Source: Skermanella mucosa (GTDB taxonomy: Bacteria > Pseudomonadota > Alphaproteobacteria > Azospirillales > Azospirillaceae). From it: a DNA stretch of 64,000 bases. Below the pieces are notes generated by a model. The model did not search any database and was not told where the DNA came from. It saw nothing but the letters and a program-made list of their open reading frames with translations. Below, one piece after another: positions 1 through 64,000 of this stretch. The stretch covers positions 5,912,501 to 5,976,500 of the forward strand of contig NZ_CP086106.1 of assembly GCF_016765655.2 (NCBI RefSeq), read 5' to 3'. Position numbers and translations under genes: made by a program. The stretch's first letter is position 1. Each line of letters opens with the position of its first letter.

Positions 1-378
1 TTCTACATCAATGTGGTCGAACAGCCTGCCCGCTTGGGGCTGGACCACCGCTCGCTGCTGGCGGAATGGAAGCCCGCCTACAAACGTGGCGCTGCCATGC
101 AGGCTCCCCTGGCGATAGTAGGCTTTCTCTTCGGATTGGCGGCGTGGTGGCAGATAGGCCATGTCGGATGGATACTTGGAGCGCTTCTCATGATCGCGAA
201 CTGGCCCTTCACATTCCTCGCCATCATGCCCACGAACAACCGGCTTATGCTGCTTGAGGCCACGATGGCGGGTCCTGAAAGCCGGAGGATGATCGAGAAA
301 TGGGGCTTGTTGCACGCCGTGCGGACTGCGCTCGGATCCGGCGCCGCCGCCGCGTTCCTATGGGCTTCCCTCGCCTGA
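1..378 (+). CDS. DUF1772 membrane protein, 5' end outside window
   Basis: The reading frame is open from base 1 and stops at 376-378, so the start lies upstream of the window. The first residues (FYINVVEQPARL) match the conserved opening of DUF1772 (anthrone oxygenase-like) proteins, normally about 150 residues. Roughly three hydrophobic segments follow, including one around window residues 36-52 and one at the C-terminus, with the family-typical NWPFTF and PTNNRL stretches between. The GTG at 13 is internal rather than the start, because conserved residues precede it. Function in bacteria is unknown; an integral inner-membrane location is expected. It is the last gene before the tRNA-Arg and looks like ordinary core-genome sequence. 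Confidence 0.8.
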   Translation, partial: FYINVVEQPARLGLDHRSLLAEWKPAYKRGAAMQAPLAIVGFLFGLAAWWQIGHVGWILGALLMIANWPFTFLAIMPTNNRLMLLEATMAGPESRRMIEKWGLLHAVRTALGSGAAAAFLWASLA

Positions 379-595
379 GCGGAACAAGGCTTCGGCGCCG
401 GACGAGTGCGGCCGCGACGCTTTGGTAGGCGAAAGTAGCGTTGGCGAAGGTGGACCCGATCCGATTCGACCGCACGACCTCTGCCGCAGGACCCTCGCGC
501 CACTCGCCACGCGAGCGGCACACCGCCGGCACGAAAAACACGTCCACCAGGCATTGCGCGGCGGCTTGGCATGGGCTATGGTCCTTCCCGTCGCT

Positions 596-672
<77 letters not shown>

Positions 673-951
673 CTTTTCCGGCCTTTCCGGGTCTAACATC
701 CCGCTAAAATCCCACTACGATGGGCGAAGCGCCCCCGTCAGGTGTCAGTGAGCGCTGGAGCCTTCCTTGGGATCGTGCTAGCCATCGAAAAAGCTATCCT
801 TATGGCGTCAGCGAATTGGGTGTTAAAGACGCGGGACGATCACTTCGGCACGACGATGGCGGCAGTCGGATAATGACCGGCACGTTGCTTAGCATTACAG
901 TTGCAGCAACGAATCCTCTTCCCTGTTGATCGAGTTTTGGGGGAGGGTTCG

Positions 952-1578
952 ATGTCTGGTGTTGCCATTGAGGATCTGCTGGAGCTCTGGTCTGCCGAAC
1001 TTCGGAAAGCGAAGGCCCGTCTGAGTTGGTTGATCGGGCATCCGAGTGTTGTGGCTTCGGCGGCGGCTTTTCTGGACACGCTTCTCGGACCGGAGCGGCG
1101 CAAGACGGGATGGATGCGAGCGGAGGCCGCTGGCGATGCCGGTCCCTGGCGCCAGCAGGCGGTGCTGGGGCGCAGCCACTGGAATGCCGACGCCCTGCGC
1201 GATGTTGTGCGTGATTATACGCTTGAGACGCTGGCCGAGGGGGACGCGGTGCTGGTCATTGACGAGAGCGGCTTTCTCAAGCAGGGCACGGCATCGTGCG
1301 GCGTCCCCCGCCAGTACACCGGCTCGGCGGGCAAGATCACCAATTGCCAGGTCGGCGTCTTCGCCGCCTACGTCTCGACCAGAGGCCACGCCTTCATCGA
1401 CCGGCAGCTCTACCTGCCCAAGGCCTGGACCGACAGCCCGGAGCGCCGGGCGGCAGCCCATGTCCCCGAGGCTGTCACGTTCGCGACCAAACCGCAGCTC
1501 GCGGTCGCGATGATCGAGCGGGCAATCGGCGCCAGAGTGCCGTTTTCCTGGGTGGCAGCGGACAGTGTCTACGGCGTC
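952..1578 (+). pseudogene. IS701-family transposase, N-terminal fragment
   Basis: The ATG at 952 follows a strong GGGGGAGGG Shine-Dalgarno. About 209 residues match the N-terminal half of IS701-type DDE transposases: the ELWSAELR opening, the catalytic context VLVIDESGFLKQG (first Asp), the QYTGSAGKI block and WVAADSVYG (second Asp). Similarity stops after the codon at 1576-1578, where the frame enters the kinase pseudogene. The C-terminal half with the third catalytic residue and the right end of the element are missing, so it cannot transpose by itself. The left end of the element probably lies between 860 and 900 but no matching partner end remains to define it. Confidence 0.85.
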
Positions 1579-3747
1579 CGTCGATGCTCCCATCGCGCGG
1601 GTCATCAGCCGGGCCATGGAAGAGGCCGGCGTCCGCCCGGCGCTCGGCCAGCGCCGGATCGGCGATTATGAACTCGGCAAGATCCTCGACGAAGGCGATG
1701 GCTGGCAGGACTGGGATGGCGTCCACGTCAGCGCCAAGGTGCATCGGCGAATCCGGGTCTATCCCTTCACCACCTCGTCGTCGGATGAAGCCCGCAAGTC
1801 GCTCGGAAGGCTCGCCGCCCGCGAATTCCAAGTGATGGAAGGGATCGATCATCCCGGCATCCTGAAGGTGCGCGACTTCAAGGAAAGCGAGCGCGGCCCG
1901 GCGCTGGTGTTCGATCACGATCCCAAGGCCAAGCGCCTCGACTTCCTGCTGCGCGAACATCTGGACCTGATGGGCGTCGAACTGCGGCTCCAGTTAGTGC
2001 GGCAACTGGCGGAGACGCTGAAATACGCCCACGGCAAACGCCTCTGCCATCGCGCGCTGTCGCCGCAGAGCATCTTGGTGCGGGACCCCGATCAGGCCTA
2101 TCCGAACCTCCAGATCATGAACTGGCAGTCTGCCGCCCGCGACGCCTCGACCGGCGGAACGTCGCTCGACACCAGGGGTACCGAACACCTGGAGGATTAC
2201 GTCGAGGATCTGGCCAAGGTCTATATCGCTCCGGAAGCACTGCATGGCGGTGTCGAGACCGGCGCGCACCATGACGTGTTCTCGCTGGGCGCCATAGCCT
2301 TCCACCTGTTCGCCGGACAGCCGCCGGCCGCGTCCCCGCTGGATCTGGCGACCAAACTGCGCACCGACGGCGGCCTGCGGATCTCCGACATGATCGACGG
2401 AGCCATGCAGAGCCTTGTCGATCTGATCCGTCTCAGCACGCATCCGGATGTCTCGAACCGGATCGGCTCGATGGATGAGTTCCTGGACTATCTCGGCGAG
2501 GCCGAGACGGAAATGCGGCTCGGCACGCCCGAAGACACCGTCGATCCGGCCGTGGCGAAGCCTGGAGACCGCATCGACGGCGGTTTCACCGTCGTGCGCC
2601 GGCTTGGCCGGGGCGCGTCGGCCGACGCCCTGCTGGTCCGTGCCGACGACGACCCGACGGAAGAGGAACTGGTGCTCAAGGTGGCGCTGGACCCCGCCAA
2701 CAACGACCGGCTCCAGGCCGAAGGGGCGGTGCTGCTTAAGCTCCACTCCATCACCAGAACGTCGTGAAGGCGCGGCGTACGCTGACGGTGGCCGGGCGGA
2801 CGGCGGTGCTGATGGAGCACGTCAACGGGCAGACGCTGGCCCACCACCTCCGGCGCGAGGAACGGCTGTCGCTGGACCTGATCTGCCGGTTCGGCGAGCA
2901 GCTTCTGAGCGCCGTCGATCACCTGGAGGAAAAGGGTGTCGCCCACCGCGACATCAAGCCGGACAATATCGGGATCACCGAGGGCAAGGAGCGCAAGCGC
3001 CTCATCCTGTTCGACTTCTCGCTGACGCGGACATCGCCGGACAACATCCAGGCGGGAACGCGTCCCTATCTCGACCCTTTCCTGTCGCTGCGGCGGCCGC
3101 CGCGCTGGGACCTCAACGCCGAACGCTTCGCCGTGGCGGTGACGCTGTACGAGATGCTGACCGGCACAGTCCCGTCCTGGAGCGACAAGCAGAGCGATCC
3201 CGCCGCGGTCGGCGCCGAAGCCGTGATCGAGGCCGACCGCTTCAATCCGCACCTCCGCGACGGGCTGACCGGCTTCTTCACCAAGGCGCTGCGGAGCGAC
3301 GCGCGCGAGCGGTTCGACAATGCCGAGGACATGCAGCGCGCATGGCGGCACGTGTTCGACCAGCCGGCGCTGGAGAGGATCGAGGATACCGGCTTCGACG
3401 CCGTCGCCCGCCGGGCCACGGCGCAGACCTCGATCGCCGAACTGGGCTATGGGATCGAGGCGCAGGACGTGCTCGATCGCATGGGCATCCATACCGTGCG
3501 CGACCTGCTTGCGGTACACCGGCGCACCTTGCGCTATCTGACCGGCGTCGGCGACTGCATCAGGCGCGAGATCCGCGAGAAGGCGAAGCGTCTGGCGCAG
3601 CTCCGTCCCGATCTGGTGCCGAGGACCCCGGCGCCGTCCGAACCGGGAACGGTGTCGGCTGGCGTCCGGGTCAACGGCGCGTGGACAAAGGAGCCGCAAC
3701 GGTTCAACCTCAATCCGCTCCACCAAATGGTGGGACGGAACTTCTAA
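1579..3747 (+). pseudogene. PglW-like dual-kinase protein (BREX type 2-like), truncated and frameshifted
   Basis: Remains of a large protein with two kinase domains in tandem and a C-terminal helix-hairpin-helix region. The first kinase domain (about 1650-2500) has HRA in place of the HRD catalytic motif, so it looks like a pseudokinase. The second (about 2560-3370) keeps HRDIKPDN and has DFS in place of DFG. The C-terminus (3420-3600) contains the MGIHTVRDLL and LTGVGD segments. This layout matches my memory of PglW of BREX type 2 phage-defence systems, whose N-terminal NERD domain would lie upstream; here it is lost at the IS701 junction. The reading frame breaks at about 2748-2764: the upstream frame ends at 2767 while the downstream frame (HHQNVVKARR) runs to the stop at 3747, equivalent to a one-base deletion. 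No pglX, pglZ or pglY partner follows. Family assignment is from recall of motifs, not from a search. Confidence 0.65.
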
Positions 3748-4219
3748 TTGGCGCATGACGGCGGAGTTGGTTGAATGCTCCTCTCGGTTAGGCAGCACGA
3801 TAATCCGGAAATCCGAGATTACGGTGAATAGTCGCTTCGCTTTATGACCTGTAAACGGTCACCAGATAAACATCATGACAGGACCTCTGTCCCATATGGG
3901 CCATCTTGCTGCAGATTGGCAGTTAGAGCGAGTGCAATCCTCGTCGCTCGAGCCCGCGAGAGCATGGGAGCACCTTTAGAAGCGCTGATAATAAATTTTA
4001 CATATCCCATGTCCTGCAGGACAGCAGCTATGATATCTATAGAGCCGGCATCGACGGTGTCGTTGCACTCGGCATGCTTGATGATGTTGCTCATGATCTT
4101 GTCCCGGTATAATGTGCCAAGCTGAACATAGTCTTAAGAATGTAAGCGTGACCTATTCATGATAAGGCTTTTTAGCATCATCGCTACGCCGTATGCGATG
4201 TTCCTGAAAGCTCCTAGCC
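3748..4219. other. AT-rich intergenic segment, one possible minus-strand small ORF
   Basis: Base composition drops sharply after the kinase pseudogene. A 73-codon minus-strand frame at 3873-4094 has reasonable composition (DMGYVKFIISASKGAP) but only a weak ribosome site and no family I recognise. An overlapping plus-strand frame at 3844-4125 looks like chance. I see no RNA gene or repeat here. Confidence 0.3.
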
Positions 4220-4636
4220 TCAAATTAAGCCTAAATTTTGGCTAATTAGCCAGATTTGGGTTTTGGCTTTTTCAATGATGCTTGACCAAGCCAACGCATC
4301 TGATCGCGCTGAATCGATCTGGTTTACAGGCTCATCCAAGAGGATAGATAATGACGTATGGTCTGCAATCATGATTGTCGCACAAACCAAGCAATTTGAT
4401 AATCCAGAACTAAATAAATAAGACTGTGCTGATTCAAATGGGTATAAAATATCTTTCCCATTATTGATCCACCAAGAAGCTTGTTTATTTTCCATAAACA
4501 TCTGAGTGAGTAGTTGGATTTGGACAACATCTTTCGGAAAAACCGATTTTAGAACAAATTCTGTTCTACTTATAATTGGTTTCATGAAGTGGCGAATCAC
4601 TATCGCTCGTTGTATTTCACTCTCTTGCCCATTCAT
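4220..4636 (-). CDS. Hypothetical protein, low-GC gene
   Basis: A 138-codon frame opening MNGQESEIQRAIVIRHF and ending ISQNLGLI. It is coherent in composition, with no long low-complexity stretch, and contains a WWINNGKDILYPFE segment and a hydrophobic CATIMIADHTS stretch, but no motif I can assign. Its clearly lower GC than the rest of the window is the strongest sign of foreign origin. It sits alone between AT-rich spacers. The ATG at 4636 has only a weak purine-rich region before it. It may be a small accessory or immunity-type protein, but that is a guess from location only. Confidence 0.4.
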   Translation of the reverse strand: MNGQESEIQRAIVIRHFMKPIISRTEFVLKSVFPKDVVQIQLLTQMFMENKQASWWINNGKDILYPFESAQSYLFSSGLSNCLVCATIMIADHTSLSILLDEPVNQIDSARSDALAWSSIIEKAKTQIWLISQNLGLI

Positions 4637-5038
4637 TATCTATCTCACTCGTATTCGGGATTTTCGATAACCTCACCCGAGCTGACGCTGGTACAAGAAA
4701 TCAACATAACGAAAATATATTGTTGTAATCATAGGTTGAGATTTCATTGCGAGCGCGAGAGCGGCTTATTCTATCTTTAAGGTGAACCAGATAGACCGTT
4801 TTAGTGAGACCACTTGGAGCCATTTTACTTTCTGTTCCTACTGGCTGATAGCGTCAGTCGAGCGCCGAGATCACCACTCTGCCACACTCCTAATGCAGAA
4901 CTTGTCGTTTACGCTGGTTCAACCAATTTTTTCCTCATGGATATCACGCCAGACACACGCCTCAGGTTCATGCCCGCCCCTAGGTCACTCGCATGCATGT
5001 CCCGCCTAGTTTTAGCAGGCGCAGGATACCCGGCAGCC

Positions 5039-5398
5039 ATGAAAGAATTCATAGACTATCTGATCGAAGTAGCGGAGTGGAGTGACGGCCACTTAGCTGT
5101 GCCAACTGCTGTTTATGATGAAGAGCCAGAAATTTTGGATAATAGTATGCTGCACGCGCATGTTGGTGGCATGGCTGAACACTTGGCGCGGTTGGTGGGC
5201 GGCAATACTCCGCCGTGGTGCGAGAAGCCCTGCTATTTTCTGCAAGGTACGTACTTCTTGTATGGAGAGCGGTCGCGGCTGTTCCTGCTCGAATCGACCC
5301 CGGAAGCTTTTCGCCGTCGCGGACTTTTCTGTGGCCCCGTTTTGCAAAAGCTGGTCACAGCCTTGAAGATTTCTGCCCCTAATGCACACATCCCATAG
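5039..5398 (+). CDS. Hypothetical protein of a small alphaproteobacterial family
   Basis: About 119 residues from ATG 5039; the frame is open back to 4814 with further possible starts at 4997 and 4814, so the start is undecided. The C-terminal half (PPWCEKPCYFL, then LLESTPEAFRRRGLF) resembles a widespread unnamed family in which a C-terminal ESPxAFRRRxIF block is conserved; I recall it near toxin-antitoxin and HTH genes, but have not searched for it. No partner is visible beside it here. The AGGA at about 5025 is the only ribosome-site candidate for 5039. The spacer 4637-5038 shows nothing else recognisable. Confidence 0.5.
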   Translation: MKEFIDYLIEVAEWSDGHLAVPTAVYDEEPEILDNSMLHAHVGGMAEHLARLVGGNTPPWCEKPCYFLQGTYFLYGERSRLFLLESTPEAFRRRGLFCGPVLQKLVTALKISAPNAHIP

Positions 5399-5473
5399 GT
5401 GTCGATACGAATAAGGGACTGACCACGAAAACGTCGTCCTGCCCCTTTCTTTTATGCATACGCGCAATAACCT

Positions 5474-5716
5474 TTGGTTTGGTACGGTATAGAAGTTGTA
5501 TCCTGTATAGTTTTGTCAGAGGCAGCGTTGTTCCTCGATCCGAAAGAGAGAAGTGCTGTAGGTTCCGAAGAACAACACAGGAATATCCTGCTGTTTGCCT
5601 ACGTGGACGGCGAATTGGATGCGGCGCAGCGGCGTCTTGTCGAAGATTTGCTTGCCCGCGATCCGGATGCTCGTCAGCGGATCGCACAGATGCGTCAACT
5701 CAATGCCTGGCATTGA
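5474..5716 (+). pseudogene. Anti-sigma factor, N-terminal fragment
   Basis: The frame encodes the typical opening of RsiW/ChrR-type anti-sigma factors: LLFAYVDGELDAAQRRLVEDLLARDPD-like residues in the helical N-terminal domain, followed by RIAQMRQLN. Normally a transmembrane helix and a C-terminal domain of over 150 residues follow. Here a stop occurs at 5714-5716, right before the IS110 element. No ECF sigma gene is found next to it. The real start is unclear; the codons before SEEQHRN have no family resemblance and may be non-coding. I infer truncation by the insertion of the neighbouring element. Confidence 0.6.
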
Positions 5717-5766
5717 TGCTGTCCCGAAAATTAGTGGCGGGGGCCGGGCACGCTGGAGGCAGGTGG

Positions 5767-7002
5767 TCATGCGGCGACCTTTGGGCGGAGGAGAACGTCG
5801 TATCCGAGGTTGTTGAGGCGCCGGACCAGGTTGGTCGTGGTGCGCGTCCGTGCCTGCTGATCAAGGAACGCCTCTCCGAGTTCCTTGAAGGGAACGATCC
5901 TGGCGAGCATATGGAACACCGCCACCAGGATCTTGTGCGCGATGGCCATGGCGGCCCGCTGCGAGCCTCGGCGTGCCTTCAGCCGGTGGTACTTGTCCTT
6001 GTAGTAGCTGCCCTTGGTCCGGGCGGCGCAGACCGCGGCCTGAACGAGAGTCGTCTTGAGGTGAATGTTGCCCTTGCGGGCGGCCGTGCTCTTCTTCTTT
6101 CCGGCGCTCTCGTGATTGCCGGGGCAGACCCCGGCCCACGCGGCCAAGCGCCTGGCGTTGCCGAACACGGTCATGTCAATACCGATCTCTGCGATGATCG
6201 CTACGGCGATCCGGTCGTCAACACCAGGGATCTGCCGGAGCAGACGCCGCTGCGCCGCGTAGGGCTGGGCCTTCTCCTCGATGCGCTCGTCGAGCGCGCG
6301 CAGATCCGCCTCGATCGCCTCGACCCGCCGGAGGTGGAAGGCCAGCAGGTAGCGGTGATGCTCGGTCAGCCGGCCGTCCAGCGCCAGGGCCAGCGGCTCC
6401 AGCTTACGGCGCAAACTCCGCTTCGCCAGGTCCGCCATCTCCTGCGGCGTGGCGGTGTTTTCGATCAGCGCCTTCAGCATCGCCCGGCCGGACACGCCAA
6501 ACACCTGGCTGACCACGCTGGCCAACTTGATGTTGGCGCTCTCCAGCAGCTTGAGCGTGCGGTTCTGCTCGGTGGCCAGTGCCTCGGCCAAGGAGCGCCG
6601 TAGCCGGACCAGGTCACGCAGGTCGCGGATGGGCGGTGGTGGCACGAAGCTCGGCTTGACCAGGCCGTGGCGCACCAGGTCGGCGGTCCACTCGGCGTCC
6701 TTCACGTCGGTCTTGCGCCCCGGCACGTTCTTGATGTGATGAGCGTTGGCGACAATCAGCTCGAAGTGGCCCTCCAGGATCGTATGGACCGGCTTCCAGT
6801 AAATCCCGGTGCTCTCCATGCCGACATGCGTCACGCCGTGGCCCTTCAGCCAATCCCGCATCGCCTCCAGATCCCGCGTCATCGTCGAAAACGTCCGGAT
6901 CTCCTTGTGCGGCTTGCGGTCGGCCTCGCCGATCAGCACACAGGCGACCACCGTCGCCTGATGGACGTCGAGACCGGCACAGCGTTCGATGATTGCTTCC
7001 AT
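5767..7002 (-). CDS. IS110-family transposase (copy 1)
   Basis: A 411-residue intact IS110 transposase. The N-terminal DEDD (RuvC-like) domain opens with CAGLDVHQATVVACV; the GMESTGIYWKPV and GRKTDVKDAEWTADL blocks carry further acidic residues. The C-terminal Tnp domain has the IPGVDDRIAVAIIAEIG helix-hairpin-helix and the catalytic serine region HESAGKKKS. The second of two adjacent ATGs (7000-7002) is five bases from GGAGG, so it is the better start. The element lacks terminal inverted repeats, as the family does. Its left edge abuts the anti-sigma fragment near 5717, and its right edge is somewhere in 7003-7279. Confidence 0.9.
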   Translation of the reverse strand: MEAIIERCAGLDVHQATVVACVLIGEADRKPHKEIRTFSTMTRDLEAMRDWLKGHGVTHVGMESTGIYWKPVHTILEGHFELIVANAHHIKNVPGRKTDVKDAEWTADLVRHGLVKPSFVPPPPIRDLRDLVRLRRSLAEALATEQNRTLKLLESANIKLASVVSQVFGVSGRAMLKALIENTATPQEMADLAKRSLRRKLEPLALALDGRLTEHHRYLLAFHLRRVEAIEADLRALDERIEEKAQPYAAQRRLLRQIPGVDDRIAVAIIAEIGIDMTVFGNARRLAAWAGVCPGNHESAGKKKSTAARKGNIHLKTTLVQAAVCAARTKGSYYKDKYHRLKARRGSQRAAMAIAHKILVAVFHMLARIVPFKELGEAFLDQQARTRTTTNLVRRLNNLGYDVLLRPKVAA

Positions 7003-7279
7003 CATCGCCTCCGTGAAGCTGTTGCCGTGGCGATCGCCGCACCGCAAGTCAAAGACAGAAGCTGTCCCCCGTGCTGGCCCGAACCGGGTCGCGACTCTCG
7101 GTGATGCCTGGATGCGGTGCCGGTCAATCTCCTATGCGGGATGGATCACCTATCAGAATCCAACCTCCCTGCGATCGCCGTCTCATAAATCGACACCGTC
7201 GGCGATCATCTCCAGCGGCTTCACCATATTTTCGTGAACCGGTGGTGCGCGCCCGCGCGCAGGGAATCTCCTATATATG
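7003..7279 (-). other. Non-coding span between two IS110 transposases; candidate bridge-RNA region
   Basis: No convincing gene is present. IS110-family elements encode a structured bridge (seeker) RNA in a non-coding end, upstream of the transposase in the IS110 group. For copy 1 that would be the first part of this span, around 7003-7180 on the minus strand. For copy 2 the span is the downstream side. I did not derive a secondary structure or find the donor/target loops. Confidence 0.3.
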
Positions 7280-8341
7280 TCAACCGGCATTTTGGTCAGA
7301 TGGAGCGGGTTTGGATGAATGGCACAAATGGCCGAAGATTTCCCGCACCACGAAGCGCTTGAGACAGCGCATGATCTCGGGCTTGCTCTTTCCTTCCGCG
7401 ATTCGGCGCCGGACGTAATCGATCGTAGGCTGGTGGCCGCGCATGCGCACGACGACCACGCGGTGAAGGGCGGCGTTGGCCTGCCGGTTGCCACCGCGGT
7501 TGAGCCTGTAGCGGGTGACCTTGCGGCTGGAGGCTGGGATCGGGCAGGCGCCGCAGAGCTTGGCAAGAGCGCCCTCGGAGTGGATCCGCTCCGAGTTGTC
7601 GCCGACCAGGATCAGCATTTCCGCGGCGGTACCTGACTTGATGCCATAGGCCTTCACCAGCGTCGGGGCGCAATGCTCGACCAAGGCCTCGAGGTGAGCG
7701 TCGTGGGCCTTGATCTCGGTGTCAAGGTCGAGCCATCGACGCGCGAGGGCGCGCAGGCTGGCCTTGGCCGAAGCGGTTGGGGACGTCATCGCCCCCGGAC
7801 GCAGCGCGGCGAGATGACGGACCAGCGCCATCGTGCCCGTGATCGTCTCAAGCTTCTCGCGCAGGCCAGCCGGCACGACGATTATGACGGCCTTCAAGGT
7901 CAGCATGGCCTGGGTTCGTGCCTTGACGGCCGTGTCTCGGGCGACCTTCAGGTGGCGGATCATCTCGACCCCGCCAGTGGACGCCTTGTGCAGGCCGGTG
8001 GCTTGGCCACTGAGCACGGCGCGGGCGGCGCCCTCCACATCGAGATGATCGGTCTTGCCGTGCTGGCGCCGCAGCCGCCGGTCGGGGCGGCTGACCTCGT
8101 GAACGGTGTAGCCGCCGTCACGAAGGGCGCGGGCGAGACCGGCGCCGTACGAGCCAGTGCCCTCGATGCCGAAGGCGTGGATGGTTCCGAGCGACGCCGC
8201 CCAGGTTTCAAGCTGGCGGTAGCCATGACAGCCGACCTTGATCGTCAGCTCGGCCACCCGGGCGCCGAAGCCGGTAATCGCCACAGCGGCGTGGGTGTGC
8301 TTGTGGGTATCGACACGCTTCGTCTCAATGCATGCCGCCAC
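7280..8341 (-). CDS. IS110-family transposase (copy 2)
   Basis: A 353-residue intact transposase of a different IS110 branch from copy 1. It opens with KRVDTHKHTHAAVAI (first acidic residue), continues with FGIEGTGSYGAGLAR and HGKTDHLDVEGAAR, and has the C-terminal CPIPASSRKVTRYRLNRGGNRQAN block with the catalytic serine. The start is GTG at 8341 with AGGTGG shortly upstream. It points the same way as copy 1, and the two share no obvious sequence, so this is side-by-side insertion of two distinct elements rather than a duplication. Confidence 0.88.
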   Translation of the reverse strand: MAACIETKRVDTHKHTHAAVAITGFGARVAELTIKVGCHGYRQLETWAASLGTIHAFGIEGTGSYGAGLARALRDGGYTVHEVSRPDRRLRRQHGKTDHLDVEGAARAVLSGQATGLHKASTGGVEMIRHLKVARDTAVKARTQAMLTLKAVIIVVPAGLREKLETITGTMALVRHLAALRPGAMTSPTASAKASLRALARRWLDLDTEIKAHDAHLEALVEHCAPTLVKAYGIKSGTAAEMLILVGDNSERIHSEGALAKLCGACPIPASSRKVTRYRLNRGGNRQANAALHRVVVVRMRGHQPTIDYVRRRIAEGKSKPEIMRCLKRFVVREIFGHLCHSSKPAPSDQNAG

Positions 8342-8854
8342 CTACAATACCTTCAACCTGCAGCGCCATCTGATTTCCCGCCGCACCCTGCGCACCTTCC
8401 GGGCCCAGGCCATGGCCGATTGGAATGCTGCTGCCACTGCTGCATGAAAGTTGTCAAAGGTTCAGGGCTTCTGCGCGGTGGCCAAGTTCACGTGACAATG
8501 CTCCAATATGGTAAAACACTGCTTTGTTAACTTTTTCGAAAAACAACATTTGTCAAACGGATTATTATTTTTTTGAAGAATACCACCGGTTGTCCTTTTG
8601 CGAAATATTCTAATCGTTTTAGGAGATAAAGCGAGGCTCCGATCTCAAACCGTAATTAATAAAAAAAGGCCCCGGACTCCAAAAGATTGTACCGGCGCCG
8701 CTCTCTCCTGCTTTCCGCGATGCCCGCCACTTCTTAAAAAAACATGAGGTCTAATCACGGCTTAACCGGCCCTGGACATTTTGAGTCGTCCGACCCGCGG
8801 GTCTAAGCAGCCTGCGCGGGTGGACGGAGCAAAGCACTTTTCTCGAGGTCTGAC
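8342..8854. other. AT-rich intergenic region ahead of the replication module
   Basis: No gene. The first about 150 bases may belong to the 5' end of IS110 copy 2, including its presumed bridge RNA. From about 8517 to 8760 the GC content falls markedly, with runs of A and T and a TTGTCAAA-containing stretch that could be a promoter for the downstream pair. The low melting stability and position before a primase/helicase gene also make it a candidate origin region. Confidence 0.35.
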
Positions 8855-9412
8855 ATGTCTCTCGTTATTGATACCGGCTACCAGCAGTTCCGCAGCGCCG
8901 ACGTTGGTCTCTCTTATTTCAGCGATGCCAGCAAGGACGGCGTCATCCCGGCGCAGAGCTATTCCTTGCGTACCCGTGACGGCCGCATCGTTTATGACGC
9001 CATCAGAACTGACGGCGTCGTCTTCGACATTTACGACGGCGGTCTAAAAACCGGTTGGTGCCGCAGCACCGGCGAAATCGGCCTACCGCCCGATTGGCGT
9101 TTCAATGCCAGCTTGGGCAAGTTCGAGCCGAAGCCCGAAGGCGAGGGCTGGAAGCGCGGCTTCTCGATCCCCGTCGCGATCACGAAAACCAACTTCGCGC
9201 TGTGGGAACAGGCCCAGACCGCCAGCTTCCAGGCGGTGTGCGACGTCGCCGTCAAGATCAGCCGCATGGAGAGGCCCGATGGCAAGCTGCCAGTCGTATG
9301 CCACACCGGATTCCGCGAGATCCGCCTAGCCAAAGGGCCGCTCCAGGTCCCGGTGCTGGAAGTGGTCAAGTGGACCCAGCGCCCGACTTGCCTGCCCCCG
9401 CTCGGCTACTGA
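8855..9412 (+). CDS. Hypothetical protein preceding primase-helicase
   Basis: A 185-residue soluble protein beginning MSLVIDTGYQQFRSADVG and ending KWTQRPTCLPPLGY. No signal peptide or membrane segment is visible, and I do not recognise the family. The mix of short beta-like stretches (FSIPVAITKTNF, GKLPVVCHTGF, LQVPVLEVVKW) would suit an OB-fold or similar beta-barrel. Its stop is only three bases before the ATG of the primase-polymerase gene, so the two are almost certainly co-translated. By position alone it could be a single-strand DNA-binding or origin-binding partner; this is inference. Confidence 0.7.
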   Translation: MSLVIDTGYQQFRSADVGLSYFSDASKDGVIPAQSYSLRTRDGRIVYDAIRTDGVVFDIYDGGLKTGWCRSTGEIGLPPDWRFNASLGKFEPKPEGEGWKRGFSIPVAITKTNFALWEQAQTASFQAVCDVAVKISRMERPDGKLPVVCHTGFREIRLAKGPLQVPVLEVVKWTQRPTCLPPLGY

Positions 9413-9415
9413 TCC

Positions 9416-11659
9416 ATGAAGCCGTTCTGGACGATCCAGGCAAAGGAGCCGCGGGAAGCGGCTCCTTTGCTTGCTAAGATGGGTGTCTCGTTCATTCCAC
9501 TGGGACACAACAAAAAGCCCCTGGGTCCTTGGAAGGAATACCAGAGCCGGCCACCGAGCGTCGCCGAGGCTCTGACCTGGGCAAAAAACCTGAGGTACAT
9601 GCAGATCGGCCTGGTCACCGGCCGGGTCAACGACATCTCCGTCGTCGATTTCGATCATCCGCAGGCCGAACAGTGGTGGCTCGACCAGGGCTACCCACTG
9701 AGCGAGATCCAGCAGCAGACCAGACGCGGCCGGCATCAGATATTCCGTTTTTCCGAAAATACCCGGACCGGCAAGGGTTTTGGCCCGCCGTTCGAGGCCA
9801 TCGATGAGGAGGGCGAGGTCACTGTCGCCGGCCGGCTCGACATCCGCTCCGAGGGCGGCTACATCGTGTGGGCGCCGTCGCACATCAACGGCCACACTTA
9901 TAAGGTGATCACGCCGGATGATCTGCCGGAGGATTTCCAGCCGCGCGCGCTTGACTTCCTGCTGAAGGGATTTTTCCAGACGATTGCTCCGGAGCGGGCC
10001 CCGCCGCCTCAGGCCAGCCAAACCGCGGCGCCGCGCCAGGCCCATGCCCCCGGCGAGGTCGTCGAGGATGGTCTCGGCCGCGCCACGGAGGGCAGGGAGA
10101 CCCGCCTGCGTGAGATCGTGCTCAGCCATTTCCGAAATTTTGTCGATCAGCACGGCCGCGCGCCGCTGTCCAACGAAGAGGTCGGGCAGGTCGCCGCCGA
10201 TGTATGGGACGAGTTCCAGCTGCGCATGAAGCCGCGGCCGGGCGATGGCAACAAGTACACGCTTGACGGTGTCCGCCGAAAAATCCTCAGCACCCGGACA
10301 CGCTATGAATCCGGTGCTTTGAAGTTCAGCCGCGACAAACAGGAAGTGCCGGCGGATCCGGCCCAGGCCCTGCTGGCCCTGGCCAATACCGTCCAGCAGC
10401 AGCCCTTCATTGCTTTCGATCCCGAAGCCGGCGACGACGGTGACGATGGCTGGACCGGCTCCGGCGCGCCTGCCCAGCGGACGGCGACAGCGACAGTGGC
10501 GCTGACGGCAAACTGGTTCGATCCAACCTACATCATTCCGCGACGTAGCTGGCTGATCAAAAATCTTGCCGCCAGGAAATACCTGACATTCATCTTGGCG
10601 CCTCCCGGCGTCGGAAAAACCACGATTAGCGCCGATCTGCTGGTGACCTACGTTTCCGGCGCCGAAGAGTGGTGTGGCTATGAGATCACGGCAACGCCCG
10701 AAGGCCGCAAGGCATGGTTGTATAATGGCGAGGATGAAAAGGACGAGTTGTATCGTCGCGTCGCCGCAGCCGCGCAAGCGCGCAAGGTCAAGCCGGAATA
10801 TCTGGCCGGCCGGCTCGCGGTGGACAGCGGCGCCGATCGGCCGATCAAGATCGCCAATCTCGCCCAGGACAGCAAGGTCCGCAAGCTGGTCAAGACCGGC
10901 GACGTCGAGGCCCTGGTCAAGATCATCACCGATCTTGGCATCGACCTGGCAGTTTTCGATCCGCTCCAGGAGGCTCATGAAGCCAACGAAAATGACAACC
11001 TGGAAATGAAGTTTGTTGCAGCAACATTCCGTGAGGTTGCTCAGAAATCGGACTGCGCCATCGTAGTCATTCATCATACGCGCAAGATGAATGACGATGA
11101 AGGTGCCGGCAACTTCGATATTGGTCGCGGCGCATCGGCAATATCCGGCGTCGCCCGCTTTATTCTGACCTTGCTCAATGTCGCTCCCGATGCCGCCGCC
11201 ATGGTCGGCATTCCTCTGGCAGAACAGCATAAATTCGTCAGACTCGATGAGGCCAAGTCAAATTTGTCAATGGTGACCAAGGATACCAGATGGTTCAAGC
11301 GCATCGGCATCGATATCGGCAATGGCGCCGACGGCGGCCTGCCGGATGAAGTCGGCTATCTGGAACAGTGGCACCCGCGGCCGGTCGGCGGCGAGCTGAC
11401 GCCGGAGATCGTCACGCAGATGCTCGACGAGGTCCAAGCGGCGGCCCGGGAAAACGATCCCTACAGCGCACACCCGCAGGCAAAACGGAACATCATTGGC
11501 ATGATGGTCTACCTGTCAAATGACCTGCTCGACAGCAAGCGGGCCAAGCTTTTGTTCCAGAAGTGGATCAAGGAAAAGGTCCTGCTTTCCGGCGAATCCT
11601 ACTCGGCATCGAGGAAGTGCCGGGTGCCGGCGATCCTGGTTGGAAAACGCCCCGAGTAG
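9416..11659 (+). CDS. Bifunctional primase-polymerase / RecA-type ATPase replication protein
   Basis: A 747-residue fusion. Residues about 1-190 form a Prim-Pol (archaeo-eukaryotic primase) domain: PLGHNKKPLGPWKEYQ, the metal-binding VVDFD near residue 78, GRHQIF and an EGGYIVWAPS segment. A linker is followed by a RecA/RepA-like (AAA_25) domain with Walker A APPGVGKTT near residue 395, Walker B-like LAVFDPLQEAH, and the VIHHTRK and GASAISGVARF segments. Together these give primer synthesis and DNA unwinding in one chain, as found in plasmid, satellite and phage replication modules. No integrase, partition or relaxase gene is near, so the host element is probably a remnant. A terminator overlaps its stop codon. 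Confidence 0.85.
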   Translation: MKPFWTIQAKEPREAAPLLAKMGVSFIPLGHNKKPLGPWKEYQSRPPSVAEALTWAKNLRYMQIGLVTGRVNDISVVDFDHPQAEQWWLDQGYPLSEIQQQTRRGRHQIFRFSENTRTGKGFGPPFEAIDEEGEVTVAGRLDIRSEGGYIVWAPSHINGHTYKVITPDDLPEDFQPRALDFLLKGFFQTIAPERAPPPQASQTAAPRQAHAPGEVVEDGLGRATEGRETRLREIVLSHFRNFVDQHGRAPLSNEEVGQVAADVWDEFQLRMKPRPGDGNKYTLDGVRRKILSTRTRYESGALKFSRDKQEVPADPAQALLALANTVQQQPFIAFDPEAGDDGDDGWTGSGAPAQRTATATVALTANWFDPTYIIPRRSWLIKNLAARKYLTFILAPPGVGKTTISADLLVTYVSGAEEWCGYEITATPEGRKAWLYNGEDEKDELYRRVAAAAQARKVKPEYLAGRLAVDSGADRPIKIANLAQDSKVRKLVKTGDVEALVKIITDLGIDLAVFDPLQEAHEANENDNLEMKFVAATFREVAQKSDCAIVVIHHTRKMNDDEGAGNFDIGRGASAISGVARFILTLLNVAPDAAAMVGIPLAEQHKFVRLDEAKSNLSMVTKDTRWFKRIGIDIGNGADGGLPDEVGYLEQWHPRPVGGELTPEIVTQMLDEVQAAARENDPYSAHPQAKRNIIGMMVYLSNDLLDSKRAKLLFQKWIKEKVLLSGESYSASRKCRVPAILVGKRPE

Positions 11660-11669
11660 GGGCGTTTTT
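11644..11669 (+). terminator. Rho-independent terminator overlapping the primase-helicase stop codon
   Basis: A perfect 10-bp stem (AAAACGCCCC at 11644-11653 with GGGGCGTTTT at 11659-11668) closes a five-base loop, GAGTA. The TAG stop of the replication gene (11657-11659) lies in the loop and the first stem base. The descending arm runs into five T residues. Confidence 0.85.
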
Positions 11670-11679
11670 CATGTCTGCC

Positions 11680-11748
11680 AGGCGCGGGTCTAGGCGCGGG
11701 TCAGGCGCGGACCGCGCGGCCCGCGGGTAGGATATATAGTAAACTATA
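11680..11748. repeat. Iteron-like direct repeats followed by AT-rich palindrome
   Basis: Three tandem copies of AGGCGCGG start at 11680, 11692 and 11703 (spacing 12 and 11 bp). About 20 bp later there is an AT-rich stretch with the perfect inverted repeat TATAGT-AA-ACTATA (11735-11748). Spaced repeats near one helical turn plus an AT-rich palindrome next to a replication gene are the usual makeup of a small origin. That this is the origin is inference; a second terminator-like GC palindrome follows the repeats directly. Confidence 0.45.
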
Positions 11749-12418
11749 AGCACCGTACGCAGGCCTTTAGGGCCCCGCGCCCCGTGCACTGGTCGGGGTT
11801 GGCAGTGGACGGTGCGGCAGCCAGGGATCGAGGCGGGACAAGCCCGCCACTGGCAGATACAAAAGACGACACCGCCTGTTTCAGCCATTCCATCAAGCGG
11901 AACAACCTCAGCGGACCCAACCCGGAAAAACCGATGCCTGTATAACAGGGAATCCGCCGCAAAAACGGGCATTCTATATATGTATGTGCAGGGGTAGCCG
12001 CGGAGCCGCCGACAATACTCTCAGAAAAGCCATTTAAAACGATCGGTGATTCCGGCCCTGGGATCTCGCCGGGAGCGATCTCACTACAATCGAGTCTCAT
12101 CACATCGCACGCGATGATATGGTGCGATCGAATCCGGCTAAAGCGGGGCGAGGCGGGACATTTCCTGGATCAGGGCGAGTCTGCCCTGGCCTGTACCGCC
12201 ACCAATAGATTGGACACCGGCGAAGGGTTACAGGGTGGTTGGTCTGGGTTGTGGGCTTCCGACCTGAAGGAAGGATGCCACCGTGCTCGGCCCGGTCAAG
12301 CACAAGCCGCTGTCGCGGGGGCCTGCGGCCCTGCTTGACCGGTCCTGCGTGCGGCGGCCTGCCGAGTGGCAGGTCGGGACGGCGGGATGGTCAGCCCTCG
12401 ATCGAACATCGGGATGGA
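11749..12418. other. Non-coding or degraded stretch
   Basis: No frame in this span has family resemblance. A perfect short palindrome CATCGC-AC-GCGATG sits at 12103-12116. The last 150 bases probably belong to the 3' end of the IS3-like remnant that follows. Nothing else is recognisable. Confidence 0.4.
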
Positions 12419-13156
12419 TCATGCGGCAAGGCTTTCCGGCTGGCGGTATCGGTTCCGGTAGTCGCGCGGGCTGAGATAGCCCAGCCGCTCCAGCCGCCAG
12501 GCGGCGTTGTAGCGGGCCACGAAGTCGCTGACCGCCGCCCGGAACTCGGCGGCGGTGCGGAAGCTCCGGCCCCAGATCGCCTGCTCCTTGAGGGTCCGGA
12601 AGAACCGCTCGATGACGCCGTTGCCTTGTGGCTGGTGCGGGAAGGCGTAGCTCAGCGCCATGCCCCAGTGGCCGATCTGCTGGGAAAAGTGGTGGGATGT
12701 ATACTGCGGCCCGTTGTCCAGCCGCAGCGACACGCCGCGGGCGGCATCGGCCGCGATCCCGCCGAACCGGGATGTCACCGCCTGGCTGATCGGCTCGAGC
12801 GCCGAGAAGCGGGAGCCGTCGGTCGAGACATGATGCCCGACGACCTCGGAGTTGAAGTGATCGATGGCGGCGAACACCCAGACCCGGCCCTCCTCGGATG
12901 TCTGCACCAGGGTGGCGTCGGTGCCCCACAGGACGTCCGGGGCCTTGGTCAAGATGGTGCCATCATGGTCGTTGGCCGGGCGCGGCGGCCGCCGGAACGG
13001 TGAAAGCAGCTGGTTATCGCGCATCAGGCGCAGCACACGGTTGCGGCCAACCGGCAGGCCCAGGCCGTAGTGCAGGCGCGCCCAGACCTTGCGGTGGCCC
13101 TCGCCGGAGAACGGCGAGGCGGCGAGGTGGGTGCATATTTCGGCTGAATCCGCCCT
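12419..13156 (-). pseudogene. IS3-family transposase OrfB, 5'-truncated
   Basis: About 245 residues of an IS3-type integrase-core transposase. The HTH-like LPVGRNRVLRLMRDNQLLSP region precedes the rve domain with DDE residues in VLWGTDATLV, RLDNGPQY and NGVIERFFRTLKEQ. The C-terminus (YLSPRDYRNRY) is intact. The N-terminal part including OrfA is missing; similarity begins at about EICTHLAASPF and the DNA upstream of 13156 is unrelated. It is therefore an inactive remnant. Confidence 0.8.
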
Positions 13157-13189
13157 CTGAGAGGGTGTTGAGATGAATTTATCGTTCAC

Positions 13190-13548
13190 TTAGCATAAGC
13201 TTTTAACCCGTTTTGAGTGAATATATGGCCAGCTAATGCTATGAAACCGAGATCTCTTGATCACGCCTCCACAATTTACATGTTTTGGTCGGATGTGCTG
13301 ACCGAGAGACTACGCCTTATTCATGTATGATGTCTTTCGTTTTCTTCAGCGAGTTTGTGCCCGACAATGTACGACCACGTTTGCTGCACACATACATGTA
13401 TGCACAACCGAGCTGTAGGTCGATAGACTTCAGCTCAACACCCTCTGATTTCGGGTTCTTCCGCACTTCCGGTGCACACGTAAAGAATGCAAATCGACCA
13501 CAGCATTGCTGTGTGTTCTCTGCCGACTTCGTCCAGCAGTCGGCTTGA
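13190..13548. other. Intergenic, lower-GC stretch between IS remnants
   Basis: No credible gene. The span lies between the broken IS3 and ISL3 copies and probably contains leftover target DNA. A sequence at 13471-13499 loosely resembles the ISL3 end found at 14649 but in the orientation opposite to that expected for the adjacent fragment. Confidence 0.35.
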
Positions 13549-14648
13549 TCATGCAGCGGCAAGGACCCGTTGCCGGAGAAGGTCGTATTTCGCCCGGCCG
13601 TACATCTGTCGCTTGATGGTTTTTACCCGGTTGATGTGCCCCTCGACCGGGCTGGTGCTCCATGGGTCGGTGAGCGCCATCCGAACCGCGGCAGCGTCGC
13701 GGTCAATTCCCTCAGCGAAGGACCGCAACTCGCCGGCGCGGGCGGCCTCGAGCCACGCCTCGAAGCCGGTGTCGTGGTGGTCGCCCACCATCGTCGTGAA
13801 GCTGTTCGCCAGGATGGCCGCCTGGATCAGGCTGGGAGCGGTCTGGCCAAGATGGTCGATGAACCTCCTCTCATTGGCGTCAAGCTTCTCCGGCGCTGTG
13901 GTCAGGAGCCGGGCACAGCGCCGGCTCGACGGCGCCTTCCACCGACCGGCTGTCGTGGCGGCAATCACCTCGGGCGTGCCGGCGCCGCGCAGCCGACGGG
14001 CCGTCGCCCAGCGTTTCACCGTGGTGACGCTGATTGCAACGCCCTGGTCGCGCAGTTCCCGCCACAGCCGCGTACCATTCCGGCATCCGTCAAGCCATCG
14101 CTGCTCCAGGATCCCGGACCAGGCGTCCAGCAGCTTGGGCTGGGCCGGTTTGTCGTGAGTGGCGGGGCCGCCGCTCTTCAGCCACCGCTCGACTTTCTGC
14201 CGGCTCACGGCCAGGGCACGGGCGATCGCGCTGATGGTCATGCCGTCGGCATGCAGCCGGCACATCTCATTGTACAGGTCCTGTCGGGTGGTCCGCTTCG
14301 CCGTCAACCGGGCCTGTTCGGATGTCGGCTTGATCTTCTGGTCACTCTGGTGCTCGGCCAAGCATCCGGCGACCTGCCGTGCCGCTGACCGAACCGCCCC
14401 GCGGTGCCGATCGACGGCGGACCGCATGGCGTCGCCAAGGTTACGAAGCAGATGCCACCGGTCGGCGGCTTGCCGTGCCGCCGGGGCACCCTGGCGGGCG
14501 CCGTCGGCATAAAGACCGCTTCGGTCGCGGACAACGATCTCGACGCCGGGGTGCTGGCGCAGCCAGGCCGCGAAGCTCCCGGCGCTGCGGTCGGGCAGGA
14601 GATCGACGACGCGGCCCAGTTCAAGGTTGTAAGTGCCGGGTGAATACT
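13549..14648 (-). pseudogene. ISL3-family transposase, N-terminally truncated (copy 1)
   Basis: The C-terminal two-thirds of an ISL3 transposase: ELGRVVDLLPDRSA, HPGVEIVVRDRSGLYADGA, ADRWHLLRNLGDA, an HTH (DGMTISAIARALAVSRQKV) and the C-terminal STSPVEGHINRVKTIKRQMYGRA. The N-terminal zinc-finger half is gone, cut at the left end of the intact ISL3 copy 2 at 14649. The two copies are related but clearly diverged, so they are separate lineages. Confidence 0.85.
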
Positions 14649-16411
14649 GGTCCATCCGCATTCCCGGTGCAGGGCGAGTGCGCCAGAGGGTGAGGATAAC
14701 CATATGAGGAGAAACGCTTTTCCCCGAGAGTGCCGTCTTCTCCGTGTCCAATTCGTTGCTGTCCCTGCTCCCTGCCGGTCTCGCGGTTGAGCAGGTTGTC
14801 GTCCACCCTGATCGTGTCGTCGTCGCCGTTCGTGCTCGCGCCGCCACAGCGTCCTGTCCCTTGTGCCGGCGCCGCTCGCGTCGCGTCCACAGCCGCTACA
14901 TCCGGCATCTTGGGGATCTCCCCTGGCAAGGCCGGATAGGCCATCTCGATCTTCAGGTCCGGCGCTTTCGCTGCTCCGCCCCCGGATGCCCGCGCCGGAT
15001 CTTCGCCGAGCGCCTGCCGGAGGTGGCCCTGCCGAGGGTTCGGCGGACCGTCCGCCTCGCCGAGGCGCAGCGCCGCATCGCCCTGCATGCCGGAGGCGAG
15101 TCGGGCGCCCGCTTGGCGGACCGGCTCGCCATGCCGGTCAGCGGCGACACCCTGCTGCGCCTGATCCGGGCGGCTCCCCTCCCGGTGGCACCGTCCCCGC
15201 GCGTCGTCGGCATCGATGACTGGGCCTGGCGGCGTGGCCGGCGCTACGGCACCCTCATCGTCGATCTGGAGCGCAGCCGCCCCATTGACCTGCTGCCCGA
15301 TCGCGACGGAGAAACAGTCGCCGCTTGGCTGAAGGCACACCCCGGCGTGGAGATCGTCGCCCGAGACCGGGCCGGTGCCTATGCCGACGGCGCCCGGACC
15401 GGCGCCCCGGACGCGGTCCAGGTGGCTGACCGTTGGCATCTTCTGCGCAATCTCGGCGACGCCCTGGCCGGCGTTCTCGACCGGCATCACCGGGCCATCC
15501 GCACTGCGACCAAGGCAGCCACGGCGGTGACGACGGTTCCGGTTCCCAACGCTCCGCCGGAGTCCCGGCCTCTGACCCGCAGCCAGCAGCGCACGCTGGA
15601 CAAGCGGGCGGCGCGGCAGGCCCGTTTCGAGGAAGTTGCAGCACTGAACGCCCGCGGCTGGTCCCAGAGTGCTATCTCCCGCAGCACCGGCCTGGACCGT
15701 GCCACGATTCGGACATGGCTGCGGGCGGGCCGGCCTCCGTCGTGGAGCAAACCGGCTTATGGGAGCACAATCGACCGCCATGCCGAGTACCTGCGGCAGC
15801 GCTGGGCCGAGGGCTGCACCAACACCGCCCGGCTGTGGCGGGAAATCCGTGACCGGGGCTATTCGGGCCGGCCCAAGACCGTGCAGGAATGGGTTCGGCG
15901 CCGGTTGCGGGGCACCGGTGCGGGGTCTGCCGACGCGGCGTCGTCCGCGACCGCCTGGAAAGCACCCTCCGGCCGGCGCGCGGCGTGGCTGGTGGTGGCC
16001 GATGCCGACGAGATCGACGACACCGCAGGGAAGTTCGTCGAGGCGCTGCTTGCCGGATCGCCGGACCTGACCGCGGTGATCGCGCTGGCGCGGGAGTTCC
16101 GTACGATGGTGCGGGAGAGGCGGGCCGACGGATTAGATCCGTGGCTCGCGGCAGCGCAGGGAACGGCGCTGGCCGGGTTTGCCGGCGGCCTGAAACGGGA
16201 CTTGGCGGCGGTTCGTGCCGGGCTGTCGCTGTCATGGAGCAGCGGCCCGGTGGAAGGTCAGGTCAGTCGGCTCAAGACGATCAAGCGTACCATGTGCGGG
16301 CGGGCTGGCTTCGACCTGTTGCGCTATCGGGTTCTGGAGGCCGCATGACATCGGAGAAAACATGATGTGGAAATGCACTTACCGCTGGTGCACCGGGAAT
16401 GCGGATGGACC
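14649..16411 (+). mobile_element. Complete ISL3-family insertion sequence (copy 2)
   Basis: Bases 14649-14671 (GGTCCATCCGC...) are the exact inverse of 16389-16411, a perfect 23-bp terminal inverted repeat bracketing one full transposase gene. The flanking octamers (TGAATACT on the left, CCATCCTG on the right) do not match, so no target duplication survives. The left end cuts ISL3 copy 1 and the right end cuts a membrane-protein gene, consistent with a deletion next to the element. Confidence 0.9.
14744..16348 (+). CDS. ISL3-family transposase (copy 2)
   Basis: A 534-residue intact transposase. The N-terminal zinc-binding part has CPLCRRRSRRVHSRY and CSAPGCPRRIF. The DDE core includes VVGIDDWAWRRGRRYG (first Asp) and VEIVARDRAGAYADGA (second Asp), with the last acidic residue in SSGPVEGQVSRLKTIKR. 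An inserted HTH (GWSQSAISRSTGLDRATIRTW) sits in the middle of the core. No strong ribosome site precedes 14744, but the family-typical MSNSLLSLLPAGL opening supports it. Confidence 0.9.
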   Translation: MSNSLLSLLPAGLAVEQVVVHPDRVVVAVRARAATASCPLCRRRSRRVHSRYIRHLGDLPWQGRIGHLDLQVRRFRCSAPGCPRRIFAERLPEVALPRVRRTVRLAEAQRRIALHAGGESGARLADRLAMPVSGDTLLRLIRAAPLPVAPSPRVVGIDDWAWRRGRRYGTLIVDLERSRPIDLLPDRDGETVAAWLKAHPGVEIVARDRAGAYADGARTGAPDAVQVADRWHLLRNLGDALAGVLDRHHRAIRTATKAATAVTTVPVPNAPPESRPLTRSQQRTLDKRAARQARFEEVAALNARGWSQSAISRSTGLDRATIRTWLRAGRPPSWSKPAYGSTIDRHAEYLRQRWAEGCTNTARLWREIRDRGYSGRPKTVQEWVRRRLRGTGAGSADAASSATAWKAPSGRRAAWLVVADADEIDDTAGKFVEALLAGSPDLTAVIALAREFRTMVRERRADGLDPWLAAAQGTALAGFAGGLKRDLAAVRAGLSLSWSSGPVEGQVSRLKTIKRTMCGRAGFDLLRYRVLEAA

Positions 16412-16732
16412 CCATCCTGACGTCGGTTGACAGTAGTCCAGGGCGCGCTGCCGTTCCTGCTGACGCGTCGTCTTCTGGTGCTGACGAATCGACCAAAGGA
16501 TTGCGGCTAGGGCCGCTGGCACGGCGGCGGCGGTCGCGGTCACAGAGGCTCGGGCGTCTTCCTGCTGAAAAGACAGGACCCACATTCCCAATGCAACGGC
16601 AGCAAAGATCCACAGTACCGTATCAGCGCCCCAGCGTAATGCATTCCTGCCTATGCGGTACAGACAGATATTGGCTCTCCTGACCATTCGCTGTACAAGG
16701 CGTCGGCGCCGAGAAATCGGAGACGGCATCAT
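16412..16732 (-). pseudogene. Small membrane protein gene, C-terminus cut by ISL3
   Basis: From ATG 16732 the frame encodes a basic N-terminus (ISRRRRLVQRMVRR), two hydrophobic segments (ADTVLWIFAAVALGMWVLSF and ATAAAVPAALAAILW) and a charged tail, then runs into the right end of ISL3 copy 2 at 16411. The last residues read from the IS end are not native. Family unknown. Confidence 0.45.
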
Positions 16733-17012
16733 CGATTATACACTTTGCTTCCGGGAGGACGATCGACACACTGCATTTCCCGGTGCTGAAACTCGAACTC
16801 AAGCATCATCCCTTCCGCATAGTAGCGTCGTTTGAGGTTTTCGCAGGCCCTACCGGATGAGCATGCGGCGTAACCTGGATCGCGGTATCGGGATCAAGAC
16901 ATCCGGAACGATCCCGATTTTCAGGTTCCAAGTCATGATCGGGTCGAAGGGTTCAACATCAATGACGCACGCAGCCCTAAAAAATTTACTAAAATTGGTA
17001 TAGTCAGTACGC
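16733..17012. other. Intergenic, nothing recognised
   Basis: No frame, RNA or repeat that I can support in this short span. Confidence 0.4.
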
Positions 17013-17219
17013 TCATGCTCTCGCGGCAAGCTGCTCGCATAAAGAGCGTACCTTTAGATTTAACCCGCTCACCACCGTCGCGCCGCGCGCGACCATCCGG
17101 TCCATGTAGCTTGCAAGCGACTTGGCCGAAAAGTCATCGAGCACGACGAGCCCTCTTATCCGACTGCCCGGGAACGGGGTCACCTCATACCATTGTAAAT
17201 CCTTTTGACCCAAAGACAT
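17013..17219 (-). CDS. Hypothetical small protein next to IS66
   Basis: A 68-residue frame, MSLGQKDLQWYEV... ending LCEQLAARA. The ATG is at 17217-17219, only 14 bp inside the left flank of the IS66 insertion, so its natural upstream region has been moved 1.46 kb away. The central DDFSAKSLASYMDRMVARG segment looks protein-like, but I cannot assign a family. Expression is doubtful unless IS66 supplies a promoter. Confidence 0.35.
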   Translation of the reverse strand: MSLGQKDLQWYEVTPFPGSRIRGLVVLDDFSAKSLASYMDRMVARGATVVSGLNLKVRSLCEQLAARA

Positions 17220-17233
17220 AAATCTATAATGGC

Positions 17234-18690
17234 GTGATTGCTCACGGGGTTGGCGAAAAGGGTTGCGCTGCGGCTTGGAATATGAGTCAAGGATGGGATG
17301 GAGAAACCGCCGCGTTACCGTCTGAGTGAGGCTGAGAAGGACGCCCTGCTGGTCGAGCAGGCGGCGCTGATCGAGCGTCTGGCGGCGCGGGTTGCCGAAC
17401 TGGAAGCGCTGATCGGGAAGCCGCGGAAGACGTCGGCCAATTCGCACATTCCGCCGTCGCAGGACGGCCCCGGCGGTGCGTCGCGTACGGCGGACGCCAA
17501 GCGCCGGCGCAAGCCGCGGCCGTCGCGCCCCGGAGTATCGCGCCCGCTGGCCGACGATCCGGACCGGACCGAGCGCCGCCTGGTCGAGGGCTGCCCGCAT
17601 TGCGGGACGGCGGTGCCCGAGAGCGCCCAGCGGTGCCGGCACCGCTACGACCACATCGACCTTCCGGTGATCCGCCCGGTGGTGACGCGGGTCGAGCTGT
17701 TCGGCGGCCGGTGCGGCGATTGCGGGCGGCGCTACCGGGCCGCCCCGCCCGCCGCCATGCCGCCGGGCACCCCGTTCGGACCGGGCATCCGGGCACTGCT
17801 GGCCTATCTGCACCACAGCCATCATGTCGGCTTCGAGCGGCTGTCGCGGATGCTGGAGGAGTTGTTCGGACTGACGATCTCAGAGGGCGCCATCGCCAAT
17901 GCGTTGCGCCGCATGGGCACGGCGTTCGACACGGCCTGCGCGGCGATCAAGGCCAAACTCCTGGGGGCTTCCGTCATCGCCTCGGACGAGACCACGACGC
18001 GGGTCAACGGCGTGATCCACTGGCAATGGGTGTTCCATTCCGGGCAAGCCGTGCTGCACACCATCGCCCCCAGCCGCGCCCGGGCGGTGGCCGCCGGGAT
18101 CCTGGGCGGGCATCGGCCCGAGGTCTGGATCTCCGACCGCTACGCCGGGCAGCAGGAACTGGGACGGGTCCACCAGGTCTGCCTGGCCCACGTTCTCAGG
18201 GACGTGCAGTACGCCATCGACTGCGGCGACACCATGGTCGCACCCAGGATCCGCGATCACCTGCTCTGGGCCATCCGCGTCGGCAAACGAAGACCGGGCC
18301 TGAAGGACAGCACGCTTGCCGCCTACGCCGCAAAGGCCGAGCGCGGCCTCGATGCCCTGGTCGGTACCCCCGCCGCCCATCCGGCCGGACGCGAGTTGCA
18401 GCGGCTGGTCAAGGCATGGCGCGGCAAGTTCTTCGTCTTCCTCGCCGACCGCCGCGTGCCGCCGACCAACAACGCCAGCGAGCAGGAAATTCGCCCGTCC
18501 GTGGTCTTCCGCAAGGTCACCAACGGCTTCCGATCCGACTGGGGACCCGGCATCCACGCCGGGTATCGATCCGTGACAGGAACGGCGCGTCGGCAAGGTC
18601 AATCCGCCTGGACCGCCGTACGCCACCTCGTCGGTGGAACCTTCGCCGTCACCTGACGGCTCGCGATCCGCCAACCCCGTGAGCAATTAC
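17234..18690 (+). mobile_element. Complete IS66-family element with 8-bp target duplication
   Basis: The left end GTGATTGCTC... (17234-17255) and the inverted right end GTAATTGCTC... (18690 back to 18669) match over 22 bp with a single mismatch; GTAA ends are characteristic of IS66. The octamer ATAATGGC is present directly outside both ends (17226-17233 and 18691-18698). Ends, duplication and an intact transposase together define a 1,457-bp element that has not been disturbed since insertion. It carries only the tnpC-type gene, with no tnpA or tnpB. Confidence 0.95.
17298..18656 (+). CDS. IS66-family transposase (TnpC-like)
   Basis: A 452-residue transposase. It begins with a leucine-rich coiled coil (LIERLAARVAELEALIGK), then the conserved KTSANSHIPPSQD and a zinc-finger region with CPHCG and CGDCGRR. 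The DDE core has ASDETTTRVNG (first Asp), EVWISDRYAGQ (second Asp), the CLAHVLRDVQYAI helix and NNASEQEIRPSVVFRK with the final Glu. The length and the absence of accessory genes fit the single-gene (ISBst12-like) branch. The ATG at 17298 sits 64 bases inside the left end. Confidence 0.93.
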   Translation: MEKPPRYRLSEAEKDALLVEQAALIERLAARVAELEALIGKPRKTSANSHIPPSQDGPGGASRTADAKRRRKPRPSRPGVSRPLADDPDRTERRLVEGCPHCGTAVPESAQRCRHRYDHIDLPVIRPVVTRVELFGGRCGDCGRRYRAAPPAAMPPGTPFGPGIRALLAYLHHSHHVGFERLSRMLEELFGLTISEGAIANALRRMGTAFDTACAAIKAKLLGASVIASDETTTRVNGVIHWQWVFHSGQAVLHTIAPSRARAVAAGILGGHRPEVWISDRYAGQQELGRVHQVCLAHVLRDVQYAIDCGDTMVAPRIRDHLLWAIRVGKRRPGLKDSTLAAYAAKAERGLDALVGTPAAHPAGRELQRLVKAWRGKFFVFLADRRVPPTNNASEQEIRPSVVFRKVTNGFRSDWGPGIHAGYRSVTGTARRQGQSAWTAVRHLVGGTFAVT

Positions 18691-18698
18691 ATAATGGC

Positions 18699-19170
18699 AG
18701 CGTTAATCCCGTCGATGAGCTGCTCTCTCCAGAATGGAATAGTAAATTTCCCGAGCTTTTCCATTCATCGGAGAGGGCGTAGGTGAGTGCAGGCGAGCCG
18801 ATGATCGAAGTAATCGCCCCAGCGGGCATTCGCGACTCCGTCGCCATTCCCATGCCAGGCGAGACCGAGGAGGAGCGCAAGCGCCGCGACGATCTGTTCT
18901 TCGCCGTCCTTGACGTGGCCGGCCATCGATGGAGCAGCCGTTCCAGCTCCACCAGTTCGTCTGGAGTCAATTCTCTGGCGGTGCGTGCAGCCAGGCTTCT
19001 GGCAGCGCTCGATTACAGCAGCCATGTCGGGATTTGTCGTGGATGATGATGGTCTCCGGGGGAGTTCTGCATGCGCTCGGTGACGCTTCGGGAGCTTCGA
19101 AGCCGCTCGACCCACCGCATCCCACCTCAACGAAGTTGATGATCATGGTTCACCAGGAAGGGGCATCGAC
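18699..19170. other. Degraded intergenic segment right of IS66
   Basis: Short protein-like patches occur on both strands, for example a minus-strand ELTPDELVELERLL near 18935-18985 and a plus-strand IAPAGIRDSVAIPMPGE from 18801. Neither continues into a full gene, so I read this as decayed coding sequence. Confidence 0.35.
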
Positions 19171-19326
19171 GTGACAGAGGGGCAGATCGGTATTCTGGTA
19201 TCGGCTGCTGCGATCCTCGCGGCCGCTGGAGTGCTTTGGCGCCAGCAGGCCCTGAGTTCGGTGCCGCTCGTCGTCGCCGTGGTTTGCGTGCTCGTCGTTG
19301 CCGGTTTTCTCTTTCTGAGCTTCTGA
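19171..19326 (+). CDS. Small two-helix membrane protein
   Basis: A 51-residue frame starting with GTG 19171, seven bases after a strong GGAAGGGG ribosome site. It is almost entirely two hydrophobic helices (IGILVSAAAILAAAGVLW and VPLVVAVVCVLVVAGFLFL) joined by RQQALSS. The clear ribosome site and composition support a real gene. The family and role are unknown; small proteins of this form are often regulators or toxin-like. Confidence 0.55.
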   Translation: MTEGQIGILVSAAAILAAAGVLWRQQALSSVPLVVAVVCVLVVAGFLFLSF

Positions 19327-19343
19327 TCGGCTGGCGCCGTAGC

Positions 19344-19685
19344 ATGTCGGCCTATGGAATTTGTTGTATGTCATGGTCTGTTGAATGGCTCCGCCAACGA
19401 CCCCGCGAACATCTTGACTATCGCAACGGCATCGGCCGGCACCTCGACTCTGTGGTCTGTCTTTCCCTGTACGGCCAACATGAACCGCTCCGCATTAGCC
19501 GGAGACTTGCCGGGACTTTGGGAGCGAGGATCATTCCCATCTCTTCTAGCTTTACCCTGGTCTCAACAGGTTATCCAATCGAAGGCGTCCTCGTCGGCTT
19601 CTCGACGACAGGCAAGCCTACCGATGCCCTAACGGAGCTCCTCAGCCATGGCGAGAGTCGCATCTTGCAAGATATCCTGATCTGA
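19344..19685 (+). CDS. Hypothetical protein
   Basis: A 113-residue frame from ATG 19344, MSAYGICCMSWSVEW... with a plausible C-terminal domain (LGARIIPISSSFTLVSTGYPIEGVLVGFS). It begins 17 bases after the small membrane protein gene. A second frame at 19354-19632 overlaps it and looks less protein-like. I cannot assign a family. Confidence 0.35.
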   Translation: MSAYGICCMSWSVEWLRQRPREHLDYRNGIGRHLDSVVCLSLYGQHEPLRISRRLAGTLGARIIPISSSFTLVSTGYPIEGVLVGFSTTGKPTDALTELLSHGESRILQDILI

Positions 19686-19894
19686 GGGTTTGGCGAATCG
19701 CTTTTTCTGGGACAGCCAAGGACCAAACGTAACTTTTCATGGTTGCTGGGAGGCATTCTCACTCGCTTCCTTTTCCCGGCGCCTGGGCACGAATTCCCTT
19801 CTGTTTATGGTGCACTCACTGATGCAACTCTCTGATGAGCGTGCTGTTACATAAGCAAGGGTGAGGCTTGGAATTTCAGGGGGGATGATATTCA

Positions 19895-20563
19895 ATGTCA
19901 AACTCGATGCACCAGGGAAAGTTGAGCGCGTTTGCAGTAGCGATCACCGGTATGGGGCTCGTCATGAACTATCCGGTTCATGCCCAGGAATCCCCGCCTC
20001 AAGCGCAGGAGCAGGCCCTTCATCTCGACGAGATGCTGGTCCAGGAAGCCATCCAGCGGGGTCTGGCGGAGATCGAGATGGCCAGGCTCGCCGAGGAGCG
20101 CGCCGAGGCGGACGCGGTGCATTCCTTCGCCGAACTCATGCTGGAACACCATGGAAAGCTGAACGAACGGCTGATCCAGGCGGCACGCGAAATCGGCGCG
20201 GAGGTCCCCTCTGGCCCGAGCGAGAGCGAAGCGTCGGTCATCGAGCGGCTGAAGACGCTCCGAGGCGCCGCCTTCGACGAGGTCTATGCGGTGGGCGTCG
20301 CCCAGGACCACATGCGGCACCATAACCTGCACGCGCGCCTGGCGGGGTACGCTTCCGCCCCGGTCCTGCGGCGGATCGGCACGGAAGCGGTGTCTATGCT
20401 GGAAGAGCACCTGGCCGCGGCACAGGCGCTGCGGGTCGAGGTCCGGCCGATCGCCCAGGGTCCGCTCGGGGCGGTGCCCGACCAGGCTGCCGAGCCGAGC
20501 GAGGCGACCCCGCAACGGCAGCAGGCCCCCTATTCCGACGAGGCCGAAGGGGCCGAGCCCTGA
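19895..20563 (+). CDS. DUF4142 secreted protein
   Basis: 222 residues with an N-terminal export signal (hydrophobic FAVAITGMGLVMNYPVHA, cleavage near HAQE), then a mostly helical DUF4142 (ferritin-like) domain: MLVQEAIQRGLAEIEMARLAEE, AVHSFAELMLEHHGKLNERL and QDHMRHHNLHARLAG. Histidine/glutamate-rich helices are typical of the family; metal binding is possible but not shown. It converges on napC with 28 bp between. A second DUF4142 gene follows norD at 59716, so both nitrogen-oxide blocks carry one. Confidence 0.8.
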   Translation: MSNSMHQGKLSAFAVAITGMGLVMNYPVHAQESPPQAQEQALHLDEMLVQEAIQRGLAEIEMARLAEERAEADAVHSFAELMLEHHGKLNERLIQAAREIGAEVPSGPSESEASVIERLKTLRGAAFDEVYAVGVAQDHMRHHNLHARLAGYASAPVLRRIGTEAVSMLEEHLAAAQALRVEVRPIAQGPLGAVPDQAAEPSEATPQRQQAPYSDEAEGAEP

Positions 20564-20591
20564 CGGCCGGCACTCGACCGGCGCGGCGGTC

Positions 20592-21251
20592 CTACCGTTC
20601 CGCTTCCGCCAGCCAGTGGCCCAGCGTTCCCTTGCCGGCGTCCACCTCGCTCCAGCCCGGCGGCACGCCGTCCATGTTGGGCAGCTGGTGCGCGATGCCC
20701 TTGTGGCAGTCGATGCAGGTGCGCTCGCCCGTGAACAGGTATGCCTGATGGACCCGGGCCGCCCTGGCGCCCTGCTTCGTGATGTCCATGGATTCCGCCG
20801 AGTGGCAGTTCCGGCACTCCAGCGAGTTGTTGGCCTTCAGCCTGGCCCACTCGTGCTCGGCCAGTTCGCGCCGCATGGCGACGAACTTGTCGCGCGTGTC
20901 GATGGTGCCGAAGATCTTTCCCCAGACCTCCTTGGACGCCTGCATCTTGCGGGCGATCTTGTCCGTCCATTCGTGCGGCACGTGGCAGTCGGGACAAGTC
21001 GCCCGCACGCCGGACCGGTTGGAGAAGTGGATCGTCGTCTTCAGCTCCTCGTAGACGTTGGCGTTCATCTCGTGGCAGCCGATGCAGAACGCCTCCCGGT
21101 TGGTCGCCTCCAGGGCCGTGTTGAAGCCGCCCCAGAAGATGACGCCGGCGGCGAACCCGCCGAGCGTCAGGAAACCGAGGCTGAGATACCGGCTGGGACT
21201 GGAGAAGGTGCGCCACGGATGCACCAGGAATCCCGGCAGCTTCATCCTCAT
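20592..21251 (-). CDS. napC: Tetraheme quinol dehydrogenase NapC
   Basis: 219 residues: an N-terminal membrane anchor ([20 protein letters not shown]) then a periplasmic domain with four c-type heme sites, CIGCH, CPDCH, CRNCH and CIDCH, as in the NapC/NirT family. It passes electrons from membrane quinol to the NapAB nitrate reductase. It is the last gene of napEFDABC; its ATG overlaps the end of napB. The normal set of distal ligand histidines is plausible but I did not align them. Confidence 0.95.
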
Positions 21252-21721
21252 TTGTGCTCACCCCCGCCGGACGGCCTGCTGATCAGGCTGTCGATATCCT
21301 TGAACTCGTTCGGCACGAAGGGCTGCGCCGCCGTCTGGGGGACGTGGCACTGCATGCAGAAATACCGGCGCGGCGACACCTGTCCCAGCATCTGGCCGTC
21401 GCGGTCCATGTAGTGGGTGATGCTGATCATCGGCGCCTGCACCGCCTCGGTGAACTGCCGGCTGTGGCAGGTCAGGCAGCGGTTGGTGTTCAGGTTGATC
21501 TGGTAGTCGCGCACATTGTGCGGGATCACCGGGGGCTGCTCCGGATAGTTCCTTGAAACCCTGCGGTCGTCGGTCACGTCCGCCGGGATCGGGGGTGCCG
21601 GCAGCTCGTCGGTGAACGCGACCGGCGGGCGGAACGGGGTCTGGATCGGCTGCTGGGCCGAGATGACGGCCGGCACCAGGACCGGGAGTGCCGCGAGGGC
21701 GGCGTAGAAGAGTATTCTCAT
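21248..21721 (-). CDS. napB: Periplasmic nitrate reductase diheme subunit NapB
   Basis: 157 residues with a signal peptide ([19 protein letters not shown]), two heme motifs CLTCH and CMQCH, and family features [22 protein letters not shown] and the C-terminal [13 protein letters not shown]. It accepts electrons from NapC and delivers them to NapA in the periplasm. It sits 12 bp downstream of napA and overlaps napC by four bases, which implies coupled translation. Confidence 0.95.
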
Positions 21722-21733
21722 GAATGCCGCCCC

Positions 21734-24229
21734 TTACACCGCGGTTATCCTGACCGCGCATTTCTTGAAGTCGGTCTGCTTGGAGATCGGATCGGTGGCA
21801 TCGAGCGTCACCTTGTTGATCAGGCGGGTGCTGTCGAACCAGGGCACGAAGACCAGGCCGCGCGGCGGCTTGTTGCGTCCCCGGGTCTCGACGCGCAGGC
21901 GGACCTCGCCGCGCCGCGACTGGACCAGCACCTCGGAACCCCGGCGCAGCTTGCGGGCCGCGGCGTCGTCCGGGTGCATGTAGACCAGCGCCATGGGCAC
22001 CGCCTTGTAGAGCTCCGGCACCCGCATGGTCATGGACCCGGAATGCCAGTGCTCCAGCACCCGGCCGGTGACCAGCCACATGTCGTATTCCGCATCCGGC
22101 GCCTCGGCCGGCGGCTCGTACGGGAAACCGAAGATGATCGCGCGGCCGTCGGGGTTGCCATAGAAGCGGATGCCCTCCCCCGGCTTCACGTAGGGGTCCA
22201 GGCCCTCCCGGTAGCGCCAGCGGGTCTCCTGGTTATCCACCACCGGCCAGCGCATGCCGCGGACCTTGTGGTACTCGTCGAAGTTGGCCAGGTCGTGCCC
22301 GTGATGGCGGCCGAACGAGGCGTATTCCTCGAACAGGCCCTTCTGGACATAGAACCCGAAGGCCCGGGCCTCCCGGTTCTCGTACTCGGGGTCCATGTCC
22401 TCCAGCGGGAACCTGTTTACCTCACCGTTGGCGAACAGCACGTCGAACAGCGTCTTTCCCCGGTATTCCGGGTTCCGGTCCAGCGTCTCGGCAGGCCACA
22501 CCTCCTCGGTCGTGAACCTTTTCGAGAACTCCATCATCTGCCACAGGTCGGAGCGGGCCTCGCCCGGTGCCGGGACGAGCTGGTGCCAGAAATGGGTGCG
22601 CCGCTCGGCGTTGCCGTAGGCGCCTTCCTTCTCGACCCACATGGCCGCCGGCAGCACCAGGTCCGCCGCCATCGCGGTCACGGTCGGATAGGCGTCCGAC
22701 ACCACGATGAAGTTGTCCGGATTTCGGTAGCCGACATAGGTCTCGTTGTCGGAGTTGGGTGCCGCCTGGAGGTTGTTGTTGACCTGGATCCAGTAGGCGT
22801 TGAGCTTGCCGTCCTTCAGCATGCGGTCCTGCTGGACCGCGTGGTATCCCGGCTTGTCCGGCAGCAGCCCCGCCGGCAGCTTCCAGATCTCCTCGGCTTT
22901 CTTCCGGTGCTCCGGGTTGGTGACCTGCATGTCGGCCGGCAGGCGGTGCGAGAAGGTCCCGACCTCGCGGGCGGTGCCGCAGGCCGAGGGTTGGCCGGTC
23001 AGGGAGAACGGGCTGTTGCCCGGCTCGGAGATCTTCCCGGTCAGGAGATGGATGTTGTAGATCATGTGGTTGGCCCAGACGCCGCGGACGTGCTGGTTGA
23101 ACCCCATGGTCCAGAACGACATGACCTTGGTCTTGGGATCGGCGTACAGCTCGGCCAGGGCCAGCAGGCGCTCCTTGGGAACGCCGGTCAGCTCCGCCGT
23201 GTAGTCCGCCGTATAGGTGCCGACCAGCTTGGCGAAATCGTCGAAGCTGCTGGGCGTCGAGGCGGTGGCCTCCTTGGCGCCGGTCGCCCGCACCTCCAGC
23301 ACATGCTCCGGCCGCAGGCCGTAGCCGATGTCCGTCTGGCCCATGCGGAAGTTGCAGTGCTTGTCCACGAACTCCCGGTTGACCCGGCCGGTCCGGATGA
23401 TGTGGTTGGCGATGAAGTTGAGGATCGCCAGGTCGGTGCCCGGCTTGAACACCATGGGCACGTCGGCCAGCTCGTAGCTGCGGTGCTCGAAGGTGGACAG
23501 CACGGCGACCTTGACGTGGGGGGCCGAGATCCGGCGGTCCGTCACCCGGGTCCACAGGATCGGATGCATCTCCGCCATGTTGGAGCCCCACAGGACGAAG
23601 GCGTCGGCCGACTCGATGTCGTCGTAGCAGCCCATCGGCTCGTCCATGCCGAAGGTCCGGATGAAGGCGACGGCGGCCGAGGCCATGCAGTGGCGGGCGT
23701 TGGGGTCCAGGTTGTTGGAACGGAAGCCGGCGCGCATGAACTTGCTCGCGGCATAGCCCTCCCAGATCGTCCACTGTCCCGAACCGAACATGCCGACCGC
23801 CGTCGGCCCCTTCTCCTTCAGCACGCGTTTCCACACCTTGGCCATCTCGTCGAAGGCGCGTTCCCAGGAAACCGGCTGGAACTCGCCGTCCTTGTGGTAC
23901 TCGCCGTTCCGCATGCGCAGCATCGGCGTCGTCAGGCGGTCCTGCCCGTACATGATCTTGGACAGGAAATAACCCTTCACGCAGTTCAGGCCGCGGTTGA
24001 CCTCGGCCTTGATGTCGCCGTGGGTGGCGACCACGCGGTCGTCCTTGACCGCGACCATGACGCCGCAGCCCGTGCCGCAGAACCGGCAGGGCGCCTTGGA
24101 CCATTTGAGCTTCGCGTCCTGCCCGGCGACCAGGGACTGCTGGGCTGCGGCCGGAAGGCTGATCTGGGCCGCGGCCGCGGCCGTCGCGGCCGCGTTGGCC
24201 TTGATGTAGTCTCTTCTCGTCAGTTTCAC
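21734..24229 (-). CDS. napA: Periplasmic nitrate reductase catalytic subunit NapA
   Basis: 831 residues. The start is GTG 24229 with AGGGGG before it; the frame stays open upstream but only this start gives the twin-arginine signal KLTRRDYIK followed by an alanine-rich helix. The [4Fe-4S] site is CRFCGTGC plus the later NCVKGYF cysteine. The molybdenum ligand cysteine is in NARHCMASA. Length and C-terminal [10 protein letters not shown] block are normal for the family. It reduces nitrate to nitrite in the periplasm using Mo-bis-MGD. Maturation and export need NapD, encoded directly upstream. Confidence 0.97.
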
Positions 24230-24245
24230 GATTTCCCCCTGACTT

Positions 24246-24515
24246 TCAATCCGCCGCATCCGGCCCGTCCACCTGGTGCCCATCCACCTGATGGAAGACC
24301 ATGTTGACCGCCATGACCCCGTCCAGCAGGTTGATCTCGCTAATCCGGGCGACGATTTCCCCCTCGTCGGCGGTCTCCAGCGTGACCACCATCTTCCCCG
24401 CCTCCGCGGCGTGGACCTCGATCCCGGGCATGGCCGAAACGGCTCCCCTTGCGGCATCCATGAACTCCGGGAGAGCCTGGACGACCAGGCTCGAGATATG
24501 GACCTCATCGGACAT
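24246..24515 (-). CDS. napD: NapA maturation chaperone NapD
   Basis: 89 residues with the NapD signature: [19 protein letters not shown] and [15 protein letters not shown], in a ferredoxin-like fold. NapD binds the NapA twin-arginine signal peptide and holds it until cofactor insertion. It overlaps napF by 11 bases and lies 16 bp before napA. The aspartate-rich C-terminal tail is unusual but short. Confidence 0.92.
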
Positions 24516-25026
24516 CGCTTGCTTCCTTATGATTCCCGGCGGAAACGACCGTCACCGCCCCGGCCGGACAGGGGGAAACGCACGCGCCGCATCCGGTGCA
24601 GGCATCCGTGTCCACGGCGGGCCGGGACGGGCCGCCGAACCCGATGGTGAAATTGATCGCGCCGGTCGGGCACGCGTCGCGGCAGCTCTGGCAGACGATC
24701 CCCATCCTGGCGAAGCAGGTATCGGCGATGGCTGCTGCCTGGAACCAGGGAGCTCCCTGCGTCAGGTCGAACACGGGGGCCGGGCAGGCCTCGGCGCAGT
24801 CGCCGCAGAAGGTGCATTCGCCGTTCCGGAAATCGACCTCCGGGTATCCCCCGTCGCCCGCCGCGACGATGCCTTCCGGACAGGCGTCGGCGCACGCTCC
24901 GCATCGAACGCAGGCGTCGAGCACGCGCGCATCGGAGGCGTAAGGCGGCCGAACGGGCACCGGCCCGCGCCGCAGCCGCCCTCTCAGCAGGCTGCGCCGC
25001 CCGGGATCGATCCTGGTGTCTCGCAT
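24505..25026 (-). CDS. napF: Ferredoxin-type protein NapF
   Basis: 173 residues with cysteine-rich [4Fe-4S] motifs: [33 protein letters not shown] and [12 protein letters not shown], the last near the C-terminus. The basic N-terminus ([12 protein letters not shown]) replaces a signal peptide, so it is cytoplasmic, where NapF is thought to help assemble the NapA iron-sulfur cluster. It starts seven bases after napE ends. No napG or napH is present, so NapC is the only quinol-oxidising route encoded here. Confidence 0.92.
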
Positions 25027-25032
25027 GATGCT

Positions 25033-25263
25033 CTAGACCGGCGGCGGCCCCGGGGGCCCGGCGACCATCTGGTACATCCAGACGATGAAGCCGTAGCCCC
25101 CCACGACCGCCACGGCCACGAACGGCCAGATGACGAAGGCGAGAAGCAGGAACATGAGGATCTCCCGGCGCCTTGCCGCAGGATCGACCGATATCTCGAC
25201 AGGCTGAGACTGTGGCGGCAACGCTGTGCCGGCGAGAGGAGAACCGGGTTGAGTGGAGCTCAT
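25033..25263 (-). CDS. napE: Nap membrane protein NapE
   Basis: 76 residues: a soluble N-terminus with RRREILMF, then a single membrane helix (LLLAFVIWPFVAVAVVGGYGFIVW) and a short proline-rich tail, which is the NapE pattern. Its role in the nitrate reductase system is unclear. It is the first gene of napEFDABC. A motif search by eye of the upstream 25264-25400 region shows no clear FNR/Dnr box. Confidence 0.88.
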   Translation of the reverse strand: MSSTQPGSPLAGTALPPQSQPVEISVDPAARRREILMFLLLAFVIWPFVAVAVVGGYGFIVWMYQMVAGPPGPPPV

Positions 25264-25581
25264 GATCTGTTCCCGAACAGTGGAGGTACGTGCTGTCGTC
25301 CTAGAGAGACCTTCTTCGAGACAAATTACTCAATTTTTCAATGGCTAACCGGGTGGTTAGTACCTCCGTATATTCACTTCCCAGTATGTCGCGCAAGATA
25401 TTTCTACGGGAAAAGCAATCATGCTACACGGCGCGGCCCTCCGACATCCCGGGCCAGTTCGATCTACCGCTATATGAAGCATCCCGCCACTCAAGATTGT
25501 CGGCTGTCCCGGCCACCTGATCTCAGCATAGCTGTTCTCCGCAGGACGGACATCATCCAATACTCTATCGCCTGCTCCGAC
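25264..25581. other. Divergent intergenic region between napE and nnrU
   Basis: Contains the napE promoter region (AT-rich at 25320-25350) and the leader toward nnrU. I see no gene in it. Confidence 0.5.
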
Positions 25582-25595
25582 TTGACCCAGGTCAA
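25582..25595 (+). promoter_or_regulatory. FNR/Dnr-type box upstream of nnrU
   Basis: TTGACCCAGGTCAA is a perfect inverted repeat (TTGACC/GGTCAA) close to the FNR/Dnr consensus TTGATnnnnATCAA. Its centre is about 80 bp before the nnrU start, leaving room for a class II promoter with a 40-nt leader. Confidence 0.7.
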
Positions 25596-25667
25596 TACGG
25601 CCTCTTCCGTTTTGGGTCCTTATGATGCCACTCCCTGTCGGTATTGTTGGCCGGCCAGTTCGATGCG

Positions 25668-26309
25668 ATGACAATGGAACCCCTGATCCTCTCCACACTC
25701 TTTCTGATAAGCAGTCACGTCGTTCCCGGATTGCCGGGGGTTCGCTCCTCCCTAGTCCATGCGCTCGGACGCCGGCTGTTTCTCGCTTTCTATTCGGCGA
25801 TCTCGCTGGCAGCTCTGGTCCTGGTAGTCTGGAGCTACCGGGCGGCCAATAGCGGGGAGTGGCTGTATCTTCCTCCCGTCGAGGTGAAGATGATCGCGGT
25901 ACTTGCGATGCCGCTCGCTCTTTTCCTGCTGGTCGGCCGGCTCACCACGCCGGCCGGAACGCCGGAACCTGTAGGCATCTATCGCATCACCGCCGTTCCT
26001 GGCAGCCTGTCGGTCCTGCTCTGGACGCTGCTGCACCTGACGGTGCTGGGGGGAGCGCGACAGGTGATCGTCTTCACCGGGATGGCCATCATCGCCCTGT
26101 TTTCCCTGGTCAGGAACTGGCGAGCCGCCTCGGCCGCCCAGCACCGGGCCGGCATCCTGCCATTTTCCGGCATCATTCGGGGTAGCGAGAGGCTGGTCTG
26201 GAAGGAGATCGGTTGGGGCCGGCTGCTCCTGCCCCTCGCTTTATGGGCGGCGTTGCTTCTGTTCCATCCTGTTGTGATCGGTCCCGATCCTCTCGCCTAT
26301 CTGTTCTGA
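25668..26309 (+). CDS. nnrU: NnrU-family membrane protein
   Basis: About 213 residues with six hydrophobic segments and the NnrU family pattern: SHVVPGLPGVRSSLV, then LVVWSYRAAN, WTLLHLTVLGGARQV and a C-terminal pair of helices. NnrU proteins are integral membrane proteins found with denitrification genes and linked to nitric-oxide metabolism or isoprenoid/carotenoid-type isomerase relatives; the biochemical role is not settled. Starts at 25668 or 25674 are both possible; ribosome-site support is weak. It is divergent from napE and has a Dnr-type box upstream. Confidence 0.85.
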   Translation: MTMEPLILSTLFLISSHVVPGLPGVRSSLVHALGRRLFLAFYSAISLAALVLVVWSYRAANSGEWLYLPPVEVKMIAVLAMPLALFLLVGRLTTPAGTPEPVGIYRITAVPGSLSVLLWTLLHLTVLGGARQVIVFTGMAIIALFSLVRNWRAASAAQHRAGILPFSGIIRGSERLVWKEIGWGRLLLPLALWAALLLFHPVVIGPDPLAYLF

Positions 26310-26356
26310 TCCATTTCGCAACAGCAATACTGTCTCAGCAAAGAATCTTCGAAAGC

Positions 26357-26370
26357 TTGATCGGCGTCAA
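26357..26370 (+). promoter_or_regulatory. FNR/Dnr-type box upstream of DUF2249 gene
   Basis: TTGATCGGCGTCAA matches the TTGAT half-site exactly and the ATCAA half-site at four of five positions. Its centre lies 60 bp before the ATG at 26424, the distance expected for a box at -41.5 with a 20-nt leader. Confidence 0.75.
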
Positions 26371-26423
26371 GAATTGGCCCGGCCCCTGCGGCATTATTGC
26401 GATCAAATCACTTGGAGATGATG

Positions 26424-27251
26424 ATGAGCTTGCTGCCCCATCCCCTCACCCCAGATATGCTGCTGGTCGATGTGATAACCGAGCACCCTGGGGCAATTGA
26501 CAGGCTAACCGGCCTCAACCCAGCTTTCGCCGGTCTTCTGGACCAGCCCCGCAGGCACGCCATGACCGGCCAGATTAGGCTGGGCGAGGCGGCGCGGGTC
26601 GCCGGCGTATCGTTCGAAGCCCTGTGCAGGGTGTTGCAAGGAGAGCTGCCCACATCCGAAGTTGCTCACCCGCCTGGGACTGACCGTCCTGTTCCGATGG
26701 AGCGAAAGACCGTCGGCGACTGGTTCGAGCAGGCCGAGCGCCTGTCCGCACCTCACCTGGATGTGCGGCCTCTCCTGGCATCGGGACAGGATCCGTTCGC
26801 CCAGGTGATGTCCATGTCCGCCCGGGTGCCGGCGGGCGGTTTCATGGTGGTCGATGCGCCGTTCGACCCGGCGCCGCTCCGCCGGGTACTTGCCGGCAAG
26901 GGATTCACCTCGCAGGGTCGCCAGATCGGCCCCGCCCACTGGCGCATCTGCTGGCGACGCGAAGATCCGACCGAAACCGAGCCGGTGACCGACAAGCCTA
27001 TGCCGCGGCACGGGTCCGAGCCGTGGAATGCCGCTGACGGTACCCATCTGGACGTACGCGGCCTGCAACCGCCGGAGCCGCTGACCCGGGTACTCGACCT
27101 GATTGACCGGGGCGGAATTGACAGGCTGGTGCTCCACCATGACCGCGAACCGGTCTTCCTCTACCCAATGCTGGCCGAGCGGGGATGGTCGTGCCTGTCG
27201 GTCGAGCATTTGCAGGGTGAAGTCCGGATTGAACTGGCGCGGGATGCGTGA
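26424..27251 (+). CDS. DUF1858/DUF2249 protein
   Basis: 275 residues. The N-terminal about 60 residues (LTPDMLLVDVITEHPGAIDRL) are DUF1858-like. Two DUF2249 domains follow: LDVRPLLASGQDPFAQVM to WRICWRRE, and LDVRGLQPPEPLTRVLDLID to the end. DUF2249 resembles the sulfurtransferase TusA fold and is common in denitrification clusters, possibly in NO-linked metal or sulfur handling; its function is not known. Three ATGs in a row occur; 26424 is best placed (six bases from GGAG). It overlaps the next gene by four bases. Confidence 0.82.
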   Translation: MSLLPHPLTPDMLLVDVITEHPGAIDRLTGLNPAFAGLLDQPRRHAMTGQIRLGEAARVAGVSFEALCRVLQGELPTSEVAHPPGTDRPVPMERKTVGDWFEQAERLSAPHLDVRPLLASGQDPFAQVMSMSARVPAGGFMVVDAPFDPAPLRRVLAGKGFTSQGRQIGPAHWRICWRREDPTETEPVTDKPMPRHGSEPWNAADGTHLDVRGLQPPEPLTRVLDLIDRGGIDRLVLHHDREPVFLYPMLAERGWSCLSVEHLQGEVRIELARDA

Positions 27252-28528
27252 TGATCGCTCCAGGATCCAAGCTGCTGCCGGCATCCATTCCGTTCCGCTT
27301 TCTGGCGGCGGCCTTGCTGTTTCACCTCTTGGGCTGGACCGCGCTGGCAGCCGGGGCGCCGGTCGTGGCCGGTGCCGAGGGCGGGCTGGGCCTACCGGTC
27401 GCAGCCCTCCACCTGATCACGCTCGGCGTGCTGACCGTCACGGCCGTCGGAGCCGGGTTCCAGCTGCTGCCAGTGGCGATCCAGGCCGATTTGCCCGGCG
27501 TGTGGCCGTGCAGGATGACTGGGTGGTTACTGCTCCCGGGGGTCGTGGTGCTGACCTGGGGCATGATGACGGCCGACCTGTGGCTGCTCGGCATAGGAGG
27601 AATTTCCGTCGCACTGGCCCTGCTAGTGTTCGCGGTGGTGGTTGGTATGGCTCTGCTCCGCACCGACCAAACCAATCCGCAGGTCCGGCTGGTCGTCCGC
27701 CACTTGTGGGCGGCACTGGCCTGCCTGATGGCATTGGCCGTCCTGGGTCTTGCCCTGCTCGGAGACTTCGCGCACGGCTACCTGGATGACCACCGAACCG
27801 TGGCCGTAATCCACCTGGTGGTCGCCTGCTACGGCTTCCTGGGCTTGCTGGCCGCCGGGTTCGTACAGGTGCTGGTTCCCATGTTCGCCCTGGTGGCGCC
27901 GCAACGTGAACGCCCAGCCACACTCGTACTTGCTCTTGCTGTCGCTGCCCTCATCCTGGCCGGCGCCGGAGCCCTCATCGGCGCGGCTTCCATTGGTCTG
28001 GCCGCGGCGTGCCTTCATGTCCATGGCATGGCGGGATTGATGCGCCGGCGAAACCGCCGTGATCTCGGAACCTCATTCCTCCTCGTCCGGCTTTCCTGGG
28101 CCATGCTGCCTGCCAGTCTTTTGCTGGGGCTGCTCCTGATTCTGGATCTTCTGCCGGCCTGGGGCCCTGGGCTGTTCGTGCTGACGCTGGTGGGCGGCTG
28201 GCTGCTCAGCCTCGTGCTCGGCATGCTCCAGCGGATTCTGCCGTTCCTGAGTGCTATCCACGCGGCAAGGGCCGGCCGACGCATTCCCAAGGTGTCCGAG
28301 CTCAGCGACAGTCCGCTCCTGCAGATCCAGGCATCGTGCCACGTCGCCGCACTGGCGGCGGTCGGGATGGGAATGGTGCTCGATCTGGAGGTTTTGATCC
28401 GCGGAGGCGCCCTGACAGGAGCAGGGGGAGCCGTCGCCTTCATCATCTATGCGCTCGATCTTTACCTGCGGATCAGGGCTCTGCCCCAGGTCCGCCCCGT
28501 CGCGGCGAGAGGAAAAACCGCTCCTTGA
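27248..28528 (+). CDS. Polytopic membrane protein of denitrification clusters (NnrS/oxidase I-like)
   Basis: 426 residues with about twelve hydrophobic segments. Histidines recur near helix ends (LLFHLLGW, AALHLITLG, RHLWAAL, AVIHLVVACYGF, AACLHVHGM, ATWHVAALAA-type region), reminiscent of NnrS or heme-copper oxidase subunit I-like proteins, but I see no full oxidase ligand set. ATG 27248 overlaps the DUF2249 stop (ATGA), so the two form an operon under the same Dnr-type box. A role in NO stress or metal/heme handling is inference from context. Confidence 0.7.
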   Translation: MMIAPGSKLLPASIPFRFLAAALLFHLLGWTALAAGAPVVAGAEGGLGLPVAALHLITLGVLTVTAVGAGFQLLPVAIQADLPGVWPCRMTGWLLLPGVVVLTWGMMTADLWLLGIGGISVALALLVFAVVVGMALLRTDQTNPQVRLVVRHLWAALACLMALAVLGLALLGDFAHGYLDDHRTVAVIHLVVACYGFLGLLAAGFVQVLVPMFALVAPQRERPATLVLALAVAALILAGAGALIGAASIGLAAACLHVHGMAGLMRRRNRRDLGTSFLLVRLSWAMLPASLLLGLLLILDLLPAWGPGLFVLTLVGGWLLSLVLGMLQRILPFLSAIHAARAGRRIPKVSELSDSPLLQIQASCHVAALAAVGMGMVLDLEVLIRGGALTGAGGAVAFIIYALDLYLRIRALPQVRPVAARGKTAP

Positions 28529-28686
28529 TCTTCAGCGGGTGATCGTGTTAGTTGTGACTCGGAAGGCTATGGCGTGGCACTCATGCAATCCCTCACTTTT
28601 CACGGGATTGGGAGTGTCGCTGGAGGCAGAGCCTGCTGCGAAAATTTTATCGATCCAGCAATGCCATTCGCGAAACCCCTCTCCCG

Positions 28687-29565
28687 TCAGTGGGCCAGCA
28701 GAACTGGGCAGTCGATCGGGTGATTGAGCATGTACCTCGTTGCTCCATCCAGGATGATTTCACGGAGGCGGCTATGACCGTATCCGCCCATTACCAATAA
28801 TCCAGCATTCATTTCCATGGCTGTCGCGGCCAGCGCCTCGCCGACCGACCGGCCGTCCCGCTTGATGCTCAGAACCGAAGCTTGGACACCATGCCAGGCG
28901 AGATGCTTGACGAGACGTTCGGCGCGTGGGTGCTGATGTCGGGCGATTGCCGCAGGTGAAGGCGCCCTGCCCTCTTCCACGATCAGGATGGTGACCACGT
29001 CCGCGCGCGCGATGAAGTCCTGAGCGCCTGACACCGCCCGGGCCGCCGCCAAGCTGTCATCCCAGGCGATCACAACGGAACTGCTTAGCCTCGTCAGATC
29101 GCCTGCCCTCAGGAGTACGGGGCGCCCGGACTCGAACAGGGCAGCCTCAAATATTTCCAGGTCCGCGGACTTGTCGGTTGGACGGGACAGCAGCGTCAGA
29201 TCAGCCGCACGGGCTTCCGCAACGAAAGCTCGCACCACTGATTGCGTGATCTGTCGCCATTCAGCCGTCACGCCCCCGGCTTCCGTGAGTCTGGTAGCGA
29301 CCGGGACCGAAGCAGTGGCCGTGAACTCCTCGAATGTCCTTTTGGCCGCGGAGGCAATCGTGTCAGCTTCGTATTGCGCCTTGCGAAGCATGGTTTCGAG
29401 CGTATCTGGAGAAAAGCCCTTGTCATAGAGCGGCATCTCCTGTCTCGGCTCCCATCCCACGTGCAGAACATCGACATGCGCGGAGAGCGGGGTCGCAAGC
29501 TTGAAGGCGTCCTCCAGAAGGTTCGCTTCCAGGCCGTTCGACGGAACGAGAACATGCTTTATCAT
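28687..29565 (-). CDS. Universal stress protein, tandem UspA
   Basis: 292 residues with two Usp-like halves. The second keeps the ATP-binding pattern GGYGHSRLREIILDGATRYM (G-2x-G-9x-G-T); the first half is degenerate. The start is ATG 29565, right after an AAGGAGGGG ribosome site; the frame extends further but without support. Such proteins are often induced by low oxygen or growth arrest, which fits the neighbouring nitrate-respiration genes. It stands alone on the minus strand. Confidence 0.85.
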   Translation of the reverse strand: MIKHVLVPSNGLEANLLEDAFKLATPLSAHVDVLHVGWEPRQEMPLYDKGFSPDTLETMLRKAQYEADTIASAAKRTFEEFTATASVPVATRLTEAGGVTAEWRQITQSVVRAFVAEARAADLTLLSRPTDKSADLEIFEAALFESGRPVLLRAGDLTRLSSSVVIAWDDSLAAARAVSGAQDFIARADVVTILIVEEGRAPSPAAIARHQHPRAERLVKHLAWHGVQASVLSIKRDGRSVGEALAATAMEMNAGLLVMGGYGHSRLREIILDGATRYMLNHPIDCPVLLAH

Positions 29566-29700
29566 CTGCCCCTCCTTGGTGCTGCCAGGTTGGTAAGGGC
29601 AGCTGCTGCAGAGTATCCGAAGCGGCATGAAACCATGTCAAGGCGCTACGGAAAGTCTATCGAGCCGAACCGAGCCTGAGTGAACTAGAGCTGTGCCCGA

Positions 29701-30290
29701 TCAGGTTGGATAGCCTGAATTCCGGATCATGTTTCGGCATTCGTCCGGGCGGAGTAGCGTGAGGGACTGCCCGATGGCGTTCCAGAGGCCGTCTCGGGTG
29801 CGCTCGCCGGCCTTTCGCAGCATCGCCTTGAGTTTGGCGAAGGCCTGTTCGATGGGATTGAGGTCGGGGCTGTAGGGCGGCAGGTAGATCAGCCGGGTGC
29901 CCCTGCTTTCGATCGCCTGCTGGATCCCGGCGACCTTGTGGCAGGCCAGATTGTCCATGACGACGATGTCGTCGGAGCGAGGATCTGCTCGACGTAGGCG
30001 CGGAAGACATCGCCGTTCAGGGCGCCGTCGAGCACATAGGGCGCGGTGATGCCGGTGGTGCGCAGGCCGGCCACGAGAGTGGTGGTCTTCCAATGGCCAT
30101 GGGGCACCGGGGCCAGCAGGCGCAGGCCGCGGGAGCACCGGCCGAGCCGCCGGGTCATGTTGGTCGTCGCCGAGGTCTCGTCGAGGAACACCAGGCGTTC
30201 CGCCTCGAGGGCGGGCTGGCGCCGGATGAAGGCATGACGCGCCTCGGCCACGTCAGGACGCTGCTGCTCGGCGGCGTGGAGGCTTTTTTT
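29701..30290 (-). pseudogene. IS630 transposase, C-terminal part with a frameshift
   Basis: Encodes the DDE region: FIRRQPALEAERLVFLDETSATTNM (first Asp), VVMDNLACHKVAGIQQAI (second Asp) and SPDLNPIEQAFAKLKAMLRK (Glu). Two frames are needed, because the reading changes near 29980 between QILAP and DDIVVMDNL, equal to a small deletion. Together with the interruption upstream this makes the gene inactive. Confidence 0.75.
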
Positions 30291-31958
30291 CCAGAACGGC
30301 AAAGCTGGCTTTCTGTTGAGGACGCAGTGAGGTTGCGAGTGGGGAGGCGGGAGAATGGGCCGGCAGTCGATGCGGCCGCTGCCGACGCGGTGGCGGATCC
30401 TGGAGACGGTAACACGACAGTGCCCGGACTGCGGGGGTCGGCTGCACTGTCAATACATCAGCCGACGCGCCGTGGTGACCCTGGACGGGCTGCTCGGCCT
30501 GCAGCTCAGGGTCCGGCGCTGCGTCAATCCGGACTGCGCCCGCTTTCACCGGGCGTTCCGACCGGAGGCCGAAGGCGCCCTGGCGCTGCCCCAGCAGGAG
30601 TTCGGCCTGGACGTCATCGCCCTGGTCGGCCGGCAGCGCTACGGCGCCCGGGCCAGTGTGCCGGAGATCCATGCCGAGCTGGTCCGGCGCGGCGTGGCGA
30701 TCTCCCAGCGCAGCGTCACCAACCTGCTCGACCGCTACGACGAACTGGTCGCCACTGCCGCCGGCGATCCCGACCGGCTGCGGGCCCGGTTCAAAGACCA
30801 GGGCCGGGTCATCCTGGCGATCGACGGCCTGCAGCCGCAGATGGGCCACGAGGTGCTGTGGGTGATCCGCGACTGCCTGTCCGGCACCGTCGTGCTGGCC
30901 AGGGCCCTGCTGTCGGCAACAGCCGCCGACCTGGAGCCGCTGCTGCGCCGGGCCGCCGAGCTCGCCGGCGTGCCGGTGGCCGGGGTGGTCAGCGACGGAC
31001 AGCTCTCGATCCGCACTGCGGTCGCCCGGGCCCTGCCCGGCGTGCCGCACCAGCTATGCCACTTCCACTATCTGCGCGAGGCGGCGCGTCCGATCTTCGA
31101 GGCCGACCGGCACGCCAAAAAGGAGCTGAAGAAGCGGGTCCGCGGCATCCGGCCGATCGAACGCGCGGCCGAGGCCCGCCAGGACGCCGGGGGCGATCTG
31201 ATCCGCGGCTACTGCGCTGCGGTGCGCAGCGCCCTGGGCGCCGACGGCCGGGCGCCGCTGGAGGCTGCCGGACTGACGCTGAAGGCGCGGCTGGAGGCGG
31301 TGTCGGACAGTCTGCAGCGGGTCGCGGCAAAGGGGGGGACGACCGGCAGGTCCAGGCGCTGAGCCGGCTGGTCGGCGGTGCCCTGAGCGACACCGAGCAT
31401 CTGTGGCCGGACATCGCCCGGGCGTTCGGCTGGGTACACCGGGCGGCGCACATCATCAAGAACACCGGGGCGCTGCCGGCGCCGGCGGTGGCCCGGCGAC
31501 TGGACGGCCTGTGCGGCGCGATGTCCCGGCACCGCGCGCGGGCCGGCGGGCTGTGCGAGGCGGTCGGTCACTTCCTCAAGGTGACCCGCAGCTATCGCCC
31601 CGGCCTGTTCCACTGCCATACCGTCGCTGATCTGCCGGGCACCAACAATGCGCTGGAAGGGCTGTTCGGCTCCTACCGCTACTGTCAGCGGCGCACGACC
31701 GGTCGGCGCGCGGCCTCATCGGCCACCGTGGTCAGCGGTCCCGCCCGTCTGGTCGCGTGGGTGGTCTCCCGCCTCGCGCCACTCGAAGCCGCTGATCTGG
31801 CCGGGGTCGATCGAACCCGCTGGCTCGCCCTGCGGGCCGATATCAGGGCTCGCCGTCTGCAGCGGACCAGAGGCAGCCGCTTCAGGCGCGATCCCCAGGC
31901 CTACCTGCGCAGTCTCGAGGCCCAGTATGCCGCCAAAAAGTGAGCTTTGCCGTTCTGG
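30291..31958 (+). mobile_element. Insertion sequence of uncertain family inside IS630, in an A/T7 tract
   Basis: The left end CCAGAACGGCAAAGCT (30291-30306) is repeated inverted at 31943-31958, a 16-bp perfect match. Seven T residues flank both sides (30284-30290 and 31959-31965), read as a 7-bp target duplication. It contains one transposase gene in two overlapping frames. The end sequence and protein do not match an IS family that I can name with confidence (possibly ISNCY group). Confidence 0.85.
30355..31943 (+). CDS. DDE transposase needing a -1 frameshift at G7
   Basis: The first frame (30355-31362) holds a zinc-binding N-terminus (RQCPDCGGRLHCQY, RRCVNPDCARFH) and a DDE-like core: VILAIDGLQPQMGHEVLWV, GVVSDGQLSIRTAVA and LCHFHYLREAA. 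It stops at 31360-31362. The second frame, one base back, continues from the AAGGGGGGG run at about 31330 with LSRLVGGALSDTEHLWPDIARA, NTGALPAPAVARR and NNALEGLFGSYRY, and ends at 31943. The heptamer G GGG GGG is in the right frame for -1 slippage, so this could be programmed expression as in other IS, or a simple indel. The start may be 30355 or 30370. Confidence 0.7.
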
Positions 31959-31965
31959 TTTTTTT

Positions 31966-32304
31966 GAGGGTGACGTCGTGCGCCTTGAGAAAGCGCGAAA
32001 CGGTGCTCCGGCCAACGGTGATGCCGTGCCGCTCGACCAGTGCTCCGCGGATCTCCTCCAGCGTCAGGTCCGGCTGGTGGGCGATCAACGTCAGCTCCGC
32101 TTCCCGATGTTCCGTCAGCCGCGAGCGATGGTCGCCGCCCATGGCCCGAGCCTCGACATGGCCTTCGGTATGCAGGCGCTGCGCCCATCGGATCGCCGTG
32201 CCGATCCCGACCCCGAACCGGTCGGCCGCTTTCCGGGCGGACGAACCGCTCGAGATCGCCCAAGCAACACGGGCGCGAAGATCTTGGGAGTAGGGTGCCG
32301 GCAT
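31966..32304 (-). pseudogene. IS630 transposase, N-terminal part
   Basis: From ATG 32304 (GGAGG seven bases upstream): MPAPYSQDLRARVAWAI, the HTH SARKAADRFGVGIGTAIRWAQRL, and LTLEEIRGALVERHGITVGRSTVSRFLKAHDVTLKK. Reading stops being native at the A7 tract where the other element inserted; joining 31966 to 30290 through a single A7 restores TLKKSLHAAEQQRPDV. Confidence 0.8.
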
Positions 32305-32533
32305 ACGTCCTCCAAAATTCAGCTGGGCTTGGACTTGATCATGAAATCCGTCTTGAAAAACCCTCCTCACGAATCAACGCGGTCGGGTACGGCTCTAGGG
32401 CCGGCAGAGACCTAGCCGATCTCCATCGGCGCCAAACACAGCAGCAGGCATGCCACCTGTTCGAGCCGCAATTAGTCTCTTTTGAAACCTATTACTTGAC
32501 AGCGGGCGAGCACTCCCGGATATTCCTGCGTAT

Positions 32534-32730
32534 TCTGCGGGAGAGAGAGGCGATATCCGCCTCCGCCGAAGGCGCAAACTCCCATAATCGCTCAGGCATG
32601 CTGAACCGCAGAAACATTGTGCCGACTGGAGAGAGGCCAAGGTGCCGTACCATGCGCGCCCTGGCCCACCGAAGGGGCAGGCTCCGTCCGGAGCCGAAAC
32701 TCTCAGGTAAAAGGACAGTGGGAGAGGCGT
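32534..32730 (+). promoter_or_regulatory. Tandem glycine riboswitch (gcvT type)
   Basis: Two consecutive aptamers. Aptamer 1: P1 TCTGCGG (32534-32540) pairs with CCGCAGA (32606-32612), enclosing GCCGAAGGCGCAA and CGCTCAGGCA. Aptamer 2 (about 32617-32728) shows the classic ACCGAAGGGGCAGGCT, GAAACTCTCAGGTAAAAGGACAG and GGGAGAGG. These are hallmark conserved segments of the glycine riboswitch. It lies about 115 bp upstream of the UPF0126 gene, which matches a known association: glycine switching on an exporter or channel. Confidence 0.93.
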
Positions 32731-32842
32731 ACAGGATCCGCAACAAAGCGTGCCCTGTCTCTATCAGGAGTCTCCCCCAAATGTATCCACTGTTACCCTC
32801 AGCATCCATTCCGCCGCCGCTTCCCATGCTCGGGGAATCGAC

Positions 32843-33457
32843 ATGCTGATCGTCGTCTACCTGATCGCCATCACCGTCGAGGCGATGTCCGGCGCCCTCG
32901 CGGCCGGGCGCCGCAACATGGATATTTTCGGCGTTGCCGTCATCGCCTTCGTCACTGCGCTGGGCGGCGGCACCATCCGTGACCTGATCCTCGGCCACTT
33001 CCCCATCCGCTGGACCCAGCACCCGGAATACATTGTCCTGGTGATCTCCGCCGGACTGCTGACCACCGTGCTCGCACGCTGCATGCATCATTTGAAGCGT
33101 GTCTTTCTCGTACTCGATGCAATGGGCCTGATCGCGTTCTCGCTGATCGGCTGCAGTGTCGCGCTGGCGATGGATTACTCCATCATCGTCGCCATCATGG
33201 CAGGGATGATGACCGGCATCTGCGGCGGCATGCTGCGTGACGTGCTGTGCAACCAGGTACCGCTGGTGCTCCGGCGTGAGCTCTATGCCAGCGTCTCACT
33301 GATCGTCTGCGCCCTCTTCATCGGCCTGCGCGAACTCGGCATCGACACCGACCTGAATACCGCAATCAGCTTCATCAGCGGCCTGACGCTCCGCCTGCTG
33401 GCCATCTGGGGCGGCTGGAAGCTGCCGACCTTCTCCTACCAGCAGCGCTGGGATTGA
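32843..33457 (+). CDS. UPF0126/TRIC-type membrane channel, glycine-riboswitch controlled
   Basis: 204 residues with six to seven membrane helices and an internal repeat: GALAAGRRNMDIFGVAVIAFVTALGGGTIRDLI-like in repeat one, and AIMAGMMTGICGGMLRDVL in repeat two. The GGGTIRDL and GGMLRDVL motifs define UPF0126 (bacterial TRIC homologues, some assigned as glycine transporters). The glycine riboswitch in its leader points to glycine transport or detoxification. ATG 32843 is chosen because family similarity begins there; the frame extends upstream to 32750. Confidence 0.88.
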   Translation: MLIVVYLIAITVEAMSGALAAGRRNMDIFGVAVIAFVTALGGGTIRDLILGHFPIRWTQHPEYIVLVISAGLLTTVLARCMHHLKRVFLVLDAMGLIAFSLIGCSVALAMDYSIIVAIMAGMMTGICGGMLRDVLCNQVPLVLRRELYASVSLIVCALFIGLRELGIDTDLNTAISFISGLTLRLLAIWGGWKLPTFSYQQRWD

Positions 33458-33617
33458 TAGGCTGACCGGCATGATCGGTACCTCCGGTTGCCTGGCAATC
33501 CTGGTATCGGGAAACCGAAGTTCCTGGATCAGCAGCCTCACACAGACCGGAGAAGCCAAGCTACGATGGCACTGCTGCGTGGTTCCCATCCATGTCTGAT
33601 TTCCGGCGCAGGTAAGA

Positions 33618-34538
33618 TCAGGTCTCCAATCCTTCCGGTATCTTCCACCCCCATTCCCGATATGCCTCGATGATCACCCTCGCCATGACCATCGCTTCGT
33701 GCGACCGGTCATCGGCCCGGCGGCTCATGATGATCGGCGACGTGATGGTCTGCTCGATCAGCTCGCGGTAGACCACATCGTCCCGGCGCAGGCGCTGCAC
33801 CGAAGTCGGGACGATGCAGATGCCGACCTCCGCCGCGACCAGGCCAATTGCCGTCTGAAGCTCGCGGGCCTCGTGGGCGATGTGCGGCTCCAGGCCGCGG
33901 TCGCGGAAGATCGAGATCACTTGATCGGCATAGCTCGGTCGCGGCACCCGGGGGTACAGGATCAGCGGCTCCCCGGCCAATTCCCCAAAGCTCAGCGGTC
34001 CCTCCCGCTGCAGAAGAGGATGGCTGAGCGGCAGGGCCACCACGAGCCGTTCCTCGCGAAGGACGTCCCGGCGCACCGCCGGATCGTCTAGGCGAATGCG
34101 GCCGAAACCGACATTGATCCGGCCATCCTTCAGGGCCGCGATCTGTTCCAGGCTGGCCATCTCGACGAGGCTGACGTCGAGCCCCGGCGTTTCCGCGCGG
34201 AAACGCCGGATCAGTTGCGGCAGGGCCGCGTAGATGGTCGAGGCGACGAAGCCGATGACGAACCGAGGTCGCTCCGCCTCGCGAAAGCGCCGCATCATCG
34301 TGCGCAGGTCGTCGAAGCGTTCAAGAACCAGGACGGCATGCTCGAAGAAAAGCCGGCCAGCCTCGGTCAGACGCAGCGGCCTGCTATCCCGGTCGAGAAG
34401 CATGATACCGACCTCATCCTCGAGCTGCTGGATCTGGCGGCTCAACGGCGGCTGGGCGATATGGAGCTTTTCGGCGGCCCGGGTGAAGTTCCGCTCCCGG
34501 GCGACGGTGACGAAGTAACGGAGATGGCGGATCTCCAT
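33618..34538 (-). CDS. LysR-type regulator of catechol/benzoate genes (CatR/BenM-like)
   Basis: 306 residues. The N-terminal winged HTH reads MEIRHLRYFVTVARERNFTRAAEKLHIAQPPLSRQIQQLE-like, and a LysR substrate-binding domain follows from about residue 90. It is divergent from catB with 102 bp between, the standard layout for CatR/BenM, which bind the shared region and activate on cis,cis-muconate or benzoate. Which inducer is used here cannot be read from the sequence. Confidence 0.9.
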   Translation of the reverse strand: MEIRHLRYFVTVARERNFTRAAEKLHIAQPPLSRQIQQLEDEVGIMLLDRDSRPLRLTEAGRLFFEHAVLVLERFDDLRTMMRRFREAERPRFVIGFVASTIYAALPQLIRRFRAETPGLDVSLVEMASLEQIAALKDGRINVGFGRIRLDDPAVRRDVLREERLVVALPLSHPLLQREGPLSFGELAGEPLILYPRVPRPSYADQVISIFRDRGLEPHIAHEARELQTAIGLVAAEVGICIVPTSVQRLRRDDVVYRELIEQTITSPIIMSRRADDRSHEAMVMARVIIEAYREWGWKIPEGLET

Positions 34539-34640
34539 TTCATACCTCCAGGGTATCGCTCAAGACCAATTTAGTATTTCCTTTTCCATAAGCCAAGACT
34601 TAGTTTTCTGGCCATAGGGAGCTCAGGGAGCATCAAAATA

Positions 34641-35795
34641 ATGTTGCAGATCAAAGAGATCGAGACCTTTCTGGTCGATCTTCCGACCATCAGGCCTCAT
34701 GTTCTCTCGATGGCGACGATGTATCGCCAGACGATCGTGATCGTTCGCCTCCACTGCTCGGACGGTATCGTCGGCATCGGCGAAGGCACGACCATCGGCG
34801 GCCTGAGCTACGGCGAGGAAAGCCCGGAGAGCATCAAGCTCGCCATCGATACCTACTTCGAACCCGTTCTCAGGACTTGCGACCCCTCCCGGGTCGGCCA
34901 GACCATGGCCAGGATCGGGCGTGTCGTCATCGGCAACCATTTCGCCAAGTCGGCGGTGGAAACGGCGCTGCTGGACGCCATGGGCAAGCGCGTCGGCCTG
35001 CCGGTCTCCGAACTGCTGGGCGGACGCCACCGCGATGAGTTGCCGGTCGCCTGGACGCTGGCCAGCGGCGACACCGCCAAGGACATTGAAGAGGCCGAGC
35101 ATGTCCTGAGCCTGCGCCGCCACAACATCTTCAAGCTGAAGATCGGCAAGCGCGCGGTGGCCGATGACGTCTCTCATGTGGCATCGATCAAGAAGGCGCT
35201 CGGCGATAAAGCCAGCGTGCGGGTCGATGTCAACCAGGCCTGGGATGAGGCCAGTGCTTCCCGCGGGTTGGCGATGCTTGAAGATGCCGGTGTGGATCTG
35301 GTCGAGCAGCCGATCTCCAGGGCGAACCGCTCCGGGCTGGCGCGGCTTGCTGCCCGCTTCATCATCCCGATCATGGCCGACGAGTCCCTCCACGGACCGG
35401 ACGACGCCTTCGACCTCGCGATCCAGGCAGCGGCGGATGTTTTCGCGGTTAAGATCGCGCAGTCGGGCGGTTTGCAGGCTGCCGGACGGGTGGGGGCCAT
35501 CGCGGATGCCGCCAGCATCGGGCTTTATGGCGGCACGATGCTCGAGGCCGGCGTCGGCACGATCGCCTCGGCGCACCTGTTCGCGACGTTTCCCCAGCTT
35601 GCCTGGGGTACCGAACTCTTCGGACCACTTCTCCTCACCGAAGAGATTCTGACCGAGCCTTTGGGCTACGGCGATTTCGCCCTGAAGGTACCGGACAAGC
35701 CCGGCCTCGGCGTCGAGTTGGATCCGGACCGTATCGACTTCTTCCGCCGCGACCGGGCCGGCACACGGACGCACAGCTTTCCAGGAAAACTTTAA
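34641..35795 (+). CDS. catB: Muconate cycloisomerase
   Basis: 384 residues of the enolase superfamily, muconate lactonising group. Visible catalytic features: FKLKIGKR (KxK lysine pair), VRVDVNQAW (first metal Asp), LVEQPI (Glu), MADES (Asp) and FAVKIAQSGG (second lysine). It converts cis,cis-muconate to muconolactone. It is the first gene of the cat-ben operon. The start at 34641 is close after a weak GGGAGC purine stretch. Chloromuconate cycloisomerases are related, but the catC/catA neighbours favour catB. Confidence 0.94.
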   Translation: MLQIKEIETFLVDLPTIRPHVLSMATMYRQTIVIVRLHCSDGIVGIGEGTTIGGLSYGEESPESIKLAIDTYFEPVLRTCDPSRVGQTMARIGRVVIGNHFAKSAVETALLDAMGKRVGLPVSELLGGRHRDELPVAWTLASGDTAKDIEEAEHVLSLRRHNIFKLKIGKRAVADDVSHVASIKKALGDKASVRVDVNQAWDEASASRGLAMLEDAGVDLVEQPISRANRSGLARLAARFIIPIMADESLHGPDDAFDLAIQAAADVFAVKIAQSGGLQAAGRVGAIADAASIGLYGGTMLEAGVGTIASAHLFATFPQLAWGTELFGPLLLTEEILTEPLGYGDFALKVPDKPGLGVELDPDRIDFFRRDRAGTRTHSFPGKL

Positions 35796-35878
35796 AAATA
35801 CAGCGTTCTGGAGAAACAATAGAAGCGTATCTGCCCGGTGAAGTGTCAGCAGTCAACTATAACCATGGAGGAACAACA

Positions 35879-36169
35879 ATGCTGTTCCAAGTCGAAATGG
35901 AAGTCCGCCTGCCGCACGACATGGCACCCAGCGCGGCGGACGAGTTGAAGCGCGTCGAGCGCGAGCGGGCCCAGCAGCTGATGCGGGACGGCAAGTGGCG
36001 CCATCTCTGGCGCGTGGTCGGTCACTACTCGAACACCAGCGTCTTCGACGTCGAGAGCCACGACGAGCTGCACGCGATCCTCACGTCGCTGCCGCTCTTC
36101 CCCTTCATGAAGATGAAGGTCACGCCTCTGTGCCGCCACCCCTCGTCCATCCGTGGGGACGACACCTGA
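35879..36169 (+). CDS. catC: Muconolactone Delta-isomerase
   Basis: 96 residues, the usual length, beginning MLFQVEMEVRLPHDM and ending SIRGDDT. The family features RERAQQLMRDGKWRHLWRVVGHYSN and LPLFPFMKMKVTPLCRHPS are present. It isomerises muconolactone to 3-oxoadipate enol-lactone, the substrate of PcaD. ATG 35879 has ATGGAGG eleven bases upstream. It lies between catB and catA, the same order as in other proteobacteria. Confidence 0.96.
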   Translation: MLFQVEMEVRLPHDMAPSAADELKRVERERAQQLMRDGKWRHLWRVVGHYSNTSVFDVESHDELHAILTSLPLFPFMKMKVTPLCRHPSSIRGDDT

Positions 36170-36218
36170 GTTCGCAACCGGCGAGCAATCCAACAATCAA
36201 TGCCAAGGGAGAGAAACC

Positions 36219-37133
36219 ATGCAAAAGGAACAGATCAAGCAGCTCGTTGACCGCATCAGCGGCACCCAGATCAGGGAGCCCAACCCGCGGGTCAAGGCGA
36301 TCGTCGATCGCATGCTGCTCGACCTCTTCAACGTCATCGACGACTTCGATGTCCAGCCGGAAGAGTTCTGGTCGGCACTGAGCTACCTGACCGAGCTCGG
36401 ACAGCGCAACGAGTTCGCCCTGCTCTCGGCCGGTCTCGGCATCGATCACTATTTCGATGTCCGGCTCGACGAGAAGGAGGCGCGGGTCGGCATCGAGCCG
36501 GGCAGCACGCCGCGCACCATCGAGGGGCCGCTCTACGTCGCCGGCGCTCCGGTTTGCCAGGGCGAGGCCCGACTGGACGACGACACGGACACGGGCGAGA
36601 TCCTGTTCATGGACGGCCAGGTGACCGACACGCAAGGCGCGCCGATCGCCAGCGCGCTGGTCGAAGTCTGGCACGCCAACTCGCTCGGCAACTACTCATA
36701 CTTCGACAAGAGCCAGAGCGCCTTCAACCTGCGGCGCACCATCGTGACCGACGCCGAGGGACGCTACCGCTTCCGCAGCATCATGCCGTCCGGCTACGGC
36801 TGCCCGCCCGACGGTCCGACGCAGAAGCTCCTGAACCTGCTAGGCCGCCACGGCCAGCGCCCGGCGCACATCCATTTCTTCGTCTCGGCACCGGGATTTC
36901 GGCAGCTCACGACCCAGATCAACATCCAGGGCGACAAGTACATCCACGAGGACTTCGCTTTCGCCACGCGGGACGAACTGATCCCCGACGTGACGCACCA
37001 CACCGACGAAGCGGCACTCCGCGACAAGGGCGTGGATCGCCCGTTCGCCACGATCACCTTCAACTTCGCGTTGCCGCATGCCGTCGAAGGCGTGCCCAGT
37101 ACCCTGATCGACCGGCCCCGGGCCGCCGCCTGA
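36219..37133 (+). CDS. catA: Catechol 1,2-dioxygenase
   Basis: 304 residues. The N-terminal helical dimer domain is followed by the beta-sandwich with non-heme Fe(III) ligands: the tyrosines in NYSYFDKSQ and FRSIMPSGYG, and the histidines in RPAHIHFFVSAPG. It performs intradiol cleavage of catechol to cis,cis-muconate. ATG 36219 follows AAGGGAGAG. It lies 50 bp after catC. The length is typical of intradiol catechol dioxygenases and I see no sign of chlorocatechol-type shortening. Confidence 0.95.
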   Translation: MQKEQIKQLVDRISGTQIREPNPRVKAIVDRMLLDLFNVIDDFDVQPEEFWSALSYLTELGQRNEFALLSAGLGIDHYFDVRLDEKEARVGIEPGSTPRTIEGPLYVAGAPVCQGEARLDDDTDTGEILFMDGQVTDTQGAPIASALVEVWHANSLGNYSYFDKSQSAFNLRRTIVTDAEGRYRFRSIMPSGYGCPPDGPTQKLLNLLGRHGQRPAHIHFFVSAPGFRQLTTQINIQGDKYIHEDFAFATRDELIPDVTHHTDEAALRDKGVDRPFATITFNFALPHAVEGVPSTLIDRPRAAA

Positions 37134-37202
37134 CCCTTGCACTGCCCCTCCCGCTTGTCGGCGAGAGGGGCGGGACTAACAAAGATCAACGGAGGAAGCA
37201 CC

Positions 37203-38564
37203 ATGGATACCCATCTCATGGAACGGATCGACGCGGCCATCGTCGAGGACAAGGAGAACGGCCTCTACCGCGCCAAGCGCGACATCTTCACCGATCCCGA
37301 GCTGTTCGAGCTGGAGATGAAGTACATCTTCGAGGGCAACTGGATCTATCTTGCTCACGAAAGCCAGATCCCCAACAAGAACGACTACTACACGACCCAC
37401 ATGGGCCGGCAACCGATCTTCATCGCCCGCAACAAGAACGGCGAACTGAACGCCTTCATCAACGCCTGCAGCCACCGCGGCGCCATGCTGTGCCGCCACA
37501 AGCGAGCCAACAAGGCGACATATACCTGCCCGTTCCACGGTTGGACCTTCAACAACTCCGGCAAGCTGCTGAAAGTGAAGGACCCCGAGGGCGCCGGCTA
37601 CCCGAAGCAGTTCAACAAGGACGGCTCGCACGACCTGACCAAGGTGCCCCGGTTCGAGTCCTACCGCGGCTTCCTGTTCGGCAGCCTCAACCCAGACGTG
37701 CCGCCGCTGGCCGAGTACCTAGATGAATCGGCCAAGATCATCGACCTGATCGTGGACCAGTCGCCGGACGGGCTGGAAGTGTTGCGCGGCTCCTCGTCCT
37801 ACATCTATGACGGCAACTGGAAGCTCCAGACCGAGAACGGCGCCGACGGCTACCACGTCAGCGCGGTCCACTGGAATTATGCGGCGACCACCAGCCGGCG
37901 CAAGACGGCGGTCAACCCGGACATGACCCGCGCCATGGATGCCGGCGGCTGGGCCAAGCAGGGCGGCGGCTTCTACTCGTTCGAGCACGGCCACCTGCTG
38001 CTGTGGACCCGCTGGTCTAATCCCGAGGACCGGCCGCTCTACGAGCGCCGTGACGAGCTGGTCGCCCAATACGGGCAGGCGCGGGCGGACTGGATGATCG
38101 GCATCTCGCGCAACCTGTGCCTCTACCCCAACGTCTACCTGATGGATCAGTTCGGCTCGCAGATCCGCACGTACCGGCCGATCAGCGTCGATAAGACGGA
38201 AGTCACCATCTACTGCATCGCGCCGAAGAACGAGAGCGCCTCGGCCCGGGCCCAGCGTATCCGGCAGTACGAGGATTTCTTCAACGCCAGCGGCATGGCG
38301 ACCCCGGACGACCTGGAGGAATTCCGCTCCTGTCAGATCGGCTACATGGGCAAGGCGGCCCCCTGGAACGACCTGAGCCGCGGCGCCGAGCACTGGGTTC
38401 ACGGCGCCGATGAGAACGCCAAGCAGATTGGCCTGCGGCCGCTGATGAGCGGCAAGCTGACCGAGGACGAGGGTTTGTTCGTCGTCCAGCACCAGTACTG
38501 GCAAGACACCATGCGGCGCGCCCTTGAGGCCGAAGCCGCTGAAAAGAACGCAAAGAAGTCGTAA
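37203..38564 (+). CDS. benA: Benzoate 1,2-dioxygenase large subunit
   Basis: 453 residues. The Rieske [2Fe-2S] site is CSHRGAML and TCPFHGW. The mononuclear iron facial triad is in [12 protein letters not shown] (two His, with the Asp ligand nearby). It hydroxylates benzoate to the 1,2-dihydrodiol with BenB and the reductase BenC. ATG 37203 is preceded by ACGGAGGAAG. It follows catA after 69 bp in the same operon. Toluate/2-halobenzoate dioxygenases share this domain layout; the benzoate call rests on the BenD, BenK and BenE neighbours. Confidence 0.93.
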
Positions 38565-38575
38565 GGGAGGCCGAC

Positions 38576-39067
38576 ATGACGATCACGTACGAAGACCTGC
38601 TGGCCTTCCTTTACCGCGAAGCCCGCCTGCTCGACGACAAGCAGTGGGAGGAGTGGCTTCAGCTCTACGCACCGGACGCCGAGTTCTGGATGCCGGCCTG
38701 GGACGACGACGGCACCCTGGTGACCGACCCGCAGCGCGAGATCTCGCTGATCTGGTACGGCAACCGCGGCGGCCTGGAGGACCGGGTATTCCGCATCAAG
38801 ACCGAGCGATCCAGCGCCACGTCACTGCCGGAGCCGCGGACCTCGCACAACATCACCAATGTCGAGATCCTGGAGCAGCAGGATGGCGTCTGCAAGCTGC
38901 GCTTCAACTGGTTCACCCTGAACTTCAGGTACAAACTGACCGACACATATTTCGGAACCTCGTTCTACACGCTTGACACTTCGGGCGGGCGGCCGCTGAT
39001 CAAGAACAAGAAGGTCGTGCTGAAGAACGACTACATCCATCACGTCATCGACATCTATCACATCTGA
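38576..39067 (+). CDS. benB: Benzoate 1,2-dioxygenase small subunit
   Basis: 163 residues of the ring-hydroxylating dioxygenase beta subunit family (NTF2-like fold): YEDLLAFLYREARLLDDKQWEEWL, TSHNITNVEIL and the C-terminal KKVVLKNDYIHHVIDIYHI. It is structural, holding the alpha3beta3 hexamer together. It starts 11 bp after benA with a good AAGGGAGG site. Confidence 0.95.
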   Translation: MTITYEDLLAFLYREARLLDDKQWEEWLQLYAPDAEFWMPAWDDDGTLVTDPQREISLIWYGNRGGLEDRVFRIKTERSSATSLPEPRTSHNITNVEILEQQDGVCKLRFNWFTLNFRYKLTDTYFGTSFYTLDTSGGRPLIKNKKVVLKNDYIHHVIDIYHI

Positions 39068-39134
39068 TCGGGCATATCCGATTGGCCACATCTGATCAGC
39101 ATTTTTTCGGATGCCGTGATCAGGGAGGATGACC

Positions 39135-40154
39135 ATGAGCTTCAACATCGCGCTCAACTTCGAGGACGGGGTCACCCGCTTCATCGAGAGCAACCCCGGC
39201 GAGACGGTGGCGGACGCCGCCTACCGCCAGGGCATCAACATTCCGCTGGACTGCCGCGACGGCGCCTGCGGCACCTGCAAGAGCTTCTGCGAGTCCGGGC
39301 GCTACGACGGCGGCTCCTACATCGAGGACGCCCTGACCGACGAGGAGGCGGAAGAGGGCTACTGCCTGACCTGCCAGATGAAGCCACAGACCGATCTGGT
39401 CCTTCGCATCGACGCCGCCTCAGAGGTGTGCAAGACCCAGGTCACGGACTTCCAGGCCGAAGTCATCAGCGTTGAGCAACTGTCCGACAGCACGATCAGC
39501 CTGTCGCTCAAGGTCGAGGACGCCGGCCGGCTGCATTTCCTGCCGGGCCAGTATGTCAAGATACTGGTGCCGGGCGAGCTGGATAGCCGTTCCTACTCGT
39601 TCAGCTCACCGCCGGGCTCGGATGTCGCGACCTTCCTGATCCGCAACGTGCCGGGCGGGATGATGAGCGGCTACCTGACCGGGCGGGCCAAGCCGGGCGA
39701 CAAGCTGACACTCAAGGGACCCTTGGGAAGCTTCTATCTCCGCGACACGAAGCGCCCGGTGCTGATGCTGGCGGGCGGCACCGGGCTGGCGCCGTTCCTG
39801 TCCATGCTGGGCAGGGTGGCGGAGACCGGCTGCGAGCAGCCGATCCACCTGGTCTACGGCGTCACCACCGACGGCGACCTGGTCGAGGTCGAGACGATCG
39901 CCGAGTACGTCAAGAAGATCCCGAACCTCACCTTCGCCACCTGCGTCGCCGACAAGGGCAGCAACCATCCGCTCAAGGGCTACGTCACCCATCACCTGGA
40001 GGCCAAGCACCTGAATGCCGGCGATGTGGACGTCTATCTCTGCGGTCCGCCGCCGATGGTCGAGGCGGTCCGGACCTTCTTCCGGGAGCAGGGCGTAAAC
40101 CCGGTGAATTTCCACTACGAGAAGTTCACGCCGAGCGAAGGGGGTGCGTCATGA
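39135..40154 (+). CDS. benC: Benzoate 1,2-dioxygenase reductase
   Basis: 339 residues. The N-terminal plant-type [2Fe-2S] ferredoxin domain has CRDGACGTC and a later YCLTC cysteine pair. It is followed by an FAD domain (LDSRSYSFSSPPG) and an NAD-binding domain (MLAGGTGLAPFLSML, VYLCGPPPMVEAV). It carries electrons from NADH to BenAB. An ATG at 39129 directly touches the ribosome site, so the ATG at 39135, six bases from AGGGAGG, is the more likely start. It overlaps benD by four bases. Confidence 0.95.
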   Translation: MSFNIALNFEDGVTRFIESNPGETVADAAYRQGINIPLDCRDGACGTCKSFCESGRYDGGSYIEDALTDEEAEEGYCLTCQMKPQTDLVLRIDAASEVCKTQVTDFQAEVISVEQLSDSTISLSLKVEDAGRLHFLPGQYVKILVPGELDSRSYSFSSPPGSDVATFLIRNVPGGMMSGYLTGRAKPGDKLTLKGPLGSFYLRDTKRPVLMLAGGTGLAPFLSMLGRVAETGCEQPIHLVYGVTTDGDLVEVETIAEYVKKIPNLTFATCVADKGSNHPLKGYVTHHLEAKHLNAGDVDVYLCGPPPMVEAVRTFFREQGVNPVNFHYEKFTPSEGGAS

Positions 40155-40960
40155 CCGGCACAGGGCAAGTCAGGGGGCGTTCCGGCGGGCGTTTCCAGGG
40201 CAAGGTGATGGTCGTGACGGGTGCCGCACAGGGCATCGGTCGCACCGTGGCCCTGGGGGCCGCCCGCGAGGGCGCCTCCGTGGTGCTGGTGGATCGGGCG
40301 GAGATCGTCCACGAGGTCCGGGCGGAACTGGAGGGTCTCGGTGCGCCGGCGCTGTCGGTGACGACTGACCTGGAGAACTACTCCGGTGCCGACAGCGCCA
40401 TGGGCCAGGCGCTGGACCGGTTCGGCCGGATCGACATCCTGGTCAACAATGTCGGCGGCACGATCTGGACCAAGCCCTATGGCGAGTACCGCGAGCCGGA
40501 GATCGAGGCCGAGGTCCGGCGCTCCCTGTTCCCGACGCTGTGGTGTTGCCGGGCGGTGCTTCCCGCCCTGCTCAAGCAGGGTGGCGGTGTGATCGTCAAC
40601 GTCTCCTCGGTCGCCACCCGCGGCGTCAACCGGGTGCCCTATGCGGCGGCCAAGGGCGGCGTCAACGCGCTCACCGCCTCGCTCGCCTTCGAGTATGCCG
40701 AGCATGGCATTAGGGTCGTCGGCACGGCCCCCGGCGGCACCGAGGCTCCGCCCCGGCGCATCCCGCGCAACCCGACAGTCCAGGACGAGCGCGAGAAGGT
40801 CTGGTACCAGGGCATCGTCGATCAGACGATCTCATCCAGCCTGATGAAGCGCTACGGCACGCTGGAGGAGCAGGCGGCGCCCATCTTGTTCCTGGCCTCC
40901 GACGAGGCCTCGTACATCACCGGCACAACCCTGCCGGTCGCCGGCGGCGATCTCGGCTGA
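40151..40960 (+). CDS. benD: Benzoate dihydrodiol dehydrogenase (SDR family)
   Basis: 269 residues. The NAD site TGAAQGIGR, the NNVGG motif, the catalytic serine region NVSSVATRG and YAAAKGG (YxxxK) are all present, and the C-terminus TLPVAGGDLG fits. It oxidises 1,6-dihydroxycyclohexadiene carboxylate to catechol with loss of CO2. Start codon overlap with the end of benC suggests translational coupling. The short N-terminal extension (TGTGQVRGRSG) is atypical but harmless. Confidence 0.93.
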   Translation: MTGTGQVRGRSGGRFQGKVMVVTGAAQGIGRTVALGAAREGASVVLVDRAEIVHEVRAELEGLGAPALSVTTDLENYSGADSAMGQALDRFGRIDILVNNVGGTIWTKPYGEYREPEIEAEVRRSLFPTLWCCRAVLPALLKQGGGVIVNVSSVATRGVNRVPYAAAKGGVNALTASLAFEYAEHGIRVVGTAPGGTEAPPRRIPRNPTVQDEREKVWYQGIVDQTISSSLMKRYGTLEEQAAPILFLASDEASYITGTTLPVAGGDLG

Positions 40961-41163
40961 AGAAGCTGATCCGACTGTGACCTAAGGGGGCTCTCCAGCC
41001 ACACGGATAAGAAGATCTACTAGAATAATAAAAACAAATATTGGATGGCGTCTGAGAATTCATCACGCCAGACAACGTCCAGGGTGAACAGAACCTTGGC
41101 GCACCGCCCGAGGTGCGCTCGCCCCCAAACTCACGACAACAAACACTTGCAGGGAGAAGGGAT

Positions 41164-42543
41164 ATGGCGCCAACACGCCCCATTGACGTCCAGGACTTCA
41201 TGAACCACCACAAGCTGTCGTCCTACCAGATCAGGATCATCGCACTCTGCTTCCTGATCGTGGCGATCGACGGCTTCGACACCGCCGCAATCGGGTTCAT
41301 TGCCCCGGCTCTCAGAGCTGAATGGGGTGTCACGGCGGCCCAGTTGGCGCCGCTGTTCGGCGCCGGGCTGTTCGGCCTGATGGTTGGAGCCTTCATCTTT
41401 GGCCCACTGGCCGACAAGATCGGGCGCAAGTACTCGCTCATCCTCACCGTGATCTTCTTCGGCGGCGCCAGCCTGGCTTCGGCCTGGTCCACCTCGATCA
41501 CCGAGCTGACCATCCTGCGCTTCCTGACCGGCATGGGCCTGGGCGGTGCGATGCCCAACGCGATCACGCTGACCTCGGAGTTCTGCCCCGAGAAGCGTCG
41601 CTCGTTCCTGACCACCCTGATGTTCTGCGGCTTCACGCTGGGATCGGCATTCGGAGGCCTCGCCGCCGCCCAGCTGGTGGCGGGATATGGCTGGGAGTCG
41701 GTCCTGCTGATCGGCGGCATCCTGCCGCTGGCGCTGGCTCCGGTCCTGTGGCTGACGCTGCCTGAGTCAGTGCGCTTCCTGGTGCTGAAGAATGCGCCCG
41801 CCGAGCAGATCACGGCGGTGCTGCACAGGATAGCCCCCGAGGCCGATCTCACTGGTGTCGCCTATACCGGCGTTACCAAGCCCAAGGGCTCACCGGTGCG
41901 GCAGCTGTTCCAGCCGGGCCTGGTGACTGGCACTCTGCTGATCTGGCTCACCTTCTTCATGAGCCTGCTGGTCTTCTATCTCCTGGCGAGCTGGCTGCCG
42001 ACCGTGATCAGCAGCGCCGGCATGACCCTCAAGGAAGCAGCACTGATGTCGATGATGCTGCAGCTCGGCGGCACCGCGGGGGCCCTACTGATCGGCGCCC
42101 TGATGGACCGGGTCAACCCGCACACCGTGCTCGGCTCCTTCTACGCCCTGGCTGCCCTGTTCATCGCGTTGATCGGAAGCTCGACGGCGTCGCCGTGGTT
42201 GCTGTCCTTTGCCGTCTTCGGGGCGGGGTTCTGCCTGGCGGGCTCGCAGGTCGGGGTCAATGCGCTGGCGGCCGGATACTACCCGACGGCCAGCCGCGCC
42301 ACCGGTGTTGCCTGGGCGAACGCGGTCGGCCGCAGCGGCTCGGTGCTGGGCTCGATGTTCGGCGGCGCCGTCCTGGCCAGCGGCCTGGGCCTGCCCGTTG
42401 CCTTCGCGATCGTCGGCATCCCGGTCATCATCGCCGGCCTGTCCATGTTCCTCAAGGGCCAGCTGGCGCCGCAGCCGGTGCACCACACGGCACCAGGGGC
42501 TTCCGATGGCCTCGACACCGGGAAAGTCGCTTTGCAGCATTAA
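41164..42543 (+). CDS. benK: Aromatic acid:H+ symporter, MFS (BenK-like)
   Basis: 459 residues with twelve predicted membrane helices. MFS features of the aromatic acid symporter family are present: DGFDTAAIGFIAPAL in helix 1, GPLADKIGRKYSLIL in the loop 2-3, and LGSAFGGLAAA. It imports benzoate with protons across the inner membrane. ATG 41164 follows GGAGAAGGGA. It is separated from benD by 203 bp with no recognisable terminator, and a GC hairpin follows it at 42565. Confidence 0.88.
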   Translation: MAPTRPIDVQDFMNHHKLSSYQIRIIALCFLIVAIDGFDTAAIGFIAPALRAEWGVTAAQLAPLFGAGLFGLMVGAFIFGPLADKIGRKYSLILTVIFFGGASLASAWSTSITELTILRFLTGMGLGGAMPNAITLTSEFCPEKRRSFLTTLMFCGFTLGSAFGGLAAAQLVAGYGWESVLLIGGILPLALAPVLWLTLPESVRFLVLKNAPAEQITAVLHRIAPEADLTGVAYTGVTKPKGSPVRQLFQPGLVTGTLLIWLTFFMSLLVFYLLASWLPTVISSAGMTLKEAALMSMMLQLGGTAGALLIGALMDRVNPHTVLGSFYALAALFIALIGSSTASPWLLSFAVFGAGFCLAGSQVGVNALAAGYYPTASRATGVAWANAVGRSGSVLGSMFGGAVLASGLGLPVAFAIVGIPVIIAGLSMFLKGQLAPQPVHHTAPGASDGLDTGKVALQH

Positions 42544-42564
42544 GGCGGTCCCCAGGAGGAAGTG

Positions 42565-42587
42565 CCGGGCACCTTCAAGGTGCCCGG
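42565..42587 (+). other. Intercistronic hairpin after benK
   Basis: CCGGGCACCTT and AAGGTGCCCGG form a perfect 11-bp palindrome around one central C. No T-run follows, so it is more likely an RNA processing or stability element than a terminator. Confidence 0.6.
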
Positions 42588-42624
42588 GAATCCAGGGTTT
42601 CAATCAAGAAAGTGGAGGAAGATC

Positions 42625-43452
42625 ATGAGGCCAGCCGTCATCACCGTCGCGATTACCGGATCGGTTCCGCGCAAGAAAGATAATCCCGCCTTGCCGGTGA
42701 CCGTGTCCGAGCAGATCGAGTCAACCCACGAGGCCTTCGAGGCAGGCGCCTCGCTCGTTCATATCCACGTCCGTAATCCGGATGAAAGCTCTTCTTCGGA
42801 CCCTGCCCTGTTCGCCCAAGTGCAGGATGGGATCTGCAAGCACTGCCCCGGCATGATCGTGCAATTCTCGACAGGCGGCCGGGGTCGCGATCAGGCGGCA
42901 CGCGGCAGTGCGCTTTACCTGAAGCCCGACATGGCGTCGCTCTCGACCGGCTCGGTCAATTTCCCGACCATCGTGTACGAGAACTCGCCGGCCCTGGTGG
43001 TCGATCTGGCGACCCGCATGAAGGAGCATGCCATCCTGCCGGAGATCGAGGTCTTCGACCTGTCGCATCTCCATGGTGCTCGCCGGCTGGTCGATGCCGG
43101 GCTGATGAGTGAGCGTCCGCACGTCCAGTTCGTCATGGGCGTCAAGAACGCCATGCCGGCGGAGGAACATCTGCTGGACATCCTGCTCGCCGAACTGAAG
43201 CGCGTCCTTCCCAAGGCAACATGGACTGCCGCCGGCATCGGGCGCCATCAGAGCCAAGTCATGCGCTGGGTGCTGGAGCGCGGCGGTGATGGCGTCCGCA
43301 CCGGTCTGGAAGACAACATCCGCATCACCAAGGACCGGCTGGCCGGCAGCAATGCCGAACTGGTCAGGATGGCCGTCGATCTCTGCGCCGAGTACGATGC
43401 CCGCCCGGCGACAGTCGCTGAAGCGCGGTCGATGCTGGGACTCGCAGCCTGA
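42625..43452 (+). CDS. BKACE (DUF849) beta-keto acid cleavage enzyme
   Basis: 275 residues, a TIM-barrel with the BKACE signature: ITVAITGSVPRKKDNPALP, then ASLVHIHVRNPDESSS (metal-binding His-x-His), EIEVFDLSHLHGARRL (Glu/Asp/His), and GGDGVRTGLEDNI at the C-terminus. BKACEs convert a beta-keto acid plus acetyl-CoA to acetoacetate plus a CoA ester. Substrate varies by subgroup. In this cluster the obvious substrate is 3-oxoadipate, which would give succinyl-CoA and acetoacetate. That assignment is inference; the founding member cleaves 3-keto-5-aminohexanoate. ATG 42625 has GGAGGAAG upstream. Confidence 0.88.
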   Translation: MRPAVITVAITGSVPRKKDNPALPVTVSEQIESTHEAFEAGASLVHIHVRNPDESSSSDPALFAQVQDGICKHCPGMIVQFSTGGRGRDQAARGSALYLKPDMASLSTGSVNFPTIVYENSPALVVDLATRMKEHAILPEIEVFDLSHLHGARRLVDAGLMSERPHVQFVMGVKNAMPAEEHLLDILLAELKRVLPKATWTAAGIGRHQSQVMRWVLERGGDGVRTGLEDNIRITKDRLAGSNAELVRMAVDLCAEYDARPATVAEARSMLGLAA

Positions 43453-43478
43453 CGGTGAGGTTGATAGCTGCGGATGAA

Positions 43479-43513
43479 GGGCAGGTGAGTTCGGAATCCG
43501 ACCCCACCTGCCC
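43479..43513 (+). other. Intercistronic hairpin between BKACE gene and scoA
   Basis: GGGCAGGTG (43479-43487) pairs with CACCTGCCC (43505-43513) over nine bases, enclosing a second smaller stem TCGGA/TCCGA. It lacks a T-run. With the hairpin at 42565 it brackets the BKACE gene. Confidence 0.6.
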
Positions 43514-43554
43514 TATCCTCCCAACCAAAAACGTAATCACGGGAGAAACCGGGA

Positions 43555-44256
43555 ATGAAAAAAGTATGTCCTGACGCGGCCTCGGCACTGGCCGGGTTCC
43601 TGAAAGACGACATGACGATCATGGCCGGCGGCTTCGGCCTGTGCGGCATTCCGGAAACTCTGATCGAGGCGATCCGCGATTCTGGGGTGAAGGGCCTGAC
43701 CGTGATCTCCAACAACGCGGGCATCGACAATGTCGGCCTGGGCATGCTGCTGGAAACCCGCCAGATCGCCAAAATGATCTCGTCCTATGTCGGCGAGAAC
43801 AAGACCTTCGCCAGGCAGTACCTGGCCGGCGAACTGGAGATCGAGTTCAATCCCCAGGGCACCCTGGCCGAGCGCATCCGCGCAGGCGGCGCCGGCATCC
43901 CCGCCTTCTTCACCAGGACCGGCGTCGGCACCTCGGTCGCGGACGGCAAGGAAGTCCGCGAGTTCGACGGCGAGCAGTACGTGATGGAGACCGGGCTGGT
44001 CGCCGATCTGGCCGTGGTCCATGCCTGGAAGGGCGACACCGAAGGCAACCTCGTCTACCGCAAGACCGCGCGCAACTTCAACCCAATGATGGCGACCGCG
44101 GGCAAGGTCACCGTGGCCGAGGTCGAGCACCTCGTGCAGCCCGGCGAGATCGATCCGGATCACATCATCACCCCCGGCATCTTCGTCAAGCGCATCGTCC
44201 ACGTGCCCGATGCCGAGAAGCGCATCGAGCAGCGCACCGTCCGCAAGCGCGCCTGA
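43555..44256 (+). CDS. 3-oxoacid CoA-transferase subunit A (SCOT-like)
   Basis: 233 residues of CoA-transferase family I, alpha subunit: AGGFGLCGIPETLIEA, VISNNAGIDNVGLG, SSYVGENKTFARQYL, RAGGAGIPAFFTRTGVGT and GNLVYRKTARNFNPM. The SYVGENKxFxxQYLAGELEIEFxPQGT pattern is closer to ScoA (succinyl-CoA:acetoacetate transferase) than to PcaI, from memory of both families. It would activate acetoacetate or 3-oxoadipate with succinyl-CoA. It pairs with the next gene, 39 bp downstream. Confidence 0.88.
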   Translation: MKKVCPDAASALAGFLKDDMTIMAGGFGLCGIPETLIEAIRDSGVKGLTVISNNAGIDNVGLGMLLETRQIAKMISSYVGENKTFARQYLAGELEIEFNPQGTLAERIRAGGAGIPAFFTRTGVGTSVADGKEVREFDGEQYVMETGLVADLAVVHAWKGDTEGNLVYRKTARNFNPMMATAGKVTVAEVEHLVQPGEIDPDHIITPGIFVKRIVHVPDAEKRIEQRTVRKRA

Positions 44257-44295
44257 AGAGCCGAGCAACTGAAAATCAAGAAGAGGATAGAGATC

Positions 44296-44937
44296 ATGGC
44301 ATGGACACGTGAGGAAATGGCGGCGCGCGCTGCCAAGGAACTGCAGGACGGCTTCTATGTAAACTTAGGCATCGGCATCCCGACGCTGGTCGCCAACTAC
44401 ATCCCCGAAGGGATCGAGGTGACGCTGCAGAGCGAGAACGGCATGCTCGGCATGGGCCCGTTCCCCTACGAGGGGGAGGAGGACCCCGACCTGATCAACG
44501 CCGGCAAGCAGACGATCACGGAACTGTCGAAGACCAGCTACTTCAGCAGCGCGGACAGCTTCGGCATGATCCGCGGCGGCCATATCGACCTGTCGATCCT
44601 GGGCGCCATGCAGGTGGCGGCCAACGGCGACCTCGCGAACTGGATGATCCCGGGCAAGATGGTCAAGGGCATGGGCGGCGCCATGGACCTGGTCGCCGGG
44701 GTCAAGAAGGTGGTCGTGGTGATGGAGCACGCCTCCAAGGACGGCGAGCCGAAGATCCTGAACAAGTGCACCCTACCGCTGACCGGGGCCGGCGTGGTCG
44801 ATCTGATCATCACCGACATGGGCGTATTCCAGGTCAATGAGACCGGCGGCGGCCTGACCCTGATCGAGATCGCTCCCGGCGTCACCGTGGACGACATCAA
44901 GGCCAGGACCGAGGCGGAGTTCAAGGTCGTGGTCTGA
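44296..44937 (+). CDS. 3-oxoacid CoA-transferase subunit B (SCOT-like)
   Basis: 213 residues, beta subunit: [15 protein letters not shown], the catalytic glutamate in [12 protein letters not shown], and [18 protein letters not shown]. The active-site glutamate forms the CoA thioester intermediate. Like its partner, it looks ScoB-like rather than clearly PcaJ. ATG 44296 follows AAGAGGATAG. Substrate cannot be decided from sequence alone. Confidence 0.88.
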
Positions 44938-45029
44938 CACCCGGTAGTTTTTTGAGAAGGCAGACCAACGGATCATCCAAGGTCTGTCCTTGCCGATATC
45001 CAGCAAATGCACCCGGGAAAGGTGGTTCC

Positions 45030-45824
45030 ATGCCTTCGATCACCGTCAACGACGTCGATCTGCACTATGCGCTGAGTGGTCCCGAGGGAGCGCCCGTCGT
45101 GGCCTTTTCCAACTCGATCGGCACCACGCTGGAAATGTGGGATGCGCAGGCACAAGCGCTGTCCGGGCACTACCGCTGCCTGCGCTACGACACCCGCGGC
45201 CATGGCCGGTCCACGGCCGTTGACCGTTCCACCACCATCAACGATCTCGCCGATGATCTGGCCGGTCTGCTCGATGCTCTCGGTCTGCCCAAGGCGCACA
45301 TCGTCGGCCTGTCGCTCGGTGGCATGACGGCGCAGGCCTTCACGCTGGGCTATCCGGAACGGACCACAAGTCTCACCCTGATGGCGACCGCGGCTTACCT
45401 GCCGCCGGCCGAGGCCTGGGAACAGCGTGCCGTGACGGTGTGCCGGGATGGCATGGCGGCGATCAGCGATGCCGTCATTGCCCGCTGGTTCACGCCTCCA
45501 TACCCGCAGGCCTTCCCGCAAAAGGTGGCATCGGTGCGCGAGCGCTTCCTGCACATGGATCCGGGCGGCTACGCGGCCTGCTGCCGGGTCATCCGGGACA
45601 TGGACCTGCGGCAGGATATCGGGCTGATCACCACACCGACCCTTATCATCGCCGGGGCCGATGACCTGGCAACGCCGGTCGCACTGATGGAGGATATCCG
45701 CGCGCGCATCGCTGGCTCGGAACTTGTGATCCTGCCGGATGCGGCGCACATCCTGGCGATCCAGCAGGCCGACCGTGTCAACCGGCACCTGCTCGGCTTC
45801 CTCGGTGCCGCCGTGTCAGCCTGA
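45030..45824 (+). CDS. pcaD: 3-oxoadipate enol-lactonase
   Basis: 264 residues, alpha/beta hydrolase. The nucleophile elbow is GLSLGGM, with the acid in GADDLATP and the histidine in LPDAAHILAIQQ; FSNSIGTTLEMWD and RYDTRGHGRS are typical of PcaD. It hydrolyses the enol-lactone made by CatC to 3-oxoadipate. ATG 45030 follows GGGAAAGG. It completes the benzoate-to-3-oxoadipate route inside this cluster. Confidence 0.92.
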   Translation: MPSITVNDVDLHYALSGPEGAPVVAFSNSIGTTLEMWDAQAQALSGHYRCLRYDTRGHGRSTAVDRSTTINDLADDLAGLLDALGLPKAHIVGLSLGGMTAQAFTLGYPERTTSLTLMATAAYLPPAEAWEQRAVTVCRDGMAAISDAVIARWFTPPYPQAFPQKVASVRERFLHMDPGGYAACCRVIRDMDLRQDIGLITTPTLIIAGADDLATPVALMEDIRARIAGSELVILPDAAHILAIQQADRVNRHLLGFLGAAVSA

Positions 45825-45864
45825 TGCTTCCCGCGCCAGCGCGAACTCCTGCCAGAGGATGGTC

Positions 45865-47073
45865 ATGCAAAAATCCGCCGCCGGTACCGAAAATACGGAA
45901 ACTCCCGGAAAACCGACGCTGAGCCGGGACTGGTCGGTGTCCGCCATCGCGGCCGGGTTTCTCGCCGTGCTGATCTCATACTCAGGCCCGGCGGTGATCT
46001 TCTTCCAGGCGGCGGACGTCGCCCATGTGTCCGGCGACATGATTGCCTCCTGGATATGGGGCATCTCGATCGGAGCCGGAGTGTCGGGCATCCTCCTGAG
46101 CTGGGCCTTGAGGGTGCCGGTCATCACGGCGTGGTCGGCTCCGGGCACGGCATTGCTGATCACACTGTTTCCCGCCATCACGCTCAATCAGGCGGTCGGC
46201 GCCTATATCACCGCCGCGGTGATCATCTTCCTGATCGGCATCTCCGGCTCCTTCGACAGGATCATGCGGCGTATTCCGCCGGGCATCGCCGCGGGCATGA
46301 TGGCCGGCATTCTGTTCCAGTTCGGGGTCAACGCCTTCAAGTCGGCGACCACCATGCCGACGCTGACATTTGGCATGGTGGTCGCCTATGTCGTGTTCCG
46401 CCGCCTGGTGCCGCGCTACTCCATCGTTCTGGTGCTCGCATCCGGCGTCATCCTGGCAATGCTGCTGGGCACCACCAACATCGGGGTCCTCGAACTGCAG
46501 CTGACGACACCGGTGTTCATCAATCCGGAATGGGCCTGGGGCACCACTCTGAGCCTCGCCCTTCCTCTGGTGCTGGTGAGTTTGACGGGGCAGTTTCTGC
46601 CCGGCATGGCGATCCTGCACCTTTCCGGCTACCGCACGCCGGCGCGGCCGATCATCACCGCCACCAGCCTGGCATCACTTGGAGTGGCGCTTTTCGGCGG
46701 CATCACCATCGTCGTTGCGGCCATCACCGCCGCGCTGTGTACAGGGAGGGATGCCCATGAGGACCCTGCCAGGCGCTATGTCGCGGGGATCGCCAATGGC
46801 GTGTTCTACCTGATCGGCGGGACCTTCGCCGGCACGATCGTGATGGTCTTCACCGCACTGCCCAGAGAGTTCATAGCCGTCCTCGCCGGGCTCGCTCTCA
46901 CCGGCGCGATCGCCGCCAACTTCACCGCGGTGGTGCGGGAGGAGGACCATCGCGAGGCCTCCGTCATCACCTTCCTGGCAACGGCATCGGGCATGAGCTT
47001 TCTGGGCCTAGGTTCCGCTTTCTGGGGGGTAGTAATCGGCGGTTTTGCTTACTTGGTGCTCAATAAAGCTTAG
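45865..47073 (+). CDS. benE: Benzoate:H+ symporter BenE
   Basis: 402 residues of the BenE family with about eleven to twelve helices: SAIAAGFLAVLISYSGPAVIFFQAA, ITAWSAPGTALL, PPGIAAGMMAGILFQFGVNAF and TGQFLPGMAILHLSGYR. It is a second inner-membrane benzoate importer beside BenK, a pairing common in benzoate degraders. ATG 45865, nine bases after AGAGG, is preferred over the ATG six bases upstream. Confidence 0.92.
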   Translation: MQKSAAGTENTETPGKPTLSRDWSVSAIAAGFLAVLISYSGPAVIFFQAADVAHVSGDMIASWIWGISIGAGVSGILLSWALRVPVITAWSAPGTALLITLFPAITLNQAVGAYITAAVIIFLIGISGSFDRIMRRIPPGIAAGMMAGILFQFGVNAFKSATTMPTLTFGMVVAYVVFRRLVPRYSIVLVLASGVILAMLLGTTNIGVLELQLTTPVFINPEWAWGTTLSLALPLVLVSLTGQFLPGMAILHLSGYRTPARPIITATSLASLGVALFGGITIVVAAITAALCTGRDAHEDPARRYVAGIANGVFYLIGGTFAGTIVMVFTALPREFIAVLAGLALTGAIAANFTAVVREEDHREASVITFLATASGMSFLGLGSAFWGVVIGGFAYLVLNKA

Positions 47074-47171
47074 CATTGCCGGCCACGGCACTTTGACCTT
47101 CGCGGACATCGGCTCCGGCATGTCATGGCGAACCTGTTCTTCAAAAACTACGAGCGAGGAGGAAACTTAAT

Positions 47172-48506
47172 ATGTACTGCGCGCAATATATCTCGACCTT
47201 CGCCCTGGCGGCGGCAGTGTTGCTCGTCTGCCCGCACGCCGGAAAGGCGGATTCCGTCTCCCTGGAGGCGGCTGTCAGGGACAAGACCGCCTCGATAGAG
47301 GGAAAGCTGATCGCTTGGCGCCGGGATATCCACCAGCATCCCGAACTCGGGGACCAGGAGACCAGGACCTCAGGTATCGTAGCCGATCACCTGCGGAGCC
47401 TCGGGCTTGATGTGCGGACCGGCGTCGCCCGGACCGGCGTGGTCGCCGTCCTGAAAGGGGCAAAGCCCGGCCCGACAGTGTCCCTGCGCGCCGACATGGA
47501 TGCCCTGCCCGTCAAGGAGCCCGAAGGACTGCCTTTCGCCTCCCGGGCCAGGTCCCGATACCTGGGCAAGGAGGTCGATGTGATGCACGCCTGCGGGCAC
47601 GACGCCCATACCGCCATGCTGATGGCGACGGCCGAGGTGCTTGCAAGTCTCAAAGACCAGCTTCCCGGCACCGTGCAGTTCATCTTCCAGCCGGCCGAGG
47701 AGGGCTCGAGCCTGCATCCACCTGGGTCGGACCAGATCTCGGGCGCCAAGCTGATGGTAAAGGAAGGGATATTCGCTGACACCAGACCGGATGCGGTTTT
47801 CGGTCTGCATGTCATGCTCGGAAAGTCAGGCGAGATCGCCTACCGCGCCGGTGCAGTCCTGGCCAGCAGCGACAATCTCGAAATCAAGGTGACCGGCAAA
47901 CAGGGCCATGGCGGCATGCCCTGGCAGACGATAGACCCGATCACGACCTCGGCGCAGATCGTCAACGGCCTGCAGACCATCGTCAGCCGGAAGGTCGATC
48001 TGACGACTTCCCCTGCCGTGGTCACGATCGGCACCATCAATGGAGGGACCCGCGCCAATATCGTGCCTGAGACGGTGGCGATGACGGGCACGATCCGGAC
48101 CTACGACGAAGCGATCCGCGATCAGGTGCACCGCGACATCACCACTGTCGCTGAAAAGATCGCCGAGAGCGCCGGCGCCACGGCGGAAGTGTCGATCAGC
48201 CGCGGTTACGACACCACCGTCAACAACGATGAGCTGACCGGGCGCATGCTGCCGGCGCTGGAACGTGCGGCCGATGGCAGGATCCGTCGCTCCCTGCCGG
48301 TTGGCGCGTCGGAGGATTTCTCGGTGTATGCGAGCGAGGCGCCCGGCCTCTTCGTCTTCCTGGGAGTAACGCCGGACGGTCAGGATCCCACAAAGGCCGC
48401 TCCCAACCACAGCCCCAACTTCTTCGTCGATGAGGCAGCGCTCGTGGTCGGCGCCCGGACTATGGCCTCACTGGCCGTCAACTATCTTGCATCACCGACC
48501 AAGTGA
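47172..48506 (+). CDS. Secreted M20-family amidohydrolase (hippurate hydrolase-like)
   Basis: 444 residues with a signal peptide (ALAAAVLLVCPHAGKA, cleavage near KAD). Peptidase M20 features: WRRDIHQHPELGDQE, LRADMDALPVKE, metal ligands in HACGHDAH and FQPAEEGS, and the dimerisation-domain segment GKQGHGGMPWQTIDP. Relatives hydrolyse N-acyl amino acids, hippurate or indole-acetyl conjugates. The export signal puts it in the periplasm. Placement directly after benE suggests a benzoyl conjugate such as hippurate as substrate; that is inference. GAGGAGG precedes the ATG. Confidence 0.85.
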   Translation: MYCAQYISTFALAAAVLLVCPHAGKADSVSLEAAVRDKTASIEGKLIAWRRDIHQHPELGDQETRTSGIVADHLRSLGLDVRTGVARTGVVAVLKGAKPGPTVSLRADMDALPVKEPEGLPFASRARSRYLGKEVDVMHACGHDAHTAMLMATAEVLASLKDQLPGTVQFIFQPAEEGSSLHPPGSDQISGAKLMVKEGIFADTRPDAVFGLHVMLGKSGEIAYRAGAVLASSDNLEIKVTGKQGHGGMPWQTIDPITTSAQIVNGLQTIVSRKVDLTTSPAVVTIGTINGGTRANIVPETVAMTGTIRTYDEAIRDQVHRDITTVAEKIAESAGATAEVSISRGYDTTVNNDELTGRMLPALERAADGRIRRSLPVGASEDFSVYASEAPGLFVFLGVTPDGQDPTKAAPNHSPNFFVDEAALVVGARTMASLAVNYLASPTK

Positions 48507-48878
48507 CGACGACCTCAAAACAACAAAGCTGACAGGCAGACTTCCTTGACGCGATCATCGGTTTCCCGGCCGAACCTCGGCCGAGGAGGTCACCTTGTTC
48601 AAGAACGGCGGCGCCTATCCCGACCTGATAAGTCGCCGTCCCGGTTTTTGAGATCAGCAGGAGGGGCTGATTGCAGCCTTATGCAGCGGGCGCCGACTGT
48701 TTGGCGTCCAGTGACAGACTCCCGCCAGCTTCTGATGTTGGACTTCTAATGTTGGACGGGGTTTATGGTGACGGGCGTGCTAAAGAGACAGCATTGCCAG
48801 AGACAGCGCTGCCGAAGTCCAGAACCCCTGAGGAGTTTGGCCGAATGCCGCCAAATCGTAAATCGTCGTCTAGGACCT
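48507..48878. other. Intergenic, nothing recognised
   Basis: No gene, RNA or repeat that I can support between the amidohydrolase and dodecin genes. Confidence 0.4.
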
Positions 48879-49106
48879 TCAGGCGCCAGGGTCAAGGGTG
48901 TCATCCAAGGTGAAACCGACCTTGAGAGTTACTTGATAGTGCGTCACCTTCCCTCCCTTGATCTGCCCGCGGGTTTCGAGAACTTCAAACCAGCGAAGAT
49001 GTTTCAGATTCTTTGATGCCCGTGCGATCGCGTTCTGTATCGCGTCCTCTACGCTGCTCGGCGATGAACCAACGAGCTGAATGATCTTGTAGATGTGGTC
49101 GCTCAA
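48879..49106 (-). CDS. Dodecin
   Basis: 75 residues with the dodecin fold pattern: [47 protein letters not shown] and a final beta-strand ([13 protein letters not shown]). Tryptophan in RWFEV is the flavin-stacking residue in the family. Dodecins form dodecamers that store flavin in the cytoplasm. It stands alone. Confidence 0.93.
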
Positions 49107-49901
49107 ATTGGACCTCCTGTTAATGAAGATTTCTTCAGGATGTTCTGGCTAATCCGCGCGTCAACCTGGGTAAAGTCAGAGGGGGATCGTGGGCAACGAC
49201 CAGTAAATCCACACGCCGGGCACTGCCGTTCGACATACAGACTTGGGGGCCAGGAACTGTCACAAGGATAAATCCAGCCTGTAGACTTGGGGTAACTATA
49301 AGTTCGGTGTGAGAACAAGTCCGGAGAGAGCGGTGGTGGGCTCCCGCCTCACTGCCTATGAACCCTTTGGCTCTCTCCGGGCCGTATCCGTGTCATGCCG
49401 CTATTCCGTGATCCGGATCTGTATCGCGGAAGTCGAGGCGGCCTCCTGCTGGGGCTTATCCACCTAACCTCCTATGGGCTACGCTCATCCCGATTGCCGC
49501 TCCCCGGCCGGTCGGATGTTTGCCGACGGGATCTACGCGGCGTTCTGTCCGGGTGGGATCATCGAACCTCCTGCCACGGCGGACTGCTTCGGCAAGAAAA
49601 CGTCCTGGGGATACGTGCCTGCGAGGGTCATGCCGCAGCCGTCAGGAATTATGTTTCCTATACCTACTGAAGTTTATAGTAGTATTTCTGATGTGGCCGT
49701 CAAGAGGATAGTTTCCACTGATTGCCGGCTTTCGGCCCTGCTGCGGGCTATACTGCGCTTCTGCAAAAGACCCTCAGCCTGCATACCTGGTAGGTATAAA
49801 GTTAAACGTATAAAGTATTGGCGTCTACTGGATACGAACTGCGATAGTTCCCTCAGGATACGAATAGATCTATCCAAGAAAAAAAGCTGAGGGAGAGAGC
49901 A
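49107..49901. other. Long intergenic stretch before bfd
   Basis: Frames such as 49474-49890 have poor composition and no family resemblance. The last 150 bases are AT-rich and should contain the bfd promoter; no confident Fur box was found by eye. Confidence 0.4.
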
Positions 49902-50126
49902 GTGTACGTCTGCATCTGCAACGCTTTCACGGAAAAGCAAGTTTGCACGGCGATCCGCAAAGGAATATCAACACCGTCCGGCCTGTTTCGCCATCTCGGT
50001 TGCGTTCCGCAATGCGGGAAGTGCGTACCCACCGTGCGGCACATGGTCAAAGGTCCCGAAAGTCTTTTGAGCCCGCCGGCGCGTCATGACAATATCTATC
50101 ATGTCGAGCTGCAGGCTACTGGATGA
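49902..50126 (+). CDS. bfd: Bacterioferritin-associated ferredoxin-like protein
   Basis: 74 residues with the BFD [2Fe-2S] layout: MYVCICNAFTEKQV (Cys-x-Cys) and CVPQCGKCV (Cys pair), plus the typical spacing between. Bfd releases iron from bacterioferritin, but no bfr gene is next to it. The start follows GAGGGAGAG. The C-terminal tail after about residue 52 is longer than in Bfd and not family-like. Confidence 0.88.
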   Translation: MYVCICNAFTEKQVCTAIRKGISTPSGLFRHLGCVPQCGKCVPTVRHMVKGPESLLSPPARHDNIYHVELQATG

Positions 50127-50946
50127 TGGGGGCAGTCTCCTGGCAACTATCCCAGGCGCCGACGACACTCCCCGGGATGACTTAATTGGCTGGAGCGCTA
50201 GGCTCGATAATCATCCATACTTCCCCAATCTGAAACGGCTTAGCTGTAAGCGGTGATGACTCATTGAATACCTCCCTGTCCTGGACGGCTTCTGGACGGG
50301 CAACAAACCAAGATTTGCAAGGCGCCTCGGTATCGAAGGCGCTCCATTCCTTCATCACCGAGGATACACCATGTCTCAAGCGGCTCGTCGAGCCCACGGT
50401 GACGCAAAAAGTCCGGAGTCGGTTTTCAAGGTTTGACAAAACATGAAGATGAACTAAGATGATCGGTATGTTTATCATCGTGTCCTTTGATCGTCTCCTG
50501 CATCGCGCAGGTCACCTCATCGCGGGCAACTAGCCCCGGGCTCGACGCGTGCCGCCGGGTCGCGGGCCCGGGGGCACTTTCAGGACACTACAACTCATCC
50601 AGTCTTTTGGAAAAGCGGACGTTTAAGGCGTCCGAAGCGGCGGCGTTTCAAAATATTGTGTCTGTTCCGTCTGGCGGAGAGACGCCTTGCAGGCTGCTGA
50701 GCGCCTGCAAGTTCGGCATGCAATCGCGTATCGTCGAGAGGAGATCCCCGATGGCGTTGAAACCGAAGACCCCTGCTAGCGAGTGCAATTCCGACCCTGG
50801 AGTGGAGTTGCCCGATGCAAAGGTGGTGAGATTGGCGCCGAAACTTCGCCCCCGCTCGCAGGGCCAGCAGATTGCTCCACAGGGCAGTGGGGACGACCCG
50901 GGTCCTGCCGCTGCTTGATATTGAAATGCCGGAAAACCGCACGACG
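50127..50946. other. Intergenic with one possible minus-strand ORF
   Basis: A 98-codon minus-strand frame at 50182-50478 contains protein-like stretches (AFDTEAPCKSWFVARPEAVQ, SSPLTAKPFQIGEVWMIIEP) and may be a small unknown gene or a remnant; I cannot assign it. The rest (50480-50940) shows nothing but weak frames. Confidence 0.3.
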
Positions 50947-51387
50947 ATGGAGGATAAATTGAGGAAGAACATACAGGTCGGATCGCCAGCTGGTCGAAAG
51001 CAGCCCCGCATCACGCTCACGGCGGATGACCATGACCGCCTTTCGGCCCTGGTGCGCGCCGCCACGGGAACGATGCCGGAAGTCGCCTCCTGCCTGGCCG
51101 AGGAACTGGATCGCGCTTCCATTCTCCCGAGGGGGCAGGCTGCCGAAGACATCGTGTGTATAGGCAGCCAATTGGAGTACCGGGACGAGGCGGCGGGAAC
51201 CGTACGGACGGTGACGCTGGTTTATCCCGGAGAGGCCGACATCTCGCAGGGGAAAGTTTCAGTGCTCACGCCGATCGGGATCGCCCTGATCGGTCTCAAG
51301 GCAGGACAATCGATCACTTGGGAGACGCGGAACGGGACTGTGAGAGAACTGACCTTGCTTGGGGTGCGGCAGCCCCAGGACGCCTGA
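50947..51387 (+). CDS. rnk: Rnk-type regulator of nucleoside diphosphate kinase (GreA/B-like)
   Basis: About 146 residues: a short N-terminal coiled part (DDHDRLSALVRAATG) and a C-terminal GreA/GreB-type FKBP-like domain (EDIVCIGSQLEYRDEAAGTVRTV to QSITWETRNGTVREL). Rnk binds RNA polymerase and is linked to NTP balance. Starts at ATG 50947 or TTG 50959; the TTG has the better-placed GGAGG. It is followed by a perfect 14-bp hairpin at 51511. Confidence 0.85.
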   Translation: MEDKLRKNIQVGSPAGRKQPRITLTADDHDRLSALVRAATGTMPEVASCLAEELDRASILPRGQAAEDIVCIGSQLEYRDEAAGTVRTVTLVYPGEADISQGKVSVLTPIGIALIGLKAGQSITWETRNGTVRELTLLGVRQPQDA

Positions 51388-51510
51388 CCGCCATAGGCCA
51401 GGGACGCTGCGGCGGATATTGTCTCTTTCGGGAACTCTCGCCGATCCGGGGCGGGTGGCTTATTGAGGTCACGCGCGGCGAAAGGATCCTGCCGATGAAA
51501 CAGCTGGAAG

Positions 51511-51546
51511 CCTTGGCTGCAGCCACGCGAGCGGCTGCAGCCAAGG
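51511..51546 (+). other. Perfect 14-bp hairpin between rnk and DUF59 gene
   Basis: CCTTGGCTGCAGCC (51511-51524) pairs with GGCTGCAGCCAAGG (51533-51546) over an eight-base loop. No T-run follows. It also reads as a small alanine-rich ORF (MKQLEALAAATRAA). It could be a factor-dependent terminator or a structured RNA. Confidence 0.6.
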
Positions 51547-51633
51547 CTGCGTTCTTGTGCGGATGGTCCGCCGCAGTTATCTGTTGGATCTATTCAGGTC
51601 CAAACTGCTGAGGTGAAAGGAAAAAACCGCCCC

Positions 51634-51948
51634 ATGAATTCCGAACAAGCCATTTCTGCCGCATGGGAAGCCCTGGGCCAAGTCCTCGATCCCGAAACCG
51701 AGCTTAGTGTGGTCGATATGGGCCTGGTGTATGGTATCGAGGAAACGGCCGATGGGTTGCGCGTCCTCCTGAGCCTGACGCATCCGAGCTGCCCGATGGG
51801 CGACCTGATCGTGGAGCAGGCCGAGGCCGCGCTGGCCGAGGTTGCTGATCCCGATTGCCCGATGCGGGTCGAATTGACTTTCGACCCGCCCTGGACCCCG
51901 GACCGGATTACCGCCGAGGGTCGCCGCCAGTTAGGCAGATCAGGATGA
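51634..51948 (+). CDS. MIP18/DUF59 metal-sulfur cluster assembly factor
   Basis: 104 residues: VLDPETELSVVDMGLVYGIE, LLSLTHPSCPMGDLIVEQAE with the conserved Cys, and VELTFDPPWTPDRIT. DUF59 proteins act in iron-sulfur cluster assembly and are often near denitrification genes. ATG 51634 is chosen from similarity; a GTG at 51613 with a poor context is the alternative. It converges on the Dnr-like regulator. Confidence 0.9.
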   Translation: MNSEQAISAAWEALGQVLDPETELSVVDMGLVYGIEETADGLRVLLSLTHPSCPMGDLIVEQAEAALAEVADPDCPMRVELTFDPPWTPDRITAEGRRQLGRSG

Positions 51949-51983
51949 GTCTACCGCAAATTTACGTCAGCCCATACTCCTGA

Positions 51984-52700
51984 TCAGTCCTCCTCGAGGT
52001 CCTCGTCCTCCAGGCAGAACTCCCGCAAGACATCGATGTTAGCGATTGACACCACGGAGCCATGAACCTCGACGCCGACCGGGCGCAATTTCGCGAGCGC
52101 GCGGGAGAAGGTTTCGGGCTGGATGCCGAGCCGCCTGGCGACCAGTGATTTTTCCAGCGGCAGCTTGAAGGAAGCGTTGCCCCCGCCGGGCGGGCACAGC
52201 TTCAGCAGGAAGCTGCCGACTCGCTGGGGAGCGGACTGGACCTGAAGTTGCTCGACCTGCTGGACCAGCATGCGCAGGCGCGTGGACAGGGAACCCAGCA
52301 TCGCGAACGCCGTCCTGACGTCCGCCTGGACGCAGCGGGCGAATGCCTTGGATGTGATCGACAGCACGCGCAGGTCCGTCACCGCCTGGGCGCTGACAGG
52401 GAAATGGCCCCCCGCAAACATGGCCGCTTCGGCAAAGCTCTCGCCAGCATTCACCATCCGGATCACGGCCTCGGCCCCGTCACGGTTGACCCGGTACAGC
52501 TTCGCCCAGCCTTCCAGCACGACAAAGAACCGATCAGCCGGATCTCCCTGCAAGAACAGGTCGGCTCCCCGCTCCACCGTCCGCACCGTCGCGGTCGCCA
52601 GCAGCGAGGCGAGATCCTGTTCGGCGAGTTGTTCGAACATTGGCAATCCGCGCACGAGATCAGCATCCTGCGGGGACAGACCGGCAAGTAATGTGGACAT
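51984..52700 (-). CDS. dnr: Crp/Fnr-family regulator, Dnr/Nnr type
   Basis: 238 residues: an N-terminal cyclic-nucleotide-like domain (FFVVLEGWAKLYRVNRDGAEAVIRM, ESFAEAAMFAGG), a dimerisation helix and an HTH (VARRLGIQPETFSRALAKL). No cysteine cluster like that of FNR is visible near the N-terminus, which favours a Dnr/Nnr NO-sensing regulator that binds heme. It lies next to nnrS and the nor genes. Its targets probably include the three boxes found here. The acidic tail (LEDEDLEED) is notable. Confidence 0.87.
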   Translation of the reverse strand: MSTLLAGLSPQDADLVRGLPMFEQLAEQDLASLLATATVRTVERGADLFLQGDPADRFFVVLEGWAKLYRVNRDGAEAVIRMVNAGESFAEAAMFAGGHFPVSAQAVTDLRVLSITSKAFARCVQADVRTAFAMLGSLSTRLRMLVQQVEQLQVQSAPQRVGSFLLKLCPPGGGNASFKLPLEKSLVARRLGIQPETFSRALAKLRPVGVEVHGSVVSIANIDVLREFCLEDEDLEED

Positions 52701-52796
52701 GATCGGGCTGCTCCTTAATGGCCGACAATCGACATGGTCGGAACATCAATAAGCGGAATTTTGATAAAATGCGATCCAGAGGTCACGAAACTTACC

Positions 52797-53990
52797 TTAT
52801 CCCGGCCGGCCATCGATCCGGGCGCCTATAAGGATTGGAACATACTCGACAAGGTAGAGCAGAAAAGCGACTGCCCACAGCAACCCGGACAATCCAATCA
52901 CGGGGGCCTGGAACTCCGGCGCTGCGATCGGGCCGAAGACCCGGACCAGGGCGGCGAGGTTGATGATGGTGAAGGCGGCGGTCATGAGACGGGTCGCCTC
53001 AAGCGGGCGTCCGGTATGGCCGCGGGCGGTGCGGGCCATCATGCCCAGGGTCAGGACGCCGATGCCGCCGATGGTGAAGGCATGATCGGGCGTGCTGACC
53101 GGCAGATCGAGTCCGAGATCCAGCGCCGCGCGCAGGAACAGCGCCACCGCGATCCAGGCGTGGCCGGCGTGCAGCACCCAGAGCATTGGAACACTGCGCG
53201 TCGCCCACGGTTTCCAGGGCAGCGCGCGGACGACCAGCAGTGACGCCGAAGCGAGGGCCGCGACACCGCTCGCCGGTGTTAGCGGCGCCAGGACGGAAAG
53301 CACCGCGGCCAGTGCGGTCGCCGCCGTGGCGAGGGTATCCAGCCGCTCGCTGCGGTCGGCGCCTGCCACAGGCAGACGGTTCTTGGTGAAGAACGGGATC
53401 ACCCGCCCGCCCATGATCACCAGGATCACCAGCAGGGCCGCGAGCACCGCGCGCGTGGCTTCCGCCCCGAGCGGGGCGATGCCGGCCGCGTCCAGATGCA
53501 GGGTGAGGTTCGCCAATGCCAGGAAGATCAGGACGAACGGAAAAGCGATGTTGCGCCGGTTCCGGGTCGCCACCAGGGGCGGCAGCATGGATGCGGCCGC
53601 CAGCGGCAGGAAGGCGATATCCACCGCGGCGACCACCTGCCAGGGCAGGCCAGCACCTGCCAGCATGACCATGCGGCCAGCCAACCAGAGGCCGGCCAGC
53701 CCGGCCAGCGGTAAACCGGCGACTGTCGGCCTTCCGGTCCAGTTGGGGATCGCGGTCAGCAGGAACCCCACCAGGACGGCCGAGGTGAACCCGAACAGCA
53801 TCTCGTGGGTATGCCAGCCGACCGTGCTGAAGCCACTTGGGATGGTGAAATGCCCGTGCCAGACCATCACCCACAGCGGGATCCAGGCAGCGGCGAGGCC
53901 GGCTGCAAGCAGGTAGAATGGCCGGAAGCCCAGAGCGAATAGAACGTAGGGCCGGTGCTGAGCGGACGCGTTGGCGGTCGGATTGGTCAC
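52797..53990 (-). CDS. nnrS: NnrS family membrane protein
   Basis: 397 residues with twelve predicted helices and the NnrS features FALGFRPFYLLAAGL, WHTHEMLFGFTSAVLVGFLLTAIPNWTGRP-like block (within helices 2-3), MGGRVIPFFTKN and LHAGHAWIAV. NnrS is a heme- and copper-containing membrane protein that protects against NO stress. It is preceded by a Dnr-type box at 54057-54070 and points away from norC. Confidence 0.93.
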   Translation of the reverse strand: MTNPTANASAQHRPYVLFALGFRPFYLLAAGLAAAWIPLWVMVWHGHFTIPSGFSTVGWHTHEMLFGFTSAVLVGFLLTAIPNWTGRPTVAGLPLAGLAGLWLAGRMVMLAGAGLPWQVVAAVDIAFLPLAAASMLPPLVATRNRRNIAFPFVLIFLALANLTLHLDAAGIAPLGAEATRAVLAALLVILVIMGGRVIPFFTKNRLPVAGADRSERLDTLATAATALAAVLSVLAPLTPASGVAALASASLLVVRALPWKPWATRSVPMLWVLHAGHAWIAVALFLRAALDLGLDLPVSTPDHAFTIGGIGVLTLGMMARTARGHTGRPLEATRLMTAAFTIINLAALVRVFGPIAAPEFQAPVIGLSGLLWAVAFLLYLVEYVPILIGARIDGRPG

Positions 53991-54056
53991 GGGTGGGGCC
54001 TCGGAAACGGTGACGGATGCGCGGCCGCATCATCTCCCGAGGCAGGAGCGCGGTGC

Positions 54057-54070
54057 TTGATCCTAGTCAA
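54057..54070 (-). promoter_or_regulatory. FNR/Dnr-type box upstream of nnrS
   Basis: TTGATCCTAGTCAA has one exact half-site and one with a single change from TTGATnnnnATCAA. Its centre is 73 bp before the nnrS ATG, so a start site 41 bp downstream leaves a 32-nt leader. Confidence 0.75.
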
Positions 54071-54193
54071 AACAGGAGGGCGGAGACGCAGACATGCCGG
54101 AACCCTCAGCCAGAGCCAACCAGAAGAACTCCTGTTGTCCGGTTCCGCAGGCCGACATGGTACTACTTGGCTGCTTCGGATATGCGGAGTCGC

Positions 54194-54466
54194 TCAGGCC
54201 TCAGAACTATCCCGGAGCAGGCAATGCTCGATATAGTGCTCCAAAGCCTGCACCGTGACCGCCGCCTCACGCCCCTCCCCGAGGATATGCCGCTGCGACT
54301 CTCCGGCGTCGGCGGGCTGGAAAGTCATGGTGTAAACGACGGTATTCTTGTGGGGGTGATCGGTCTGGCGTACATCCCGACGGCCGGTGGAGGAAGCGAT
54401 GTAAGTTCCGATTTCGGTCAAGCCGACGAAGGTGTCGCGGTCCGGATCGTAAGTGAAATCAATCAT
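54194..54466 (-). CDS. Hypothetical protein
   Basis: 90 residues from ATG 54466: MIDFTYDPDRDTFVGLTEIGTYIAS... ending EHYIEHCLLRDSSEA. It reads as a real small soluble protein, with a GGAA purine patch before the start. I do not recognise it. It lies on the minus strand between the nnrS and norC genes. Confidence 0.5.
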   Translation of the reverse strand: MIDFTYDPDRDTFVGLTEIGTYIASSTGRRDVRQTDHPHKNTVVYTMTFQPADAGESQRHILGEGREAAVTVQALEHYIEHCLLRDSSEA

Positions 54467-54478
54467 ACTCCGTTCCAA

Positions 54479-54818
54479 TGTTCATCGACTTTGTACGTCG
54501 GCGGACCATAAACCACGCCCTCGCTCATGGACAATATTTTTCCGTCAGCGGATCAGCAGGGCCTGATAATCAGCAGCATTAGGCACATAACCGCCTCAGA
54601 AACCCGATAATTGGTTGAGACATGAGGCAAGCGAAGCCACGACGCGGAACAGTCCTATTTACTAGAACTTTAGTACCGGCTCGGTGGATGTCCCGAGGCA
54701 CCAGCTATGACAGGCGATCTGCGGCCACCACCACTCTCTCCGCAAATAAGTATGAGATCGATCACCTCGGCATGATTGTAATCGCCTGCCCAGGGAAGAA
54801 TCTGCGGAAATCTTTGGC
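54479..54818. other. Intergenic before norC, first part
   Basis: A weak plus-strand frame (54622-54828) ends at the hairpin that follows. I see no supported gene in this part. Confidence 0.35.
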
Positions 54819-54854
54819 AAAAAAGTGAAACCTTGCGTTGGAGCAAGGTTTCAC
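54819..54854 (-). terminator. Perfect hairpin with T6 on the minus strand
   Basis: GTGAAACCTTGC (54825-54836) pairs fully with GCAAGGTTTCAC (54843-54854). On the minus strand it is followed by six T (the A run 54819-54824), giving a textbook Rho-independent terminator. No minus-strand gene is recognised to its right, so what it terminates is unclear. Confidence 0.75.
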
Positions 54855-54880
54855 ATCCACGATGGTGGTTATGTACTCCC

Positions 54881-54894
54881 CTGAAGTTCATCAA
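54881..54894 (+). promoter_or_regulatory. Weak Dnr-box candidate upstream of norC
   Basis: CTGAAGTTCATCAA has one exact ATCAA half-site and a poor left half (CTGAA versus TTGAT). It lies about 200 bp before norC, further than in the other cases. Confidence 0.3.
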
Positions 54895-55090
54895 AGGAGA
54901 ACGGATATGCATCCGACGGGACGCGGATCACGTACATAAGAAGCAAGCAGGGTTCCTGCGGCACGCGAAACCAATCTGCCCTCACAAGAGCACAGCGAGC
55001 AGGCAATGCCCTGGGTGCGTGTTCAAAATCCCCATCCGGTGATAATCATCCCCGAGAAAGTGCCGGAGGGCGCTCAACTGAGGTTAGGTG

Positions 55091-55543
55091 ATGACCGAAC
55101 GGTTCACAAAATCAGCCGTCCGCAACATTTTCTACGGCGGTTCCGCATTCTTCTTCGTCACCTTCGTGGCGCTCACGCTCCACAGCCACTACTACATGGT
55201 GACGGTCAGCACTGATGAATCGACGCTGACCGAGGGCGTCGTGCGCGGTAAACATGTCTGGGAAAAGCACTCCTGCATCAACTGCCACTCGCTGCTTGGC
55301 GAGGGCGCCTACTTCGCGCCCGAACTCGGCAATGTCTGGGTCCGCTATGGCGGCCGGGAAGACCCGGAGGGTGCCCGGGCGGCCCTGGTCGCCTGGATGC
55401 AGTCCCAGCCCAGCGGCATCGAGGGCCGCCGCCAAATGCCGCAGTTCAACCTCACCGACCAGGAACTGAACGACCTTTCCGACTTCCTGGAGTGGACCAG
55501 CCGCATCAACACGCAGGGCTGGCCGCCGAACGACGCGGGCTGA
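55091..55543 (+). CDS. norC: Nitric oxide reductase cytochrome c subunit
   Basis: 150 residues: an N-terminal membrane anchor (NIFYGGSAFFFVTFVALTLHSHYYM) and a periplasmic domain with the heme site CINCHSLLGEGAYFAPEL and a downstream methionine ligand in GRRQMPQFNL. It passes electrons from periplasmic cytochromes to NorB. ATG 55091 is preferred over the adjacent GTG. It starts the norCBQD operon. Confidence 0.96.
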   Translation: MTERFTKSAVRNIFYGGSAFFFVTFVALTLHSHYYMVTVSTDESTLTEGVVRGKHVWEKHSCINCHSLLGEGAYFAPELGNVWVRYGGREDPEGARAALVAWMQSQPSGIEGRRQMPQFNLTDQELNDLSDFLEWTSRINTQGWPPNDAG

Positions 55544-55600
55544 GGTACGACTGGATATGAACCTGCGGAAAAACGACGCTGGCCGGAGGGGAGCCACCGA

Positions 55601-56950
55601 ATGAAGTACGATACCCAACGAATCGCCTACTGGTATTTCGCCTGCGCGATGACGCTGTTCGTCGTCCAGGTGCTGGTCGGGGCGCTCGCGGCAACCGTCT
55701 ACGCCGTACCCAATTTCCTGGCCGAGATCCTGCCTTTCAATATTTTGCGCATGATCCACACCAATGCGCTGATCGTCTGGCTCCTGCTGGGCTTCTTCGG
55801 CTCGGCCTACTACCTGATCCCGGAGGAGGCGGAGCGCGACATCGAGAGCCCGATGCTGGCCTATGTCCAGCTGGCGATCCTGATGGTGGGCGCCCTGGGT
55901 GCCGTGATCGGCTACACTTTCGGCATTCACGGCGGGCGTGAGTTCCTCGAGCAGCCGCTCTGGGTCAAGATCGGCATCGTCGTGGCAGCCCTGATCTTCC
56001 TCTACAACGTCTCCCTGACCGTGCTGAAGGGCCGCAAGACGGCGGTCGCCAATGTTCTGCTGCTGGGCCTGTGGGGGCTCGCGCTGTTTTTCCTGTTCGC
56101 CTTCTACAACCCGTCGAACCTTGCCGTTGACAAGATGTACTGGTGGTACGTCGTCCACCTCTGGGTCGAGGGCGTGTGGGAGCTCATCATGGCCTCCATC
56201 CTCGCCTTCCTGGTCATCAAGCTGACCGGCGTCGATCGCGAGGTGGTGGAGAAGTGGCTCTACGCCATCGTCGGCCTGGCGCTGTTCTCCGGCCTGCTCG
56301 GCACCGGCCACCACTACTACTGGATCGGCGCCCCGGGTTACTGGCAGTGGATCGGCTCGATCTTCTCGACGCTGGAAGTCGCCCCGTTCTTCGTCATGGT
56401 GCTGTTCGCCTTCACCATGGCCTGGAAAGGACGGCGCGACCACCCGAACAGGGCGGCCTTCCTGTGGACGCTGGGCACGCCGGTCTTCGCCTTCTTCGGC
56501 GCCGGCGTGTGGGGCTTCATGCACACCCTGTCCTTCGTCAACTACTACAGCCACGGCACCCAGGTTACCGCGGCGCACGGCCATCTCGCCTTCTTCGGCG
56601 CCTACGTGATGCTGGTCCTGTCGATCATCAGCTACGCCATGCCGCACCTGCGGGGCCGCGCACCCTACAACCAGGTGCTCAACATGTGGACGTTCTGGAT
56701 CATGACCTCGGCGATGGCCTTCATGACCTTCGTGCTCACTTTCGGTGGCGTCGTGCAGATCCACCTCCAGCGCGTCATGGGGCTGACCTACATGGAGGTC
56801 CAGGAGCAGCTGGCGCTGTTCTACTGGATGCGCCTCGGGTCCGGCGTCTTCGTCGTGATCTCCGTGCTCCTGTTCGTCTATGCCATGTTTGGTCCGGCCC
56901 GCGAACAGGCGCCGGCGCGCATGCAGTCCTCCGTGGCGCCGGCCGAGTGA
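55601..56950 (+). CDS. norB: Nitric oxide reductase catalytic subunit
   Basis: 449 residues with twelve helices. Conserved histidines for the low-spin heme and the heme/non-heme iron centre appear in IHTNALIVWLLLGF, HLWVEGVWELIMASILAF, GTGHHYYWIG and AAHGHLAFFGAYV. It reduces NO to N2O in the membrane. Length fits cNOR rather than the longer quinol type (qNOR). Its stop overlaps the norQ start. Confidence 0.96.
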   Translation: MKYDTQRIAYWYFACAMTLFVVQVLVGALAATVYAVPNFLAEILPFNILRMIHTNALIVWLLLGFFGSAYYLIPEEAERDIESPMLAYVQLAILMVGALGAVIGYTFGIHGGREFLEQPLWVKIGIVVAALIFLYNVSLTVLKGRKTAVANVLLLGLWGLALFFLFAFYNPSNLAVDKMYWWYVVHLWVEGVWELIMASILAFLVIKLTGVDREVVEKWLYAIVGLALFSGLLGTGHHYYWIGAPGYWQWIGSIFSTLEVAPFFVMVLFAFTMAWKGRRDHPNRAAFLWTLGTPVFAFFGAGVWGFMHTLSFVNYYSHGTQVTAAHGHLAFFGAYVMLVLSIISYAMPHLRGRAPYNQVLNMWTFWIMTSAMAFMTFVLTFGGVVQIHLQRVMGLTYMEVQEQLALFYWMRLGSGVFVVISVLLFVYAMFGPAREQAPARMQSSVAPAE

Positions 56951-57771
56951 TGGCCGCGGCTATGGACAATCCGATGGGAGGAACGGCGGCATCCGCCGCC
57001 GTTCCCTTCTACACGCCGACCGGCAACGAGGTGGCGCTGTTCGAGCATGCCTACCGCAACCGGCTGCCTCTGCTGCTCAAGGGGCCAACCGGCTGCGGCA
57101 AGACCCGCTTCGTGAGCCACATGGCGGCGCGACTCGGGCGCCCGATCCACACCGTCTCCTGCCACGACGATCTGACGGCCGCCGACCTGACCGGGCGTTA
57201 CCTGCTCAAGGGCGGCGACACGGTCTGGACCGATGGGCCGCTGACCCGGGCCGTGCGCGAGGGCGCCGTCTGCTACCTGGACGAGGTCGTCGAGGCACGC
57301 AAGGACGTGACCGTCGTGCTGCACCCTTTGACCGACGACCGCCGCCTGCTGCCGCTGGAGCGCACCGGGGAGCTGCTGGAGGCCCCGCCCGAGTTCATGC
57401 TGATCGTCTCCTATAATCCGGGCTACCAAAACATCCTCAAATCGCTGAAGCCCTCGACTCGCCAACGATTCGTCGCCATCGAGTTCGGCTTTCCGCCTCC
57501 CGAGGCCGAGATCACGATCGTCGCCCAGGAGAGCGGCTTGCCGCGGGACCGGGTGACGCCGCTGGTTCGCCTCGGCAACGCGTTCCGGGATCTCAAGGGG
57601 CAGGATCTCGAGGAAGGGGTCTCGACCCGCCTGCTTGTCTATTGCGCGACGCTGATCCACTCCGGCATGAAGTCTGAGGAGGCCATCCTGGCCGCCATGA
57701 TCGAGCCGCTGACCGACGACCCGGAAGTCAAGAAAGCCCTGTTGAGGGTCGTTGAGCTCACGTTGGGCTGA
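56950..57771 (+). CDS. norQ: MoxR-type AAA ATPase NorQ
   Basis: 273 residues. Walker A is GPTGCGKTR near residue 42, Walker B is VCYLDEVVEARKD, and the sensor region is IVSYNPGYQNILK. NorQ works with NorD to insert non-heme iron in NorB. The ATG at 56950 overlaps the norB stop (TGATG), so it is coupled. Confidence 0.93.
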   Translation: MAAAMDNPMGGTAASAAVPFYTPTGNEVALFEHAYRNRLPLLLKGPTGCGKTRFVSHMAARLGRPIHTVSCHDDLTAADLTGRYLLKGGDTVWTDGPLTRAVREGAVCYLDEVVEARKDVTVVLHPLTDDRRLLPLERTGELLEAPPEFMLIVSYNPGYQNILKSLKPSTRQRFVAIEFGFPPPEAEITIVAQESGLPRDRVTPLVRLGNAFRDLKGQDLEEGVSTRLLVYCATLIHSGMKSEEAILAAMIEPLTDDPEVKKALLRVVELTLG

Positions 57772-57781
57772 GGAGTGCTTC

Positions 57782-59695
57782 ATGGCATCGTTCTGGGAGC
57801 CGGAAGAGTTCGTCGGCGGCATATGGCACCGTCTGGTGGGCAGTGTCTCGTCATACCAACGCCATCCCGAGGCGGCCATTCGCCTGGAAGAGATGCGCAC
57901 CCAGCTCGGCGTGCTGTTCCGTGCACTGGGCGGCCCCGGTGCGGTCCGCCTCGCCGGTGGTGCGGCGGAGGTCTCAGAGCATCGCCTGGGCCTCATCCAG
58001 AGGCTCGGCCTGGGCACCGAGAAAGTGGAACGCGCCCGCTACGACGGCGCCACGCTCCAGCTCCCGGATCGTATCGACGTCTTCCCCGACCGCGCGGACA
58101 ACGCAGCACTCTTCGAGTGGCTCGCCGCCTTCTTTGCCCATGCCGAGGCTGCGCCAGACGTTCCACCTGATGCACTGCAGGCCGACCTCGCGCGATTGCG
58201 CGCCGCCCGTCGAACGACAGAGCTTGCAATCGCTCAGTGGCCGGGCCTGCGTGCGCTTCACCAGCGCCTCTGCCGGGTACTCCTCATGGCCAGGCCCAGC
58301 CGCAGCCTGTCCGGGCAGGAAGCGGCCGTGGAAGCTCTGGTCATTAAGTTGATTGGTGGCGACGCCAGCCCGGATCCCGAGATGCTGGCCGCAGTGATGG
58401 ACGCAACAGCCTCGCTCGACCGTTTCCGGGCAAAGGTGGGATACCACCCGTTCCTGCCGGTCCCGCTGTGGGGCGAGATCATCGAACCCCGGCCGGGAAC
58501 CGCACCGGCAGAGGGTGACGAGGACGGCGGCGCCGGATCCGAGGGTGACGGCAAGCGCCGCAAAGCATCGCGCCGGGAGAACGACCAAACCCGACGCGAC
58601 GACCCGCTGATGCTGAACCGCTTCGAGAAGATCCTGGGCCTTGCGGAGATGGTCAACCTGAACCGCAAGACGGAGGAGGACGACGAAGAAGATGCAAAGA
58701 AGGCAGCCGAGGATCTCGATGAGATCGCCCTCGGGCAGCACGAGCGCAAGGTCTCGACGCGGCTGAAGCTGGACCTGGATCTGAGTGCCGGCGAGGTTGA
58801 TATCGAACCGATCCGGGCCGAGTTCACATATCCGGAGTGGGACTGGAAACGTCGCCGCCATCATCTCCACCACTGCCGGGTGATCGCCGAACCAGCATCT
58901 TTGGAAGGTAACGAGTGGCGACCCGATGAGGATGCGCTGCGCCGTATCCGCCTGGTGCGCCGCCAGTTCGAGGCGATGCGCCCGCGCCGGCAGGTGATGA
59001 CCGGCCAACCCGATGGCGACGATCTGGATCTTTCGGCCCTGGTCCGCTCGGTCGCCGACCGGCGGGCCGGCGGCATCGGCTCGGAGCGGGTCTACACGGC
59101 CGTGCGCAACGTCGCCCGCGACCTCTCGGTCTGTGTCCTGGTGGATGTCTCCCTGTCCACCGATTCTTACGTTGAGGAGCGCCGGGTCCTCGACGTCGAG
59201 AAAGAGGCGCTGCTGGCGCTGACGCACGGTCTTTCCGCCTGCGGTGACGAGCACGCAATCCTGACCTTCACGTCCCACCGGCGCCAGCGCGTCGATATCA
59301 GGACCGTCAAGGATTTCGAGGAGCACCTCGGTGCGCGCGTGGTCCGCCGCATCCAGGCGCTGAAGCCCGGCAGCTACACCCGCATGGGGACCGCGATCCG
59401 CCACGCCACGGCACTGCTGGACAGGCGGCCGCACTCGCACCGGCTGCTGCTGGTCCTGACCGACGGCAAGCCGAACGACATCGACCACTACGAGGGCCGC
59501 TACGCCATCGAGGACACCCGCGTGGCCGTCCAGGAGGCACGGCGCGCCGGTCTCCGACTGTTCGGCGTCACCGTGGATGCCCAGGGCCGTGATTACCTGC
59601 CCTACATCTTCGGGCCGGGATCCTACGCCATCTTCCCGCATGTCGCCCGTCTTCCCGCGGCGCTGCCCGCAATCTACCGCCAGCTGACGGGGTGA
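57782..59695 (+). CDS. norD: NorD, von Willebrand factor A domain protein
   Basis: 637 residues. A helical N-terminal region is followed by an acidic, charged linker (EDDEEDAKKAAEDL) and a C-terminal VWA domain with the metal-binding motif LVDVSLSTDS and ILTFTSHRRQRV. It partners NorQ in NorCB activation. ATG 57782 comes 11 bases after norQ ends, with GAGGAG upstream. Confidence 0.93.
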   Translation: MASFWEPEEFVGGIWHRLVGSVSSYQRHPEAAIRLEEMRTQLGVLFRALGGPGAVRLAGGAAEVSEHRLGLIQRLGLGTEKVERARYDGATLQLPDRIDVFPDRADNAALFEWLAAFFAHAEAAPDVPPDALQADLARLRAARRTTELAIAQWPGLRALHQRLCRVLLMARPSRSLSGQEAAVEALVIKLIGGDASPDPEMLAAVMDATASLDRFRAKVGYHPFLPVPLWGEIIEPRPGTAPAEGDEDGGAGSEGDGKRRKASRRENDQTRRDDPLMLNRFEKILGLAEMVNLNRKTEEDDEEDAKKAAEDLDEIALGQHERKVSTRLKLDLDLSAGEVDIEPIRAEFTYPEWDWKRRRHHLHHCRVIAEPASLEGNEWRPDEDALRRIRLVRRQFEAMRPRRQVMTGQPDGDDLDLSALVRSVADRRAGGIGSERVYTAVRNVARDLSVCVLVDVSLSTDSYVEERRVLDVEKEALLALTHGLSACGDEHAILTFTSHRRQRVDIRTVKDFEEHLGARVVRRIQALKPGSYTRMGTAIRHATALLDRRPHSHRLLLVLTDGKPNDIDHYEGRYAIEDTRVAVQEARRAGLRLFGVTVDAQGRDYLPYIFGPGSYAIFPHVARLPAALPAIYRQLTG

Positions 59696-59715
59696 CAGGC
59701 CCCGGAGGAGTCATC

Positions 59716-60390
59716 ATGCGCAAAATCATTACTTTAGCCCTGCTCGGCCTCACCGCGCTCTCCGGGCCGGCCTGGTCCCAGGCCAACATCAAGCCCGACC
59801 CCGACCCGCGGGTTCCGCCGCAGCAGGGCCAGTCACTCCCGCGCGAGGACGCCCTGTTCCTCAGGCAAGCGACCGCGGCCAGCCAGGGTCAGGTTGAACT
59901 GGGGCGCCTCGCGGCGGAGAAGGCGCCGGACGGCGAGCTTCGTTCGCTTGCCCAGCGAATCGCGGAAACCCACGTCAAGCTAACCGGCGACCTGACGCGC
60001 CTGACCGATACCCGCACTCTGCCGCCAGCCGATCAGCTGCAGCCCGAACGCACCGATGCCTTCGGCGCTGCGGGTGCTGTCAGCAACCCTGAGAACGCCC
60101 GCGAGGGCATGGCCCAGCAAGCCGTCCAGGCGCTGTCCAGCAAGAGCGGCGAAGAGTTCGGCAAGGGCTATGTCGAGGCCCAGCTGCGCCTTCACGACCG
60201 CCTGGTTGACCTGTACCAGACCCAGGCCTCGCACACGCCGGACCGCGAACTCGCCACCTTCGCGATCACCAGCCTGGTCGGGATACAGAAGGACCGGGAT
60301 GCGCTTCGGCAGGCGGCCGACCGGTTTGGGATCGAGACCTCTCCGGGAGGCCAGGCGATCCAGTACGGCGATCCGACCAAGGCCCGTTGA
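59716..60390 (+). CDS. DUF4142 secreted protein, second copy
   Basis: 224 residues with a signal peptide (IITLALLGLTALSGPAWSQ) and a helical DUF4142 domain: DALFLRQATAASQGQVELGRLAAEKA, RIAETHVKLTGDL, GYVEAQLRLHDRLVDLY and LVGIQKDRDALRQA. It starts 20 bp after norD and is likely in the same operon. Compare the copy beside napC at 19895. Function unknown. Confidence 0.85.
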   Translation: MRKIITLALLGLTALSGPAWSQANIKPDPDPRVPPQQGQSLPREDALFLRQATAASQGQVELGRLAAEKAPDGELRSLAQRIAETHVKLTGDLTRLTDTRTLPPADQLQPERTDAFGAAGAVSNPENAREGMAQQAVQALSSKSGEEFGKGYVEAQLRLHDRLVDLYQTQASHTPDRELATFAITSLVGIQKDRDALRQAADRFGIETSPGGQAIQYGDPTKAR

Positions 60391-60429
60391 GATTGAACGC
60401 AGGTATATGTCGTCCGGTGGAGATGTTGA

Positions 60430-61287
60430 ATGGCAGTTGGAGCAGCAGCGGCGCCGTGCATTCATCTGGTCGGTGCCGGACCGGGAGATCCAGACCTGCT
60501 TACGGTCAAAGCATGGCGCCTGATCCACGATGCGGAAGTCGTCGTGCATGACCGGCTGGTATCCCGGGCCATTCTCGACGGCATACCGAGCCATGCGGCG
60601 CTGATCGACGTGGGCAAGACCCCGGGGCATCACCCGTTTTCCCAGGACAGGATCAATGAGATGCTGGTGGACCTGGCGCGGTCCGGCCGGCGTGTCGTGC
60701 GTCTCAAGGGCGGTGATCCGTTCATCTTCGGCCGCGGCGGCGAAGAGGTGGAGTATTTGGCGCGGCACGGGATCATTTGCGAGGTCGTGCCGGGCATCAC
60801 GGCAGCCTCGGCCTGCGCCAGTTCGCTCGGGATCCCGCTGACCCACAGAGGGCTCGCCACCGGTGTCCGGTTCATCACCGGCCACTGCCAGAACGACGAA
60901 TTGGACCACGACTGGCGGGGCCTGGCGGATCCCAACACCACCCTGGCCGTCTACATGGGTCTTGCGAACATCAGGGGCATCGCGGACCGGCTGATCGGGG
61001 CGGGATTGCCGGGATCAACCCCCGTGGCGATGATCTGCGACGGTACCCTGCCCAGCCAGACAAACCTGACCGCTTCGCTGGCGACGATCGGAGAGCTTGC
61101 GGCCGCGCAGCACCGGACCGGGCGGGCGCTGTTCGTCATCGGGAAGGTGGTCAGCCTCGCATGCCCCGCAAATCTTGCCGAAGACAACACCGCCTTGGCG
61201 CAACAAAGCTCTATCGAAAACTATGCGGCAATGAATTTAAGTGTAGCAAGGGGGCATGCTCCATGGAACAGCAACCCAGCATCCTGA
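60430..61287 (+). CDS. Uroporphyrinogen-III C-methyltransferase (NirE/CobA-like)
   Basis: 285 residues. SUMT signature: HLVGAGPGDPDLLTVKAWRLIHDA, RLKGGDPFIFGRGGEEV, VVPGITAASACASSLGIPLTHRG and GHCQND. It makes precorrin-2 from uroporphyrinogen III, for siroheme, heme d1 or cobalamin. In a nor cluster, NirE (heme d1 for cytochrome cd1 nitrite reductase) is likely, but no nirS is in the window. ATG 60430 follows GGTGGAG. The C-terminal tail after about residue 250 is not family-like. Confidence 0.88.
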   Translation: MAVGAAAAPCIHLVGAGPGDPDLLTVKAWRLIHDAEVVVHDRLVSRAILDGIPSHAALIDVGKTPGHHPFSQDRINEMLVDLARSGRRVVRLKGGDPFIFGRGGEEVEYLARHGIICEVVPGITAASACASSLGIPLTHRGLATGVRFITGHCQNDELDHDWRGLADPNTTLAVYMGLANIRGIADRLIGAGLPGSTPVAMICDGTLPSQTNLTASLATIGELAAAQHRTGRALFVIGKVVSLACPANLAEDNTALAQQSSIENYAAMNLSVARGHAPWNSNPAS

Positions 61288-62036
61288 TCATCGGTCATGG
61301 ATCGGAGCACAGCCCTGGCCCTCTCGTCTCCGCCTGCGGCCACGCTGACCGCCTGATGGCTAGCGGGCGTTTCGCGGAAGCCCGCGTCGCCTTCCTGATG
61401 GCGGGAGAGGATCCCCGCGACCAGCTGGAGGCGATGCGTGCGCGGACGATCCATGTCATCCCCCTGTTCATGTGCGACGGCTACTACACGCGCACCGTCA
61501 TCCCGAAGACGCTGGGGCTCCAGGGACCCCGAACCTCTCGCGACGGCAGTCTCCTGATCTACCGGACGCCGATCGGCATGCATCCCGGCATGGCGGAGAT
61601 CCTGAGGCTCAGAACTCTGGAAACATGTCACGCAGCCGGCTGGGAGCCGTTGGGTACGCGACTGATGGTGATCGGCCACGGCTCGCCGAAAAGCTCCGCA
61701 TCCGCCGAAATCACCCGTCGCCACGCGGGCGAGATCAGGCGCCGGTCGGAGTTCCTCTCTATCGAGTGTGCCTTCATCGACGAGGCACCCAGGATTGAGG
61801 ACTGGCTGCGCGACCTTCCTACGGAAGGACCGCCAGTAGCCCTAGCGGGTTTCTTCGCGGCTGACGGGCTGCACTCCTCCCTCGATATCCCTGGCTGGAT
61901 CGAGGCATGGGAAAACCGGACTGGATCCCGGCCAGGTGCCCGGGTGCGGTATACTGGAGCCGTGGGCGCCGACAAAAGGGTAACGGCGCTGATAGCGGAA
62001 AGCATCGCGACCGAAATCGCCCTGCAGCTTCCATAG
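61263..62036 (+). CDS. CbiX-type sirohydrochlorin chelatase family protein
   Basis: 257 residues with two related chelatase halves: IIGHGSEHSPGP and VIGHGSPKSSAS share the GHGS motif, and histidines are conserved with CbiX/SirB. The protein would insert Fe or Co in sirohydrochlorin. The ATG at 61263 overlaps the previous gene by 25 bases, so they are coupled and probably act in successive steps. Two-domain form is somewhat unusual among short CbiX proteins. Confidence 0.8.
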   Translation: MEQQPSILIIGHGSEHSPGPLVSACGHADRLMASGRFAEARVAFLMAGEDPRDQLEAMRARTIHVIPLFMCDGYYTRTVIPKTLGLQGPRTSRDGSLLIYRTPIGMHPGMAEILRLRTLETCHAAGWEPLGTRLMVIGHGSPKSSASAEITRRHAGEIRRRSEFLSIECAFIDEAPRIEDWLRDLPTEGPPVALAGFFAADGLHSSLDIPGWIEAWENRTGSRPGARVRYTGAVGADKRVTALIAESIATEIALQLP

Positions 62037-62137
62037 GTTCGAGCCTTGAGCGCAAGCAGGGTGCCAGATCCGCCGTTCCAATGACATATCCAAGCTCCAC
62101 ATGCCGGTCGGATCATCTCCGGAGATGCTGCCTGCCG

Positions 62138-62785
62138 TCAGTTCTGTTCGGAAGTACTTGGCAGAACTAACCTTTCGATGATGATTCCGGTCGATGGATG
62201 CTCCAGATGCCAGCGCAGAAAGACGAGCCTCTCTGAGCCGGGCGCCATCATTCCGCTGTCGCGTGCCGTATCCAGCATCTTTTCTATGCCCTCGGTCAGA
62301 TCCGCCAAGCTGGGATTGTCTTCACTCAGGAGTCCGAACCCAACCACCAGTCGGTAGTATTGGGACGGCGGCAGATTATCGGCTAAACCGGCATAAACCT
62401 CGTCCAGTCCGAGTGTCGTTCCGAGAACATCGACTCTGATGGGCCGCTTGCTTCGAGCGCTGGCATACTGGTTCAGCGACGACCAACCCGGAGATCCTGA
62501 ACTCTCTCGCGATAAATCGGCCTGCGGAACCATGAGGTGAAGGTGAGGCTCCAGGGGATGCGCCGTGATGCGAGGAAGAGTAGTCCTGAGATCAGCTAGC
62601 GCCGCCATATCTATGTGCTCGGCAATAACGACGGCCAGCACAGGGTCGGCACCGTTTATGACGAGCAGATCGGCCTTGACTCCTTCGTCGATGTGAACAC
62701 CCTCGGCAACCGTGTAGCCCTTCCCGGCGCAGGCAGGGCTGATCAGTCGGCGGACATTCCCTACCAAGCAATCCCGGTGTCTCAT
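62138..62785 (-). CDS. Hypothetical protein
   Basis: 215 residues from ATG 62785 with GGGAGGAGAG upstream. The region KGYTVAEGVHIDEGVKADLLVIN then VLAVVIAEHI faintly recalls a PD-(D/E)xK-type core, but the final lysine is lacking, so I do not assign it. The C-terminal half has VYAGLADNLPPSQYYRLVVG. It converges on the chelatase gene and is 107 bp from the ApbE gene. Confidence 0.6.
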   Translation of the reverse strand: MRHRDCLVGNVRRLISPACAGKGYTVAEGVHIDEGVKADLLVINGADPVLAVVIAEHIDMAALADLRTTLPRITAHPLEPHLHLMVPQADLSRESSGSPGWSSLNQYASARSKRPIRVDVLGTTLGLDEVYAGLADNLPPSQYYRLVVGFGLLSEDNPSLADLTEGIEKMLDTARDSGMMAPGSERLVFLRWHLEHPSTGIIIERLVLPSTSEQN

Positions 62786-62892
62786 GACTCGCTCTCCTCC
62801 CGTTATCTTGCTGTCCGAATCAACAGGAAGTTCGAAACTATTGATCCAACAGATGCGATGCTCTCCCGACACCCCGACCAAATGTCTGTCCG

Positions 62893-63861
62893 TCAATGAA
62901 TACCCGGGCCATGTTCCACGAGGCGTATCCAGTCATTGCCGGCCAGCAGTACCGTGGCAGGGCCGACTTTTGCCACCAGCACCTCCACTTCGTCCTGCGG
63001 CGTCAAGCATAAGGCGGTTGACAGGGCATCGGCCGCTGTCGCACTCCCGATCACGACTGTGACGCTGGAGTATAGCGCTCCTCCCTTTCCTTTCCGGGGG
63101 TCGAGGATGTTGAGGTCGGCGCTTCCAGCCGATGTAGCAACCGCCCGGTTGATGACATCGAATTCCCGCAGCACATGGTCCGACTTACCGGGATCACGCA
63201 CGCCGATGCGCCACGGCCGGCCGTCCGGCTTGGGCCCCAGGGCTCTCATCTCGCCGAGGTCCAGCAGGACATGCTCGATGCCTCTGGCGCGGAGAAGCTC
63301 GGCCACCCGGTCGGTCACATAACCCTGGGCTATGCCGTTCAAGGTTACCCCCATGCCGGGCTGACCGAAGCGGATCCGCCGGGAAGTGATTTCGATCCGG
63401 TGATAATCGATTAAAGCCAATGCTGCCCGAAGATCCTCACGCCGAGGTACGGTCCCCGCCTCCCTGTGCGTCGCCAGCAATCGCCAGAGCGGCTGGACCG
63501 TCACGTCGAAACGTCCGTCGCTGAGGTCGCCGAATCGCGCCGCTTCGGTCAACAGCCGGCGCATATCCAGGCTGGGTCTGAGCAGTTCGCCGTCACGGTT
63601 CAGCCGGCACAGGGCAGAGCCCGGCCGGAACAGGCTGAACTCACTCTCAAGACGATCGATCTCGGTAAGACAGGCCCCGATGATCGACCGGGCCTCTGCA
63701 GGATCGGGATGGAAAAGGGTGATGTTCGCCACCGCCCCCAGGGCAGTGCCTGTCCATTCATGGCGCAGAATGCCGGCATCCGCACCGCTGGCGACAGACT
63801 GGGGAACAAGCAGGCAGCCGGCCGCGGCGCCGAGGAGCTGAAGAACACGGCGCCGTGGCAT
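62893..63861 (-). CDS. ApbE-type FAD:protein FMN transferase (NosX-like)
   Basis: 322 residues. A Tat-like signal (PRRRVLQLLGAAAGCLL) precedes the ApbE domain: TGTALGAVANITLFHPD, ESEFSLFRPGSALCRLNRDGEL, GVTLNGIAQGYVTDRVAELLRARG and LLDLGEMRALG. It covalently attaches FMN to periplasmic proteins such as NosR. A start at 63897 overlaps the previous stop (ATGA), but 63861 has a better ribosome site (GAGGGG). Position at a denitrification cluster suggests NosX. Confidence 0.88.
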   Translation of the reverse strand: MPRRRVLQLLGAAAGCLLVPQSVASGADAGILRHEWTGTALGAVANITLFHPDPAEARSIIGACLTEIDRLESEFSLFRPGSALCRLNRDGELLRPSLDMRRLLTEAARFGDLSDGRFDVTVQPLWRLLATHREAGTVPRREDLRAALALIDYHRIEITSRRIRFGQPGMGVTLNGIAQGYVTDRVAELLRARGIEHVLLDLGEMRALGPKPDGRPWRIGVRDPGKSDHVLREFDVINRAVATSAGSADLNILDPRKGKGGALYSSVTVVIGSATAADALSTALCLTPQDEVEVLVAKVGPATVLLAGNDWIRLVEHGPGIH

Positions 63862-63893
63862 CACGTCCCCTCTGGTCGTGTCCGAAACCGGGG

Positions 63894-64000
63894 TCATGGC
63901 TTCACCTCCGCAGTATCCTGGGTCGCCTTTGCGGGATTTTCACCGGAAGCGACGCCGCGCGCCGCCCCGGCGCCTGCCCTGCTCTCGCGCCGTCTGCGCC
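63894..64000 (-). CDS. C-terminal end of an unidentified gene, continues outside window
   Basis: A minus-strand frame reads into the window and stops with TGA at 63894-63896, overlapping the possible ATG of the ApbE gene. The visible tail (GENPAKATQDTAEVKP) is charged and not diagnostic. By gene order in nos clusters it could be nosL or nosR; this cannot be told here. Confidence 0.5.
   Translation of the reverse strand, partial: RRRRESRAGAGAARGVASGENPAKATQDTAEVKP

Follow-up and report, generated by a model that had tools for sequence, protein, structure and literature searches.

The 64-kb window, the whole stretch of Skermanella mucosa DNA that was analyzed, carries a benzoate gene cluster on the plus strand in the order catBCA-benABCD-transporter-BKACE-scoA-scoB-pcaD-benE. 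The catechol genes come first, with catB (muconate cycloisomerase, 34641-35795; TIGR02534, 556 bits, cut-off 335), catC (muconolactone isomerase, 35876-36169; TIGR03221, 145 bits, cut-off 130.6) and catA (catechol 1,2-dioxygenase, 36153-37133; TIGR02439, 451 bits, cut-off 392). They are followed by benA (37137-38564; TIGR03229, 871 bits, cut-off 781), benB (38576-39067; TIGR03232, 284 bits, cut-off 226), benC (39129-40154; NF040810, 553 bits, cut-off 430) and benD (40151-40960; NF040811, 449 bits, cut-off 380); the true starts of catA and benA probably lie further in than 36153 and 37137. Downstream lies the gene of a PcaK/BenK-like aromatic-acid MFS transporter (41113-42543; PcaK 432 bits and TIGR00895 396 bits, both under their cut-offs). 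The next gene encodes a BKACE (DUF849) protein (42625-43452) and is followed by scoA (43555-44256; TIGR02429, 267 bits, cut-off 128.5) and scoB (44296-44937; TIGR02428, 340 bits, cut-off 243.6), the predicted subunits A and B of a succinyl-CoA:acetoacetate CoA-transferase (SCOT). The cluster ends with pcaD (3-oxoadipate enol-lactonase, 45030-45824, ATG start at 45030; TIGR02427, 278 bits, cut-off 255.9) and benE (benzoate/H+ symporter, 45859-47073; TIGR00843, 508 bits, cut-off 203). Divergent from it on the minus strand is a CatM/BenM-like LysR-type regulator gene (33618-34538) with Pfam LysR domains; among NCBIfam models it scores highest with BenM (269 bits) and CatM (259 bits), in both cases far under the cut-off. 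Promoter and terminator scans gave nothing beyond shuffled sequence. The first-pass annotation was right that the cluster holds the gene set from benzoate to 3-oxoadipate (catABC, benABCD and pcaD each exceed the NCBIfam cut-off), that the BKACE gene and the scoA-scoB pair are adjacent (profile matches and coordinates) and that the cluster contains no beta-ketoadipyl-CoA thiolase gene, since the genome's eight matches to PcaF models all lie outside the window.

The BKACE protein matches PF05853 with 299 bits (cut-off 24.8, E 3.9e-89), and its score of 465.4 bits is well above the curated cut-off of 350 for NF053568, the NCBI model named '3-oxoadipate:acetyl-CoA acetyltransferase'. In an even sample of 289 genomes of the window's class (the class sample), the matches to this model separate into a high-scoring and a low-scoring set, with none between 439 and 195 bits. 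Residues H46, H48, R225, E229 and D230 are identical in 85/85 aligned relatives. In Kce, we take H46, H48, R226, E230 and D231 to be the zinc-binding and catalytic residues, and the alignment shows all five positions kept in the window protein. Arg86, which directly follows a Ser-Thr-Gly-Gly motif, is kept in all 85 aligned relatives as well; Kce has Ala at this position, and four further BKACEs encoded in this genome have Ala, Gly, Gly and Val. NF053568 may cover more than its name says, given that its cut-off is also passed by the BKACE of locus L105, from a group found beside biotin carboxylase genes, and this group falls outside the 64-row clade containing the window gene. On the DUF849 side of the phylogeny, a protein that passes the 3-oxoadipate-named model does not appear to be placed with another substrate, in agreement with the activity first proposed for it; family and gene context point to a predicted 3-oxoadipate:acetyl-CoA cleavage enzyme.

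The transferase encoded next to it is 63% identical to 3cdk and 59% identical to 3rrl, both solved SCOTs, and 47-49% identical to four PcaIJ-type pairs beside pcaF. In the tree, a 100/100 branch separates the cluster transferase from five PcaIJ-type pairs, which are defined by a neighboring pcaF and do not include a biochemically characterized PcaIJ; the remaining branches have little resolution. A PcaIJ placement was not seen, in line with the earlier description of the pair as closer to ScoAB. Judged from sequence, the cluster ScoAB is SCOT-like, and its predicted acceptor is acetoacetate. A search of the genome for a CatIJ-type (long) transferase had the scoA of the cluster as its sole match, at 24%. 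Elsewhere in the genome is another pair with 93% identity to the cluster pair (scoA 92%, scoB 95%), and a SCOT-type pair outside the cluster is present in all five Skermanella genomes searched, one of which has no BKACE match at E 1e-60. The Skermanella scoAB copies form one weakly resolved group in a further tree, from which L093 was left out as its scoB is cut by a contig end; the cluster copy may descend from the other one or the other from it. A polymerase gene was sought beside the other scoAB copies and none was found in the loci searched, which were too short.

We compared the neighborhoods of related BKACE genes. In S. rosea (L170), on a plasmid of Azospirillum brasilense (L127) and in one of the two clusters of S. 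aerolata (L171), the marker genes catB to pcaD, with BKACE and scoAB among them, follow one another as they do here, so the arrangement is not due to chance. Among the ben clusters found in Skermanella, 5/5 have BKACE in this position, as does Azospirillum. Two of these five orthologous Skermanella clusters retain BKACE and have no scoAB, and the BKACE-scoAB pairing is therefore not fixed. SCOT-type genes occur at differing positions in the BKACE clusters of Skermanella/Azospirillum, of Microvirga and of a Beijerinckiaceae MAG, the last cluster ending at its contig end. Five of the 80 best related loci (L042, L063, L079, L086 and L088) combine BKACE with a PcaF-like thiolase and with a pair of transferase genes, the thiolases sharing 66-68% identity with the product of an annotated pcaF; thus, BKACE is not always a stand-in for PcaIJ/PcaF. 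A gene for 3-hydroxybutyrate dehydrogenase (337 bits, cut-off 307) is located near BKACE in the Acetobacter locus L042, with homologues in L046 and L050, which fits acetoacetate as the putative product.

We regard the cluster as a likely benzoate operon of the ortho-cleavage (beta-ketoadipate) type that ends with BKACE and a SCOT, the thiolase being encoded elsewhere. From its family and context, BKACE would transfer the acetyl end of 3-oxoadipate to acetyl-CoA, yielding succinyl-CoA and acetoacetate. The adjacent transferase, by its sequence similarity and tree position, would convert these two products into acetoacetyl-CoA and succinate. Acetyl-CoA acetyltransferase-type thiolases are present in the genome, and a chromosomal one outside the cluster could then split acetoacetyl-CoA into two acetyl-CoA. 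The net reaction would be 3-oxoadipate + CoA to succinate + acetyl-CoA, equal to that of PcaIJ plus PcaF. Compared with the canonical PcaIJ-PcaF ending, the start and, by stoichiometry, the net products are the same, whereas the Skermanella cluster lacks pcaF, its transferase is SCOT-like and the intermediates would be acetoacetate and acetoacetyl-CoA. The cluster scoAB, a near copy of the SCOT-type pair outside the cluster, would be helpful yet dispensable there. The balance tips slightly towards a broader view in which BKACE, SCOT and an acetoacetyl-CoA thiolase form a self-balanced, stoichiometrically equivalent replacement of PcaIJ-PcaF, the succinyl-CoA from BKACE supplying CoA to the by-product of the same reaction, with SCOT genes recruited several times independently. 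The BKACE-SCOT ending of the first-pass annotation is favored by the model match and the non-PcaIJ transferase, but a distant thiolase above the NF006001 cut-off and the two Skermanella clusters without scoAB weigh against it.

That thiolase (C1:2009039-2010229, ~3.9 Mb from the cluster) scores 667.6 bits against NF006001, the 3-oxoadipyl-CoA thiolase model (cut-off 622), so the idea of a genome devoid of any PcaF-like thiolase was rejected. The claim that pcaF is missing holds for the window, and the distant gene itself stays below the TIGR02430 cut-off (563 of 597 bits). It opens an alternative in which the canonical ending is encoded by scattered genes: the cluster transferase would act as PcaIJ on 3-oxoadipate, the distant thiolase would cleave 3-oxoadipyl-CoA and BKACE would be accessory. 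The regulator gene closest to the thiolase is in keeping with this, being of the IclR type with a PcaR/PcaU/PobR match under the cut-off (136 of 285 bits), and so is an exception in Tardibacter, where a SCOT-type pair is located between catB and pcaF, and the SCOT type may therefore include 3-oxoadipate transferases. However, the thiolase gene also adjoins two genes for acyl-CoA dehydrogenase-like proteins and one for an acyl-CoA ligase-like protein, all of which stay below specific cut-offs, and these surroundings suggest acyl- or dicarboxyl-CoA breakdown. The cluster transferase is also 93% identical to a pair found elsewhere in each of the five Skermanella genomes searched, even in the one that has no BKACE match at E 1e-60, and an essential scoAB with an accessory BKACE is hard to explain because two clusters keep BKACE without scoAB. 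We consider the canonical ending unlikely.

Slightly less probable still is the simultaneous use of the two endings, in which BKACE would provide an overflow or flexible route towards acetoacetate and polyhydroxybutyrate. The Microvirga and Acetobacter loci with all three components (BKACE, PcaF-like thiolase, transferase pair) would suit such a scheme, as would the acetoacetyl-CoA reductase gene that adjoins one of the acetyl-CoA acetyltransferase-type thiolase genes of this genome. By hand tally in the 289-genome class sample, TIGR02430 is exceeded in 12/19 NF053568-positive genomes, which also agrees with parallel endings, and in 91/270 others; genome-level presence of PcaF was dropped as an uninformative test. 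Yet there is no thiolase near the Skermanella cluster, the sole PcaF-like candidate being far away, and a pcaF-like gene in a genome says little on benzoate because a thiolase gene within a phenylacetate cluster also carries the pcaF annotation. Action of BKACE on a different beta-keto acid, its cluster location being incidental, seems very improbable. Besides the breadth of NF053568 seen with L105, this reading could draw on the 48/80 best related loci with no aromatic-pathway marker within 10 kb; 33/80 have a flank under 9 kb. The pre-set neighborhood test was not significant either, with a ring-cleavage marker within 8 kb in 7/20 family loci against 4/27 other BKACE loci (p = 0.16); restricting the markers post hoc to pcaHG or catA gave 7/20 against 0/27 (p = 0.001). 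The family set comprised all 20 loci above the NF053568 cut-off in the class sample, including L183 on a 7.8-kb contig, and the 27 controls were 23 of the next-best loci of that sample, a non-random choice, plus four other BKACEs of this genome. Catechol dioxygenase was unusable as a class-wide marker, being present in 2/289 genomes. Against a different substrate stand the exclusion of the biotin-carboxylase group from the clade of the window gene, the conserved place of BKACE in the Skermanella and Azospirillum clusters and the close relatives that sit in several routes to 3-oxoadipate, adjoining ben/cat (catechol), pca (protocatechuate), hydroxyquinol-type and quinate genes.

The BKACE ending itself is already published for catechol genes of Ralstonia eutropha H16 (2019) and protocatechuate genes of Methylobacterium (2022, 2025). 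In the R. eutropha H16 catechol regulon, a COG3246 (DUF849) protein, co-regulated with catBCD, is likewise a BKACE-family enzyme predicted to cleave beta-ketoadipate (PMC6449761); the accessible text mentions no SCOT partner. The pca clusters of Methylobacterium similarly carry kce where pcaIJ and pcaF are missing, with succinyl-CoA and acetoacetate as proposed products (PMC8963497; PMC12379598), and transfer of a pcaHGBL+kce set together with van genes enabled M. extorquens to grow on protocatechuate (PMC12379598). That system differs in belonging to the protocatechuate branch, and the accessible passages mention no acetoacetate-activating partner in the cluster (PMC8963497; PMC12379598). In the phloroglucinol cluster of Clostridium scatologenes, a BKACE-family enzyme, an acetoacetate CoA-transferase and a thiolase are encoded together as well, but the substrate is triacetate and the pathway anaerobic (PMC10470551, 2023). 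The present analysis adds the partnership with a SCOT, the origin of that SCOT and its recurrence; the SCOT partner suggests a fate for acetoacetate and offers a clear genetic test. A pathway tool requiring PcaF would label a BKACE-ended pathway incomplete. The beta subunit of protocatechuate dioxygenase is above the cut-off in 55/289 genomes of the class sample, and by hand tally 6/55 have an NF053568 BKACE and 5/55 a thiolase above the TIGR02430 cut-off no more than 20 kb from that gene, with no overlap between the two sets. Next to pca genes, the alternative ending is about as common in this sample as the textbook thiolase.

The ben-cat cluster lies within contig 1 of the 7.84 Mb genome in the order catB, catC, catA, benA, benB, benC, benD, an aromatic-acid transporter gene, BKACE (42625-43452, + strand), scoA (43555-44256), scoB (44296-44937), pcaD (45030-45824) and benE, with a LysR regulator gene divergent from it. 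Every enzyme gene of the cluster and benE pass their NCBIfam cut-offs; the nearest-family matches of the transporter and the LysR gene are under cut-off. The first-pass annotation had described a benzoate cluster without a beta-ketoadipyl-CoA thiolase, and this description holds: the genes are as stated, and the PcaF models have no match in the window. BKACE chemistry converts 3-oxoadipate and acetyl-CoA to succinyl-CoA and acetoacetate, SCOT chemistry converts acetoacetate and succinyl-CoA to acetoacetyl-CoA and succinate, and thiolase chemistry converts acetoacetyl-CoA and CoA to two acetyl-CoA. In this Skermanella, these three reactions would be carried out in turn by the BKACE and ScoAB of the cluster and a thiolase encoded elsewhere. 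Their predicted sum, 3-oxoadipate + CoA to succinate + acetyl-CoA, is identical to the net reaction of PcaIJ and PcaF.

The window BKACE scores 465 bits against NF053568 (3-oxoadipate:acetyl-CoA acetyltransferase; cut-off 350), and the runner-up model, Kce of lysine fermentation, reaches 246 bits, under its cut-off of 382. NF053568 is over its cut-off in 19 of 289 genomes in an even sample of Alphaproteobacteria, with a score gap between 439 and 195 bits. Kce (2y7d) served as the reference for an alignment of 85 BKACEs: the window protein, those of the 80 best loci and those of four plasmid loci. The residues which we take, from their presumed roles in Kce, to be zinc ligands and catalytic residues are kept in all 85. 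The position of Kce Glu14 is occupied by Val (75), Leu (7), Ile (2) or Gln (1). All 85 proteins and 3no5 have Arg86, whereas Kce has Ala at this position and four other BKACEs of this genome have Ala, Gly, Gly and Val. Arg86 may bind the distal carboxylate.

The BKACE half of this ending is already known. Beta-ketoadipate is listed as a substrate of DUF849 groups (PMC4922564), a COG3246 protein from the catechol regulon of R. eutropha H16 was suggested to cleave it (PMC6449761), and Methylobacterium pca clusters without pcaIJ and pcaF are reported to carry such a BKACE gene (PMC8963497, PMC12379598); transfer of pcaHGBL and kce, together with van genes, enabled M. extorquens to grow on protocatechuate (PMC12379598). 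BKACE, acetoacetate activation and thiolase were proposed for deoxyribonate (PMC6365646), and a phloroglucinol cluster contains the same three kinds of enzyme (PMC10470551). The SCOT half extends this modestly; a beta-ketoadipate BKACE paired with a SCOT was not found among the best-ranked literature matches, which cover subscription journals thinly and carry little weight on this point.

Near BKACE relatives adjoin pcaB, pcaD, pcaC, pcaH and pcaG on S. rosea pSR-3, intradiol dioxygenase and maleylacetate reductase genes on S. rosea pSR-2, and quinate/shikimate-type or ben/cat genes elsewhere. At least 592 relatives were matched and the 80 best were kept; one or more aromatic-pathway markers lie within 10 kb in 32 of these loci and no marker in the other 48, with a flank below 9 kb in 33 of the 80. 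Marker-free loci include one group from Bradyrhizobium and another next to biotin carboxylase genes, the second of which the tree places outside the 64-row clade containing the window gene. Putative biotin carboxylase and biotin carrier protein genes replace the aromatic genes in six loci (L089, L091, L095, L101, L105 and L106); the L105 BKACE is over the NF053568 cut-off, so this model may be broader than its name. With pre-set markers, the neighbourhoods of the NF053568 family and of other BKACEs did not differ significantly. In three Acetobacter loci (L042, L046 and L050), BKACE is accompanied by genes for a TIGR00366-like transporter and a 3-hydroxybutyrate dehydrogenase-type enzyme (checked against the profile in L042 only), which is consistent with acetoacetate as the BKACE product. 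A different BKACE subfamily adjoins SDR-like and intradiol-dioxygenase-like genes in three genomes (L026, L207 and L208), the latter genes 41-45% identical to the pSR-2 one; this is perhaps another aromatic route ending in BKACE.

The transferase had been described as ScoAB-like rather than PcaIJ-like. We compared 16 pairs, including the solved SCOTs 3cdk and 3rrl, with the PcaIJ side represented by biochemically uncharacterised pairs beside pcaF. Pairs beside pcaF from Rhizobium, Roseomonas and two Acetobacter join one Pseudosulfitobacter pair on a 100/100 branch, and the window pair lies outside it, as do 3cdk and 3rrl; relations outside this clade are poorly resolved. The earlier description stands as to placement. 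A Tardibacter pair between catB and pcaF is also outside, and the tree has no characterised PcaIJ, so placement alone does not tell which substrate the transferase uses. A long CatIJ-type transferase was not found in the genome. A second scoAB pair (ScoA 92% and ScoB 95% identical) lies in a stretch with a putative DNA polymerase I gene and no recognisable aromatic gene. ScoA at least 89% identical occurs outside the ben cluster in all five Skermanella genomes searched, including one (G002) with no BKACE match at E 1e-60.

The BKACE-scoA-scoB-pcaD order recurs in S. rosea (L170), one S. aerolata cluster (L171) and an A. brasilense plasmid (L127). In S. stibiiresistens (L173) and the other S. 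aerolata cluster (L172), pcaD comes straight after BKACE, without scoAB between. SCOT-type genes lie 3' of pcaD-pcaC in Microvirga (L077) and 3' of pcaD in a Beijerinckiaceae MAG (L093), whose locus ends at the contig end; these differing positions suggest repeated recruitment. Five of the best 80 loci have BKACE together with both a PcaF-like thiolase and a pair of transferase genes (Acetobacter L042 and L063; Microvirga L079, L086 and L088, whose pairs share 60-64% identity with the A. lipoferum pair of CatIJ type), which counts against strict replacement by BKACE. As for a pcaF elsewhere in the genome, raised in the first-pass annotation as a check, the answer is mixed. Among eight stretches matched by PcaF models, the best (C1:2009039-2010229) fails TIGR02430 (563 bits, cut-off 597) but passes NF006001, also named 3-oxoadipyl-CoA thiolase (668 bits, cut-off 622). 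Around it lie two genes resembling acyl-CoA dehydrogenases, one resembling a CoA ligase, and a regulator gene of the IclR type whose PcaR/PcaU/PobR match is under cut-off. Among the other thiolases, one passes NF005404 (acetyl-CoA C-acetyltransferase) and one is encoded next to an acetoacetyl-CoA reductase gene (TIGR01829, 357 bits, cut-off 302). The BKACE-SCOT combination is a real, coherent and probably functional alternative pathway ending.

At L027:5937-7582 (contig C4 of this genome), a second BKACE, 82% identical and over the NF053568 cut-off, lies immediately 5' of a putative TerC family gene. On S. rosea pSR-3 (L111), pcaB, pcaD, pcaC, pcaH and pcaG stand between BKACE and a TerC-type gene; a PcaH match at E 1e-40 was not found in the own genome among the 9 of 19 candidates scored. 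The second locus looks like a cluster after loss of its ring-cleavage genes. Strong hairpins occur at 42565-42587, in the gap 5' of the window BKACE (whole-gap z -1.75), and at 43479-43513, in the BKACE-scoA gap (z -2.75). No terminator was called at either by the scan, and they possibly reflect mRNA processing or an insertion scar. Finally, an M20-family amidohydrolase gene (47172-48506) lies 3' of benE, with homologues close to the BKACE genes of L075 and S. aerolata L031; as a guess, its product might release benzoate from hippurate-like conjugates.
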